This document shows positions 1-64,000 of a DNA stretch of 64,000 bases, in pieces. Location of the stretch: the NCBI GenBank assembly GCA_021927905.1, contig BLLK01000013.1, positions 62,001 through 126,000 on the forward strand, in the 5' to 3' direction. Position 1 is the stretch's first letter. Each line of letters opens with the position of its first letter. Source of the DNA: Chaetoceros tenuissimus. Taxonomy: Eukaryota > Bacillariophyta > Thalassiosirophyceae > Chaetocerotales > Chaetocerotaceae. The position numbers and the translations under genes were made by a program. Below the pieces are notes generated by a model. It did not search any database, had not been told where the DNA came from, and saw only the letters and a list, made by a program, of their open reading frames with translations.

Positions 1-1038
1 CATATTCTCAAAGTTCCCTTTTGTCTTTCGTTGTGTACTATTGGAGTCGGACGCTCTTGCTATGGTGGCGTTTGTTTGACATTCCATCAAATACACCATC
101 GCCTCGTATGATGAGTCGTCACGTGTATACTCATCAAGATTGAATCCAGAGATATTGATGTGTCTAGAAGGTTTCCAACCCCTTTCTTCTATGATATCAT
201 TTATATATGAAAGAGCATCGTTCCATTGTGGAGAGCTCATTGGAACCAGTGACTCAAATGGATGTATTATATTGTAGCAAGGTTTTCTCATTCCATCATA
301 TCGTTTCGAATAAAGGTTCTCAGAACAAAATTTCATCACATGTTCCATCCAATAGTTATGCATCTTGTATATTCTCTCAAAGTACCAATGGAGATGAAGT
401 AAGTCATCGTTCGTTTGATTGCTCAAGTAAAACATCTCTAACAATACTGTACTATGTATGGGCAGAGCTGAAAGTCTACCTGAAGAAGATATATCCATTT
501 CATCAATATGTAAATTATTACCACTGAAATCAAGACACGACGATGAATCTTTCGACTCTAACTGCACTTCCTCCTTCGAAGTCTTTGGACATGGTTGGTA
601 ATTCGTAGGCATCAAGGATGTATCTACAAAAGAATCATATCTTGGTATACTAGTTCCATTGTAGAATATTTCGTTCGAAATATTCTCTTCTTCACTATTT
701 GTATTCCAAAATATATATTTTGGCATGTATCCATTCATGCCTTGCATCGAGAAAAGTGATCGTAGATGTTCCCAAGCATCTGAGGTCCTATTAGCCTTCA
801 TTAAAGTCCTTGCAGTGTAAAGCGAACTGGTAGACTCTTGAACTCTCATCACATTTGTCGTAGAACATGTAGATGTGTACAAGAATGAAACATTGCTACT
901 GCTATTGTTACTATTTTCTGCTCTTCTAATTGAACCTTGTTCTTTTTGGTCTGCAACATTTAGTTTCCTATCGAACGTTGTCTGTACTTGATTAGATAGA
1001 ATCAATTTCAGTGACTCCTTCCCTAGCTCCTCCATCAT
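1..1038 (-). CDS. Glycoside hydrolase-like protein, (alpha/alpha)6-barrel type, C-terminal part cut by window edge
   Basis: The minus strand stays open for 346 codons from two adjacent Met codons (1033-1038) to the left edge, so only the N-terminal part of the frame is seen and no stop is present. An in-frame stop lies just upstream, so 1038 is either the start or close to a splice acceptor. The protein is rich in aromatic residues and helices. The segment CYNIIHPFESLVPMSSPQWN resembles the HPWESGxDNSPxWD signature of MGH1/GH63-type glycosidases, and LFSMQGMNGYMPKY resembles the upstream Q-x-DGFxP region of that family. The HPxES and SPxW parts are kept while the G-x-DN part is replaced, so activity is uncertain. 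Family membership is an inference from remembered signatures. The open frame is direct observation. Confidence 0.55.
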   Translation of the reverse strand, partial: MMEELGKESLKLILSNQVQTTFDRKLNVADQKEQGSIRRAENSNNSSSNVSFLYTSTCSTTNVMRVQESTSSLYTARTLMKANRTSDAWEHLRSLFSMQGMNGYMPKYIFWNTNSEEENISNEIFYNGTSIPRYDSFVDTSLMPTNYQPCPKTSKEEVQLESKDSSSCLDFSGNNLHIDEMDISSSGRLSALPIHSTVLLEMFYLSNQTNDDLLHLHWYFERIYKMHNYWMEHVMKFCSENLYSKRYDGMRKPCYNIIHPFESLVPMSSPQWNDALSYINDIIEERGWKPSRHINISGFNLDEYTRDDSSYEAMVYLMECQTNATIARASDSNSTQRKTKGNFENM

Positions 1039-1352
1039 TGGTGGAAACGTTGAAATGTAATGAATTTAGGAAATGTGTGTACACGATCAGTTCAAATGTT
1101 GTTGATATCACAACATCAATGATAGTGTGCATTACATCATCACATTTCTGTTCTCTGTTCTCTGAAATCAATTATGAGGACACTCTAATTGAGATGACGT
1201 CAAGGAAGGGCCTAGAGGCTCATTTTTGGTGCTTTTCATTCCATCCATCAATTTTTCTATTTCTGTGTTTGGACGAAGTTAAAAAGTACAACACTTCAAA
1301 AAGAATATCTTCTTGAATAGTATCCTCTTCTGCAACAAAATTCTAGTTTTCC

Positions 1353-2928
1353 ATGGTATCGCTACTATTAGTTCTTCTCCTGATAGTGGATTGCAGCGGG
1401 TTTCTCTTACCAAAGAGTAAAACTTCATCATCATTCAAACTATTGTCATCGGCAATTGATCAGTCCTTTATTGAAAGTGAAATCCAATCAGATGGAATAT
1501 TCATCAAAGGAAAGCATAAGTGGTTGGGTGGAGCAGTAGACTCTGAAGGGCGAATTTATGGAATTCCCTCAAATGCAAAAGAGGTGATATGTTTGGCGCC
1601 TCCTTCTCCTTCTTCCAGAGAACAAACTAGTGAATACGAAATGCATACAATACCTCTTCCACATGATATAGCGGAAGGACAGTTCAAGTGGCTGAGGGGT
1701 ATTATTGCGAGTGGTTATTTATATGGAATACCGGCTTGGAGCCGAGATGGGATCCTTCGAGTGGACATTGCATCTTATTGGAAAGATAAAGAATGTAATA
1801 GCTTAGAAGAGGATTTGACTTCCTACGCTACTGTTGTACCACTTCCCGAGAATGCTTTAGATAATGGTGCAAGTCGATGGTTATGGCATGGGGCGTCATT
1901 GAATCAAAATCAAACAGCAATTTATGCAATCCCGTCCAATGCTCATCATGTGTTGAAGTTGGACTTGGCAACACAAGAAACATCGTTATTGGATATACCG
2001 ACTGATAAGTCAAAAACAACATTAGAACTAACAAACAAATGGTATGGTGGTATACTAGGAGATGACAACTGCATCTTTGGTGTGCCATATGCAGCAAGCG
2101 GTGTTTTGAAAATTGATGCAAATACTGATACTGTTGAAATTATTGGTGAAGATAGAGATGGAGAGGGTGATGATACTTTATCCAAGTGCGATGTAAATGA
2201 ATACAACTTTCATGGTGGAATCTTTAGCAAAAGGAATGGAAAGATATACTGCTTTCCAGCTCATCACTCGCATGTATTGACCATAAATACTAGATTTGAA
2301 GATGGCGATAGTCATGCAAGAAAGAATAGACTTGATTTACTTCCAATACATCGTGCACCGTACGACAAAGATGAAGTGACTAGATACAAGTGGTTGGGAG
2401 GTTCAATAGGTATCGATGGCAACATCTATGGTATGCCGTCGGATGCATCATCCATACTTTTTATTGATACCAAAGAAAACACCGCCTCTACATTTGGTCA
2501 AGTATCGTCTGAGAAAAACAAGTACCAAGGGGGCACTCTCGCTGACGATGGGTTCATCTACGCGATTTGTAGTAATGCCAACAATATCCTATGCATTGAT
2601 TCAAATCCAAGTGAAAAAAATGATGAAGATGAACACATTATTTCTTTCAAGGAAGCAGAAGATGCTTTTACGATAGGAGATATCTATGCAATTACTGGAA
2701 CAAAGAGAAAAGACAAATGGCAAGGTACGTGGTATTTGTAGAAAATGCTGATCTCATTGTTGATGGAATGTCTGAAATTTGGAAATAACTCAATGGCTTA
2801 TAAATTGCTTTTAATACATAGGTGGATTTGTAGGAAACGATGGCTCGATTTATTGTATTCCAGAAAACTTTAATCGTATTATGAAAGTCATCCCAAATGG
2901 AGAACAATCGGAAATATCATTTCTTTGA
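1353..2928 (+). CDS. Signal-peptide-bearing beta-propeller-like repeat protein (8 KWxGG...IYGIP repeats)
   Basis: Two exons, 1353-2724 and 2822-2928, give 492 residues. The intron has a GTACGT donor and a TACATAG acceptor, and the repeat consensus reads straight across the joint (KWQG/GFVGNDG), which fixes the splice. The N-terminus is a hydrophobic signal peptide (LLLVLLLIVDCSG) followed by FLLP, so the product enters the ER and is either secreted or, with Phe at the presumed +1, sent on to the plastid. About eight repeats follow with the core KWxGGxxxxxGxIYGIPxxAxxVLxID, for example KWLGGSIGIDGNIYGMP. Each looks like a four-strand blade, which suggests a beta-propeller. I see no catalytic motif and do not assign a substrate. 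A decayed inverted copy of the 3' part, including the intron, lies at about 15.9-16.4 kb. Confidence 0.8.
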
Positions 2929-3269
2929 AAACTTTTTCAAAAGCAGGTAACCCAAAAAGTTTAGAAAGAAAGCAAAAGTATTATCTCCGGACTAAGAGGA
3001 ATAGGGGCAGCAAAGATAGAAAGAGTTTGAGACATCTTCAATCGTAATATTTCCCAAAATAAACCTTTTAAGAGGAAGAAGAGGATGCTTCAATGCAGCG
3101 TAGCGAATACCAAAATAAAAGATAGAATGATCTTTCGGATCTTTCTACTATGTATAGCAAGAGAGGGCAGTTTTGAAAGAAATAACACGCTATAATATAG
3201 AGTTTTTGAGTACCATGTTTAGGTCATTCTTTGATATAAGACTATCATTTTAGTCATTTTCACGCACGT

Positions 3270-3800
3270 AGAGTAAGCTAAAGTTATTAAATAGATACAA
3301 AAGTGAATTCAACGTGAAAACTTGAGAGAAAAGAGTAAAGTACCATAGCATGTAGTTCAACTTGGTATTGAGAAAATGAAAAATCCAAAAATGATCATGG
3401 ATGGGATCAAAAGCAAGATATTTATCTACCTTGATCAAAAGATCGTCGAACAAAACCAAATCTAGTTGTGGAAACAAAACAAAACAACTTTTTCAGATAG
3501 TATATCCTATTTAAGATGAGGTGCAAAAGGTCAGTGGGTTACCAACAATGTAGTGCAAAAATAAAAGCAAACTTTACTTTGGACATGATTTGTCTGAATC
3601 AAAACAAGATAGACAAATGTTGGTATCAAAAATGAAATCTGCGTGAAAAACTGAGTTGGAAAAAGTACCATAACATGTAGGTTCTGCTTATATTGACAAA
3701 ATGAAAATTCGAAAAAATTCATCAGATGGGATCAAAACGTCATTGTATCTAAATGATGGAAAAGTTTGTTTTCATCAGCTAAAATAAAACAAGATGAGAT
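3270..3800. repeat. Diverged tandem repeat pair, unit about 320 bp
   Basis: The stretch with GTACCATAGCATGTAG near 3340 recurs as GTACCATAACATGTAG near 3664. Both are followed by an AAAATGAAAA block and then by GATGGGATCAAAA (about 3400 and 3725). The two copies differ at many positions, so the duplication is old. No gene is supported in 2929-4005. The first 200 bases hold the sequence whose inverted copy is found near 15.9-16.0 kb. Confidence 0.55.
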
Positions 3801-4005
3801 AAATGGAAGTTGAAGAACAGGAAGAAGCAGGGGTTGAACCCAACGACAAGGTCAAAAGTAAAAACAAGATATCTCAATTATTATGAACTTGGAGCTCTAT
3901 TTCTTTCGTTCTTTCCTCTATCGATCTCTAGGGCATCAAGAACAGCAAAAGGAGATACTCTAATACTGATAGGCAGCAAAGGCAACGCATCCGAACAAAA
4001 CAAAG

Positions 4006-4077
4006 TTCCTTACCCGGGTTTCGAACCCGGAACCCCCAGATTAGAAGTCTGATGCGCTACCATTGCGCCAGCAAGGA
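4006..4077 (-). tRNA. tRNA-Arg(TCT)
   Basis: The minus strand folds into a full cloverleaf. The acceptor TCCTTGC pairs with GTAAGGA (one G-T), the discriminator is A, the D arm is GGCGC...GCGC, the anticodon loop is CTTCTAA with anticodon TCT, and the T arm is CCGGG-TTCGAAA-CCCGG. There is no intron. This contiguous tRNA-Arg differs in sequence and anticodon from the permuted tRNA-Arg(ACG) at 17 kb. Confidence 0.93.
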
Positions 4078-5098
4078 AGTTGCTGATCAAGCGGAGGTCA
4101 ATACTATCCATAAATATATTTTACAGAGAAAGTATGGAAGTCGAGAAAGTTTATGAATGAGTTTCTTATTAATTACAATTTTATAATGTGTTTTACAATA
4201 AAGCTGATTCTTTTTACGAAAGTCTTATACACTACCGTTTACGCCATTGTTGGAGTTTACTTTGAAAGTATGCACGTAGCATTGTAATGTGAATTTACGT
4301 GTGATTTATGATTGTTGAAACGACTATGATGATAGTAGAGCGAGTGTAGGCAAGTATCTATTGCCCAATACGAAGTATCAAGCAATGACAGTTTTCCTTG
4401 ACTTGATCTGCAAAAAAATAAGAGTATTGATACATCTCAGTTTCGTGAGTATTGTCATTACTACTCTAGTTTTTATGGTAGATGTGCTGAGGTATCTGAA
4501 AGATGCCTCAGTTGTCGTACTAATGGACAAGGAAAATTGTTTGTAATGAAACATCACATAAAAAATACCAGCAGACGATAGAATATCCTAACACATAATG
4601 TTGCCAGGAAGTGATCTTGTCCTATTTGAAATTTGGAGAGAGCTGAATAAGAAGGTCGCATTTTGAATGACATTGAAAATTATGAGACGTTTACTCGTAA
4701 AGTGCGAAGATACTTTTAACTTTTAAGTCGCATCAGTCCGTGAGTAAAGAAAGAAATACAGACATTTCTCCATGTCTGTTTTGAATTTGTTACGAAATAA
4801 TGAAACACGTAAAAATATCATATTCCACACAAAATACACTAAATTGCTCAAAGAAGAAGATTCCCATTATTGAATTTAGTAATAAAAAGCTGTTTTCTTA
4901 AAATGTATACATGGAATGTACATACGTTGTACGTTGGCGAAAACTCTTGAAGTCGGAATAAGAGAGAATAGAGATTGAGAGAGAATAGAGAAGCTGCAGA
5001 TTGCAGATTCTTCTAGGGGTTATCCTATTACTAGTCTGAAAATATTAAACATATTTATTATACATACAATTCTTCGAAGATAACCTTGTAGCTACGAA
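4078..5098. other. Intergenic, no gene supported
   Basis: AT-rich sequence with only short open frames (for example 61 codons at 4361-4546) that lack any recognisable motif. Just before the next gene is a short imperfect GAGAGAATAGA repeat (about 4961-4992). Confidence 0.5.
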
Positions 5099-5710
5099 AT
5101 GGTCACCATTGCGCAAGTACGAAATGATGCTTTCTTTCCATCTCCTAGTAAAGCAGCAGCAGGACGAGGAGACAACAAATTCCTCATCTCAAGAACCCCA
5201 ACGAGTTGCAACTCCTTCCACATAGCTTCTATAGCATGTATAGTCTTACTTCTAGTCTCTGGACTTGTAATATCCCTCGTATCCCACTTTCCTCGATTAT
5301 ATTCTAGACGTAAATCTAATAATAGCAAAGAAAAGGGGGAAGCACACGTACAGGAACTGGAAAAGACTGACAGAAAAGAGGAAGAACCAAACGAAGAAGA
5401 ATTGAAGTATACTGAGCCTGAAAGTGACAAGTTTTCCTTGATATCTGATGTATCATCATCCTGTAGCAAAACTAGACTATCTATTCGATACAATAAAAAG
5501 AAGATAAATAGGAGCAGCACTTTCTCGAGCAGCAGTACAAGAAGTTGCCCATTACCTACAATATGTGAAGATGAGCAAGTCCTTGTAGCTTTTGATGATG
5601 ATATAAATGAGTGTCCAAGAGAAAATATGGCACCTATACCTCCAATGGTGGGAAACGATGAAGATAGTTACCAATTTTACAAATATCCAACCGTTAATAT
5701 GTTAGACTAA
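5099..5710 (+). CDS. Hypothetical single-pass membrane protein
   Basis: A 203-residue intronless frame. A Ser/Pro-containing N-terminus is followed by one strong transmembrane segment at about residues 41-63 (IASIACIVLLLVSGLVISLV), then basic residues (RLYSRRK) and a long charged region rich in Glu/Lys, then a Ser-rich stretch. The positive-inside pattern would place the C-terminal tail in the cytosol. The antisense frame at 5092-5520 is shorter and low in complexity, so I take it as a shadow. No family is recognised, and a small diatom-specific membrane protein is the most I would claim. Confidence 0.5.
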   Translation: MVTIAQVRNDAFFPSPSKAAAGRGDNKFLISRTPTSCNSFHIASIACIVLLLVSGLVISLVSHFPRLYSRRKSNNSKEKGEAHVQELEKTDRKEEEPNEEELKYTEPESDKFSLISDVSSSCSKTRLSIRYNKKKINRSSTFSSSSTRSCPLPTICEDEQVLVAFDDDINECPRENMAPIPPMVGNDEDSYQFYKYPTVNMLD

Positions 5711-5734
5711 TACAAATAATATGTTACATTATGT

Positions 5735-6718
5735 TCATACAGTGACTGGAGCTGCAAATGGTACATGATCTGGCAAGCCTGTGGAAGTAAAGGGAGTAGA
5801 TGGATTTGTTTCATAATCACCAGTATGTCGTGCAATCTGTGCAACTGTTGCAGAATAAAGGATTAGTCTCGATTGTGTCCAAATCCATTGTCTCTTGCAG
5901 GTGCGTTGAACTTACCTGTACAGCAACCACAAAAAGTTGCATACATGCAATCCTCATATCCAATACAGTTTTGTTCTGGAATAGAAAATTCTTGTCGTAC
6001 TGAACACGAAATTCAATAAGTGAAGGTAAGTATGTATAGAAGGAGGAGTGAGAGATTATATCTAAAAAGATTCCTCCATCTGCGATGAAAATGTTGTCGG
6101 ACGTAATTGTCTTTTCTACTCACCATTTCTTCTTGTTTTGTACAATGCATAAATACTCCAAACTCCAAATAAGAAACCAACAACAGAACGAATCCATGAA
6201 GTCAAAGTATCATCATCTCCATAGTAATATCCATTATCAGATCCATATTGAACCAACATTGCCATTGAAAAGTCAAAAATAAACCAACAAGCGACCATAA
6301 TCAAGACAGTTAAAAAAGTATTGGTTGGACGACTCATACGATTTCCAAGCCAATCAAGTCTCATGCGAGTCATTACTTGTCCCATTGCCAATTCTCGACA
6401 AGCAAATGCCATGAGCCAATGTGAATGACATGCTCCATATTGGAAGAGATCAAATAAACCATCTTTCCATCTTCCAGTAGGGATATTTTCCAACACTTGA
6501 TAGGTCGGATTCTTGTAATTTGGAGGCAAGTCCACTAGAAAGATGTCATCCTTTGCTACTCCTCCCTCTGGAATGGTGACTGTGAATGGAGCTGAATCTG
6601 AATGTGAAATTTCCAATTCATAGGATTCAGGAAGGTCGGCCGGAGCTACAACTCTAATTTTACGAGGTGGTTGTCCAATGAGGTCTTGATTGTTGTTTGA
6701 TCCAACGTAATCAATCAT
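5735..6718 (-). CDS. PLAC8-domain (Cys-rich) membrane protein
   Basis: Three exons on the minus strand, 6718-6124, 5999-5916 and 5844-5735, encode 262 residues. The donors are GTGAGT and GTAAGT and both acceptors end in CAG, so splicing is well supported. The N-terminal half is a beta-rich soluble region (residues ~20-80). It is followed by the PLAC8 core beginning GACHSHWLMAFACREL and interrupted by two hydrophobic segments. The last exons supply the hallmark second half, QNCIGYEDCMYATFCGCC then TVAQIARHTGDYE, matching the CC-x-C...CALCQEYRE end of PLAC8 proteins. Family members include plant cell-number/fruit-weight regulators and metal-resistance proteins. No specific role can be read here. 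It is transcribed divergently from the RING gene at 7304, with 585 bp between them. Confidence 0.85.
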
Positions 6719-7303
6719 ATTCTTTGATTATTGTGTGAGGGATGTAAGGTAGTTGATAGTGTGATGTACGTATTGTATTTTGTATTCTGTTCATTTTCTC
6801 ACTTCTGTTGTATCATCTTCGTCTTTTGTTGGTCATGCGCGCTGCATTCGTGTCTGGTGTCAAAAGAATATTTAGACGTGTAGAAATTATCTAACCAAGA
6901 GTAATCCTTCTATCTCTTGTGCGTTTATTTATTCTTACAGATACATAATAAATAATGTCTTCTATCTCTGCCCTTAATTGTAAACAGCAGTTACGAAGTA
7001 GAATAGTAGAAAATCATTACAATTTAAAAATGTGTTAGAACAATGACAAGCAAGCCAAATTTACATGTCCTTCCTCTTCTCTTCTCTTTTGTTTTGTTTA
7101 CACTTATTTGAATTTTGACACGACCACAAATCTATGAGCGACAGCCATACAAACAACTCTTAACTTCCACCACGAATGAAATAGTGAAAAGTGAAAAGTG
7201 ATGAAAGAGAGCCCTACTAACACCCAACAGCCACCACAACTACTCACTACTAGCAGTCACACTTTCATTACAACCCAAAATTTACCTACATTTTCGCAAT
7301 CAA
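6719..7303. other. Divergent intergenic region
   Basis: It lies between the PLAC8 gene (minus) and the RING gene (plus), so it must carry both promoters. I see no clear TATA or conserved motif, only C/T-rich and AT-rich runs. Confidence 0.4.
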
Positions 7304-8079
7304 ATGAAAACTGATACGCTCTATGCTATAGCTATCCCTTCTGCGGCATTTGTTCTCACAGTTTTTGCAATTTGGCTGCGAAGAAAAGTGAAATTGATCC
7401 AAAAGGAGCAAGACACATTAAAGAGGGAGAGGATAGCACGTGATATGGCTTTGGAACGAGTTCGGCGATTTGAAGAAATGGAAAATAGAAGGTTTGAAAA
7501 GAGCTTCTTCTTAAACGTGGAGCAGAGAGAAAAAAGAAAGAAAAGAGCATTGGCACAACTTTGCATATGTGTAAGTATTGCAGAATTGAATGTTCACTTT
7601 GATACTTTGTCTTGGTTCATTTTTCCAACATGTTGGGGTCTTTTTTTCAACCATAGGAATATCGATCACATACAGATGATGCATCTTCTCATTTGGAGAC
7701 CATAGTTTTGAATGATGACTCAGAGAATCAAAGTGTAGACCAGGAAGAATCATTTGTTGATGACAATATCTCACAACAGAATACAAATGAAGGTGATGGA
7801 AATGTTTTATCGTGGATGTTTCAAGGATTTGCAAATCTTTTTGAGAAAAAAGTTGAGGCTACTGAAATTCTTCCAGATATTGCAGATGGTGTTTGTGCCA
7901 TATGTTTGGATGATTACGAAGATGGTGATGAAGTTTGTTATCCTAGAAATATATGTGGTCATGTTATGCATTCAGAATGCTTGATTGACTGGTTAATGAG
8001 AAATGCAGAGTGTCCTATTTGTCGAGCAACTATATTGAAAAGCAGTCAAGTTGAAACAGCCGATGAGGAGAATCAATAG
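7304..8079 (+). CDS. Membrane-anchored RING-H2 E3 ubiquitin ligase
   Basis: Exons 7304-7570 and 7657-8079 (donor GTAAGT, acceptor CCATAG, phase 0) encode 229 residues. An N-terminal transmembrane segment (AIAIPSAAFVLTVFAIWL) is followed by a basic coiled coil rich in Arg/Glu (residues ~27-85) and an acidic linker. At residues 169-211 is a complete RING-H2 finger: CAIC, then CGHVMHSEC, then CPIC, with the spacing C-x2-C ... C-x-H-x2-H-x2-C ... C-x2-C. All eight zinc ligands are present. The architecture is that of ATL-like or DSC-like ligases acting at an internal membrane. The substrate is unknown. Confidence 0.85.
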
Positions 8080-8180
8080 TTTTACATGAAGATCTTATGC
8101 TCTAATTTACATTGAAGAACTTCCTCCATTGGATTTAATTGGAGGAGGAAGGATATGAAACTCATCTGCAGCTCCACCAC

Positions 8181-9191
8181 CTACCCTTGTTGTAAAGAAA
8201 GCTTCTTTCTTAATACCCAATCATATCTAATTGCATATGATATCAGAATCAAAGTGGTGACAGCACTTGGGACATGCCATTCTTCATCAACGGTGATGAA
8301 GCCTTGTTCTTGCATCATTTTGCTCACAAAAAATGCTACAGCTGTCCACAGAATATACTTATTCATGCGAAAGTGGAATCTCAAAAGAGCAGCAATGTTG
8401 CCAAATGTCAATCCGAAATATAATGTTTCATCTCTCTTTAGTTCGCTAATTATAACAATCATTCCTAGAATCAGTACTAATCCATAGAGTGCAACCCCCT
8501 GTCTTTGGGTTATGATAGTTTTCCTACGCAAGGTCATTCCAAAAGCACTCAATTGAACAACACTCAGAGCAGCAAATTGCACTGAAAGACGATCACATGT
8601 CATAATTGAATGCAGTGTTGCATGAAAAAGCGAGGAAGACATGAGGAGTATTGCTCCTTTTGGACCATTCAGGTCTCGAAGTGTCCTTGAGTTTTTGCCT
8701 AACTTTTTGTAGTTCGACGCCACGATATCAGCCCCAGCAGTTGTAATCATTGCAATCAAAAAGGAAGGAAATATTGATGGTCGGCTTTTATCTTTCCCAT
8801 CAGATTGAAATGTAGCCACTTTCCTCATCCATGCAAGACCTAATAGAGCAATACATCTTCCAAAGAATAAAATAGCTTCAAATCGATATTGTGGCCAAAT
8901 TCTATTGCCATCTGGATGTCGAACAGAAGGTATATGGAAATGAAAGCCGCTAAGCTGCAGCAGCAAATGAGGAAAGAATAATATTGAAAATAGATTTGAG
9001 TTCGTTTTTGCATCTACATCGAAATGCATATCAGTACTTTGTTCTTTGAAAACGAGCTCTGAGAAGAAAACAAAATACCTATACAAAAAATGTAGCACAA
9101 CATAAAAACCTAATATTGCATGGCATCTGTGGTACAAGACTTCTATGGACGTGGAAAGGAATCGAGATGGTGTAAGAAGAGGCTTTGGCAT
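8181..9191 (-). CDS. Polytopic membrane protein of unknown function
   Basis: A 336-residue intronless frame with about six or seven hydrophobic segments (for example ILGFYVVLHFLYRYFVFF, GVALYGLVLILGMIVIIS and the C-terminal VPSAVTTLILISYAI). A conserved-looking polar segment, VRHPDGNRIWPQYRFEAILF, sits before the third membrane span. I do not recognise the family. It is convergent with the RING gene, with only about 100 bp between the stops, and divergent from the cyclase-like gene at 9961. Confidence 0.7.
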   Translation of the reverse strand: MPKPLLTPSRFLSTSIEVLYHRCHAILGFYVVLHFLYRYFVFFSELVFKEQSTDMHFDVDAKTNSNLFSILFFPHLLLQLSGFHFHIPSVRHPDGNRIWPQYRFEAILFFGRCIALLGLAWMRKVATFQSDGKDKSRPSIFPSFLIAMITTAGADIVASNYKKLGKNSRTLRDLNGPKGAILLMSSSLFHATLHSIMTCDRLSVQFAALSVVQLSAFGMTLRRKTIITQRQGVALYGLVLILGMIVIISELKRDETLYFGLTFGNIAALLRFHFRMNKYILWTAVAFFVSKMMQEQGFITVDEEWHVPSAVTTLILISYAIRYDWVLRKKLSLQQG

Positions 9192-9960
9192 AATTGAGAC
9201 TGAGTAAAAGTGACAGTTTTATTTCATATTCATATCTCATAACTTGCAATCCCTACGTAGAATTGTAGAGGGAAAGATAGATTGGTTGGTGGTGAATCTT
9301 ATACTTTCACTAGAAGACGCATGACGCCAGAAGCATATGTTGAATTTCTTTCCATACCATACTCAACAGCCTCACCACCACTCACAATTGAGACGGCAGC
9401 GTGCAGCCAGCTGCACTAGTTTACGAATAGTCTTACATCGTATGTGAGTTTCTATGTGTAATTTATAAAGACAAAAAGCTCTTCCGTATATTTAAATTAG
9501 AGTAATTTAGAAAGAGACAATGTTTTGTTTTCTCCGATAAGTAAATACAAGGAGAAGTTTATCTCTTTGAATTCAAGGCGTTACGATAAAATTCAAAACG
9601 AAGTATTCATTTCATATTATATATTTATATACAGCTAGAAGAAGAGCAAGAGACCTCGACTTTTATCTTTTATGTGAGTGAGATTTTCATTCTTCAGAAT
9701 TTCCGACAATTTTGTCTTTGCCACATGGACAAGACTACGCACACGTCATTTTTAAAAATGATAAAACTTCCTTGAGTTTATCGTCCTCATAATCGTTTAT
9801 TACAAATTACAACCCTTCATGAAGCATACTCTCTAATACCCCGAGCCCCGAGCACATAAAACCACAGCGATAGAAAATCTACTGGAAAGTTATGGAAGGA
9901 ACTATCTGCTTTATTCACCCTTGCTTGGAACATTACACTCACAGAAACAAATAAAAACCA
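9192..9960. other. Divergent intergenic region
   Basis: Between the membrane protein (minus) and the cyclase-like gene (plus). It contains AT-rich blocks, including a TATATTTATATACA run near 9620, but no gene and no motif I can name. Confidence 0.4.
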
Positions 9961-12351
9961 ATGGGCTGCTGTGTATCTACAGAAAACTGCAGAGTTGGAA
10001 CTGCTGCTGTGAAGGGAGATCAACCGGAAGAAGAAGTTATCGTAAGGGCAAGGAGTATCAAAGTTTATGACCTCTCGGGAAACTCCAAGCATGTTTACAA
10101 TGATGAAGAAGAGATAGATGTCACTGCAAAATCTAAAGATAGTCCTCCCCCATCCACCATTAAGATTGCAGATGAGGGCAGTCGTCCTCCTTCTGCTATG
10201 AAGGTTGGTCGAGGCTCACTTAAAAGCTCAATTATATCCAATATCTCCAATGATAGTTCCAAACAGGTCAAATTCGATGAAGAAATCAATGCAGATCCTA
10301 GCCAACTTCAGGCAGATGCTGCTAATAGAAGAGCTAGTATGGACTCTGCACGCTCGGTACGTTCTATTGAAAGCCATGTCGATAGAATTTCATCGGCCAA
10401 AGAATTGTCTAGAGCTTTGAATCTGAAGAATCGTCCTGGCTTGGGTCAAAAGAATGCATCAACATATTCCCTCTCCACAAAGGAATTTTTTGCTGGTGAA
10501 ACTGAAGAAGAAGCCAAAGCAAGAAGAAATGTATATAGACAAGAAAGTGATATTGTGAGAGGGACTATGCTGCAGGATAAATCTCTTTATGATTTACAAA
10601 ACCAAATTCTTGATTGGGAATCAAAGCACAGAATTAACAAAGATATTGCAGAAATGGAATCTCTATTTGCAAGGACATCCATGATTAAAGATCCTGCGCG
10701 GCAATCTTTGATGATTGAAAAGTTCTTGCGTCGAAAGGAATGGATGAACTCCATCATTAGACTGGATCCTCGTAATCAGATTCACACTTATTTTCAAGAA
10801 GTTGCTCGTTCAGGAGGGCCTTTGGAAGATCCACTCGTAGTTGCACCTATTTCTCTCATGCAGGGATTCCGTAGAGCAAGTTCCTTTTCTGTGTGGAGGC
10901 CAACAAGTATCGATGCTATTCAGCTTATGATGCGTGGTGAAGCGACTGGAAAAGGGATGGACATCAAGGGTAAATCTGCGAAGAAGGGATTTCTATCAGG
11001 ATTAATCCCATTCATTCAAATCTACGAAAATCAACACAAAGAAAAAGCAAAGTTGGGATTGACAAGCCACGGCATGACTAGGATCTACTTCAAAAGTAAA
11101 ACCCTTCGGGTAAAAGCTGCCATGGAATTGGATAGGGTCATCAATATTATGAAGAATACCCCTGATCTTGAAACATACGTGAAGCAGCAAAATGAATTGA
11201 AAGGGAAATCATTGAATGCTTCTCTCATGAGAGTTTCCAGAGTAATGCAAAAAGGATTGCAATTTGTTGAAGAGGAAGGTAGTCCTCATAGATTAGATGT
11301 TGACGACTACAATCTCAAATATGTTGATGACTGTGGCTTCGGTATTGAAGTATCAGAACGTGTGTTTTATGAGGCTTGTGTAATGTGCAAGGATATTTCA
11401 CGCAAAGGGGAAATGATAACAGGTCGACCATCTGAGCCCAATTTCCAGGCAATGAATTTTGAATCTATCCGTAATCATAAAGGTGATGGTCCTCGTCCAG
11501 TAGTTTATCAGTTGGATGAAACTGATCCTTTGAAGCCAAATACGCTAGTTGTTGCGTACGAGGAAAATGAAACAGTCACACCTGTGAGTTCAGATTTCGA
11601 TTGTTTTACAGTTGCGACTAGAGGTGTAGTTTACGATCAGAAAATGCCAGAGGAACAAGTTGAGTTTATGAAATGGATGGTTTCTAGCATTGGTGAAATT
11701 CTAGATACACCAAAAGAAGGGGAGACATGGACTTCCCGTTGGTTTGAAATTCTCGATAACACTCATAAAAGAGGTGAAAAACTTGCAAAGGTTCCTCGCT
11801 TCGGCTTTGGAGATCCAAAATCATATCAGATGATGGAAGGGGCGGTGACTAGATTTGTTTACAATAAAAATGGAGCCGTGCGTCATGGCGCAGAATGCTT
11901 CAATTACAAGTTCCCGCAAGAAATTGATGATGAATTACTTGTGATTATGGACTCTGGATTTGATGGAACAAACAGACTTTTCAAATATATGAAACCTGAA
12001 GAGCTACAAGAGTTAATGTTGGAAAAGATTGATGACGGTTTCATCTTTCCAATCAATCCAAAGTGGATTGTAGCTGATAAAGGCTGGAAAAGAGTGTATG
12101 ATAAATTGATGTCTAGCAAAAATGCTAATACCCAGATATCTTTAGAGACTTGGTTTCCAAAGGACTCAGGAATCAGAGAGTTGATTGAGGAAATTCATAT
12201 GAAACACCCACAAGGATATAGTACAACAATGGATACGCCAAAACTAGAAGGAACAGAAGCTCTCGATCTAATGAGACAGCAACTCAAGCGTCAAAAAGTT
12301 TTGAGAAAAGCTATTGTGAAATTCAAGAGCTATTACCAAATGTCTCATTAA
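9961..12351 (+). CDS. Lipid-anchored protein with an edema factor/ExoY-like (class II) nucleotidyl cyclase-type domain
   Basis: A single-exon, apparently intact 796-residue host gene. It starts MGCCVS, a textbook N-myristoylation site (Gly2, Ser6) with Cys3 and Cys4 available for palmitoylation, so it should sit on a membrane. Residues ~10-170 are charged and probably disordered. Around residues 310-350 is WRPTSIDAIQLMMRGEAT followed by GKGMDIKGKS and, a little later, GLIPF. This follows the order FRPVN...GVATKGLNVHGKSS...GYIPF that I recall for anthrax edema factor, with Lys331 and Lys338 at the two catalytic lysine positions and Lys336 in place of the histidine. Further on, SSDFDCF (Asp545, Asp547) matches the metal-binding LTADYDLF motif, and RHGAE (His642) matches NHGTE. 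The order of motifs is that of the family, with somewhat longer spacing. This implies binding of ATP or another NTP and possibly cyclic nucleotide synthesis at a membrane. Activity is not shown. The comparison is from memory, without a search. Confidence 0.68.
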   Translation: MGCCVSTENCRVGTAAVKGDQPEEEVIVRARSIKVYDLSGNSKHVYNDEEEIDVTAKSKDSPPPSTIKIADEGSRPPSAMKVGRGSLKSSIISNISNDSSKQVKFDEEINADPSQLQADAANRRASMDSARSVRSIESHVDRISSAKELSRALNLKNRPGLGQKNASTYSLSTKEFFAGETEEEAKARRNVYRQESDIVRGTMLQDKSLYDLQNQILDWESKHRINKDIAEMESLFARTSMIKDPARQSLMIEKFLRRKEWMNSIIRLDPRNQIHTYFQEVARSGGPLEDPLVVAPISLMQGFRRASSFSVWRPTSIDAIQLMMRGEATGKGMDIKGKSAKKGFLSGLIPFIQIYENQHKEKAKLGLTSHGMTRIYFKSKTLRVKAAMELDRVINIMKNTPDLETYVKQQNELKGKSLNASLMRVSRVMQKGLQFVEEEGSPHRLDVDDYNLKYVDDCGFGIEVSERVFYEACVMCKDISRKGEMITGRPSEPNFQAMNFESIRNHKGDGPRPVVYQLDETDPLKPNTLVVAYEENETVTPVSSDFDCFTVATRGVVYDQKMPEEQVEFMKWMVSSIGEILDTPKEGETWTSRWFEILDNTHKRGEKLAKVPRFGFGDPKSYQMMEGAVTRFVYNKNGAVRHGAECFNYKFPQEIDDELLVIMDSGFDGTNRLFKYMKPEELQELMLEKIDDGFIFPINPKWIVADKGWKRVYDKLMSSKNANTQISLETWFPKDSGIRELIEEIHMKHPQGYSTTMDTPKLEGTEALDLMRQQLKRQKVLRKAIVKFKSYYQMSH

Positions 12352-12743
12352 AGGATGCACATTCACACGAGTGCGTCGTGATGATTCTTGGTGGCTACAC
12401 CTGGAAATGAGTAAAGTGACTTTTACAACAGTTACAATGACAAGACTATGGAAATGTGGACGTGATATTTGTTTTATAAGTGGGCAGTTTTGGAAAGTTC
12501 GAACAGAATCGTCATCTCGTGGTGACTTTTCTGGTAGACCTTCTATTCTATATATTATTGAGTGCTTTTTTTGCAAAGACAAAATAATCCATTCAATATT
12601 ATAATTAGCAGTATGATGTATATGTTTTTGTTTGATTTCAATTAGAATCTGTACGTTCTAAAGTTGGTCAGTTGAAAAATACAATTCGATGGTAATAGTG
12701 ACTAGAGAGTATATATATTGCAGTAGCCACACGAAGCACAACA

Positions 12744-12796
12744 AGCAAAGTTATCAGAAGATTCCGGGTTCGAATCCCGGGCGGGTGGCATAATTT
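12744..12796 (+). repeat. Orphan tRNA-Arg(ACG) 3' half with leader and T-run
   Basis: Bases 12754-12787 repeat the anticodon 3' strand, variable loop, T arm (CCGGG-TTCGAAT-CCCGG, with box B) and acceptor 3' strand of the permuted tRNA at 17 kb. The match also extends upstream into the leader AGCAAAGTTA. No 5' half lies within several hundred bases on either side. A TATATATA stretch is centred about 35-40 bases upstream (12709-12718), and a TTTT run, the minimal Pol III stop, follows at 12793. It is either a decayed copy or a separately transcribed half. Confidence 0.7.
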
Positions 12797-13306
12797 TAGC
12801 TGAATGACGCTGTCATTTTACATTTGACCGACTTTGGTAGGATGTAGGACGTCGGGCCAATAGAGCAAGCTGTCGAGGGACACAAAAGGAAAACAACACC
12901 ATCACTTTTCCATTGCAGCACTCCTTTTTGAATCATTGTATTCCGGGTACTGATAGAAGCTGATACTTGAGTCATTGCTGCATTGATAGATTCTAATCAA
13001 AGTCGAAAAGACGGACTGGCGTTTGGAACGCTTTAGAAAAAGTTACAGTGGAAAAAGGTAAACTCACGATTTCGTCAATTCAAATGATCTTTTCGATTTC
13101 AATGCAATCCCTCACCCGCTGCCAACTTTTGAATACAGACATTTCTTATTCAAATCTCTAAAAGAGCATTCATTGATTCGCTTGTCTCTCCAGCACCCTC
13201 GAATGTAGTGATTTCAAGTGCGTTCCTTTCGTTCGACTCAAATCACTCACAGCAAACTCGTACGCTATTCCAAAATCAAATTCCAATCACTCTCCCTTCA
13301 TCCAAT
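12797..13306. other. Intergenic, nothing recognised
   Basis: No gene or RNA is supported between the orphan tRNA half and the start of the 804-residue gene. An upstream Met in frame at 13208 would extend that gene by 33 codons. Confidence 0.4.
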
Positions 13307-15813
13307 ATGAATTCCTATGCCATGGAAAAGAGTGGCAGAAAGCGTAATCACTCTAGAAAGACATCAAAGCCATTGAGATCTCTGAATACAAACTCAAAAG
13401 ACAATAAGCGTCGAAAAAGTCATAATGAGGCTATTTTGGTTGATGACATTCAAGAGGGGAAGAAGAATGAGACGGCCATCACTACTAGTAGGGCCAATGA
13501 CAGGAATTCCAATGATGAGAATATGTAAGTGAATTGGATGACTATACAATTATATATATATATATATATATATATTTAGATATTATATTCTCACTTTACA
13601 TTATTATAAATAATAGCGTGAGTGTAGCGGGAGGTACTACGAAGCATGTCACTACTTTGCGAACTGCGAAACAAGCTTCTGCCAAGCCACTTGCCAAACC
13701 TAATATCCAAATGTACAAGCTTCAAGGCCTAACATGTCCAAACGAACTACGACTATTAGAAAATGCTACAAAAGAGTTTGCTGATTGGATCATGGAAAAT
13801 GGGTTTGTTGCAAATCCCAAGTCGGAACTCTATTCTGAGATTGATTGGAATCAAATCCGTGACCAAACTTCTTACCCAAACGCTGCGGTGTACCAAACTG
13901 CTGATGGGAAGATTGGCGCGACTACTCAATATTCACAAAGGTTAGAATATTATCGCCAAGAAGGTAAAGACACCAACGGTATCAATATCATGGTTGCTTT
14001 GGATGCTCTTACGAAGAAAGCATCTTCGTTACTCGAAAAGTCTAGGAAAGACTATTTTACAAGTATCGGAGTGACTTCTGAGGAGCCCAAATCAATGGGT
14101 GACCTCAGGAATAATCCATACTTCCATCATCACATAATTTCTCACTTTTCTGAGAAGCGTGGGCATACTTCTTTTGAGAAGATGCTAGATACGCTTCACC
14201 TCGAAAGTTGCATGCAATTCAAGTTTGGAATGGGCCATGCTAGTACCTCGATGCACGAAGGGATACCAGCTGATACTGCTACTTTTTGGAAGAACTACGA
14301 TGAGTTATTGGAAACAGTACAATGGTTTTGCAAACTCGTTTATGATATTACTGGCTGTCGCATTTCTGAGTTTACCATTCGTGAAGCACTTTCATCGTGG
14401 GAGCCTGGGCGTCGCAAGGGGCTGCCAGTAAAATTTCTATTTTCAACTATAGTCATTTACAACACAATGCACCCAAATTTGGCACACAAGGATATTTTCC
14501 CAGCAGTAATTCCTTCTTCTGAAGATATAGACCAGTGCTACAATACCGACCATCTCAAAGATCATCGTTTTGCAGCTCAGCAGGTTTGTATAGCTGCTGC
14601 TAAAGAAATTATGAACAGTAAAAAGCGTATCTTGAGATTGGTTGACGAAAATCCGTTTGCTTGGTCATGGGATGAGGATAAGAAGAAGCCAGTACAACCT
14701 GGTGATAGGCATTTGAATGTCTATCTTAGTTTAGACTACGAAATCAAATATCAAGACGAAGACATTACCATTTTGTACACTCCGACATCACAATCATTTG
14801 TTTTCTTTATGGGTCCAGTCTGCCAGATTCTCAGTGTGTACTCATTCACAGGGAAAGCAAGTACTGCAACTTCTACCAAGCGTGCCTTTTGGTTAGAGGC
14901 TTTTAGACAGCTTTGCAACATGGCAAATGATATCGAAGACGGAGGAAGAGACAACATTTTTGGAAATATCTGGCTGATGTACTTCATGACTACAACCTTG
15001 AGAAATCAGTTGCATGCTGACCCTCGCTGGTGTAACCTATTTGGAAAAGATCTTTTGACTCCTCGAGATATTTTTGCAACGGATAGTGAATATACCGACT
15101 TACCAAAGAGAACAAGAAATACTATATCAAAAAAAACTAGGACTGATTCCAAGAGTGAGGATCGAGATGGCGCATCAAGTGGTGACTATGAAAAGAATAT
15201 TTTCGAACAGGTATCTGACTTGTTGACTTGCAGTGATACTTTGGAAGAAGGATTGCAGCAAGTTTTGGATCACTTCACCAACACTGGTGACAATTTGGAA
15301 CAAACAAGCATCTACAAGCGTTGTGAAAACTTTGGCAAGAAGGAGTATATATCTGAGAAAATAAGAAATGCGTGGATCACCTTCTACAGAAGTAAGCGAT
15401 CCAATCGTGGTAATTCCAATGCAAGAGGCTTGACAATACAACAACAGGGACGCTATGATAATTCTTTTGAGGGACTTCTTTCAAAGGCAAGAGAAAAGTG
15501 GAACGAAAAGCCTGACGATGTTGTAAAAGTAGAGTTCAAAATTTGGCTTGAACTTTCCGATACTGAAAAGGATGCAGCAATAGGATGTAATAGTGAGTTG
15601 AATCAACCAGAGTGGAAACTTAAAGGTCACTTACAGTTACCTTATAAATTTGAAAGCCTCCGAAAGGCAATCGGCAAGCGTAATAAAACCTTGAAAAAAA
15701 TCCAACTGAAATTGAGGCAGCATGAACATCGACAAAAAGTAGACCGACCATATGTGACCCGAAACAATTACAAGTACAAGCTTGCAACAATTATTGTAAC
15801 ACGAAAGGAATAG
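13307..15813 (+). CDS. Unrecognised 804-residue protein, two exons
   Basis: Exon 1 is 13307-13524 (Met codon at 13307, or possibly 13208) and exon 2 is 13617-15813. The donor GTAAGT and acceptor AATAG join the frames as AT/C, Ile. The intron contains a TA microsatellite. The N-terminus is strongly basic with NLS-like runs (KSGRKRNHSRKTSK, KDNKRRK), which suggests a nuclear protein. The body is globular with conserved-looking Trp/Cys/His segments (PWCN-type: HADPRWCNLFGKDLLTPRD). The C-terminal third is charged and rich in Lys/Arg. I do not recognise a family, and the catalytic triads of transposases are not apparent. Its position in a repeat-rich stretch makes a lineage-specific or captured gene possible. 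Confidence 0.7.
13551..13575. repeat. TA dinucleotide microsatellite inside an intron
   Basis: An uninterrupted run of about 12 TA units inside the intron at 13525-13616. It is likely to vary in length between alleles. Confidence 0.9.
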
Positions 15814-15899
15814 TGTATAGATCATGTACGCATAAGTTGTATAAAGAATGTATTATAAGTATTTTTTTTGTATTCATCAATTGTTTTGGCTGAAGATGG

Positions 15900-16425
15900 A
15901 AGAATCTTTTGATCCCAAGGCATCCGCTATGCTGCATTGAAGCATCCTTCATCAGAAAGTTTATTTTGGGAAATACCACGATTGAAGATTTCGTCTTAAA
16001 CTCTTTCTATCTTTGCTGCCCCTATTTTCCTGAGTCCTCTTCGGTTTGCCTCCAAATGATATTTCTACAATAAACTCTTTCTATCTTTGCTGCCCCTATT
16101 TTCCTGAGTCCTCTTCGGTTTGTCTCCTTTTGACAAAAGTTTCAAAGATATGATATTTCTAGAATAAATCGAGCCATCGTTTCCTACAAATCCACCTCTG
16201 TATTGAAAGAAATGAAACCATTAGTTATTTCCAACTTTCAGTCATTCCATCAACAATGAAACCATTGAGTTTAATTCCAAATTTCAGACATTCCATCAAC
16301 AATGAGAATCACCATTTTCTACAAATACCACGTATTTATCTTTTCTCTTTGTTCCAGTAATTGCATATGATATGTTCATCTTCATCCTTTTTTCACTTGG
16401 ATTCATAGGATATTATTGTTGTATA
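15900..16425 (-). pseudogene. Inverted, decayed copy of the 3' end of the propeller gene (1353-2928)
   Basis: Read on the minus strand, this stretch follows about 2578-3120: the last repeats of the protein, the intron, the last exon and the 3' flank. Markers are GCAATTACTGGAACAAAGAG, the intron text GGAATGTCTGAAATTTGGAA and the flank TAGGGGCAGCAAAGATAGAA. An internal block of the coding part is missing. Part of the intron is duplicated, and the 3' flank block (CTTTGCTGCCCCTATTTTCC on plus) occurs twice, near 16005 and 16080. Because the intron is present, this is a DNA-level duplication, not a retrocopy. It cannot encode protein. Confidence 0.85.
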
Positions 16426-16948
16426 AATACTGACTTTTACATCTCAACATGCTCGTTTCGGAAGCGTGGTCGGCTCTCTAAAACTAAACAATGAAAATCA
16501 TTGCAACCAAAAGAAATATGTTCTGTAAACCACTAGAAACTACTACTTGTCTCGCTTGTGTGTGTAAGTTCAATCATAGGTGGAGAAGCAAGGGAGTGGA
16601 AAGATGCATGTTTTGTGCATTGAAGGAGGAAAGAAGAGACGACGAGAGTTTGAGCTGAGTGGCTCTCAAGCGGTAGGAAAAGACCATCATCGCTGAAAAG
16701 CTAAATTAATATTATTTAGCCAAAGCTATTTTAGCGGGTTGTCAAGCATTGGTCCTGCTTTTGTCTTTGTAAAATTTTACACTGAAAACAAACTTTTTAC
16801 TTGTTCGATACGTTGTTAGCGACAGGTGCGCTGAAATGTTTGATGATTTCAAGGATACTGTGAAAGTACTTACACGCTAGTTCACAAGATATTCATATTG
16901 CGTATTTTATACTATTACTTTATATTTTCAAGAGTACACAGGTTTCTC

Positions 16949-17046
16949 AGCGAAGTTATCAGAAGATTCCGGGTTCGAATCCCGGGCGGGTTTCCCATGC
17001 GACCCGTTGGCCCAACGGTAAGGCGTCTGACTACGGTGCTCTTTTT
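16949..17046 (+). tRNA. Candidate circularly permuted tRNA-Arg(ACG): 3' half precedes 5' half
   Basis: Order on the strand: leader with AGCG (16949-16952), 3' half 16958-16993 (TCAGA, AGATT, T arm CCGGG-TTCGAAT-CCCGG, acceptor GCGGGTT), a 7-base joint (CCCATGC plus the adjoining base choice), 5' half 17001-17036 (acceptor GACCCGT, D arm with GGCCCAACGGTAAGGC, anticodon strand TCTGA, loop CTACGG), trailer TGCT, then TTTTT (17042-17046), a Pol III stop. Rejoining 5' to 3' half gives a complete cloverleaf: 7-bp acceptor with G-T pairs at its ends, anticodon stem TCTGA/TCAGA perfect, loop CTACGGA with anticodon ACG, and a body matching eukaryotic tRNA-Arg(ACG). Box B precedes box A. The joint between the halves lies at 37/38, the usual intron site, and leader AGCG can pair with trailer TGCT beside the anticodon stem. 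This is the organisation of permuted tRNA genes of red algae and prasinophytes. A chance side-by-side placement of two tRNA fragments is the alternative. Confidence 0.7.
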
Positions 17047-17250
17047 GCATTTTTTACTGCAGAGTATCGAACTTGTAGCGGGTAGACTATCCTGTTGCAA
17101 TCATGATTGCCAAAACGCTAGCATATCTAAGGTGATACATGTTACGGAGCTTCTTTTGCATTTTTTTACTGCAGAACTATTATCGAATTTGCAGCTGGTA
17201 GACTTTTCTGTTGCAATCATGATTGCCAGAACGCTAGAATATCTACGTAA
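17040..17250. repeat. Tandem duplication of a ~90-bp block after the permuted tRNA
   Basis: The block from TTTTTGCATTTTTTACTGCAG through GTTGCAATCATGATTGCC to CTAGCATATCTA (about 17042-17131) recurs at about 17153-17248 with moderate divergence. It begins at the terminator of the tRNA 5' half, so the tRNA trailer is part of the duplicated unit. Confidence 0.75.
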
Positions 17251-17345
17251 CGCAGTAAGGTACAGTACATAATTATTGAAGATTGATTTATTGAATCAAA
17301 ATCACGAGTCTTTGTTATATCATTCTTTGGTTTTCTTTTAGCACA

Positions 17346-17798
17346 TCAATTCAAGTTTTTCTTGAGAGTCAAGATACCTTTCCTAGATTCTTCACCATTC
17401 TTCGATGGATCCATATACATGAAATATCCCAATTTTTCATGCATTCCTATCTCTGCCACATTTTTACGGCGAACGCGTAGATGCAAGAAGGAATAATTCC
17501 AATCATTGCAGACTTTGTTCTCACAAATTTGTATAAGTGTCCGAGCAATACCCTTTCTTCTCCATTGAGAAACGACAGCAAGATTGCATAGGTAAGGCCT
17601 AGGAGCCAAAATCTTTTCTGACTTTTCTCTACAATCCACTTCGCATATTGCAACTACTTCGTCATTGCTTTTCCGACAAGCAACGAGTATGATATAATTT
17701 TCACCAACCAATTCCATTGAATCTTTTAGACTGAAGAAAGTATTGAGCCATTCTAAAGGGCTTGTAATGATATTGAAACTGAAGAATGCATCGGTCAA
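17346..17798 (-). CDS. GNAT-family N-acetyltransferase
   Basis: A 150-residue intronless frame that covers a full GNAT fold. Motif A is clear: YLCNLAVVSQWRRKGIARTL, with the acetyl-CoA-binding Q/R-x-x-G-x-G/A loop as WRRKGIA. It is followed by motif B, LHLRVRRKNVAEIGMHEKLGY in two parts: a beta strand, then the N...A...L-G-Y/F pattern that marks the last helix and strand. It resembles RimI-like and plastid GNAT enzymes that acetylate proteins or small amines. There is no signal peptide, and the substrate cannot be told. It lies between two copies of the tRNA-Arg 5' half, inside the repeat-rich stretch. Confidence 0.8.
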   Translation of the reverse strand: MTDAFFSFNIITSPLEWLNTFFSLKDSMELVGENYIILVACRKSNDEVVAICEVDCREKSEKILAPRPYLCNLAVVSQWRRKGIARTLIQICENKVCNDWNYSFLHLRVRRKNVAEIGMHEKLGYFMYMDPSKNGEESRKGILTLKKNLN

Positions 17799-17830
17799 TA
17801 TCTTACTTGCTGACTGTACATAATTGCAGC

Positions 17831-17876
17831 GACCCGTTGGCCCAACGGTAAGGCGTCTGACTACGGTGCTCTTTTT
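17831..17876 (+). repeat. Orphan tRNA-Arg(ACG) 5' half with trailer and terminator
   Basis: Identical to 17001-17046 over the acceptor 5' strand, D arm, box A, anticodon strand TCTGA, loop CTACGG, trailer TGCTC and TTTTT. No 3' half lies adjacent. The identity includes the trailer and terminator, so the copied unit was the half gene and not a mature tRNA. Confidence 0.8.
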
Positions 17877-18155
17877 GCATTTAAATTTATGTTATGAGCT
17901 TTTGGCTGCGTACGTACGCAGATGGAACTCTCTTTTTTGCTCGTGATCTATTCTATTGAGGCAAAATAGACCTGTTCCCTGAGATCCAATGATAAGTAAA
18001 GCACACTACCCGTTGGCCCAACGGTAAGGCGTCTTCTACCGTGCAATTTTTGCATTTTTGTTAACTTGTCTGGGTACGTATATGGAACTCTTTTTGCTGG
18101 TGATCTATTTTATTGAGGCAAAATAGATCTGCTCTCTGACAATCTGATGATAAAC
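17877..18155. repeat. Duplicated flank of the orphan tRNA 5' halves
   Basis: The blocks ATGGAACTCT...TTTTTGCT-GTGATCTATT-TATTGAGGCAAAATAGA after the 17831 half and after the 18007 half are copies of each other. Each unit is therefore about 170 bp and starts with a tRNA 5' half. A perfect palindrome TGCGTACGTACGCA occurs at about 17908-17921. Confidence 0.7.
18007..18051 (+). repeat. Degenerate tRNA-Arg(ACG) 5' half
   Basis: It follows the 17001 and 17831 copies through TACCCGTTGGCCCAACGGTA and AGGCGTCT, then loses bases in the anticodon strand (CTTCTACCGTGC). It still ends in a TTTTT run. The altered anticodon strand could not pair well with the 3' half, so this copy is decaying. Confidence 0.75.
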
Positions 18156-18433
18156 ACATTCAACGGAAGCGTCTTCTTCAATGCATAGTAGGAGGTACTT
18201 TTTAATTGGAAGAAGCTCCACCAAACAAGGAGAGAGTGTCAACATCTAAATTACTATTATTTAAAGAATGAGTGGCATGCTTTTCCGCGCATTTCAGTTC
18301 GCTTACAAGATTCACTTCATTTTCACAATGCTTTTTTATGTTTATGTAAATGTTTTCCACCACTTCCCTCCTCAGTATTATATATCTACTAATACATAAT
18401 ATCTCCAAGTAACTAAACACAAATAAAATAAGC

Positions 18434-19991
18434 ATGACAAACAAGAGAGAACGTTCAGAGGAAGACGGCAAAGAGATGGAAGCTGACTATGAAGAGGGCA
18501 AGACTACAGAGAGTGATGCTGAAATGGAGGAAGAAAACTCAAAAGAAAAAACAAAAACTGGAAACAGTCAAACAGACTTTTCGACTGAACTGCTAGCTCA
18601 ATACTATTCCCGTCTTTTCCCTTTTGAGATGCTTCATGAATGGCTATCCTATAATCCAGATGCATGTAACCCAAAGGCCAAAGCGAATAGCACCAAAACG
18701 AAATCAAAGACATTTACTCATCGTGAATTCTCCTTCACCATTGAACCATTTCCAGGTGAAGAGATTTACATCCGTTATCAGTCATTCAAGGATCAGGCTG
18801 ACCTTACAAATGCTGTACTCAAACGTAATCCACGCAAGATTGATATCGGAGCTGTATTTTCGCATCCACCAAAAGATCACAAAGCTATTCAAGGAATGGC
18901 GAAATTTGCTCCTTGTCAGCGTGAACTTGTGTTTGATGTGGATTTAACAGATTATGATGGTGTTCGTAGATGTGGATGTGACGGAGCAAATATTTGTCAT
19001 AAGTGCTGGAAAATGATGGGTATGGCTATGAAAGTCATGGATCAAGGCTTGAGAGAAGATTTCGGTTTCGACAACATTGCTTGGTTCTATAGTGGAAGAC
19101 GTGGTATTCACGCATGGGTCTGTGACGAGAGTGCAAGACAATTAAGTGATGCTGGAAGAAGTGCAGTTGCTAGTTACTTTGAGGTATGTTTATTGTGTCT
19201 ACTTTGATTACTTATATGTTGTATGTTACATGTCTTCTCGAATATTCTTCTCAACGCTTTTTCAAATGTAGGTCAACCTTGGAACAGACAAGGATAAGAA
19301 TGTCGGCATCCACACTCCTCTACATCCTACTCTTTCGAGAGCACATAAAATTTTGGAACCAATGTTTATTCGTGATATTATACCTGAAGGCAAGCATGGG
19401 ATTCTTGCGGAAGAAGAGAAGTGGACTGAGCTTCTTGAGACTCTACCACAAGGAGCAATGACAGTGAAGGATAAACTCCTCAAGAAATGGAGTAAAGATT
19501 ACTCCACAGCAGCTGAAAAATGGGATGAACTCAAGAGATATTTGAATATTCTAATTGGAAAAAGTACGGATAAGAAAGTTAAACAAAATAAGGGAATCAA
19601 CGCGAAGGACAAGGAAGAAGTTGAGCTTTGGCCTGTAGCAACTGTGTTCAGATATACTTATCCACGTTTAGATATTAATGTATCCAAGATGCAAAACCAT
19701 CTTTTGAAGTCACCATTCTGTGTGCATCCAAAAACTGGAAGAGTGTGTGTACCTATTGATTGCAGCAACGTCGACGACTTTGACCCTTTCAATGTTCCAA
19801 CACTAGGACAACTCATGAAGGAACTCGATGGATATGATGGTGAGGATGTTACAAATGAATGGGAAAAGACTAGTTTGAAAGAATCTTTCGGTAAATTTCA
19901 GAAGGACTTTTTGCTTCCAATGTGGAAAGACTTGAAAAGAGCAGAGAAAGAAGAGGCAGAAAAGATGGCAGCAGTCACTGGTGATTTTTAG
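18434..19991 (+). CDS. PRI1: DNA primase small (catalytic) subunit
   Basis: Exons 18434-19183 and 19272-19991 (donor GTATGT, acceptor TGTAG, phase 0) encode 489 residues. It synthesises RNA primers for DNA polymerase alpha in the nucleus. Catalytic motif I is RELVFDVDLTDYD with Asp168 and Asp170. Next is a Cys-rich zinc site, CGCDGANICHKCW, as in archaeal and eukaryotic primases. Then comes SGRRGIHAWVCDE, the S-G-x-R-G-x-H nucleotide-binding motif. The C-terminal exon has the usual PRLDINVSKMQNHLLKSPF segment. The first ~45 residues are an acidic, Lys/Glu-rich extension. Human PRIM1 is about 420 residues, so the extension accounts for most of the added length. Confidence 0.95.
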
Positions 19992-20075
19992 GGGTATATT
20001 GCAATTCTCATAGATATAACTATGTTAAAGGATTCTTCGTTTTCTTGTATGTATTCGTATTTCATTTATTTTATT

Positions 20076-21149
20076 CTATTCTTCGTCCCAAATGAGAACC
20101 AATCTAACTTCGATACTTTCTCTTTCGTTTGTATCAGATGTGACATCTAGTAAGGATGAATGCAACGACATGGTACATACATCACCTTCTATGTCTCTAT
20201 CTCTACCGTTTGCAAGTCCACCTTGAGAATCCCATTGCTTGATCAAAAGTGCTTCATCATTACTCATTTGTGGGTAATACCACCATTTGTGATTCTCATC
20301 GTGACATACAAAGTAATTCTCTCCAATTCGATCAGCGTAGTGAATCTGGAATGTCCTTAAATGATCTAAACAAGTACTCTCGGCATCTACGCATGCGAGA
20401 GGATACTGTTTGACAACCTTATCTTTCTGTATATTTCTCCATACGTTGATGAGTGCAAACCTTCTTTTTCCAATCACTGCATCTTCAACCTTTTTTGGAT
20501 CCAACAACGGTTTCATCCCTAATTTTGATTTCATCACGTCATTGGCTTTAGGAGGCTTTGCCAAATCTTGAATTCGTCGAGGTGCAGACACCCGCGTATA
20601 ATCCCCATGAACAACAGCAATTGGCTGTTGGACTACTGCGCCTGTGCTATTTTCAATCTTTCTCTGTTTCGTACTTCGGACATTGTGGTCAAAAGCAGTA
20701 ACAGAAACAATCTTTGGATCCCGCTCATTACTCAAACTTTTTAAAACTAATCCCTCGCAGATGGGATAATATTTCTCAATAACATCATTTTGATCGAAAA
20801 AGTTAATTTCTTCTTCAGAAATTTTGCTAGGTACCAACTCAAAACCATTTGTCCTTACGTTCATTGCTGCATCATCTTTTAGTAGCCTAGCATTACCTAC
20901 TCGAATATCTACAGAGTCCCAATTAAATTTTTCTCCCTCTAATCTCGAATCACTACCGCCTTTATTTCTTCTACTATGAACAAGACCTGTCTCTTTCGTC
21001 ACATAATTCATGTTCGCAATGAGATATGAGTTGTCCTCATTTTTCTGCAAAATCATCTTTGGTCTATTCATGGTAGGCCATGGATTTTTTAACGCTGTAG
21101 AGGACATTATCAGTAGAGCTAGAGTGGAGGACGAGATAAATATATGCAT
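20076..21149 (-). CDS. CmcJ/AsaB/NvfI-family oxidoreductase-like protein
   Basis: A 357-residue intronless frame. In order it shows [90 protein letters not shown], then SLHSSLLD and the ending [15 protein letters not shown]. This is the full motif order of the family that includes fungal AsaB, cephamycin CmcJ and the 2-oxoglutarate enzyme NvfI. The HxD in VHGDYT and the later His in SLHSS would be the Fe(II) ligands if it acts as such a dioxygenase. Members work on small metabolites, but the substrate here is unknown. The first ~20 residues are hydrophobic ([12 protein letters not shown]) and may be a signal peptide; a second Met follows at MSSTALKN. Confidence 0.8.
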
Positions 21150-21391
21150 CTAATTGAATTCAAGTGCTGGTAATTCTGTTTACTGTTAAGTAATTGTGAA
21201 AGATTATGTATATCATCAATTCTTTTTGGAGAAAGAAGAAAGAAGATTTCGCATAACGTACTTATTACTTATTTTTCAACTATTGTGACTTTTGGAAACC
21301 ATTGTCCCCTATCCCCCCTAAAAGCCGACAACCCACTCTAGTACCTACTTACATAGGACAGATAGTCATTGTATTTTGGAATAAATTTGAA

Positions 21392-22564
21392 TCATCTTCC
21401 CGCTGGCAGCTGCTTCAGATCATTTCTGAATATCCCATTATACTGTGTAAAATTAGCATATGGTCTAATCAAATTCTGTGAATTGGAAACATAATATGAG
21501 ACAGCTTTTTCAAGCCTTTGAGATGAATCTAGAGAGGATTCAAGTGAACAATATTTCTCCCAGATCAACACTTTTGCAAGCTCAAAGAGTCCAAATTCTT
21601 GTAAGAAACCTCCATGCTGTCCTTTGACTTTCTTTTCAAGTTCCTTTCTATGGTCAAATGGTGCAGGCATCGATACCCATGTTTTCTCACTTGGACAAGT
21701 CTCAAATGGTATTCGTAATGAAAACTGTCTATCCCACAAATTGGCACGAAATGACGGCACACTTTTGCTAACGCCATCAAAACCAAACTGCAAAAGATCA
21801 TTGCCTGCTTGAAGATCTTCGGTCTTTCTATTCCATTCCATATCTTGAAATAATAATTCATTCCATACAGTCTGATCATCGCATGATTTTGAATTCTTTC
21901 CTTCGCGACCTTGGCTCTCATAGCATCTTTGTAGCAATTTCTCCATGATTTGAACAGTTGCATTCGTAGCTTTCAAAAAGGTCATTCCTCCGCAAACAAC
22001 AAACCCTTGCTTCTTGAAAATATCAGTAGGATACCTTTGTTCAAAAGAAAAGATTGCATCATATCCACTGTCTTCAAACAAAGTCAAGTCAACATATCGA
22101 TGAAAAATGTTATCACTATCTGTCAGTATCAAACTTGTTCCCGCTTTTAATTGTTCCAAACAATATAAAATACGAATGTACCAAAGTCGATGGATTTTGA
22201 ACCGTCTCTTGAGTTTATTGTCAATGTCAATCAGTTTCACCTCTGTTCTATAATACTCCCCTTTGGCCTTTAATTTTTCAAAATGTGCTACAGCTCTCGA
22301 TTCGAATAGTACCAATGTATGTGCTGTATATGTCAAATTAGTTAGACGCTGATACCACCATTGACCAACGGGTGCAAAGGAATGATCGGTAAATGCTACA
22401 ATTTTGACATTGCTGCTCTTGGCTTTCCTCTTTTGTGTTTCAGTGTTGTTCACTTTGAGATTATGATCCTCATTACTTTGTGTTGCCTTTGTATGAAATA
22501 GTACACTGAGTGATAGCAGTATACTCAATACTGATATGAATAAGAAATAGATTGCGAGACGCAT
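21392..22564 (-). CDS. Type II membrane glycosyltransferase (nucleotide-diphospho-sugar transferase fold)
   Basis: A 390-residue intronless frame. An uncleaved N-terminal anchor (LAIYFLFISVLSILLSLSVLF) is followed by a short stem and a lumenal catalytic domain, as in Golgi enzymes. The DxD metal/sugar-nucleotide motif is LILTDSDNIF. Then come VVCGGMTFLKA and CDDQTVWNELL, which fit the N-D/D-Q-x-x-x-N pattern of the PF03407-type nucleotide-diphospho-sugar transferases. It probably adds a sugar to a glycoprotein or polysaccharide. Donor and acceptor cannot be read. Confidence 0.82.
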   Translation of the reverse strand: MRLAIYFLFISVLSILLSLSVLFHTKATQSNEDHNLKVNNTETQKRKAKSSNVKIVAFTDHSFAPVGQWWYQRLTNLTYTAHTLVLFESRAVAHFEKLKAKGEYYRTEVKLIDIDNKLKRRFKIHRLWYIRILYCLEQLKAGTSLILTDSDNIFHRYVDLTLFEDSGYDAIFSFEQRYPTDIFKKQGFVVCGGMTFLKATNATVQIMEKLLQRCYESQGREGKNSKSCDDQTVWNELLFQDMEWNRKTEDLQAGNDLLQFGFDGVSKSVPSFRANLWDRQFSLRIPFETCPSEKTWVSMPAPFDHRKELEKKVKGQHGGFLQEFGLFELAKVLIWEKYCSLESSLDSSQRLEKAVSYYVSNSQNLIRPYANFTQYNGIFRNDLKQLPAGR

Positions 22565-22945
22565 CTATTAGAACGTTATATAAGTATCTCGCTAGTTTTA
22601 CATCCACTAACAATTGATGGCAATGCTGTTGGTGACTTGTTCATACCTATGGCAGCTGAAGTAACTATCGTGATGGATGAAATAGTGAATTTTATTGTTG
22701 CAGAAAAGAATTACGAGGCAAGTAAAAATAACAAATGAAAAACAATGCAAGGAAAAAATGCACGTCATTGTCTTCATTATGTGGCTCGAAAATGTTCGTA
22801 GCTACAGAGAAAAAGACAAAAATAATCTTCCCTTGTTGCACAACTTGCGAACCGCAGCACCACTCATTTTTAAAAATTTTTGGGAATCCAAAATCATTCC
22901 ATTTCAATCACAAATGATGTTTGAACTCATTAAACTCCTAATACA
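22565..22945. other. Divergent intergenic region
   Basis: It carries the promoters of the glycosyltransferase (minus) and the MYND gene (plus). Short open frames on both strands have no recognisable content. Confidence 0.4.
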
Positions 22946-24166
22946 ATGTCTGCAGCAATGAAACAGGCGCTTTTTACATCTCTACGTACGTTCAATCAAA
23001 ACTCAGTCAAGCTCCCTAATGGAGACATTGTAGATGTTTCAAAGAAAAAGGGATCAGAGTGCTACCTAAAAGCAATGATTCAAGAAAACCAGGGACCGTT
23101 TAGCACTTCTCTTTTGAAAGCAATGCAATTCTTTGTTGATAATGAACTTGATAACTTGGATAAGCGGACTGAAAGACAATTGACCAAATCATATAGACTC
23201 TATGCGAGAGATCCTACTGCTTGGGTTGAGTCGGAATTGAGGAAAGGAACAATCACAATGGCAAACATTATCCAAAATTCATCTGATGATATTGTCGAGC
23301 AGGCATTTACAAAAGAAGAAATGGAACATGTATATGAGTTTATGGTCGGCTTAGTTGATGTAGCTATTTCGAGAACTAATGCCGGAGTCGTTGTGAAAGA
23401 AGATATTCTAATTAGTGTGATTACTGTTGTACTCAAATTATCAAATAAATGCAGTGATACAAGTGAAACATACACTTTTTTGAGTTCCATAGCCAAGACG
23501 GTGGAATTAGCGAGTCCTATCGTTCCAGCAGTAGATAGTGGAGTCGCATATGTGCTTGCACGAAGCATAATCACACCTTTTTTCACTAATCTTGATCGCA
23601 GTGGTGATAGACAAAAATCAGTAGAAGCTGTAGTGGAATCTGGATTGATTCAGCAATTGCTTCGATGTATTTCCATTCCATGGTTTCCGCCGAAATTTGA
23701 AGAAAGTATAAAAGGAGATTTGAAATGGATCCAAGAATTTTTTAAACATCTTTCTATTTGTAAAGAATTGCTTCGTGAGCGCTTCGCAAAAGATACGCCT
23801 TGTGGAGATGTTCTCGAAGATATTGTTCTTGGTAGAGTCAATCCTTGTCCCGAAAACATTACATACGTATCAACTCTGAAAGTTATTTATGATATTGCAA
23901 ACGCAAAACCATCCGAAGAGGGAGATTCAGATGATGATGACGAAGTTATCGTATTCGAATGCTCGAATTGCCGAAATCTTTTTCCAGAGGAAGAAATGAA
24001 ATTATGTGCAAGATGTAAGGACATTGCATGTAAGTGACATTCTACATTATGTTTTTAAATCATTTACTGTGTTGACGCAAACTCATATTCAAATATTTGT
24101 TCAGACTGCTCACGGCAATGCCAAGTTAATCACTGGAAAAAACATAAGGTGGATTGTAAAACATAG
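22946..24166 (+). CDS. MYND zinc-finger protein with helical N-terminal domain
   Basis: Exons 22946-24029 and 24105-24166 (donor GTAAGT, acceptor TTCAG) encode 381 residues. The splice completes a MYND finger at the C-terminus. Exon 1 ends with CSNCRNLF...LCARCKDIA and exon 2 supplies YCSRQCQVNHWKKHKVDC, giving all eight Cys/His ligands in the order C-x2-C, C-x2-C, C-x3-C, H-x3-C. Before it lies an acidic stretch (EEGDSDDDDE) and about 310 residues that look all-helical, perhaps an armadillo-like fold. MYND fingers bind proline-rich partners. No SET or other enzyme domain is present, so the role is likely scaffolding or regulatory. Confidence 0.87.
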
Positions 24167-24452
24167 GGAAAGGAGTCATGCCTAGACAAAAATATACCTG
24201 TAGAGGCCTTTGAATATGCTAATGAACGAAAATATTGTGAGAAATAGAGACTATCTTGAATACTTATTACCTCAAGATAGCACCAGCGTAGGTTCATACA
24301 TCAAAAAAAAATATCTATTCATAAAGAAAGACGCAAGAGCTTTATTAGATCATGAAATTCTAGAATTCTTTTCTCACAATATGTAATTATTGTACATTTT
24401 ATGTAAATTACTGATGTAAAAATAAAAGTTATTTTCACTTGCAATTGTTGCT

Positions 24453-26954
24453 TCAATCAAAAACCTCGGAATGAAAGTCAAATCTCACATGACGATTGGA
24501 ATACTTGACACATGCCTCCCTTGTGATTTTCACCAATATCGTTGGGGCACAAACACAAACAGCCACTCTCTTTTCCCCATTTGCAATTGCTTCCTTTCTC
24601 ATTTGAAGAAAGATCTTTTTCATATCAGGACGACCGTTTCTTAGGAATGGCATTCCTGTTAATCCGCATTCCTTCATTTCTTTTGCTGTGACATAGCAAT
24701 TGAGGTCCAGAACATCAGACTTCTCACCACCATGCATGTCATTTAATTTGGCAACAGATGCTATTCCATCGATAGAATGGATGTATGTTTCTTCTTCCTC
24801 GACAAGTCTCAAACCACGTTCTATATCATCGTCGACTTCCACTTCGATGTTGTGTGAAGGGCTCTCTGTGCTATGAAGCTCTTCATCAGCTTCACTAACC
24901 ATGAATGGTTTCAAAGGATAATCTTTTTCCAATTCCTCATCTGTGGTGTGACAAGGAGCAAACCCTATGAATTTTCCAGTGAGCAGCGATGTTGTTCTAG
25001 GAGGATGCCCATCGTGTGAGCTGAGGCTTGTCGAGTAGTTACAACTGGCACTGCTTCCCTCTGTCTCGGATAAGTACATGTCAGAATTTTCAATGACCTT
25101 ATCAGCTGAATTAAGTGATCCGGAATTAAGTGATCGTGTGTGATGAGTTGTGACCACATCCATTTGCTCCATGACTTCTGGATCACGTGCGGTCCATATG
25201 AACCAAAGTTTCTTCATTTCTCTATCATTCCACTCGTGCTCATACATCAATTGATGCGCAATGCTTTGCATAGGTGTTACTCCAATACCTCCAGATAATA
25301 ACATGACCATTGAGTAACGATCGCTTGTCAAGTCAACACCAACACTTCCATAAGGACCTTCCAATAGAATGTCTACTTCGCCATCAATCTTTCCAGCAAG
25401 ATCATGAAGCTTCTTCGTCCATGTTCCTCGTTTGCGTATGTGCAGTGTAACGTGATGCTGGTAAGGACTGCTAGAGATACTGATAGGATGCCACTCGAAA
25501 ACTGAAAGCTTTGGAAAAGCTATCTTTACGTATTGACCAGGGTTGTAGTCGAAACCTTCAGTCTTTGGGATCTTGACTTCTACCACGGTGTCAGTAAGCT
25601 GAGATATTTTTGCTTTTCTAGGATAGCGATAGCGAGCCATGTACACCTTTCGCACAAGTAAATCGCCGCCCCACAAAGTAGCAGCTAGAGCTGGAACAAG
25701 TGCCCCAGAGTGATAAAATGCACATCCCATCATAGTAATAGCAAATGCAATATGACAGTAGTAAAACACCTCGAAAGCCTTTCGTCTGACATATGGACTC
25801 GCAGTAATTATCATCGAACAAATAATACAAAGTAGTAATGTTCCTGACATGTTTACAGAAGTTCCAGAAACAAAACTTGTCAACTCTTGATCCTTGTGGA
25901 TTCCACTGGTATGAGCTACCCATGCCACATAGGTATGAAATGCACCATTGATAAAAGCTAGGTAACCTGAGATCTTGTGGTATTTGATGGCACGCTCAAA
26001 AGGAATACCAAGGAAAAGAGTTAGAAGCGAGTTGTGATTGGCAGTGAGAAAGCAGATGATGAGCGGGAGTCTGGAAACAATACCACTCTTGGAGACGCTT
26101 GGATGTAGAAATGTTGTCAAGAGACCTTGTACAAAGATGAGAATGAAAGGTACGACAAGAAGTGCTTCTCCCCATGTTGCTGTGATTCCAATCTTACGAA
26201 GCTTCTTGCTCAAAGGGATACGGCGTTGTAAAGGGTATCTCATTTCCCATCGAACCTTGTAGATTAGTTCTAAAAAGTTCAGGACTCTTGGACATGATCT
26301 TAGTAAGAAGTACAGAGGAGGATATTCAATGGAAGTATGTGGACTGTTTGGAACTAAATTTTCCTTTTCGTGAAAATCTCCAAATTCGATATCACTGCTA
26401 ATTTGTGTGAAGTCTGTATCTGAAGAAAGGACGTCTTTGGATTTATCACAATCACTTGTTTTGTTCATCGCGTCAGCAGTGGTAACATAGACATCGGTCT
26501 TAAGCTTGTCTGGATCAAATGATGTGATCATACTATCCATAGACATACGCCTACTTGGACGTAGAGAACTTCTTCTGGTCGCTTGCTCCTGAGGGGTAGA
26601 GAAAATCATATCCATTGTGCTTCTTCTGGAGACTTTTGTCTTGGGAGGTTCGTCAAGCATAGCCTTGAGCATGTTGGTAGAAACCATACGAGATGGATGG
26701 AATAAAATTTCAGCTTCTAGAGAATTTCTCCTAACAGCCTTACCCATCCCTTCTTTCAAGGAAGAATGGCGTTCCATTGAGAATCTTCGATGTTTTCTTT
26801 CAGGAACAATAGGGAAGTCATAGATGAATTGTGGATTGGAAGCAGCAGCAGCTTCATTTCTCTCCTTGCCGTTGGAACTGCTGTCTTGGTTTGCATCCAT
26901 AGAAGTGGAAGCATTTGGCTTGGTATCATTTTGATTTTGATTAGAATGATCCAT
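24453..26954 (-). CDS. Ferric reductase/NADPH oxidase-like flavocytochrome b
   Basis: An 833-residue intronless frame. Residues ~1-200 form a soluble N-terminal region with five RRxS/T sites (phospho-acceptors at 59, 78, 113, 130 and 138). The membrane core has about six spans with haem-type histidines (IKYHKISGYLAFINGAFHTY; FYYCHIAFAITMMGCAFYHS). Next is the FAD-binding loop FEWHPISISSSP and the NADPH-binding SGGIGVTPMQSIAHQL. The C-terminal end RFDFHSEVFD matches the family's last strand. An acidic insert of about 170 residues splits the NADPH domain. It moves electrons from NADPH across a membrane to Fe(III) or O2. The long insert and phospho-site array suggest regulation. FRE and NOX functions cannot be separated from sequence. 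Confidence 0.9.
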   Translation of the reverse strand: MDHSNQNQNDTKPNASTSMDANQDSSSNGKERNEAAAASNPQFIYDFPIVPERKHRRFSMERHSSLKEGMGKAVRRNSLEAEILFHPSRMVSTNMLKAMLDEPPKTKVSRRSTMDMIFSTPQEQATRRSSLRPSRRMSMDSMITSFDPDKLKTDVYVTTADAMNKTSDCDKSKDVLSSDTDFTQISSDIEFGDFHEKENLVPNSPHTSIEYPPLYFLLRSCPRVLNFLELIYKVRWEMRYPLQRRIPLSKKLRKIGITATWGEALLVVPFILIFVQGLLTTFLHPSVSKSGIVSRLPLIICFLTANHNSLLTLFLGIPFERAIKYHKISGYLAFINGAFHTYVAWVAHTSGIHKDQELTSFVSGTSVNMSGTLLLCIICSMIITASPYVRRKAFEVFYYCHIAFAITMMGCAFYHSGALVPALAATLWGGDLLVRKVYMARYRYPRKAKISQLTDTVVEVKIPKTEGFDYNPGQYVKIAFPKLSVFEWHPISISSSPYQHHVTLHIRKRGTWTKKLHDLAGKIDGEVDILLEGPYGSVGVDLTSDRYSMVMLLSGGIGVTPMQSIAHQLMYEHEWNDREMKKLWFIWTARDPEVMEQMDVVTTHHTRSLNSGSLNSADKVIENSDMYLSETEGSSASCNYSTSLSSHDGHPPRTTSLLTGKFIGFAPCHTTDEELEKDYPLKPFMVSEADEELHSTESPSHNIEVEVDDDIERGLRLVEEEETYIHSIDGIASVAKLNDMHGGEKSDVLDLNCYVTAKEMKECGLTGMPFLRNGRPDMKKIFLQMRKEAIANGEKRVAVCVCAPTILVKITREACVKYSNRHVRFDFHSEVFD

Positions 26955-28055
26955 TGTGATACACTAGAACGATTGAATGAACTTAAAATTATGGGGAAAG
27001 TCTTTTTATGCAATGAATGGTGAAAGGGAGTGAGAGTATATTTAGTGTTGCAAGGCACTCTGCTTTTTACGAGTACTTCGAGGCCGTGGATGAAATGACT
27101 TTCGACACAAGTCATTGAAAATTTCTATGAGACATAGTATTGATGACCCTTGTCTATGAACGATTGATTCTCCGAACTTCAAGGTAAAACATTGCCTCGA
27201 GTCGGTGTGAGATAGATGCTCACGGTTTGAGCTAGATACTGCGAGTTGAAAGAACGAGTACCTCTATTAGTACGTACATAGTATTTTCTATGGTATTGTC
27301 GTTAGACAATCTGAAAAGTATGACCGGTCAGCCGGACGAATAAATGTTCCACATTCCATCCACGAAGGAAAGAAGAAAGTTCGATGAAAATCCTTTTCAT
27401 CTGCAGTACAATCTGGGTGAAGTATGCTCCAACTTATAAATATCAGTTAGAATAATATAGATTTGTTAAAATAGTGAGAAGTTGCATTTTCAATTTGCTT
27501 GCTTTGTGGTACAATTATTTGCCATCGATGAAATGACCGAAAAGCAGAAGAAACGAAGAAACTGCCGAAGAAACTACGAGTTCTTGAGTTAGGAAGTTTC
27601 GATAACATCCATGAAATTTGAGTGGACAAGTTGATACACACTTTTTAGTTATCCAAGAGCTGGAACAGACAAACATACAGGACTGGTACTTTATATTTTA
27701 TGTTACCTTCTTCCTTACAATATGAACATTCCATCATGTTTTTAATTTACAAAATACGTACGTACTATATGTACGAGGTTATTATGACCCTCTTTATGAC
27801 CATTCATCTTCTTCTCTTCTTTCACTCCATTCTCTTCTTTCTTCTTTCTCTTTCAAAAATAAATTCAATGAGTTGGACGTCATTGTATTTCTTAAGGAAG
27901 AAGAATGAACAAAATGTGTGCTTCTTTTGTTTTTGTGTATGGTACATTATCTAATATTAGAATATATTTACTTGGTGTAGTATAATACTTATAGAATCTT
28001 TTTGATTTCCAGCCATAACAAAAGCATTATTACAACTCTTATATACTAGATAACA
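26955..28055. other. Intergenic, no gene supported
   Basis: About 1.1 kb between the divergent ferric reductase and NTAN1 genes. Frames are short and lack motifs. Pyrimidine-rich sequence (27805-27860) lies within about 250 bases of the NTAN1 start. Confidence 0.4.
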
Positions 28056-29144
28056 GTGATGGGTCAAAGCATAAATAGTCAAGATGAAAGTGATGCTACG
28101 GAGAATGACATTACCTCCAACATTTTCTTTGAAGGAAAAGAAATTGGTCCTTTTACTGGTTCCGATGAAGATATTTACGAATACATTATGAACCATGAAG
28201 ATATAGCTACCAAGGCCCGTGAAGATAGAAAGAGTATGGTTGATATTGTCACAAGTGAAACTTTTAAAACTGATGCACCCTTTCTATACATGGCCCAAAA
28301 AGAAATAGGTCATGTATGTAATTTACAATACAATGGGAAAGGGGCTATTTTATGCAGTGATGAAGCAACGACTTGTCATGTAGTGGCATTTCGAAGTGAG
28401 ACATGTTTTGAAGGAGAACGAAAAGTTCTGGCGAGCTTGGCTCATCTTGATGGAACGGACTATAGCAACTGTGTAAAAGACATTGTAAAAGAACATTTGG
28501 GATTCCATCAAAATAATTACTCCAAGACGAATAAATTGGAGCTACATGTTCACATTGTCGGAGGATTCAATGACAAGGATAAAACATCAGTAGGGATTAC
28601 AACGTGGTTCTTTCGTTTGTTACAAGAAATTTCCTTTGCATTTCGATATGATTTGTCATTTATAATCAATACATGCGTCATTTGCGGGCTCAATGAAACT
28701 GCTACAGAGTCTGGGGTTGAAAGCTCGCCAATAGTAAGAGGGCTAGCACTGGATGCAAACAGTGGAGTAATATGTCTATTACATACAGTTCATGCAGCTT
28801 TGCATGGACCAGCAAAATTAATTCGAAGAGCGAAGTTGTGGGTCGTTCATGCTCCAAATTTAGTATCTATTCACTCCTTTGGTAAAGATAGAATTGACAT
28901 AGCTCCTTATCAATTGAAAACAATGAAATACACGGATATCATGCTGACTTTACCGGATGAAGTTTTGTTGAAATATACATCTACTTCTCCTCACTGTGAA
29001 GCTGACAATTACTGCGATTCTGTAAGGAGTGTATTCACATTTTTACGTGATACCAAGACTGAAGATGTATTCGAAGATATGCAAAAGTGTCTAATCTATT
29101 GTTATGATGAAAGTAGCAAGAACTGGTATGAACTGAAAGAGTAG
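28056..29144 (+). CDS. NTAN1: Protein N-terminal asparagine amidohydrolase
   Basis: A 362-residue intronless frame. It deamidates N-terminal Asn to Asp, feeding proteins into the Arg/N-degron pathway. The signature AILCSDEATTCHVVAFR carries the catalytic Cys107 and corresponds to ILGSDDATTCHIVVLR in the mammalian enzyme. It is followed by LASLAHLDGTDY, LELHVHIVGGF and, near the end, YTSTSPHCE, all in family order. At about 50 residues longer than the human protein, it has an extended N-terminus (MGQSINSQDE) and a longer loop before the second half. The Gly2 start gives only a weak myristoylation signal. Confidence 0.9.
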   Translation: MMGQSINSQDESDATENDITSNIFFEGKEIGPFTGSDEDIYEYIMNHEDIATKAREDRKSMVDIVTSETFKTDAPFLYMAQKEIGHVCNLQYNGKGAILCSDEATTCHVVAFRSETCFEGERKVLASLAHLDGTDYSNCVKDIVKEHLGFHQNNYSKTNKLELHVHIVGGFNDKDKTSVGITTWFFRLLQEISFAFRYDLSFIINTCVICGLNETATESGVESSPIVRGLALDANSGVICLLHTVHAALHGPAKLIRRAKLWVVHAPNLVSIHSFGKDRIDIAPYQLKTMKYTDIMLTLPDEVLLKYTSTSPHCEADNYCDSVRSVFTFLRDTKTEDVFEDMQKCLIYCYDESSKNWYELKE

Positions 29145-29195
29145 TGTCGATAATAGCTTATTCAATTATAGTATTTCCAATTTTTTCAAAAAGGA

Positions 29196-32100
29196 TTATT
29201 CAATTCCGCTTTTTTTGTTTGTTAATCGAAATTTTGTAGCAGTGGTTGAGCCTCCATCGCTACCTTTTAGTCTTCGCTGAGAATGGGCAGATGCAACCCA
29301 TCCTCCTTGTTTCCATGCATCATTCTTTTCGACTACATGCAGAGGAAAGTTTAACCCTTGTGTGTTCATAGAAGGATCTTTTGTTGCTACCACTTCTTCT
29401 CTTCGAGCCTTAGCCATCTCTCCTCTCCAATGTTGACGATCTAGCTCCTTCGCAACAATTTCTCTTAATTCGGAACAAGTTTTTTGCTCATTTGCTGCAG
29501 CTTCCTTTTCGTCATCCTCGATGCTCATGACATTATCAGCACCCAAAGCTCTGTATTTGGGTGTCCCTTCGTGTTCCTTCCATTGATGTACCTGAAAAAC
29601 TGCAGGACATCCTTTTGGCCAGATCCATTGCCACAAAGATAATAGACTACATCTCAGCCTTCCATCGTGAGCGCAAATACCATCCACTGCACTTGTGGTG
29701 TGAGGAACTCCCTTTAAAATGGAATCAAAGCCGCCTAATTCCCCATTGATGAGTCTCCATAGATCGGTGGCAAAGGTGGCAATCCTCACAACTGTTTGGT
29801 TATTACAAGGCACTCTTCCACTTCCAGCTTGCTTCAAAAATCTCAACCCACGACGGGCACCGTCATTGACCGCTGTAGCCGCTGGCATGGTATGTTCTGC
29901 GACAAATGTGTGAATTGATGCCCCATTTTCGCTTCCATAACTTGCTCCTAAAGGACCATTGTAGAGATGTGCTCCTGCTTCAGAGACACAATTACTTTTA
30001 GAAACAATTGCTACTCGTTGAGTCGAACAAATTTTACCCGTACAGGCATCCGACATAAGTGCAGCAAGAGTTTGTCGTAAACCAGGTGATGTGGTCGGTT
30101 CTAGAACCAAGGTCGTGTGAGCTTGCAATGAATGATAGTAAAGTGGAACGACATTCAGTAATGTTTTGAGTCTTACCTAAAATTCTCTTTAAAGCAAATT
30201 CCAAAGAAGTGAGTAGTCCAACTGGTTCTGGAGTTTCCATTCGGTCACTTGCACAACAGATAGATAAAACAGCTTGAGCAGCTGCACCTCTAGTTGCATC
30301 ATTCTTGAAAGGTGTTTCGTCGAAGATATCGACGTAAAATTGAGAGTTCGACACCGTTGAAATCAAGTGTGATGTTTCATCACGCTTTCTTTTCTGACTT
30401 TCTTCGGTATCCATGGCAACCTTTTCTGTGTTTGCATCAGTAGTGCTTTGCCTGAGCAGTGCTAGTGAGTACAATGCTGTAATGGCACTAGGAGATATCG
30501 ATACTGTTTGACCACATGGTGACATATGTCTACCTTCAGATTCAAGTTCAATTTTTTCCTTGTAAAGGTCCCAGTCAAGCCATCTCTTGCACAGTCGCAT
30601 CAAAGGTAAACATGGATGCTCTGCTTTTGATTGCATCTGTCGGCCAGTTGCTGGATCCTCAATAATTTCAGGCTGCAAGTTAATGTAGCAGAGAGAAAGC
30701 AAAGCATCAGATACAAGACTAGAAGATAGATAAGGAGTGCTGTCCAAATCTTGAAACCATTGATCTAGTCCAATACTGTGGTGGGCAATTTCGACATTGT
30801 GAGATGAATTTGCCCTGTGTCTTTTGTGGGATATACTCAATTCCTCTTCTAATGTTTCTGTTCCTGTAGGACCCTTCTCATTATCAATCTGTAAAATTTT
30901 CTCCATTACCTCTAATACTAGTGATGGTGTCAAACCATCCTTTGCGCGAATGGACGACAAAGCAGTGATAACAGCAGACCGAACACGATATTCTTCATCT
31001 TCTTCTCTTTCTACAACCTTTGCAGTTTCTATGGCATTAACTCTGTCTTCAGGCGAATCATACATATCAAGATAATGATATTCTCCCGAATCAGTGGAGA
31101 CTTGGTTTTCTGCATTATCATCACCTGTGTCAGAATCACTCCGTGTCTTGAGACAGACTCGACTAAATTTAGCTGAGGTAATACACCCACCCTTGTAGAA
31201 ACGCTCGTTCAAATACTGCACGAGAAGATGCAAACCAATCCAACCAATAGAATGATTTGGTGTGCCTGGTGCTTTATTATTCTGCCATTGAGCAATAGCA
31301 AGTGCTGCTTGGGCACGGATGCATGGGTTATGAGGGAGGTCTGCATGCAATGCCACGGATCCACGGAGACAGTCACCAAGGAGATGAATCGGTAAATCTT
31401 CAACAGGAACATCGTAAAGACTCTGAACTTTGACAGATCCTTGAAGTCGAAGTGGCCTCTCTGCGAGTGAACGGAGTGCTTCAATTTGACTGGCTGCTTC
31501 ACCATCGTGGAATAGCTGTTCGCCTAAACATGCATCTTGTTGAAAGAGAGCAATTCTTCCATCGAAAAGGCCATGTGCATCAACTCTGGTCCATAGTAAG
31601 GGTGTTAAATTTGTCAAACGAATTAATTCTAGCGCCTGAAAACCACCTCTATGTAGCAAATTTTCTGTGAATGCTGGATAATTTGTATTTGTTGATGATG
31701 CGAATAATGTTTTGCTCTTTCGTGCTGCTCTCTCTTTTTGGTCTATATTGCCTCTGACTGCCACTGAGGCACTTGCTGCAAGCTGCTGCTCCTTAATCGT
31801 TGTGACTGACTGACCATACAATGTCACGGGACCCCAGTCACTTCTACTTCCATCCGTTTCAACAACTCGAACAAATTCTCTACATTGACCACCCTTTTCA
31901 ATCATTTTTAAAGTGATTGGACCCCCTAGAGCAACTCCTCCATCTGGAATGACCGGCTCAGCAAGAACATGCGCTTGTAAACTTGTGTTTCTAACTTGTT
32001 GGTCATTACCAGTAGATGCAGATTCAACATGTACCCCAACTCGCAGGTAGAAACCACTATTTCCTTTTACAAATGAATTTGGAAATCCTTCAGGTTGGGA

Positions 32101-35100
32101 TGGTATTTGCCCTTTTGTCTTTCTAGAAACATCAACCAAATCACCTCTCAAATATGGCTCGCGTATTGGACCAGCAATCTCGCGTAGACATTTGATGAAT
32201 GACCCATGTGTCAAACCCCCTTTCTTAAGAAGTTCTTCGACGCATAGCACGAAAAGAGGCTTTGGCTTTTCTGAGGATTCACCATCTTTTCTCTCCCTCT
32301 TCTTATCGTCGTTCTTTTCTCTATTTTTCTTGCTTTTCTCTTGAGGCAAATCTACTTTTGCAATCCCTTTGTCCTCTAGTAGTCCAGCAATAAAAGCTGC
32401 TCTGATTACTCGAATGAAATTAGATACACCTGCTCTACCTTCTATAATCTTAGATAGAGAGTTGCACTTCAAATCTCTGTACACTGATCCACCTACAGGA
32501 TGAACTAGCTCAACAGCTCCACAGCCTACCCTGCTTGATGAAGTGCTATTGCTAGCAAAGTAGGTTGTACTCAGGCAGGAACCGAGCCAGCCCATCGAAG
32601 GCAACGACTTGTCTACCCTTTCTATGCCTTCCAATGCATCCTTCGATAGCAATTGACGAACTGAAAATTCATCAAGAGTTGCTGTGTGAGATTCCGTACC
32701 ATTATTTGCATTTCTCCAAAGCTGTTCATTCCCCTTCTCGTCAACAGGAAGCGAACCGACTGCGCTGGCCATTATCGGGACATACATTTCTTCCTCTTCA
32801 ACATTAGTTACTGGTAAGAAATCCATGTTTTTGCTATTCAAGCCACTTATCAAAGCATATCTTTTCGAGAAGAAAAATCCGTGTTTACTTCCTCCTTGAC
32901 CACAGGAACCATGAGCTCTTTCGTATAAACTCATGATAAAGTTCTCAATGACTTTGTGTAAGTAGCTATTTGATACATCATCAATACCACCCAATGGTAA
33001 TGCTGCAGTTACCCATCCTCTAACAGCACATCGAGCTTGAGCAAATTGTAGGGCCCGTCCACCCTTAAAAAATGGCATTCGAAATCCTATTGGATGAAGT
33101 AATTTTGAGTCAAGGATAGCACCGCCAAGAAAGCAATTGCATGATATTTCCGGGCACTCATTAAGTACTCCACTAGACACTCCTCCACCAACTGCATTCG
33201 GTATCCAAATTTGGGTGTAAGCTAGAGTACGATAAGAAGGGAGTGACAAAATATCTCGCATAAGTGATAGGGAGCGATTTGGAACACCAGCTGTCGATCC
33301 AGTGATCGCGATTATCAATTTTCGTCTCAAATCAATATCCACACTACCATTGATAACACTGTTGTGGTCAATGATTTCATCTGCTCCTATAATTTGAGCA
33401 TTTGAATGGATAAATGGTCGATCACTTTTTAGAGCAAAGTAAAGTTGGCGGATTCCCTCGCCACACTTTTCCGCGGTTTCAGTTATGGTTGCATATTCTT
33501 CGTCGTCTTCTTCCCCTTCCTCCTCCTCATCATCTTCTTCATTTTCATCATCGTCGTCATCATCTTTCCCATAATATTCTGGATCGTACAAGATTGAAAA
33601 TGGACCAATTGCGAATCCCAAAGAACGAGATGGACATGGTGACCAAATTGACGTAGACCAAGTAGAAGTAGAAAGTAGAGATCTGCTTAGCGAAGATGAA
33701 TTCACTACGTCATGATCGGGTGGAATTATATGGACTCTTTCCTCTGCAATAATGCCATTTTCATCTTGATTTGTTGTGGTTGGAGTCGTGCCAAATGTTT
33801 TTGAAATATAATCAACACATTTCTGTCCCAAAACACGAAGCGTCTCTTTTTCTAAATTTTCATCCTGTGCTGATGGTACCAAGTTTTCATTTGCTGCACT
33901 TGTCGAAGCTATTAAATCATTCTTTTGCTTCGGTGGTATATGTAGTACTGTCTTGGACACACCGAAATGCTCGCCGCAACCAGCTGCCCAAAGCCCTTCT
34001 TTGCAGTCAGAAGTCACACGCACTGATAGCTCATGTGATGATCTGTGTTTCGAGCTAGCTGAATCAATCGTCGGAATCCAACTTCTAGTTCCCTCATGAT
34101 CTCCAATTATGCCTGTAGATGTATAGACATGTGGAGTTGTATCAAATTCGGAATCAGTTGGTGCAGTAAAATGAATGCCTCCCAGATGTACATTGGATTC
34201 TAAACCTTGCATTTCAAATTGAATGACCAGCTTGACTCCCACTGCTGAATGAAGAGCAGATGAATTATTTTTGCTTGGAGGAGCCTGTGATGGGGCGTTT
34301 TTCGATTCATCACTTGGATTTGTTTTTTTAACCGCAGATGCAGTATTCTTATTCACAAGTGTATCCTTTATCATTTGGCCAGCAATCAAATCCAGTCTCT
34401 TTTTCCTTCTATCCCCTCCTCGTTCATAGTCTTGCTGTAAAATTTCTTTTTGCAGAGATCCATCTACCAAATCAATATGATCATCAGTTTCACTGTCTTG
34501 TTCCATATCTTTGTAACCATTTTCCAAGTCATTTCTCCACAGCTCGAACAAAACTTCATCGGATGCTACTTTCGAAGAAGGACAAACAAACTTTGCTCTC
34601 CCTTCACCAAAATTGCTAGCAACACTAGCACATCTCATGGCGTCCATCATACCCTGCCCACCCCTCACACATTGAGTATCTGCTTCATATCTTCTCTTTT
34701 TCGTTGACATTTCATTTACTGTTGAAAATTCTTCGGATGTAAATGTCCCTGCTGGTTTCGTCAAAATTTTGGACAAAGGATCATGGTGCACAACATCAGC
34801 CCTCATGGCTGTCAACGCAATATTCGATCTTGAAGATTCAGTTTTATTTGCCTCTGGAAGCGGTATATACACTGTCGCATTTGTAATTTTCATCTTATCC
34901 CCTCCGCGCATATGAAATGCTATCTCACGAACATGTGTAGAGGGTACATTTTTATTTGCATCATTTGCATTTTCTTGTTCTGATACATCTGGTACATGTG
35001 ATAGATACATTGTAGTTTCACCAGAATAATTCCATGTCTTGTTTATATGATTGTAAATGAAATGAAGCGAAGATCTTTGATGATGAATGAATACTTCATC

Positions 35101-35322
35101 TGTTGTTGAGAAAGATACTTCTGGGTTCATACTTCTCGGTTTATACTTTGGTAACTGCCGAGTCTCCTTTGCACTTTTCTGCTTTGTGGAAGCATCATCT
35201 TTCGGAGTTCTAGGAGTATTGCTGGTTCCTCCACTACTCGAAGGTCTATTGGAAGGAAGACGAATTTGCAGTCTCGATTGGGGTCGGTTGGAGGGACTGT
35301 TTTTCTTCGCTTCAGAACTCAT
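29196..35322 (-). CDS. TAF2: TFIID subunit TAF2
   Basis: Two exons, 35322-30177 and 30121-29196, with a 55-base GTAAGA...GCAAG intron, encode 2,023 residues. TAF2 is a nuclear TFIID subunit that contacts the initiator region of promoters. It has a catalytically dead M1-aminopeptidase-like fold. The first ~100 residues are basic and disordered. The beta domain shows VTIF-type strands and HVYTSTGIIGDHEGTRSWIP, matching the family's G-x-x-x-R-x-W-x-P. SLGFAIGPFSILYD and GRALQFAQARCAVRGWVTA align with the degenerate peptidase core. SPLLW-type LTPLLWTRVDAHG begins the HEAT-like C-terminal region. Long acidic tracts interrupt the fold and make it larger than most TAF2 proteins. The very C-terminal ~300 residues are poorly conserved and rich in Ala/Ser. 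Confidence 0.85.
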
Positions 35323-35480
35323 GTTTTACTGTTTCAAAAGCCGTCCACCCGCAGATTTCTTTATTCTTGTGGTTCAAAATATTAAAGTGAGAACTAGATG
35401 TGTCAATTAAAAGGGACTAGTCTTCTATCTATGGTCGATGATGAGTACAGTAGATCAAAAAATGAATGAAACACGAGAGA

Positions 35481-38400
35481 TGAGTTTCAAACGGGTTTTT
35501 AGGCTCATCGCTGAGCCATCCCCTTAAATAGGTGCCGGACCCCCCTGTATTGGTCAAAGTGTTCTTCAAGATAATTTTGGAACAGACACTGTACGTACTA
35601 GCTCGTACTTTAATCCTAAATTTTCGATGCAATTTTGAACAAAATGTAATTAGGTAATTAGAGTTGGAGTCTCAATTTGCGCATCATTTTCTCAAAGAAT
35701 AATAGTGTAGATTATATTAGATATAAAATATATTGCATATTTCTTGCAAGCGACTTGAAATCAAAGACATATCTCTTTTTGATTTTATGAAATAAGTACG
35801 TAAAGATGCAAAAGGAAATCACCTTCTTCTTCGAACCATAAATGAATGATCGCAGTGTCATTTTTAAATTCTTCTGATTTGTAATAAGAAATCAAACACG
35901 TTTTGACAACTTTTAGACTCATATATCCTTTGATTTTTTTCCAATAATGCGACACATGAAAATGTGCAATTTCAGAAATTAGTCAGCACATAAATATCAT
36001 ATGTAAAATGGATTCTTCCTCTTCAATATACTAGTCATTGTCGCCTCTAGACCATCCATTCAACATCTCTTCAGCAAAGTATTCATTCATTTCCCTTAAA
36101 AGTTTCGCTCCTTTTTCCGAGTATCCTTGCTTCAAAAGCTGCGCCTATGTACAACGAAGCATAGAATAAGAGCGCAACAGAGGTATTTTAACAATAGAGA
36201 AAAGCATGTCTACCCCGATGGTGAGCGCTTCTATTCCAAGTTGACGCATGTTTCGTAGAATGATATAACGTGATGGACACGAATTGCATCGATCTCAAAG
36301 TTCTATCACCATCAATTGCTGCCCTCACTCCTCATCTTCTTCTCTCGCTCGTCGTCTTGTTCCACTGGTGCTGATTGTTGTCTCGAGCTACTTGATACTT
36401 CCAATGAGTGTCCATTGTTATAATAGTGCACATTTTGCATATATTTTCTGTAGAAGATGCAAAAGTAATGTACGTTGGAATGACTCTGAAGTAAACAGTA
36501 TCTGTAGGCTTTTGGATGAGCCTAAAAACCCTGTCTTTCAATAGTTTGTTAGACAATGTATGGAATTGCTTGGAGCGATTTTGGAAATTATGGCTCATAT
36601 AAAAGCCATCCTCATAACCTATGTCAAAAAATGAGCCTAAAAACTGGTCGAATGAGTTTCAAACGGGTTTTTAGGCTCATCGCTGAGCCATCCCCTTAAA
36701 TAGGTGCCGGACCCCCCTGTATTGGTCAAAGTGTTCTTCAAGATAATTTTGGAACAGACACTGTACGTACTAGCTCGTACTTTAATCCTAAATTTTCGAT
36801 GCAATTTTGAACAAAATGTAATTAGGTAATTAGAGTTGGAGTCTCAATTTGCGCATCATTTTCTCAAAGAATAATAGTGTAGATTATATTAGATATAAAA
36901 TATATTGCATATTTCTTGCAAGCGACTTGAAATCAAAGACATATCTCTTTTTGATTTTATGAAATAAGTACGTAAAGATGCAAAAGGAAATCACCTTCTT
37001 CTTCGAACCATAAATGAATGATCGCAGTGTCATTTTTAAATTCTTCTGATTTGTAATAAGAAATCAAACACGTTTTGACAACTTTTAGACTCATATATCC
37101 TTTGATTTTTTTCCAATAATGCGACACATGAAAATGTGCAATTTCAGAAATTAGTCAGCACATAAATATCATATGTAAAATGGATTCTTCCTCTTCAATA
37201 TACTAGTCATTGTCGCCTCTAGACCATCCATTCAACATCTCTTCAGCAAAGTATTCATTCATTTCCCTTAAAAGTTTCGCTCCTTTTTCCGAGTATCCTT
37301 GCTTCAAAAGCTGCGCCTATGTACAACGAAGCATAGAATAAGAGCGCAACAGAGGTATTTTAACAATAGAGAAAAGCATGTCTACCCCGATGGTGAGCGC
37401 TTCTATTCCAAGTTGACGCATGTTTCGTAGAATGATATAACGTGATGGACACGAATTGCATCGATCTCAAAGTTCTATCACCATCAATTGCTGCCCTCAC
37501 TCCTCATCTTCTTCTCTCGCTCGTCGTCTTGTTCCACTGGTGCTGATTGTTGTCTCGAGCTACTTGATACTTCCAATGAGTGTCCATTGTTATAATAGTG
37601 CACATTTTGCATATATTTTCTGTAGAAGATGCAAAAGTAATGTACGTTGGAATGACTCTGAAGTAAACAGTATCTGTAGGCTTTTGGATGAGCCTAAAAA
37701 CCCTGTCTTTCAATAGTTTGTTAGACAATGTATGGAATTGCTTGGAGCGATTTTGGAAATTATGGCTCATATAAAAGCCATCCTCATAACCTATGTCAAA
37801 AAATGAGCCTAAAAACTGGTCGAATGAGTTTCAAACGGGTTTTTAGGCTCATCGCTGAGCCATCCCCTTAAATAGGTGCCGGACCCCCCTGTATTGGTCA
37901 AAGTGTTCTTCAAGATAATTTTGGAACAGACACTGTACGTACTAGCTCGTACTTTAATCCTACATTTTCGATGCAATTTTGAACAAAATGTAATTAGGTA
38001 ATTAGAGTTGGAGTCTCAATTTGCGCATCATTTTCTCAAAGAATAATAGTGTAGATTATATTAGATATAAAATATATTGCATATTTCTTGCAAGCGACTT
38101 GAAATCAAAGACATATCTCTTTTTGATTTTATGAAATAAGTACGTAAAGATGCAAAAGGAAATCACCTTCTTCTTCGAACCATAAATGAATGATCGCAGT
38201 GTCATTTTTAAATTCTTCTGATTTGTAATAAGAAATCAAACACGTTTTGACAACTTTTAGACTCATATATCCTTTGATTTTTTTCCAATAATGCGACACA
38301 TGAAAATGTGCAATTTCAGAAATTAGTCAGCACATAAATATCATATGTAAAATGGATTCTTCCTCTTCAATATACTAGTCATTGTCGCCTCTAGACCATC

Positions 38401-38996
38401 CATTCAACATCTCTTCAGCAAAGTATTCATTCATTTCCCTTAAAAGTTTCGCTCCTTTTTCCGAGTATCCTTGCTTCAAAAGCTGCGCCTATGTACAACG
38501 AAGCATAGAATAAGAGCGCAACAGAGGTATTTTAACAATAGAGAAAAGCATGTCTACCCCGATGGTGAGCGCTTCTATTCCAAGTTGACGCATGTTTCGT
38601 AGAATGATATAACGTGATGGACACGAATTGCATCGATCTCAAAGTTCTATCACCATCAATTGCTGCCCTCACTCCTCATCTTCTTCTCTCGCTCGTCGTC
38701 TTGTTCCACTGGTGCTGATTGTTGTCTCGAGCTACTTGATACTTCCAATGAGTGTCCATTGTTATAATAGTGCACATTTTGCATATATTTTCTGTAGAAG
38801 ATGCAAAAGTAATGTACGTTGGAATGACTCTGAAGTAAACAGTATCTGTAGGCTTTTGGATGAGCCTAAAAACCCTGTCTTTCAATAGTTTGTTAGACAA
38901 TGTATGGAATTGCTTGGAGCGATTTTGGAAATTATGGCTCATATAAAAGCCATCCTCATAACCTATGTCAAAAAATGAGCCTAAAAACTGGTCGAA
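35481..38996. repeat. Three tandem copies of a 1,172-bp unit
   Basis: Copies lie at 35481-36652, 36653-37824 and 37825-38996, with exactly equal spacing. The only difference I noticed is A to C near 37964 (CCTACATTTTC against CCTAAATTTTC in copies 1 and 2). The array is flanked on both sides by ATGA, which fits a unit boundary of only 3-4 bases of shared sequence. Each unit contains the word TGAGCCTAAAAAC on one strand near its end and its complement GTTTTTAGGCTCA at the start of the next. The near identity implies very recent amplification or continuing homogenisation. Confidence 0.95.
36031..36249 (-). CDS. Possible small or partial gene in each repeat unit
   Basis: Within unit 1 the minus strand can be read from a Met codon at 36249 to 36214, spliced over a 69-base GTAGAC...ACATAG intron, and continued at 36144-36031 to a stop. 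This gives a C-terminal segment such as GYSEKGAKLLREMNEYFAEE, which is amphipathic and looks like real coding sequence. The frame is open for a further ~20 codons upstream of the Met, so this may be the end of a larger gene whose other exons I cannot identify. The same text repeats 1,172 and 2,344 bases further on. No family is recognised. Confidence 0.35.
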
Positions 38997-39453
38997 TGAA
39001 CGATGAGACGATCTTCTGCTACAACGTCACTCTACCCGAGCGAGCTCTACATGATAAAAAGAGTGTCTGTATATTCTCTTCCTCACAGCTAGCTACTGTG
39101 TAGAGGAATGCGAAGCTCAAATTGTCGCAGAATTTCGGGGCTTCTCTTCAGCCGAATGCTCAAATCCTTTTGCAGCATACAATGTTTATTATTACTACAT
39201 TTTTGAAAACCGATGACATTGCATTGTCTGCATTGGAGTTTTGGCAGAGAAATAATGCTAAAATTATCTATTTTCCCTTTTTTCCCTTTCTATTCTTCTT
39301 GTGAGAAGGCTACATGGTGTTTGGAAAATCTTGTGAGAACGTACCATATTATTTGGAAAGATTGTAATGCCTCATTCTTCCAAAGAAAAGAAGTTGGAGT
39401 TCGATATTCAATAAAGCAACCCGGGTCAACAGAACTCAAACAGATACGGTATC
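38997..39453. other. Intergenic between repeat array and protease gene
   Basis: No gene is recognised. Short frames at 39122-39304 and 39213-39518 have no motif. Confidence 0.4.
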
Positions 39454-42400
39454 ATGAAAGGTCTCATCTTTTTTCTACTAGTTGGCGTTCCACTGTTGTG
39501 TACAGCTCAATTTTCTGAGGTACGTTGTGTTCAAACAGATTCTCACATAAATAGGGAAATTCGTTTGATATTCATGAGTAGACTAACACCACCAACTTAG
39601 AATAATGGGAACACCAATTCACTTGCTTTTGGTGTTACAGAGGATGTACAAATAGAGGACGTTCAAATTAGATCTACTCTGGTTGGAGTGAAGATTCGCA
39701 CTAGTAGATTGCTAAATAATGATGGAAACCATGATCCCGAGGCAACAGCAGCGGCAGCCGTTGCAGAAGGTGAGTGTGCGCAATGTCTCTGTATACTTTG
39801 TAGTAAATTCTAATTATGCTTGATACATAGCTATGGATGAGGTCTTGGAAAATCCAACAATGAGTCCAGTGAAAAATTGTAAAAGTGCAAAGGATTGTCC
39901 TACAGAAGTAGAAACCATCACTTCGCCACCAGTAGTAGCAACATTACCAACTCTGAGTCCAGTGAAAAATTGCAAGAGTGCAAAGGATTGTCCTACAGAA
40001 GTAGAAACCATCACTTCGCCACCAGCAGTAGAAACATTACCAACTATGAGTCCAGTGAAAAATTGCAAGAGCGCAAAGGATTGTCCTACTGATGGTGAGT
40101 AAAATGTTCTCATTTTGTCAGTGTAAATATCAACAAACCTTTGCTATCTGTTCCTAATCTATCTTGTTTCAATTGAAACTGTAACAGCAAATGACGAGAT
40201 CGACTTTTCTCAAATTGAAGGATTTGTCCTAAATGAGGCGTGTCTAGCAGTTATTGGCGAAACCATGTTTTCGACAAATGTGACAAGTTCAACAAATTTA
40301 TTACCAGAAGATATACCAAGACCTGCTTTGGAAAGTGAGGATTCTGAAGCCCAAGATGTTTGGCTTAGTTGCATGACTCCGAGTGGTATGGTTTTCGACA
40401 TTGATGGTGCTGATCATGAATGGATGATTGAGGTTCTACAGAAGAAGAAATTAGAGAGTGGTGATACCTTCCTCATCGCTCCAGATAAATGCAGGGTTGG
40501 AGCAGTTGACCAGAAGCTGCTGGTACCTAAGTCTGCTTTGAAATTTGCAAAAGCTCCAAAGAGCGAAAAGTCGGGCAAGAGTGATAAAAGTGATAGTAGA
40601 AGAAAGCTAAAGAAAGGATCAAGTAAGACAAGTAGAAGAGGATTGAAACTAACGAGTAGCCCAGTCATTTCAGAAAGAAATGAAAAAGATTCTCGAAGAT
40701 TGCTTCGAGAAGAACGCTCTGTATTGGTTGTACGCGTTGTACTTGCAGATGCAGAACCATCCAATACGGTACAAGAGCTTTCTAATAGTGTTTTTGGAAA
40801 CAATGTCGATAGTGTCAATCTTGCTTCTCAATTTAATGCATGTTCCTATGGACAAATGAGCTTTGTGAAAGCCATGGATCGGAGTGGATTGACTTCCTCT
40901 ATTGACAATGGTGCTACGACAGTAACAATTCCTTATTCAAAAACCTCGCATCATGGTCTCATAAGAAACAAGATTACACAGGAGCTAAACTATCAATTCG
41001 GAGTAGGGAATCCACGTGAGCTTGCCGATCATGTAAGTACTTCTATGAAATGCAAACTACAAACTGTTCATCCATTGGAACTGACAATAAGATTCAAAAA
41101 TTTTATAAGGTGATGTATTGCTTACCACCTGGATCTATGCCGGCTGTAGCATATGGAATCATCAATAGCCATCTCACCGTCTTCTTAGATAGATGGTGTA
41201 CATACGTTTCGTAAGTACAATATATTCCTTCGTAAGACTTTAGCTTGACATTTCAAATCCCCCTAATCAACTCTTACATTTTCAAAAATTCACAACATAC
41301 TAATGATCCCTTGCCTTTTTACTCATAGGGCGCAAATGCATGAGATTGGACACAACCTCGGATGGGGACATAGTGGCACAATAGAGTCACAGTACAATGA
41401 TATGTCTGGAATCATGGGTTATTCCTTTGCTCAAAGCGATGGACCAAAGCTATGTACCAATGGTGCAAAGTTCTGGAAAACAAACTGGTACGGAAACAGA
41501 TACCATATCATCAATGATGTCAGTCTAGACAAGGAGCTTCGTAGCTTCAACTACACGGGGACCCTCGCAAGTTTCAACAATGATCCACTTGTGGACGGAC
41601 CACCAATGATTATCAAAGTTGCTACAGACACAAATATGACATACTTTGTAGGATACAATGGCATGATGGAAAGTAACAGTGGTGCAACATCCTTAGATAC
41701 TGTGAATATATACAGTGTAGAGGACGAGGAAATGTATGGATCGGGCTCAATTTTGCATGCTACGCTTTCTGCTGGTGAGACTTTCCATGCGTCGATTGGG
41801 ATATCATTGAACGTGACAGTATTGAGTATCGATGAGGTAGCTGGTGAAGCTATGATCGATATATCATCAAGCACAACTGTGATTACAAGAGGCAGTTTCG
41901 AGGTATGGGTAGAGGGTACGTGTAATGTCACAGATGTAGAGGAATCCTTGTTATCATCTCTGATAGAGACAGATCCAGAGTCTTCATTTGAGGTCATGAG
42001 CGCTCAGCCTCACTGTGTATCAAGAAGAAATCTTCAGGAAGAAAGTATCGCCGCTCAAAATTTTGTTCTTGTAACATTAAACTTCAGTCACAAGTTCAAA
42101 TTTGGTCGAGACAAAAAATTGAAAGAAAAGCGGGAAGTTGTCGATAAATACAAAGAGAAAAAGAAAGATATAGATGCAAAACTTAAAGAAAAGTTCAAGG
42201 GAGCAGGCTCAATTCTTTTGAAACATATTGATTACTTCGATCGTACTACTAGCGTTCCTAGTATGGATGTTTCAAGTGCACCGTCATCATCACCAACTCG
42301 AAGTGGCAACTGCTTGGATTCACCAGAAAGATGGCACGATGCAGATGGTGAGATGTACAATTGTGATTGGTATGGTGTAGGGGATAGGTGTACAACATGG

Positions 42401-44685
42401 GGTGCATCATCGAACTTCAATACAACTGCTAATGAGGCGTGTTGTAGCTGTGGAGGAGGAAGAATACTTGACACTTCATTATCGTTATCGTCTACATCTT
42501 CTCCATCAAACATTCCATCTCATCAAATATCACTCAATCCGTCGAAAATTCCTTCTCACATTCCCTCCATCAAACCATCCTTTGGTCCAACTTCGAGACC
42601 AACGGCAACACCAAGTTCAAAACCATCTGTTGCGTCGTCTCTCTCACCTACAAGAATTGCCTCTTCTTCACCCTCCATTCCACTCTCTAATAGACAATTC
42701 AATGTAGGGTCTGTTTGTAATGACAAGATGGAAGGATGGTTTGACGTTGACGGAGGTGCATACACCTGTGAGTGGTACAGTTATAATGGTAGATGCCAGC
42801 AGTATGGCCATGGATCTGCAAACTTTGGTCTTACAGCGAATGAATGCTGTTGCAGCTGTGGAGGAGGAGACATAGTCTCCAGCTCAAACCATGAAGAGTC
42901 ATCAGCAACTCCTCCATCATCATCAGGATCTGCTGAAACTTCTTGCAACGACAAGTATGATGGATGGTACGATGCAGATGGTGCAGCTTATGATTGCCAA
43001 TGGTATGGCAATGGCAGCAACTGTCAGACATATGGAGATGGATCAGCGAACTTTGGCTTTACAGCTAACGAGGCTTGTTGCAGCTGTGGAGGAGGAGACA
43101 TAGTCTCCAGTGGAAGTAATCAAGGCTCTTTATCTCCTCCTTCGCCGTCTTCTCAGGGAAATAGTCAATCATCGTCATCAGGATCAGGACCAACACCAGG
43201 ATCTGTTTGTAATGACAAGATGGAAGGATGGTTTGACGTCGACGGAGGTGCATATACCTGTGAATGGTACAGTCAGAATGGTAGATGTCAGCAGTATGGG
43301 ATCTGTTTGTATGACAAGATCAAGGTGCATATAATTGCCAATGGTATAGCAATGGTAGCAACTGTCAGACATATGGCCATGGATCAGCCAACTTTGGACT
43401 TACAGCTAACGAATGCTGTTGCAGCTGTGGAGGAGGAGACATAGTCTCCAGCTCAAACCATGAAGAGTCATCAGCAACTCCTCCATCATCAGGATCTGCT
43501 GAAACTTCTTGCAATGACAAATACGAGGGATGGTACGATGCAGATGGTGCAGCTTATGATTGCCAATGGTATGACAATGGTAGCAACTGTCAGACATATG
43601 GCGATGGATCAGCCAACTTTGGTCTTACAGCTAACGAATGCTGTTGCAGCTGCGGAGGAGGAGACATAGTCTCCAGTGGAAGTAATCAAGGCTCTCCGTC
43701 TGGAGCTCCTCCTTCGCCGTCTTCTCAGGGAAATAGTCAATCATCGTCATCAGGATCAGGACCAACACCAGGATCTGTTTGTAATGACAAGATGGAAGGA
43801 TGGTTTGACGTCGACGGAGGTGCATATACCTGTGAATGGTACAGTCAGAATGGTAGATGTCAGCAGTATGGCCATGGATCTGCAAACTTTGGTCTTACAG
43901 CGAATGAATGCTGTTGCAGCTGTGGAGGAGGAGACATAGTCTCCAGTGGAAGTAATCAAGGCTCGCCATCTCCTCCTTCATCTTCTCAAGGAAGTAGTCC
44001 ATCATCGTCATCAGGATCTGTTTGTAATGACAAGATGGAAGGATGGTTTGACGTCGACGGAGGTGCATATAATTGCCAATGGTATAGCAATGGTAGCAAC
44101 TGTCAGCAGTATGGCCATGGATCAGACAACTTTGGACTTACAGCTAACGAGGCTTGCTGCAGCTGTGGAGGAGGAGACATAGTCTCCAGCTCAAACCATG
44201 AAGAGTCATCAGCAACTCCTCCATCATCAGGATCTGCTGATTCTTCTTGCAATGACAAATACGAGGGATGGTACGATGCAGATGGTGCAGCTTATGATTG
44301 CCAATGGTATGGCAATGGCAGCAACTGTCAGACATATGGAGATGGATCAGCGAACTTTGGTCTTACAGCTAACGAATGCTGTTGCAGCTGCGGAGGAGGA
44401 GACATAGTCACCAACGCAAGTAACCAAGGCTCTCCGTCTGGATCTCCTCCTTCGCCGTCTTCTCAGGGAAATAGTCAATCATCGTCATCAGGATCAGGAT
44501 CAACACCAGGATCTGTTTGCAATGACAAGATGGCAGGATGGTTTGACGTTGACGGAGGTGCATATACCTGTGAATGGTATTCGCATAGTGGTAGATGTCA
44601 GCAGTATGGCCATGGATCTGCAAACTTTGGTCTTACAGCGAATGAATGCTGTTGCAGCTGTGGAGGAGGTACAATGTCATCATGA
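39454..44685 (+). CDS. Secreted M11 (gametolysin)-like zinc metalloprotease with ShK-like Cys-rich repeats
   Basis: Exons 39454-39519, 39601-39769, 39831-40094, 40188-41032, 41110-41210 and 41329-44685 join in phase. Exon 1 is a signal peptide (LIFFLLVGVPLLCTAQ). Exon 3 holds three copies of LSPVKNCKSAKDCPT. Exon 4 is the pro-region, with a Lys/Ser-rich tract. Exons 5-6 contain the zinc site HEIGHNLGWGHSG (H-E-x2-H-x2-G-x2-H) and DMSGIMGYS, the M11 pattern. Then come a coiled-coil Lys/Glu stretch and about nine Cys-rich modules of ~52 residues (CNDK-x-GWFDVDGGAYxCxWY ... NFGLTANECCCSCGGG), common in diatom secreted proteins. Ser/Pro linkers separate them. Near 43300-43325 one module is collapsed and the frame changes: the first frame stops at 43444, while modules continue open in another frame to 44685. 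The protein probably cleaves wall or matrix glycoproteins. Confidence 0.85.
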
Positions 44686-44889
44686 ATTATTATCAATTTT
44701 TGTAATGTTAATCTTAATAAAAGGAGTCAATTTTGTCTCAAACAATGATGAAACACCTTGAATAAAAGTGAAGGAGAATCTGTGCAAGAGTAACTCGCTG
44801 TAACATTTGGAGTTTTTATAATATTTAAGTATCAGACTTCATGTTTATTTTTCAATAGAAAAATAGTAAGATTATGGGTATCTATATTT

Positions 44890-46000
44890 GGATGATCTCG
44901 TCCTACAGCCAGTGCTTCCCTGGTCACTAGTCTCAGAGATGCAATGTTGCTAATATGGGAGCAGGGGCTACGAGTATGTTGATACGTTGTGGTGTGGTTA
45001 AGGTATCTGCTTTATTGAAGCATGCCCCTACTCAAGGTCTACTTAAGTCCAACGTGCAAGCTATGGTACTAGAGATTGATCTCTATGTTGACATCATAGG
45101 CAAAACTAATTTGAAGATGGGCCTACAATATTGCTCCAAACATTCTTGGATATCATTATACAATGAACTTTATGCGAGAATATGGAGTTCAGGCACAAAT
45201 AGCTCATGTACAATTGCAACCTAATCGGAAAGGAGATATGTCAATTATGCAAAGCAGTATTTCAAGCAGGCTATTCTGGGGTACAATTGGAGCATATTAA
45301 TGCAGTCCGAATGCACCATGGAGTGACTTTTGTTAGTGATTTATGTAACACAAGTGGCACTAGACTCAATAGAGTATTTTATCAGAAATCCAAGTTCCTG
45401 GGTCAACGAAATAAGTTTCTTTGGCCTGAATCTCAGGTTGAACGAAGAGAATATGATACTTGGATGGAACTCCTGCATAGGCTTTTTCCTCAGGGACGTA
45501 ATAATATAATGATCGTAGATTCGATTATGACAGAGGATCAAGATTTGCTGCAGAACTGGGATTGTTTTGTGACGGAGGACTGAAAATGGTTGTGTTTTCT
45601 TGATGAGGAGAAATGGATTATGTATGAGAAACTTCCGTAGGAGCATAATGGATATTCTGCTAGAGTTGTTTGCTTATGTCCCTTCAATAGATATGACATG
45701 AAAAGAGCAACAGTAGAATGGAAGGGGAATAATGTATTGGTAGATGCAACAGTCAAATGGGGAGTACCACTTACGAAGAGGAAAACCACGAAGCTGGCGA
45801 ATTATACCATTGATAGACCTCTGGTTCCGTGGATGTTGAAATTTATTGAAACTACGCACAAGATTGATAAGGTGCTGGATGTCATCTTTCATCATTGTCG
45901 GTAGTTCTTGTGGTCTGATTTGAAAATAATTGTTGTAAATAGACATCGGTAGATTTCGTAGGCCTCTTCCTAGTTGATGGAGAACTTCAACGCTTATTTA
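44890..46000 (+). mobile_element. Fossil of a retroelement-type coding sequence, broken
   Basis: Scattered, short open stretches in this region (for example GVTFVSDLCNTSGTRL and KFLWPESQVERREYDTWMEL) resemble the segment SD(I/L)CTADGR...FPxxxPTQRxWxxW of reverse-transcriptase-linked repeat proteins that are abundant in diatom genomes. The copy is broken many times over and no intact protein is possible. No terminal repeats or target-site duplication are visible, so ends, family and age are approximate; it looks old. The remaining 46000-46650 shows no gene. Confidence 0.4.
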
Positions 46001-46655
46001 TCTACTATACACTTCAGATGTCTTGTCCTACTCCTTTTGTGTCTATTGTAGGTAAACCATAATTTACCCTCATTGTACAATAGCTTACTATAATCTGTTA
46101 ACTGAACCCAGTTCCAATTACTGATCCAGTCGTCCTCCTTTTTGCAGAGTCGATGGGAGAATGGGTGTGCTTGTTAGAATAAATGCTTTATGCAAATATT
46201 TAGTTCATGGCTCTAACCCAAATGGAGTATTTATCATCCATTGGCATGTGTCTTTGTCGTCCATGTAGAATGATTCCTTGTGCCTTCAAACAATGAATTG
46301 TGGCAATACATCATAGAAGATAATGCTAATCCACTGTTGTGAGATCACTGATTGATACAAGTCCATGTGCCATTTTCATTTCATTAATATGGTAAAGTTT
46401 TGAGTCGTTAAAAGGCAAGGTCTCCACTACTTTCACCCCATAATTTATCTATATCCTACTCTGTTATGTTTAAATTCAAAATGGCAGAGTGGATGTAAAA
46501 CCCATTTTGATGTATTGGCCCAATTTGTGTAGGAGTTTCCTTCGTCGTATTTTTCAGACTTCACTTTTCAGCTGCCGGTCCACCGGCACAATTATACAAA
46601 TGAAAATCAGTAAAGTAGATAAAGAAGAAAATGATTTACATGATCTGTTATAAAT

Positions 46656-49600
46656 TTACTCCACTCCTTCTGTCCAATTTTTCTTCAATGCGCCAAGCAT
46701 ATTTTCTACAGCACCCGGATGTACAGGTCTATTCCTCTTACTTTCTATACATATCTTCGCGAGAGTTTCATCAAGTCTTAGTCCAGGAATGCTCATTCTA
46801 TTATTTGCAATTTTGGAATTATCTGGAGGACACACAGCTAGAAGAGATTCTTCCAAAGACTCAGTTTGTTCCCATATTGCTCTTTCCTCTGTCGGCTGGA
46901 CAAGGTGCCACAAATCTCCAACTACGTGTTTTGTAATATTGATATCCTTGACTGTTTTATGCAATACTAGGATGAAGTCACTTGCATCACTATCAGAAAT
47001 ACCGGCAGCTACACGAATCAGTTCCTGGAAGGTAGTGAGTACTGAGAACTCCTTCTCGACAACCTTATTTAAGGCTGGCATTCCATCGGCAAGGTCATCA
47101 AAGTACGATCTAAGAATCTTAATATCACCATCCATTCTCTCTAGAGCAGTAATTGTATCCGTAAAGTAAGGAGTTTTCTTACTCCTATGACTTTCAGACT
47201 TGAGAAGGAGACATTTGATGTAGAAAACAACCGTAGCCGCAACCAGCGCGTCGACAGTTTTCTTCAACATGAATTCGTCTAAGAACGTTTCCAAATCCCC
47301 CATGAAATCGTCCTGCAAAGCAAAATATTATTAGATTCGAATGAATGGAAATTAAGAAATGATGGAAAATTCTTACCAAAGTCTTTGTAATCATAGCCGC
47401 GAGTTCATTATGAGTCTGTTCGGTTTCCCATGTTGGCCCAAAAAGACCGTCAGCAATTTCAGCCTCGATAGGTTCGAAAATGTAGGAGTGTGCTTTTTGT
47501 GCAGCATAAACAGCGTCCCCACTATATAACGAAACCAAAGCTCCACAACTATTTTCAAGCATCTCAATAGAACTTTCTGGTAGTTCGCTATTATCGATAA
47601 TGTCTTGTACTAGATCTTCAACTTGCTCACTCATTCGTTGAAAGTCGTTCGCGGCAGCACAACAAGATTCAAGATCTTTCAGATATTTATCTCTCGAACT
47701 TAACTGCTTTGACTGAAGCTGGGTAAAAATCAAACACACAGTCATAACAAGAGCATCAGACTTTGAAGTCAAACGTTCACGAATTGTTCGAAGCTGTACT
47801 CCAGCAAGAGAAAAGATATCTTCGCATAGCGACGTGACAAGACGTCCTTCCCTTGTTTGTGTAGTTTCATGGTCGTTACTGTACACCTTCGAAACCCACT
47901 CGTCTGTTTGGGCTCGGTTCTGAGAAGAAACTCATCCTGCGCAAGTCTATGGACCTCCCAGAGCATGTTGTTTACCCAGGCAAGACTGTCCTTCGCATTC
48001 TCCATATTGACTTTCTTTTTATTACCAGCAAATAAATCAGGCCTCTCATCGAAATAAGTTTTCTTTGCATTGACAGTTGCAACAGCAGGAAACGCTTCTT
48101 CTATAGTATCTCGAAAGAATTCAACCCATGCCACAAGATCCAACAACTGAGTGACACTTAAATCAGGCAAATTTTGCCCATCTGGCCCCCCAATCTGTTG
48201 GATAATTTGATTCGAACAGACATGGGCCACACACGAACTCCAAAGAATTTCAACATGCCAATGTGGAGCAAAACATGGTGTCATCTGATTTTTCACTACA
48301 TCTATCTCAGACACGAGTTCATTAGCAGCTCGAAGTACAGCATTAAATTGTGAAACAAGCGCATCTTCTTCATCTGCTATATCAGCAGCTTGCATGTGAA
48401 TCGCTCTAAAAACCTCCAGTCCTCGAAGCTCAAAATCCTGATATAATTGCGCCAGTGCAGCTGCTCTCATATCAGTGAAGTGTAAGCTGTTTTTGTCACT
48501 TCCTTCAACTTGGTCATCACCTCGAGACAATCTATACTGCTCAGCAGCCCTCTCATAAACTTCCACTGCTTCTACCAGGGCAACCATTCCTGCAGGATTT
48601 TGTAAAGCAAGATCAAAGGCAGATCCGACTCCAGATAAAATACGCATTCTTATTTCATCGCCAAGTTCCCATACATTCTTTACATGTTGAGAAAGAAAAT
48701 TATCCACAACTTGATGATTATCACCAAGTCTCGACGATTGGAGTTGCATTCGTCCCTTCCATGATCGTTTCAAACTTCTATTGGAACGGAGCGAGGTAAT
48801 GGATTTATCATCGTCACCATCGTCCTCATCATCGAGCCAAGCTTTCATCCCTGCTTCTGCCTCTACAAGTAGAATTTCAAGCTCCACATGCTCCATAGAA
48901 ACATTACGAATTGTATTCCATTCATTTTCAGTCCACTCTCCTTGATGCAATTCTTCTCTCAATCTATCACAAGTTAAAGGAATTTGAGAAAAGAACTCCA
49001 ACTCTCGAAAACATCGGAATATATTTCTTCTAGCATTGATGGCTCTTTTAAGTCTAGGATAATCGGCAAGAAGTAAACCATCTTCGTCGGACGATGGAAG
49101 CCCTCCCTCCTTTTTATAACCGCTTGAGATATAAGTTGCAAGTTCTCTCAAGCGACCAAGTTCACTTTTTGTAGTTGCTACAGAAGTTACAAGTTCCTGA
49201 ACCTCTGCGCCACTTGCTGCGACACCATCATTCAATCTGGTATTAATCAAAGTCAGTTCACGTTGTGTATTAGCACGCATTTTTTCTGCTTCTTTATCAA
49301 TCTTCAAACCACCCTCGAGAGGGAAGCCATGAGCTCCAACTTCTACACCTTCACTCGACTTTACAGATGCAATGGCAGTGCTAAACCCAGATACCGAAAA
49401 ATTACTAGATGAAGCAAGCCCTGGTCCATACCCACTCCCACCATTTACAAGTAACTCATCAATGAGTCCAGCATCAAATAACCAGGTGCTTATGATTGAA
49501 ATAGCTCTCTCTTCTGCTTTTGATTCAAACTCAAACAAACTTAAGTTTTGAACAGCTTCAGTAATGGTCGGTAAGTCATCAGGTCTATCAAAAATGTTAC

Positions 49601-50828
49601 TACGATCTCTGGTAGTTTTCATCGGAGACATTTTACCAACAAATTGAACTGTGCTATCATCATCACTTCCACTATTGTATCCAAAATTATTCGCACCTCC
49701 CTTTCGTCTACTGGGTGTACCAATGACATCCCTATCCTGAATACTCTCATAATATTTTTGTTGATCTTTATGATAGTCATCATATGGCCAACATTGGACA
49801 AAAACATTCTTCTTTTTTGTCTTTTTATCTTTCCCTTTTTTCACTCCAGTTGGTAATTTCTTGGGAGTATCTGCATTTTTATTTTTTCTTCTTCCAGGCG
49901 ATCTACTATTATCCAATGCATTTTTACCGCTTGATCTAAGCCAACCACCAAGACCTGTCTGATTATCAGTAGCTCCAGTAGCATTTTTTCCTTGATTATT
50001 AGAAAGCGCATATCCTTCCGACTTGGATCTAGAAGCATTACTCAACCCTCCAGGTTTGCTCGGTTTATTAACTTTGTTTCCTGAAGATTTGACACTTGAG
50101 TCAAATGCTACCGAAGTGCGTTTAATAGCAGGAGCCTGTTCCACATCTTGATCCACCTTTTGTGCAAGCGGAGCAGGAGATTCTTGAACTTGTGCCCCTT
50201 TTCCAAAACCGCTAAAGAATCCTTTCCGCTGCTTTTGATTTTTATCATCTGGTGCAGCATCAAAATTAGCTTCAAAGTCAAAAGGATTGTTACTGCCATT
50301 AGATGCTCCTTCTGTTTTACTCCTGACGTGTTTTGCAGTACGAGCTTTCGGTGCTGTACTAGCAGCATTGTTGGCAGATGTTGAAAACACATCTTGTGTT
50401 GTACTCCCGAATGGATTCGTAGAAGAGTCAAAATTTTGCTGAAATCCGTTAGCTTTCGGTATTGATTCTGAAGCATTTTTCGCAGTGGGTGGAGAGTCAG
50501 CAGCAAATGGATTTGTATTGACAGATGCAGCTGCTGGTTTCGGTTGCGGTGCTGGTGTATCTTCTGCAGCACCAAAGGGGTTTGTTATTTTCTTCATGAA
50601 ACCGTTGGACTGAGGCCGCTGCTTTGGCTGAACATCTTCATCACTATCACTGTCAAAAGGGTTTGAATTTGCCCGACTCGGTGCTGCTGATTTCTTGCTA
50701 AAGACGTCTGTGGAATCTCGGGGAGGAGGAGATGGAGATGGACTTCTCGCCCTTGCTGGTGCAGCTTTCTTCTTTGCGAACGGATTGAAGTCGTCATCTT
50801 CGTCACTCGAGTCTCCAAAAGGATTCAT
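46656..50828 (-). CDS. SEC6: Exocyst complex subunit Sec6
   Basis: The gene reads 50828-47377 and 47312-46656 on the minus strand. The last intron is GTAAGA...TTTGCAG. Sec6 is a core subunit of the exocyst, which tethers secretory vesicles to the plasma membrane. Residues ~1-330 are a disordered region with repeated NPF motifs (NPFGDSSDEDD, TNPFGS and similar), which bind EH-domain endocytic proteins and are unusual for Sec6. The helical Sec6 body follows, including WVNNMLWEVHRLAQDEFLLR, then DEWVSKVYSNDHETTQTREG, LAGVQLRTIRERL and DEFMLKKTVDALVAATVVFY. The two conserved pieces around 47915-47920 are in different frames, joined as LLRT then QTDEW. One missing base would explain this. A sequencing or assembly slip is the simplest reading, since both sides are well conserved. 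Confidence 0.82.
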
Positions 50829-51493
50829 AGCTGCTCAAATATTGATTGTAAGAGTTTAGAAAAATCTATGAATAAGAAAGAAAAAGTATTTGGACACAGG
50901 TTTCAATTCATGAACAGTATCCATGAACATTTAACATGAACATGATACTATCAGATACGAGGTATGTAGAACTGTGAACGGAGCTGTTCGTACTTCCAGC
51001 TTCTTGGTTCGTGCTGTTTGAAAGTGTCACAAATAGCCTATTTCACGTCATTGGATGCTGTCATTGTTACATATTTTTTATTTTTTCGATTCACTTGAAT
51101 AGGAGGACTATTCTATGTATCTTATACATTTGCTTCATTTTATGTATATTCAATTATTATAATATAGTCAGGAAAAGAGGATGCATTTGCTCAAAAGCTG
51201 CTATGGAATATATCAATATGAAAAGGGAGCAAAAAATAAGGATCTTCTTCGGGACTTATGTCAGCAGTCAAATCCTCACCAAGTAGACTGACTTGATACA
51301 TTCATGTAAGACCAGAAGACATAGAACTTTCCTTTTGTGAAATTGAAATGTACAACACGTAGTTCATAGACTTATTCTCGAGCATGATTTTGAGACTTCT
51401 CATTCAATCAGCAACTATGCAAAGGCTTTTGTATTCATCTATCTATCTTTGCAAAGGCTTTTGTATTCATCTGTCAATCTTTTTCATTTATAT
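50829..51493. other. Intergenic with a short direct repeat
   Basis: Between the divergently placed 5' end of SEC6 and the 3' end of the nucleoside hydrolase gene. GCAAAGGCTTTTGTATTCAT occurs twice, starting at 51419 and 51451. No gene is recognised. Confidence 0.5.
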
Positions 51494-52720
51494 TCACACC
51501 AACTCTGGATCATTTGCAATTGTACTTGTCATGAATGACAAAAATTCACTTCCAATTTTTACTTCATCCACAAAATTGATTAAAGCGTTTTCAGCATGAT
51601 TACTTTCAGAACTTACTAGTAACCCTGTTTGTTCGTCAACCTTTACTTCCATCGTTTTCATAGTAACAATATCACTAGACGTAGAATGGGCAAGAACAAA
51701 GGCAGATACAGGATCATATTTCAAATTATCCCAAGAAGATTCCACCTCAAAGACTTTGGAAAGGATACCTTGACTCTTTTTGCCCCTTTCAACAATCTCA
51801 TTCCATTCATCAACATCTATTACATTTTTGGAACAGGCTTGGGCAGTCACTAAATTGATTCTCTCTTTTAAAATAGGACTAGTCAATACGGCCTTTACTG
51901 CTTTTGGATCCTGAGCAAAGTTGAATTCAGCTTCTTTGTTTCCATCCATGCCCGGTGTATTTCCACCCATTATCCATACCGATTGCAGTTTGCAATCTAA
52001 AAGAGATAGTGTATTTTCATCATTGATCCACGAAGCAACATTGGTCAATGGACCAAGACAAAATAAATCAATACTTTGATCAGGATACTTTTGCAAGGAA
52101 TTTTGCATATCTGATTGCATTTTACTTTGAATTTCATGCGATGCACGTACATCATCTTTTGCCATGACATTCATGGAATTCATGATTTCATCCAATTTAC
52201 GTCGAAACTCCAATAGCCAACTTGGTACTTTGTCAACTGGTTTCTGTGGAAATCCAGCCACAACGACATTAGTGGATGGATACACCTTGCTTAAAAACTG
52301 ACTTGCTCGCTCAGGATTATCTTGAATACCACCGACTGTTGAAATAAAAGGAACATTTGCCGACTTGGTGTTTATAATGGATGATATGGCTAGTACGTCA
52401 TCAAAACCTGCATCGGTATCTACAAATACTATTGATTGCTGGGGACGGAGGAACGTACTGAATGATTGAAATATTTGACTTCTTGTACTCTTTAGCTGAG
52501 GCATACAGCTCTGAAAGAGCGATAATGGTTGGTTCATGTTCATAGTGACGAAGTAGTGACAATACTTTCTCTGGTATCTTGTTCTGTTGTAGTCTTTATC
52601 GAAATGTTGAAACCTAAAATAAATAGCAGCAGCCAAAAGCCAATAAGTGAATGTGGCCATATGGAATATGGATCCATGATTGTTAAACATGGCAATAGGC
52701 CTTTCCATAACGGGACTCAC
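51494..52720 (-). CDS. Inosine-uridine-preferring nucleoside hydrolase family protein
   Basis: A 408-residue frame. It would cleave the N-glycosidic bond of nucleosides in purine/pyrimidine salvage. The Ca2+/ribose site IVFVDTDAGFDD (family DTDxGxDD) is followed by STVGG, CLGPLTNVASWI, VWIMGGN and EFNFAQDPKAVKAVLTSPI, all in family order. A late YDPVSAFVLA supplies the last conserved Asp. The N-terminal ~95 residues before the motif are not part of the fold. The first Met (MSPVMERP) leads into a hydrophobic stretch (HMATFTYWLLAAAIYF), so either a membrane anchor is present or translation starts at MNMNQPLS further in. Confidence 0.88.
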   Translation of the reverse strand: MSPVMERPIAMFNNHGSIFHMATFTYWLLAAAIYFRFQHFDKDYNRTRYQRKYCHYFVTMNMNQPLSLFQSCMPQLKSTRSQIFQSFSTFLRPQQSIVFVDTDAGFDDVLAISSIINTKSANVPFISTVGGIQDNPERASQFLSKVYPSTNVVVAGFPQKPVDKVPSWLLEFRRKLDEIMNSMNVMAKDDVRASHEIQSKMQSDMQNSLQKYPDQSIDLFCLGPLTNVASWINDENTLSLLDCKLQSVWIMGGNTPGMDGNKEAEFNFAQDPKAVKAVLTSPILKERINLVTAQACSKNVIDVDEWNEIVERGKKSQGILSKVFEVESSWDNLKYDPVSAFVLAHSTSSDIVTMKTMEVKVDEQTGLLVSSESNHAENALINFVDEVKIGSEFLSFMTSTIANDPELV

Positions 52721-52870
52721 TCAAATTTTCTTTGTCGCCGCGTCTCGTCGCAGCCAATCATCCATCTCTTCTTTTTTCTTTGTGTTTTGATTCTTCACTC
52801 ATTTCTTGATGTTTTGTATTACTTGTAGAATTTCACAGGGAATAGATTCACAAGAACGATTTAAAAAAGA

Positions 52871-54440
52871 ATGCATACACCTATTATATTTCTAGGGCTC
52901 TTAGTTCTCCTCGAGCTATTTGCATGTATACAATCATTCAGTACACAAAGTAGCATCTCTAAAAGCAATAGTCAATCAATCACCAGACGATACATATCCA
53001 CACCAGAAGCTGAAAATGATACAGAAGAAACAACTTATTTCTCTCCAAATGCGGCATTAAAATCTAATGATTTTGATGAGAATGAAGAAATAGATCCTGA
53101 AGCTCAAAAGCAAATGGAAGAGTCAATGGGTATCAATGAGTATTCATTTTTTGATGAAGCTGCTGTATTTGTCAGAGCTGGATCGGGAGGTCAAGGAGCA
53201 TCAACTTATAAAAAAGGACCTGGAGGGCAGAACGCACAGCCCGATGGCGGGGATGGAGGAAAAGGTGGTGATGTAATTATCATTTCAGATACATCATTGA
53301 ATACGTTGGCAGGCCTTACAAGAGCTTGGAGACCAAACTCTTTTGGAGGTGGAGGAGCTGCCAAAGCTGCAACGAATGCAGGTATGATGATGAGACCTCT
53401 CAGTTTTCGTGCAGAAAAGGGTGAGGATGGAAAAAGGGGGTTCAAATCTGGAAAGTTTGGGAAGGATGTTACGATAAGAGTGCCACCAGGAACGTTGGTT
53501 CAAGAAGAAATAGATGAAGTCGAGATTAATCCTGAAACTGGAGAACGAAAAGTTATTAGTACTCAAGTTGTAGACATAGGTACTGTTGGAAAAGAAGAAT
53601 GGGATAATAAGCTTGTTGTTGCCTTGGGAGGAGAAGGTGGCGAAGGTTCTGGCAACCAAGGATACAAAAAGGGCAGAGGAGTAAGACGTACCAGAGCACC
53701 TCCAGTTGGTGGAGAGAGGAAGAGATTAAAACTGACCTTGAAAATTGTTGCCGATGTTGGTAAGTTTACAATGATATAGTAGTATGTTTTTCAAAATTGA
53801 GGAATTCAACTCTGACCAAAATGTTCCAATAAAAGCACTGGTAGGGGTCCCTAACGCAGGAAAGTCTACATTCCTTGCATCAGTGACTAGAGCAAAGCCA
53901 AAGATTGCAAATTACCCTTTTACAACTGTTATTCCTAATCTTGGTGTTTGGGTGCCACCAAATGAATTCTCATCCGATGACTCTACATATGGTTCGGGCA
54001 GTGAAGGTCTTGCGCTTTGCGATGTTCCAGGTTTGATTGCAGGTGCTGCGGAAGGAATCGGTCTTGGACATGCATTTTTGAGACATGTAGAGAGATGTCA
54101 TGTCATTCTTCATCTTGTAGATGCAACTTCAAATGATCCAATTGCAGATTTTCGTATGGTAAATAAGGAAATTATGAGGTACGGTAATGGAAAACTAGCA
54201 CAGATGCCACAAATTGTAGTTGTGAACAAGGTCGATGCATGGGAAGAAAATAGCGGAGAAGAATGGGAGCAGGGATTGAAGACAAGAATGGATAGAGAAT
54301 CATTGGAAAAAGCATTGAAAGAAGCCATGCCACATAGTCGTCTGATGTGGATGAGTGCGAAAGAAAAAGATGGTGTTGATGATCTAATGGGAAGAATGAA
54401 TGCTTTTGTGAAGAAAGTAAAGGCGGCTTCTTCTAGCTAG
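52871..54440 (+). CDS. OBG: Plastid-type Obg GTPase
   Basis: Exons 52871-53759 and 53836-54440 (GTAAGT...AAAAG) encode 497 residues. Obg GTPases assist assembly of the large ribosomal subunit, here probably in the plastid. The N-terminus is a signal peptide (IIFLGLLVLLELFACIQ) followed at once by SFSTQSS. The Phe near +1 and Ser/Thr-rich, acid-poor start fit diatom plastid targeting. The glycine-rich Obg fold follows (VRAGSGGQGA, GPGGQNAQPDGGDGGKGGD). Exon 2 brings the G domain: G1 GVPNAGKST, G3 DVPGLI, G4 NKVD and G5 SAKEKDG. The splice rebuilds IVADV/ALVGVPNAGKS exactly. The C-terminal domain of bacterial Obg is absent. Confidence 0.92.
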
Positions 54441-54898
54441 CTACCAAACCTAATGTAACAGTTATTGAATAAAATGTTTATTTTGATGAAAGGTTTATAC
54501 ATGGAATGAGAATCAAATCAAAGGGCATGGACGTAGATGAGTGCATTGGAAGCAAGAGAAGTCATGGTAAAGGAAGATGGGACTACGTACCTATTATTTT
54601 CTCCTGAAGGAAAGATGACATCATTGACACAGCAGAATTTGGGCTTTTGCTCAGCATAGAAATGCACAAATTGCAGCTCCTCAATCAAAACCGAAGCAAG
54701 CGGCAAGCGGCCTCTCTCATTAATTACACAAAGTGAACATTATCATTATAAATGCACCATGCGGGATTTGAACTCATGCAAAATGGCAGAGTCAATGTTC
54801 GATGTATCATATCTGGAGAAGCAATAGCTCCTTTCTCCTCGTTCTTTTCAATGCTGAGATGCAAAAGTCATAATGCATTGATGCAAAAAAAAACAAAA

Positions 54899-54990
54899 TT
54901 GCTGACCCAAGTTTCGATCTTGGGACCTTCGGGTGTATCAACCTTCTATTGGAATATGAGCCCGACACGCTTCCTCTGCGCCAGTCAGCA
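54899..54990 (-). tRNA. tRNA-Met(CAT), elongator type, with 20-base intron
   Basis: The minus strand gives acceptor TGCTGAC/GTCAGCA (7 perfect pairs), discriminator A, D arm GCGC...GCGT, anticodon stem TCGGG/CCCGA with loop CTCATA-A, and T arm CCAAG-ATCGAAA-CTTGG. A 20-base intron (54935-54954 on plus) sits between positions 37 and 38, the usual nuclear site. The AU-rich, non-initiator features and the intron favour elongator tRNA-Met. It shows that the host has a tRNA splicing endonuclease, which a permuted tRNA would also need. Confidence 0.9.
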
Positions 54991-55558
54991 GTTGTTGTCA
55001 TTTCGGCAGTCATTGCAATACATAATGTGTATATTGTAATTTTTCTTTATCCAGAACAAAACAAAATTTCCATACAACCAAATATGAAATATTCTATCTA
55101 ATCAGCACAAATTAAAACATAACATAGTCATATGGTTATGAAGATTGATATCTAACTTTCATATCTTCCAAAGTATGTCTTTTTGGTACCAATGGACCCC
55201 ACACCATCACTACTTAGAAAAATAGATCATTAGCAGCATAGCAAAGCAAAAATTGCATACCATAAAAAATTTACTAATATGAGATATTCAATCTGTGCAT
55301 AAATGAAGGATTCATTGTACCTCAGGCAAGCCTCAGGCCTAACAAAAAATAATCAACAATCACTTCAGATTAATGTCTAGTACCTATGAACCCCCTCTAC
55401 AGAAAGAGGGTCAGCGCATAAGGCTCTCCAGGCCAATCATTTTCCGAGTTACGGTTCATTTTCTCTGAATCCTTTTCAATCAATACAGTACATACTATCT
55501 ATTACCCTACAATTATAACATTCCCTATACTAATACCTTCACAAACTCCAACTCCAAA
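54991..55558. other. Intergenic upstream of LCP5
   Basis: No gene is recognised. A short hairpin CCCTCTACAGAAAGAGGG lies at 55397-55414, and a CCTCAGGC direct repeat lies near 55320-55337. Either could belong to an unidentified RNA. Confidence 0.4.
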
Positions 55559-56818
55559 ATGCCCAAAAAAGGTGAAGGGAAAGCCTCTGAAAATCTATCG
55601 CTGCTAGTAGCAGCTCTAGACGAAACAAAAAAGAAGATTGCAGCAAATCTCATTCCGTCTGTAGAAGATCATGTAAATAACGAAAAGTTTGACTCCACAG
55701 ATGGATTAGATTTCCTAGATACAAAGAATGGTATTCTGCTTTCATACATGATTGATCTTACTCAATTATTAAAACTAATGTCTGCAAAAGATAAAGATGT
55801 CGATGCAATTGATGCATGTTTAGGTAGACTTCGAGAAATGAAAATTGTATTGGAAAAGATTCGTCCTCTGGAGAAAAAAATGAGGTATCAACTTGACAAG
55901 TTACTTGCATTGTCTGCTTCTTCTGCAGCTTTCTCGGGTCTCAATGTAGAAAATAATGATGCTGAAAGTTCTGACCCACTTGCTTTCAGACCTAATCCTG
56001 AAGCTCTTGAACTGAAGGAGGATGAAAGTGACGGTGAAGCATCAGATAACTTTGTAGTTGACGACGACGATGACGATGATGATTCTGGATCTTCTAGTTC
56101 GGAAGGTGAGGATGACGACGAATTAATGGCTGCTCGTGCTACACTAAATGCTGGTAAAAAGAAGGCTGCGCTTGATAGTGACGACGAAGATGATGAAAGT
56201 GACGATGATAATGTTGTCGAAAACAAGGGAATTTACAAAGCACCTAGGCTTGCAGCTGTTCCATTTGCAGAAAAAGAAAAACAAGCTGAAAAAGAGGAAA
56301 GAATCCTCAAGAAGCAACGTGATAGGATGCGAAAGTCTGAATTTTTATCAACACTCAAAGCTACCATTGGCGATGCTCCAGAGGAAGATGATATGACTGG
56401 AGGTGCAGCTCTTGGAAAGCAGCGTGATAGTTCCCGTAGATTTGCTGATAAGCAGAAAGAAAAGATTGCATATGAGGAAGAAGCGATGGTTCGTCTTCAA
56501 GTCACAAGAAAAGAGAAGAAACAGCAAAAGAAGATTATGCGAGAAGAGCTTAGTAATCTCAACTCTATTGCAGATATTGGTAACATCGCCATGGGTGTGT
56601 CACAGGCGTTTGGAGGAGATAGTGACAGACGAAGCTCATCTGCCACATTTGAAGACAGATCTTCAAGTCGACATGCAAACGGAAAAAGGAAAAGAGATAA
56701 TGAATTTGACACTCCGAGCAGAAAAGGTAAAAAAGGAGTTGGTGCTAAGAATTCTTTCCAGAAGGCATTGTATGGAATGGATGGAAGTGGCAAAAAGAAA
56801 AAAAGAGGCAAGAAGTAA
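55559..56818 (+). CDS. LCP5: Lcp5/neuroguidin-type U3 snoRNP (SSU processome) protein
   Basis: A 419-residue intronless frame of the Sas10/Utp3/C1D family. It acts in the nucleolus in 18S rRNA processing. The helical Sas10/C1D domain lies at residues ~15-125 and includes GILLSYMIDLTQLLKL and IRPLEKKMRYQLDKLLAL, the hallmark of the family. DPLAFRPNPEAL follows, then acidic tracts, the KAPRLAAVPF motif (family Y-x-x-P-K/R-x-x-x-V-x-Y/F) and a Lys/Arg-rich coiled coil. It ends in a basic nucleolar-type tail (GSGKKKKRGKK). Confidence 0.88.
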   Translation: MPKKGEGKASENLSLLVAALDETKKKIAANLIPSVEDHVNNEKFDSTDGLDFLDTKNGILLSYMIDLTQLLKLMSAKDKDVDAIDACLGRLREMKIVLEKIRPLEKKMRYQLDKLLALSASSAAFSGLNVENNDAESSDPLAFRPNPEALELKEDESDGEASDNFVVDDDDDDDDSGSSSSEGEDDDELMAARATLNAGKKKAALDSDDEDDESDDDNVVENKGIYKAPRLAAVPFAEKEKQAEKEERILKKQRDRMRKSEFLSTLKATIGDAPEEDDMTGGAALGKQRDSSRRFADKQKEKIAYEEEAMVRLQVTRKEKKQQKKIMREELSNLNSIADIGNIAMGVSQAFGGDSDRRSSSATFEDRSSSRHANGKRKRDNEFDTPSRKGKKGVGAKNSFQKALYGMDGSGKKKKRGKK

Positions 56819-56907
56819 ACTAACCATACAACAATAACATACCTAAAAAGGCTATCAAAAGCTTTGAAATATCTATTTTGTCATCTTTTATTTATTTATT
56901 GGAATAT

Positions 56908-59840
<2,933 letters not shown>

Positions 59841-60213
59841 GGTGGTTATTTTATTTGTAAGGATAGAATAATCTGATGGCTTGCTTTTTCTACAAAGAAA
59901 AGGTATTGTTTGTTGAAGCTGAAGGGTGATCAAACGTCATAAGAAAACTGAAAGCATGAACCTCCACTTGTCGGCATAACTACTTGGCTCATAACCCTTT
60001 GGGAAAAGCTATTTTAGAGAACTGATGAGGCGAACAGAAATGTCTCACTCATTTCTTTTGAATGCCAACAGCTTTACAAAACGAACAACGGACAAGAAGT
60101 TGAAACCAAAACATACTTTGCTCGAGAGAATAAAAGTACATTGCACTTTAAATATTCAATATTGTTAACTTTAGAAGAAAGAAGACATAAACAGAAGGTA
60201 GATAGAGAGAACG
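59841..60213. other. Divergent intergenic region
   Basis: Promoter region shared by sCDC48 (minus) and the first sulfotransferase-like gene (plus). No specific motif is recognised. Confidence 0.4.
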
Positions 60214-61257
60214 ATGGGAAGCGAATCACAAAATAAGGCACAATTGAAGAATTCATCGCAGAAGAAAGCTATCTGTATATGCTTCGCAATTGTTGTTGCT
60301 CTAGCTCCTTTCCTTTCCAAACAAACTTCAGACACAATCGTTGACTTTTATGGGGACACTATGCAAGCAAAGCCGAAACATGTTAAGTTAAAGCTAATAC
60401 CTTCAGATTTATCGCAATTCAATCAATGTGAAAACACGAAATTTGATGTCCAAGCTCCTGCAGAATACACTACAAAGCCTATATTTCTTGCATCATCATC
60501 ATCAAACATTATTCGAAATGATATTCATTCTGGATTGATTGACAAAATGACAGGTACATCAGCCGGAGCAAAAATGTTCATCCGAAGCTCTCCATCGCTG
60601 AAGCACTGCATAGGTAATGGTCAAACTGTAACTTGTGTTGCAGCAGGATATGACAATGCTTCTGATAAGAAAGTTGGAATTTTCCATGACAAGTACATCA
60701 TGTTCACTCGCAACCCCTTCACTGCGTTCGCATCAGGATACAACTACAAGTCAGAAATGTTTCGATCATTAGAAGGGCAAGAAAGTATTGAAAAATGGAG
60801 ATCTGCGAGAGACGCTTGGTATCAAGGTGCAGTGAATGAGTTCAAAGATAACATACAAGGTTGGGCAAAGACCAAATTCAAACAAGGCATGAACATTGTT
60901 TTTGAAGATCTATTTGATATTGATAATTATATCATTGTCATGAAAAAGCTAAGACAGTTTCTGATCGATGCTGGCTTTCAAGTTGTCCCAGAAGAACAAT
61001 TACCTTGTATTTGGTATTTAGCATTGGGCAAGGAACGTATTGAGAACTACCATCGACATGGGTATGAGTATGGTGACTACAAGCCTGGCTATACGGAAGA
61101 GCAGAAGAAGAAGCTTATAGATGATCTGAAGGAGTATGAGAAGAGTTTGGAGGGTGAATCAGATGATTCGGACTTGAAGGCAATAGTTCATCGATATGTT
61201 GAGGATTCTGAGAGGAATGTAGATATAGATATTGCAGCTCCAAAGAAGGATGATTGA
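60214..61257 (+). CDS. Sulfotransferase-like type II membrane protein, copy 1
   Basis: A 347-residue intronless frame. An N-terminal anchor (AICICFAIVVALAPFL) places the domain in the lumen of the secretory pathway. KYIMFTRNPFTAFASGYNY matches the 3'-phosphate-binding motif of PAPS-dependent sulfotransferases (LVRxPxxRxxSxY type). The usual 5'-phosphosulfate loop is not obvious, although IFLASSSSNIIRNDIHSGLI is in the expected place. The C-terminus is acidic and charged. It could sulfate cell-surface glycans; activity is unproven. Its 3' 447 bases are nearly identical to copy 2. Confidence 0.65.
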   Translation: MGSESQNKAQLKNSSQKKAICICFAIVVALAPFLSKQTSDTIVDFYGDTMQAKPKHVKLKLIPSDLSQFNQCENTKFDVQAPAEYTTKPIFLASSSSNIIRNDIHSGLIDKMTGTSAGAKMFIRSSPSLKHCIGNGQTVTCVAAGYDNASDKKVGIFHDKYIMFTRNPFTAFASGYNYKSEMFRSLEGQESIEKWRSARDAWYQGAVNEFKDNIQGWAKTKFKQGMNIVFEDLFDIDNYIIVMKKLRQFLIDAGFQVVPEEQLPCIWYLALGKERIENYHRHGYEYGDYKPGYTEEQKKKLIDDLKEYEKSLEGESDDSDLKAIVHRYVEDSERNVDIDIAAPKKDD

Positions 61258-61749
61258 ATCACCAATAATATTTGACTTTCTTCTAATTGAAAGATGTTTT
61301 GATAATATTAAAAATTGAAATAGTTTGGTTACATTGAGAACTCAATATCATACTTTCATAACATAGTCATCAATCTTGTATTGATGAAATACATTACTAT
61401 TCAGTTAAGCCTGATAATTCAATCAATCAATCTATTTTCTCTATTTCACGTATGTTTGATTAAAGCAATTTATATTTCATTGTGCGACAAATTATGTTTA
61501 CTTTTGGTACCTGTGCGAATAATGTAAACTACAAACATGAGTTTAGGCTCTTTTAATCATGGTTTGCTGGAAATTTAGTCTTACACAGACAAATATTTCT
61601 TGGCAAAAATAACGAACAAAAAAAAGACAAGAACCTATTCTGGATTCATGTATCTTTTGGATTTCGCGTAAAGTAATCATACCTTGGGTAATCTTTGTAT
61701 ATCTTTTTCTCTGGAATAAGAATTCTATGCCACTTAAAGCGATCTCAAC
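61258..61749. other. Intergenic between the paralogues
   Basis: AT-rich and without a gene. It does not show the near identity seen between the coding 3' halves that flank it. Confidence 0.4.
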
Positions 61750-62790
61750 ATGGGAAGTGAATCAGAAGTAAAAATAAAGGAAGGACATGCAAATCAGAAG
61801 AAAGCTATCTGTATATGCTTCGCAATTGTTGTTGCTCTAGCTCCTTTCCTTTCCAAAGAGAATTCAGATTCTATCAAGAATTTCTTTGGTGAGGACATGA
61901 AAACCAGTCCGAAATATGTGAAACTTGAGCCAGTGCCTTTAGATTTGTCACAATTCGATCAATGTGAAAATATGAAATTTGATGTCCAAGCTCCAATAGA
62001 ATACACTACAAAACCCATCTTCTTGGGATCTTCATCACCAAATATTCTTCGCAACGATATTCATTCTGGATTGATTGACAAAATGACAGGCACATCAGCT
62101 GGAGCAAAATTATATATTCGTAGCTCAAGAAGTGTAAAAGGCTGCATTGGCAATGGTCAATCAGTAACCTGTGCAGCAAATTATGACAATGCTTCTGATG
62201 GGAAAGTAGGAATATTCTATGACAAGTACATCATATACACTCGCAACCCCTTCACTGCATTTCCGTCAGGATACAACTACAAGTCAGAAATGTATAGACA
62301 CTTGGTTGGGCAAGATACTCTGGAAACGTGGAGAAGTGTACGAGACGCTTGGTATCAAGGTGCAGTGAATGAGTTCAAAGATAACATACAAGGTTGGGCA
62401 AAGACCAAATTCAAACAAGGCATGTACATTGTTTTTGAAGATCTATTCGATATTGATAATTATATCATTGTCATGAAAAAGCTACGACAGTTTCTGATCG
62501 ATGCTGGCTTTCAAGTTGTCCCAGAAGAACAATTACCTTGTATTTGGTATTTAGCATTGGGCAAGGAACGTATTGAGAACTACCATCGACATGGGTATGA
62601 GTATGGTGACTACAAGCCTGGCTATACGGAAGAGCAGAAGAAGAAGCTTATAGATGATCTGAAGGAGTATGAGAAGAGTTTGGAGGGTGAATCAGATGAT
62701 TCGGACTTGAAGGCAATAGTTCATCGATATGTTGAGGATTCTGAGAGGAATGTAGATATAGATATTGCAGCTCCAAAGAAGGATGATTGA
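61750..62790 (+). CDS. Sulfotransferase-like type II membrane protein, copy 2
   Basis: A 346-residue intronless tandem paralogue of the gene at 60214, with the same anchor, KYIIYTRNPFTAFPSGYNY motif and acidic tail. The first ~200 codons differ from copy 1 at many positions. From GACGCTTGGTATCAAGG (62344) to the stop, the two differ at three bases only. A ~60-base stretch coding for the membrane anchor is also identical. Confidence 0.65.
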   Translation: MGSESEVKIKEGHANQKKAICICFAIVVALAPFLSKENSDSIKNFFGEDMKTSPKYVKLEPVPLDLSQFDQCENMKFDVQAPIEYTTKPIFLGSSSPNILRNDIHSGLIDKMTGTSAGAKLYIRSSRSVKGCIGNGQSVTCAANYDNASDGKVGIFYDKYIIYTRNPFTAFPSGYNYKSEMYRHLVGQDTLETWRSVRDAWYQGAVNEFKDNIQGWAKTKFKQGMYIVFEDLFDIDNYIIVMKKLRQFLIDAGFQVVPEEQLPCIWYLALGKERIENYHRHGYEYGDYKPGYTEEQKKKLIDDLKEYEKSLEGESDDSDLKAIVHRYVEDSERNVDIDIAAPKKDD

Positions 62791-63146
62791 AGACCCAATA
62801 CTAGCTGGTTTCCTCGACTATTCTCAGATGAAAGCTTTTCTCCTATTAGATCATACTGAAACGAATTGCCCCTAGTGTACCATTTAAACTCACATACTTT
62901 TCATTTACATACGAATTGTCTCAGTCTATTTCGTTTATTCTTATTTATGTAATAGAATCAGACGTGTCAAAAATGAGGCGACTACACGCATTAGAAATCA
63001 ACCTCGGAAAAGAATGACAAGAACTTTCTGTCTCAACATCCTCAATATGTTCTACAATGTGTTTCATCTTGCACCAACATGCTAACAATCAACACCATTA
63101 TCAAATTAATTTTCTCCAAACTCCATCACTATTTTCCTATATTTAT
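62791..63146. other. Intergenic between convergent genes
   Basis: 3' regions of the sulfotransferase-like gene (plus) and the antenna gene (minus). Nothing else is recognised. Confidence 0.4.
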
Positions 63147-64000
63147 TTAGAAAGAGTTGTCTTTGAGAGAAGTCATAAGGTTCTCAAGTGCTCCTTGGTG
63201 AGTGGTGCATCCCTGTACGATCTCTCCAGCAGCAGCCCACATAGCAAGACGTCCATTAGCAATTTCCTGAGCCTGAAGGCGAGCAAATTTCTCTGGGTCT
63301 CCCTTTCCATATCCAAGTGGGTCAAGTCCGAAGTCACCTGGTGCACGCTCTCCAGATTCACGTCCCTGAGTAGCAGCAATTCCAGAGATCATCTCGGTGA
63401 TCGTGATCATGATAAGTGCGAAAGCAATGTATTGTGGGTGAGCTCCCCAGATTTGCCAGAAAGAATCCATCTGGCACTTAGCAGTAGCCATTTCACATCC
63501 TGGTGCAGGTCCGAAGATCTCTACCTGAAGAATTCCAACAACTGCAAGCATAGCAACACGAGCGTGCTTTACCTCAGCCTCACGAAGCCAGTAAAGATCA
63601 ATTCCTACATCATCAATGTTAGAAAGTCCAAGTGGGTCGAAACCAACATCTCCAGCCATGGATCCATCAAGCTAAGGGAAAAGAAAAGGTTAGTTTCAAG
63701 CAATCCAAATGATGTTATTGTAGATTGGACTTGGTTCAAATTGCCATGACTTTTTCAAATAAAAAGAAACCTTTCTTTGTCTTCACCCATTAACTGTTCA
63801 TGATGATATTACACACAAATCTTCTCTTGCATAAATTCATAATATCTCTTGAATTCATTCTATTTAAGTTCTTGATTGCCATAACAGTCTCGGCCACCAC
63901 TGCTACGATATCATAGCTTCATGCTTTCTCACTTACAAGTGCTGGACGGTTCATGAAAGGAAGAGCCTGGCTCTTTTCTGCAGCAATAGCAGTGCTCACA
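63147..64000 (-). CDS. Fucoxanthin-chlorophyll a/c-binding-type antenna protein, N-terminus cut by window edge
   Basis: Exon 63671-63147 and part of the preceding exon (64000-63937) are seen. The intron is GTAAGT...CCTTAG and the upstream exon runs off the window. The protein is a thylakoid light-harvesting antenna with three helices. The seen part reads ALPFMNRPAL, LDGSMAGDVGFDPLGLSN, then helix 1 EVKHARVAMLAVVG (E-x-x-H-x-R chlorophyll ligands), helix 2 and helix 3 EIANGRLAMWAAAG (E-x-x-N-G-R). GRESGERAPGDFGLDPLGYG before helix 3 is more typical of red-lineage Lhcr proteins than of the major Lhcf group. The signal and transit peptides are outside the window apart from their end. Confidence 0.92.

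What the first reader, a model, noticed from the sequence alone, without database searches (positions are those of the whole stretch)
16949..17046. Candidate circularly permuted tRNA-Arg(ACG) gene
The 3' half of a tRNA-Arg (from A38 through the acceptor 3' strand) lies 7 bases upstream of the matching 5' half (acceptor 5' strand to G37). Rejoined, the halves form a full cloverleaf with a perfect anticodon stem and anticodon ACG. The break is at 37/38, the leader AGCG can pair with the trailer TGCT next to the anticodon stem, and a TTTTT stop follows the 5' half. Box B precedes box A. Permuted tRNA genes are established in the red alga Cyanidioschyzon, prasinophytes and a chlorarachniophyte nucleomorph. 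I know of none in a diatom. The internal loop flanking the 4-bp helix is larger than in a strict bulge-helix-bulge, so processing is inferred.
Basis: partly seen in the sequence, partly recalled or inferred. Interest (0 to 1): 0.92.

Follow-up and report, generated by a model that had tools for sequence, protein, structure and literature searches.

The report
Back-to-front arginine tRNA gene in diatom
A diatom appears to encode one of its essential arginine transfer RNAs only as back-to-front genes, with the second half written before the first, a rare arrangement known mainly from some red and green algae, so the cell would have to join the RNA's ends to make it work.

Summary
The window lies in a 41 Mb genome matching the diatom Chaetoceros tenuissimus NIES-3715. 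At 16958-17036 the 3' half (A38-U73), a 7-nt spacer and the 5' half (G1-G37) of a tRNA-Arg(ACG) lie in permuted order. A permuted-tRNA model trained without this gene scores it 57 bits. A second permuted copy lies on another contig: all 72 half positions are identical, while DNA upstream of the leaders shows 26 mismatches in 69 aligned positions (Fisher P 4e-10). Three targeted searches of the held assembly found no contiguous tRNA-Arg(ACG); a matched control pattern found contiguous tRNA-Arg(TCT) and (TCG) genes. Upstream motif and terminator resemble those of ordinary tRNA genes here. The junction is only a relaxed bulge-helix-bulge. Lone 5' halves and one promoter-bearing lone 3' half lie nearby. 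Most likely these are functional permuted genes matured through a circle; expression is untested. I found no earlier diatom report in the searches named. New member of a known kind, in a new lineage.

The parts
16920..16935 (+). TATA-like upstream element TTATATTTTCAAGAGT
   Evidence: Best match to a motif learned from 40 contiguous nuclear tRNA genes of this genome, where its median position is -35; here -38 from A38 (P 0.029 against random 65-nt stretches of the window, uncorrected for 6 stretches tested), and also -38 in the C16 copy (P 0.047)
16949..16957 (+). leader AGCGAAGTT; AGC can pair with GCT of the trailer
   Evidence: 7 of 9 identical in the C16 copy (AGCAAAGAT); the lone 3' half has AGCAAAGTT. 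That the transcript starts here is inferred
16958..16993 (+). tRNA-Arg(ACG) 3' half, A38 to U73, holding box B
   Evidence: identical in the C16 copy; model R1 hit
16994..17000 (+). intervening spacer CCCATGC
   Evidence: CCCAGC (6 nt) in the C16 copy
17001..17036 (+). tRNA-Arg(ACG) 5' half, G1 to G37, holding box A and the anticodon
   Evidence: identical in the C16 copy
17037..17046 (+). trailer TGCTC and TTTTT terminator
   Evidence: followed by GC; T runs followed by GC also follow many contiguous tRNA genes of this genome
12711..12786 (+). lone 3' half: promoter-like motif 12711-12726, leader AGCAAAGTT 12744-12752, A38 to U71 at 12753-12786; reads GG in place of U72 U73
   Evidence: only a 43-nt block from leader to U71 is shared with the other two loci found; motif P 0.00045, uncorrected for the 6 stretches tested
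17143..17175 (+). remnant of a further 5' half: TACGG plus a trailer copy
17831..17866 (+). lone 5' half, identical to the permuted one, with TGCTCTTTTT trailer
   Evidence: 54-bp block identical to the permuted 5' half and its trailer; no upstream motif, P 0.57
18007..18042 (+). degenerate 5' half (7 mismatches without gaps)

Best explanation
The window holds a working nuclear circularly permuted tRNA-Arg(ACG) gene (type II, junction 37/38) of a Chaetoceros diatom, and a second permuted copy lies on another contig; together they are the only tRNA-Arg(ACG) genes found in the held assembly. Proposed path: RNA polymerase III starts near the leader under an upstream TATA-like element, reads 3' half, spacer and 5' half, and stops at the T run (inferred from sequence). 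Leader AGC pairs with trailer GCU beside the anticodon stem and the halves fold into a cloverleaf (predicted). The tRNA-splicing endonuclease cuts after G37 and before A38, a ligase (an RtcB is encoded) joins them into a circle, RNase P and tRNase Z cut out the spacer, and CCA is added (inferred from the pathway described for other algae). After A34-to-I34 editing (recalled, general to eukaryotes) the tRNA would read CGU, CGC and CGA.
For: Complete cloverleaf in permuted order: 57.0 bits from a model trained without it. Second permuted copy with 72 of 72 half positions identical, against 43 matches and 26 mismatches upstream of the leaders, Fisher P 4.4e-10. No contiguous gene by joined-sequence search, by a box A-anticodon-box B pattern that allows a short intron, or by a 22-nt anticodon-arm pattern with up to 3 mismatches; the matched control pattern finds the contiguous tRNA-Arg(TCT) (two copies) and (TCG) genes. 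CGT and CGC are used: 87 and 29 of 10,256 codons in 18 mechanical ORFs of 300 or more codons in the window. Upstream element at -38 in both copies, contiguous genes at median -35. Base 20 is U; a paper's text says that diatom nuclear tRNA-Arg carry U20 or C20 (PMC8975779, passages read). The genome has one match to the tRNA-intron endonuclease domain and one to RtcB in two adjacent stretches. Both predicted precursors fold with the permuted cloverleaf and a leader-trailer helix, with ends that I chose.
Against: No RNA data: neither transcript, circle nor joined tRNA was seen. The junction is not a strict bulge-helix-bulge: the strict-like pairing is less stable (-24.8 kcal/mol) than no junction pairing (-25.8) or the 4-bp outer helix (-28.9), and only 3 outer pairs are predicted in the C16 copy. 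Folding energy is not unusual against dinucleotide shuffles (z -0.31 for the window precursor, 0.15 for its circle, 0.38 for the C16 precursor). The upstream motif matches are modest (P 0.029 and 0.047, uncorrected). Identical halves could partly reflect gene conversion. The assembly may lack a contiguous gene: the held copy has 68 contigs, organelles included, while the paper reports 85 nuclear scaffolds, and the genome search warns that some counts are lower bounds. A tandem contiguous tRNA pair also rings the model, at 46.3 bits.
Confidence: 0.86

Rival explanations
1. The halves are relics: pieces left by local duplication of a once contiguous tRNA-Arg gene, not expressed, while a contiguous gene missing from the held assembly does the work.
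For: The neighbourhood is full of duplicated pieces: lone, truncated and degenerate halves. The assembly is not chromosome-level, and the held copy has fewer contigs (68) than the paper's 85 nuclear scaffolds (PMC8613185, passages read).
Against: Zero changes in 72 half positions in two permuted copies whose upstream DNA shows 26 mismatches in 69 aligned positions; leader-trailer pairing, upstream element and T run present in both; no contiguous gene by three searches; held assembly 41.0 Mb against an estimated 39.7 Mb haploid genome. The degenerate 5' half at 18007 shows what a decaying copy looks like here.
Confidence: 0.09
2. Split tRNA in trans: the tRNA is also, or instead, made by trans-splicing separate 5'-half and 3'-half transcripts, the permuted genes being fused versions.
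For: A lone 3' half 4.2 kb upstream keeps leader, 3' half to U71 and the best promoter-like match of the six stretches tested (P 0.00045, uncorrected), with flanks that match nothing else found in the genome. The 5' half is unchanged at 36 of 36 positions between the lone C8 copy and the permuted C16 copy, and between the lone C16 copy and the permuted C8 copy, beside downstream DNA at 26 mismatches in 133 and 12 in 93 aligned positions (Fisher P 0.0015 and 0.02).
Against: Lone 5' halves have no significant promoter-like motif (P 0.57 and 0.10). The lone 3' half would put G72 against G1. Recombination between neighbouring half copies can explain identical halves. Separate transcripts are not needed, since two permuted genes exist.
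Confidence: 0.1
3. A non-tRNA RNA that mimics tRNA, such as a Y RNA-like RNA with a tRNA-like module.
For: The C16 copy gives a sub-threshold Rfam match to YrlA, 26.7 bits, E 0.06.
Against: The gathering score of that family is 69 bits, and most such sub-threshold matches are chance by the tool's own warning; the elements of a tRNA-Arg including anticodon ACG and U20 are intact, and no other gene for this tRNA was found.
Confidence: 0.02

Closest known systems
[quoted passage not shown]
   Same: 3' half upstream of 5' half, junction 37/38, spacer of 7 nt (C. merolae range 7-74), TATA-like element upstream, T run downstream, CCA not encoded after base 73
   Different: Different lineage (diatom), isotype and anticodon: no Arg(ACG) in the review's Table 1; two dispersed permuted copies plus lone halves; expression not shown
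Permuted tRNA genes of prasinophytes (Ostreococcus, Micromonas) and the Bigelowiella natans nucleomorph (Maruyama 2010, seen only through PMC3978253)
   Same: All but one type II in the review's Table 1; O. lucimarinus has an additional 5' half downstream of its permuted tRNA-Cys(GCA), like the extra 5' halves here
   Different: Green-algal genomes; mostly Ser, Cys, Leu and iMet; the extra halves here include a promoter-bearing lone 3' half
Permuted tRNA genes of Auxenochlorella (PMC12636532, passages read)
   Same: tRNAscan-SE gave an incomplete set and permuted genes were then detected
   Different: Green alga; details are in a supplement not read here
Split (trans-spliced) tRNA genes of archaea such as Nanoarchaeum equitans (PMC4033280, passages read)
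   Same: Halves broken at a splice site, with complementary leader sequences and a relaxed BHB
   Different: Encoded as separate transcripts; here the halves of the main genes share one predicted transcript

Membership tests
Circularly permuted tRNA gene | 3' half encoded upstream of the 5' half of one tRNA, rejoining to a complete cloverleaf | tested here: met
Circularly permuted tRNA gene | Outer halves absent, so not a tandem pair of ordinary genes | tested here: met
   10-kb scans of both loci list no 5' half before a 3' half; tandem Ala pair as contrast
Circularly permuted tRNA gene | Strict bulge-helix-bulge motif at the junction | tested here: not met
   strict-like pairing is less stable than no junction pairing in the window copy. 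Not a requirement for membership: the review gives a relaxed form (HBh') for the C. merolae tRNA-Leu(UAA) junction
Circularly permuted tRNA gene | Leader-trailer helix next to the anticodon stem, with cuts at 37/38 | tested here: met
   AGC/GCU outer helix predicted in both copies, 4 bp with a G.U in the window copy; the cuts themselves are inferred
Circularly permuted tRNA gene | Short spacer without its own terminator; T run only after the 5' half | tested here: met
   spacers of 7 and 6 nt; T runs after both 5' halves
Circularly permuted tRNA gene | TATA-like element upstream of the 3' half | tested here: met
   -38 in both copies, modest scores P 0.029 and 0.047, uncorrected
Circularly permuted tRNA gene | No contiguous gene supplies the same tRNA (supporting, not required) | tested here: met
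   none found; positive control. Not a proof of absence
Circularly permuted tRNA gene | Circular RNA intermediate and mature, aminoacylated tRNA | not testable with these tools
   no RNA data held
Split (trans-spliced) tRNA genes | Each half transcribed from its own promoter | tested here: inconclusive
   lone 3' half has a strong promoter-like motif; lone 5' halves do not
Split (trans-spliced) tRNA genes | Halves form a full acceptor stem in trans | tested here: inconclusive
   lone 3' half gives 6 of 7 pairs, G1 against G72 (read by eye from the sequence)

The most novel reading that the evidence does not exclude
Permuted and split forms of one tRNA coexist: the promoter-bearing lone 3' half and the unchanged lone 5' halves are also expressed and spliced in trans, which would be the first split tRNA in a eukaryote as far as the reviews I saw go (PMC4033280, Table 1: archaea only) and the first organism with both forms (the 2014 review PMC3978253 states that no such organism had been reported).
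Probability: 0.1. Interest if true: 0.92.

Novelty: new member of a known kind. Interest (0 to 1): 0.74.

Why it matters
Permuted tRNA genes were listed in 2014 from six algal species and one archaeon, with no stramenopile among them (PMC3978253). A diatom whose apparently only tRNA-Arg(ACG) genes are permuted would mean that an essential tRNA of a marine alga depends on RNA circularisation, and would suggest a further independent origin. The extra half copies around two duplicated loci make the origin of permutation (duplication and loss, or reverse transcription) testable in close relatives. ARAGORN and Rfam did not report the gene, so missing tRNAs in other diatoms should be rechecked.

Tried and rejected
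Folding energy as evidence: z-scores near zero against dinucleotide shuffles, so not used. TFIIIC search to argue for TATA-driven transcription: no match for PF09734 or PF04182, but PF09734 rang in 0 of 14 controls and PF04182 in 4 of 14, all prokaryotes, so absence is not shown. The RF00005 genome list was not used to show absence: it scored 63 of 2031 candidates and did not list the tRNA-Gln(TTG) that ARAGORN finds in L037. Searches for the same sequence elsewhere, as exact patterns in viral contigs and genome contigs, found nothing; these collections are not diatom genomes, so this says little. Literature: 'permuted tRNA' with 'diatom' gives 6 papers, 5 listed. I looked at passages of PMC8450103, PMC12636532 (published form of the listed preprint) and PMC13353863; those passages report no diatom gene; PMC4090602 and PMC4929541 were seen in the listing only. 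Further searches, listings only unless a paper is named elsewhere in this report: (33 papers hold 'permuted tRNA gene', 31 listed). The strict bulge-helix-bulge that I first drew by hand (C32 with G-3, U33 with A-4; note) is not favoured by energy. A tRNA-Lys context for the lone 3' half, suggested to me by a similar trailer, was not supported: its flanks match nothing else found in the genome.

Full report
Source. The window is C8:62001-126000 of a genome of 41,027,912 bases in 68 contigs. Contigs C67 (36,047 bp) and C68 (116,465 bp) carry many tRNA genes on little DNA, as organelle genomes do. The genome paper of Chaetoceros tenuissimus NIES-3715 gives 41.0 Mb, a largest scaffold of 4.46 Mb, a mitochondrial genome of 36,047 bp and a chloroplast genome of 116,464 bp (PMC8613185, passages read); the longest contig seen here is C34 with 4,456,483 bp. 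I take the genome to be this diatom and C8 to be nuclear. The paper reports 85 nuclear scaffolds, so the held copy may lack small ones.

Anatomy. 16949-16957 leader AGCGAAGTT; 16958-16993 3' half A38 to U73; 16994-17000 spacer; 17001-17036 5' half G1 to G37; 17037-17046 TGCTC and TTTTT. The rejoined tRNA has a perfect anticodon stem around CTACGGA, a perfect T stem with loop TTCGAAT, a 7-bp acceptor stem with two G.U pairs, a D stem with 3 of 4 pairs, U8, G18G19, U33, and A15 with U48 (tRNA numbering conventions recalled). Base 20 is U. The text of PMC8975779 says that the available diatom nuclear tRNA-Arg carry U20 or C20 and the organellar ones A20 (passages read); its Table 2 also lists A for the cytosol of Chaetoceros neogracilis and Asterionella formosa, and its methods name one Chaetoceros record as mis-annotated plastid tRNA.

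Not chance. ARAGORN and Rfam at gathering threshold do not report it. I built a covariance model of the permuted cloverleaf from 18 other tRNAs of this assembly (13 nuclear, 5 organellar), rearranged in a script with random linkers, leaving this gene out. It scores the window gene 57.0 bits (E 3.6e-15, rough), the C16 copy 56.7, and everything else in the window, L063 and L064 24.7 or less. In 32 further held loci it gives 56.7 for L066, which holds the C16 copy, 46.3 for two tandem contiguous tRNA-Ala genes in L028, the upstream one degenerate, and 28.0 or less otherwise. So the score alone cannot tell a permuted gene from a tandem pair; the absence of outer halves can, and scans of 10 kb around both copies at up to 9 mismatches show no 5' half before a 3' half.

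Second copy and selection. G000:C16:2658578-2658655 has the same order, with a 6-nt spacer. All 72 half positions are identical. In the 70 nt upstream of the leaders there are 43 matches, 26 mismatches and 2 gap columns; Fisher P 4.4e-10. Further downstream a 683-bp alignment is 92.5% identical. These differences exceed the 1.56% heterozygosity of the genome, so I read the two as a duplicated locus, not alleles. Selection is the simplest cause of the unchanged halves; gene conversion may contribute.

No contiguous gene found. A search with the rejoined 72-nt sequence at E up to 10 returns seven half matches, four 5' halves and three 3' halves, and no 5' half lies before a nearby 3' half, so an intron-bearing gene of the same sequence is not seen either. 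A pattern box A - TACGR - box B, which needs TGGCNNAANGG and allows an intron of up to about 29 nt, returns two: a chance-like match on C13, and the C16 5' half running into downstream DNA. The 22-nt anticodon arm and variable loop with up to 3 mismatches returns none. The same form of pattern for TCT/TCG returns the two contiguous tRNA-Arg(TCT) genes and the tRNA-Arg(TCG) gene, plus four matches that look like chance; its reversed control has one match. Arginine codons CGT and CGC are used: 87 and 29 of 10,256 codons in 18 mechanical ORFs of 300 or more codons in the window.

Expression signals. A 16-nt motif learned from upstream regions of 40 contiguous nuclear tRNA genes (consensus TTATATTTTGTAATAG, median position -35; 33 of 40 above the 95% point of random window stretches, in-sample) is matched at -38 from A38 in both permuted copies, P 0.029 and 0.047, and at -42 for the lone 3' half, P 0.00045; lone 5' halves P 0.57 and 0.10, the degenerate 5' half P 0.27 (none corrected for six tests). 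T runs followed by GC close both permuted genes, as in many contiguous genes.

Processing. Predicted folds of both precursors, with ends that I chose, hold the permuted cloverleaf. In the window copy the leader and trailer form four pairs (one G.U) plus a 2-bp inner helix; in C16 three pairs. A strict bulge-helix-bulge is not favoured. The review of permuted tRNA genes describes relaxed forms and the pathway: endonuclease cut, ligation to a circle, removal of the spacer probably by RNase P and tRNase Z, CCA addition (PMC3978253, first three of eleven parts and passages read). The genome gives one match to the tRNA-intron endonuclease domain (57.3 bits) and RtcB in two adjacent stretches. Nothing of the processing has been seen as RNA.

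Lone halves. C8 has a lone 3' half 4.2 kb upstream (12753-12786), a lone identical 5' half (17831-17866), a truncated remnant (17143) and a degenerate 5' half (18007). C16 has one lone 5' half. Downstream DNA of the lone C8 5' half aligns with that of the C16 permuted 5' half, and downstream DNA of the C8 permuted 5' half with that of the C16 lone one, which suggests that recombination has swapped partners. In these two pairs the 5' half is unchanged at 36 of 36 positions, against 107 matches and 26 mismatches, and 81 and 12, in the downstream DNA (Fisher P 0.0015 and 0.02). The lone 3' half shares only its leader-to-U71 block of 43 nt with the others. O. lucimarinus has an extra 5' half beside a permuted tRNA-Cys (PMC3978253), so extra 5' halves are not without precedent. 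Whether lone halves act in trans is open; I give it 0.1.

Verdict. A well-supported permuted tRNA-Arg(ACG) gene pair in a diatom, with no earlier report found in the literature that I could search, a new member of a known kind. Expression remains to be shown.

Noticed in passing
window 54899-54990 (-): Initiator-like tRNA-Met (T loop ATCGAAA) with an apparent 20-nt intron at 37/38 (read by eye), suggesting that tRNA splicing at this site is in use in this genome.
   Followed up: partly
L028:1398-1573 (G000:C42): A degenerate tRNA-Ala(AGC) lies about 30 bp upstream of an intact tRNA-Ala(AGC) in tandem; it rings the permuted-tRNA model at 46.3 bits and serves as a control.
   Followed up: yes
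upstream of contiguous nuclear tRNA genes, several loci: A TATA-like motif, roughly TTATATTTTGTAATAG, sits near -35 of many nuclear tRNA genes, so upstream promoters may be general in this diatom.
   Followed up: partly
window 17346-17798 (-) and 18434-19207 (+): Neighbouring ORFs match a GNAT acetyltransferase (PF00583) and the DNA primase small subunit (PF01896).
   Followed up: no
L063:5570-5672: Sub-threshold Rfam match of the C16 permuted gene to YrlA (26.7 bits, E 0.06).
   Followed up: no
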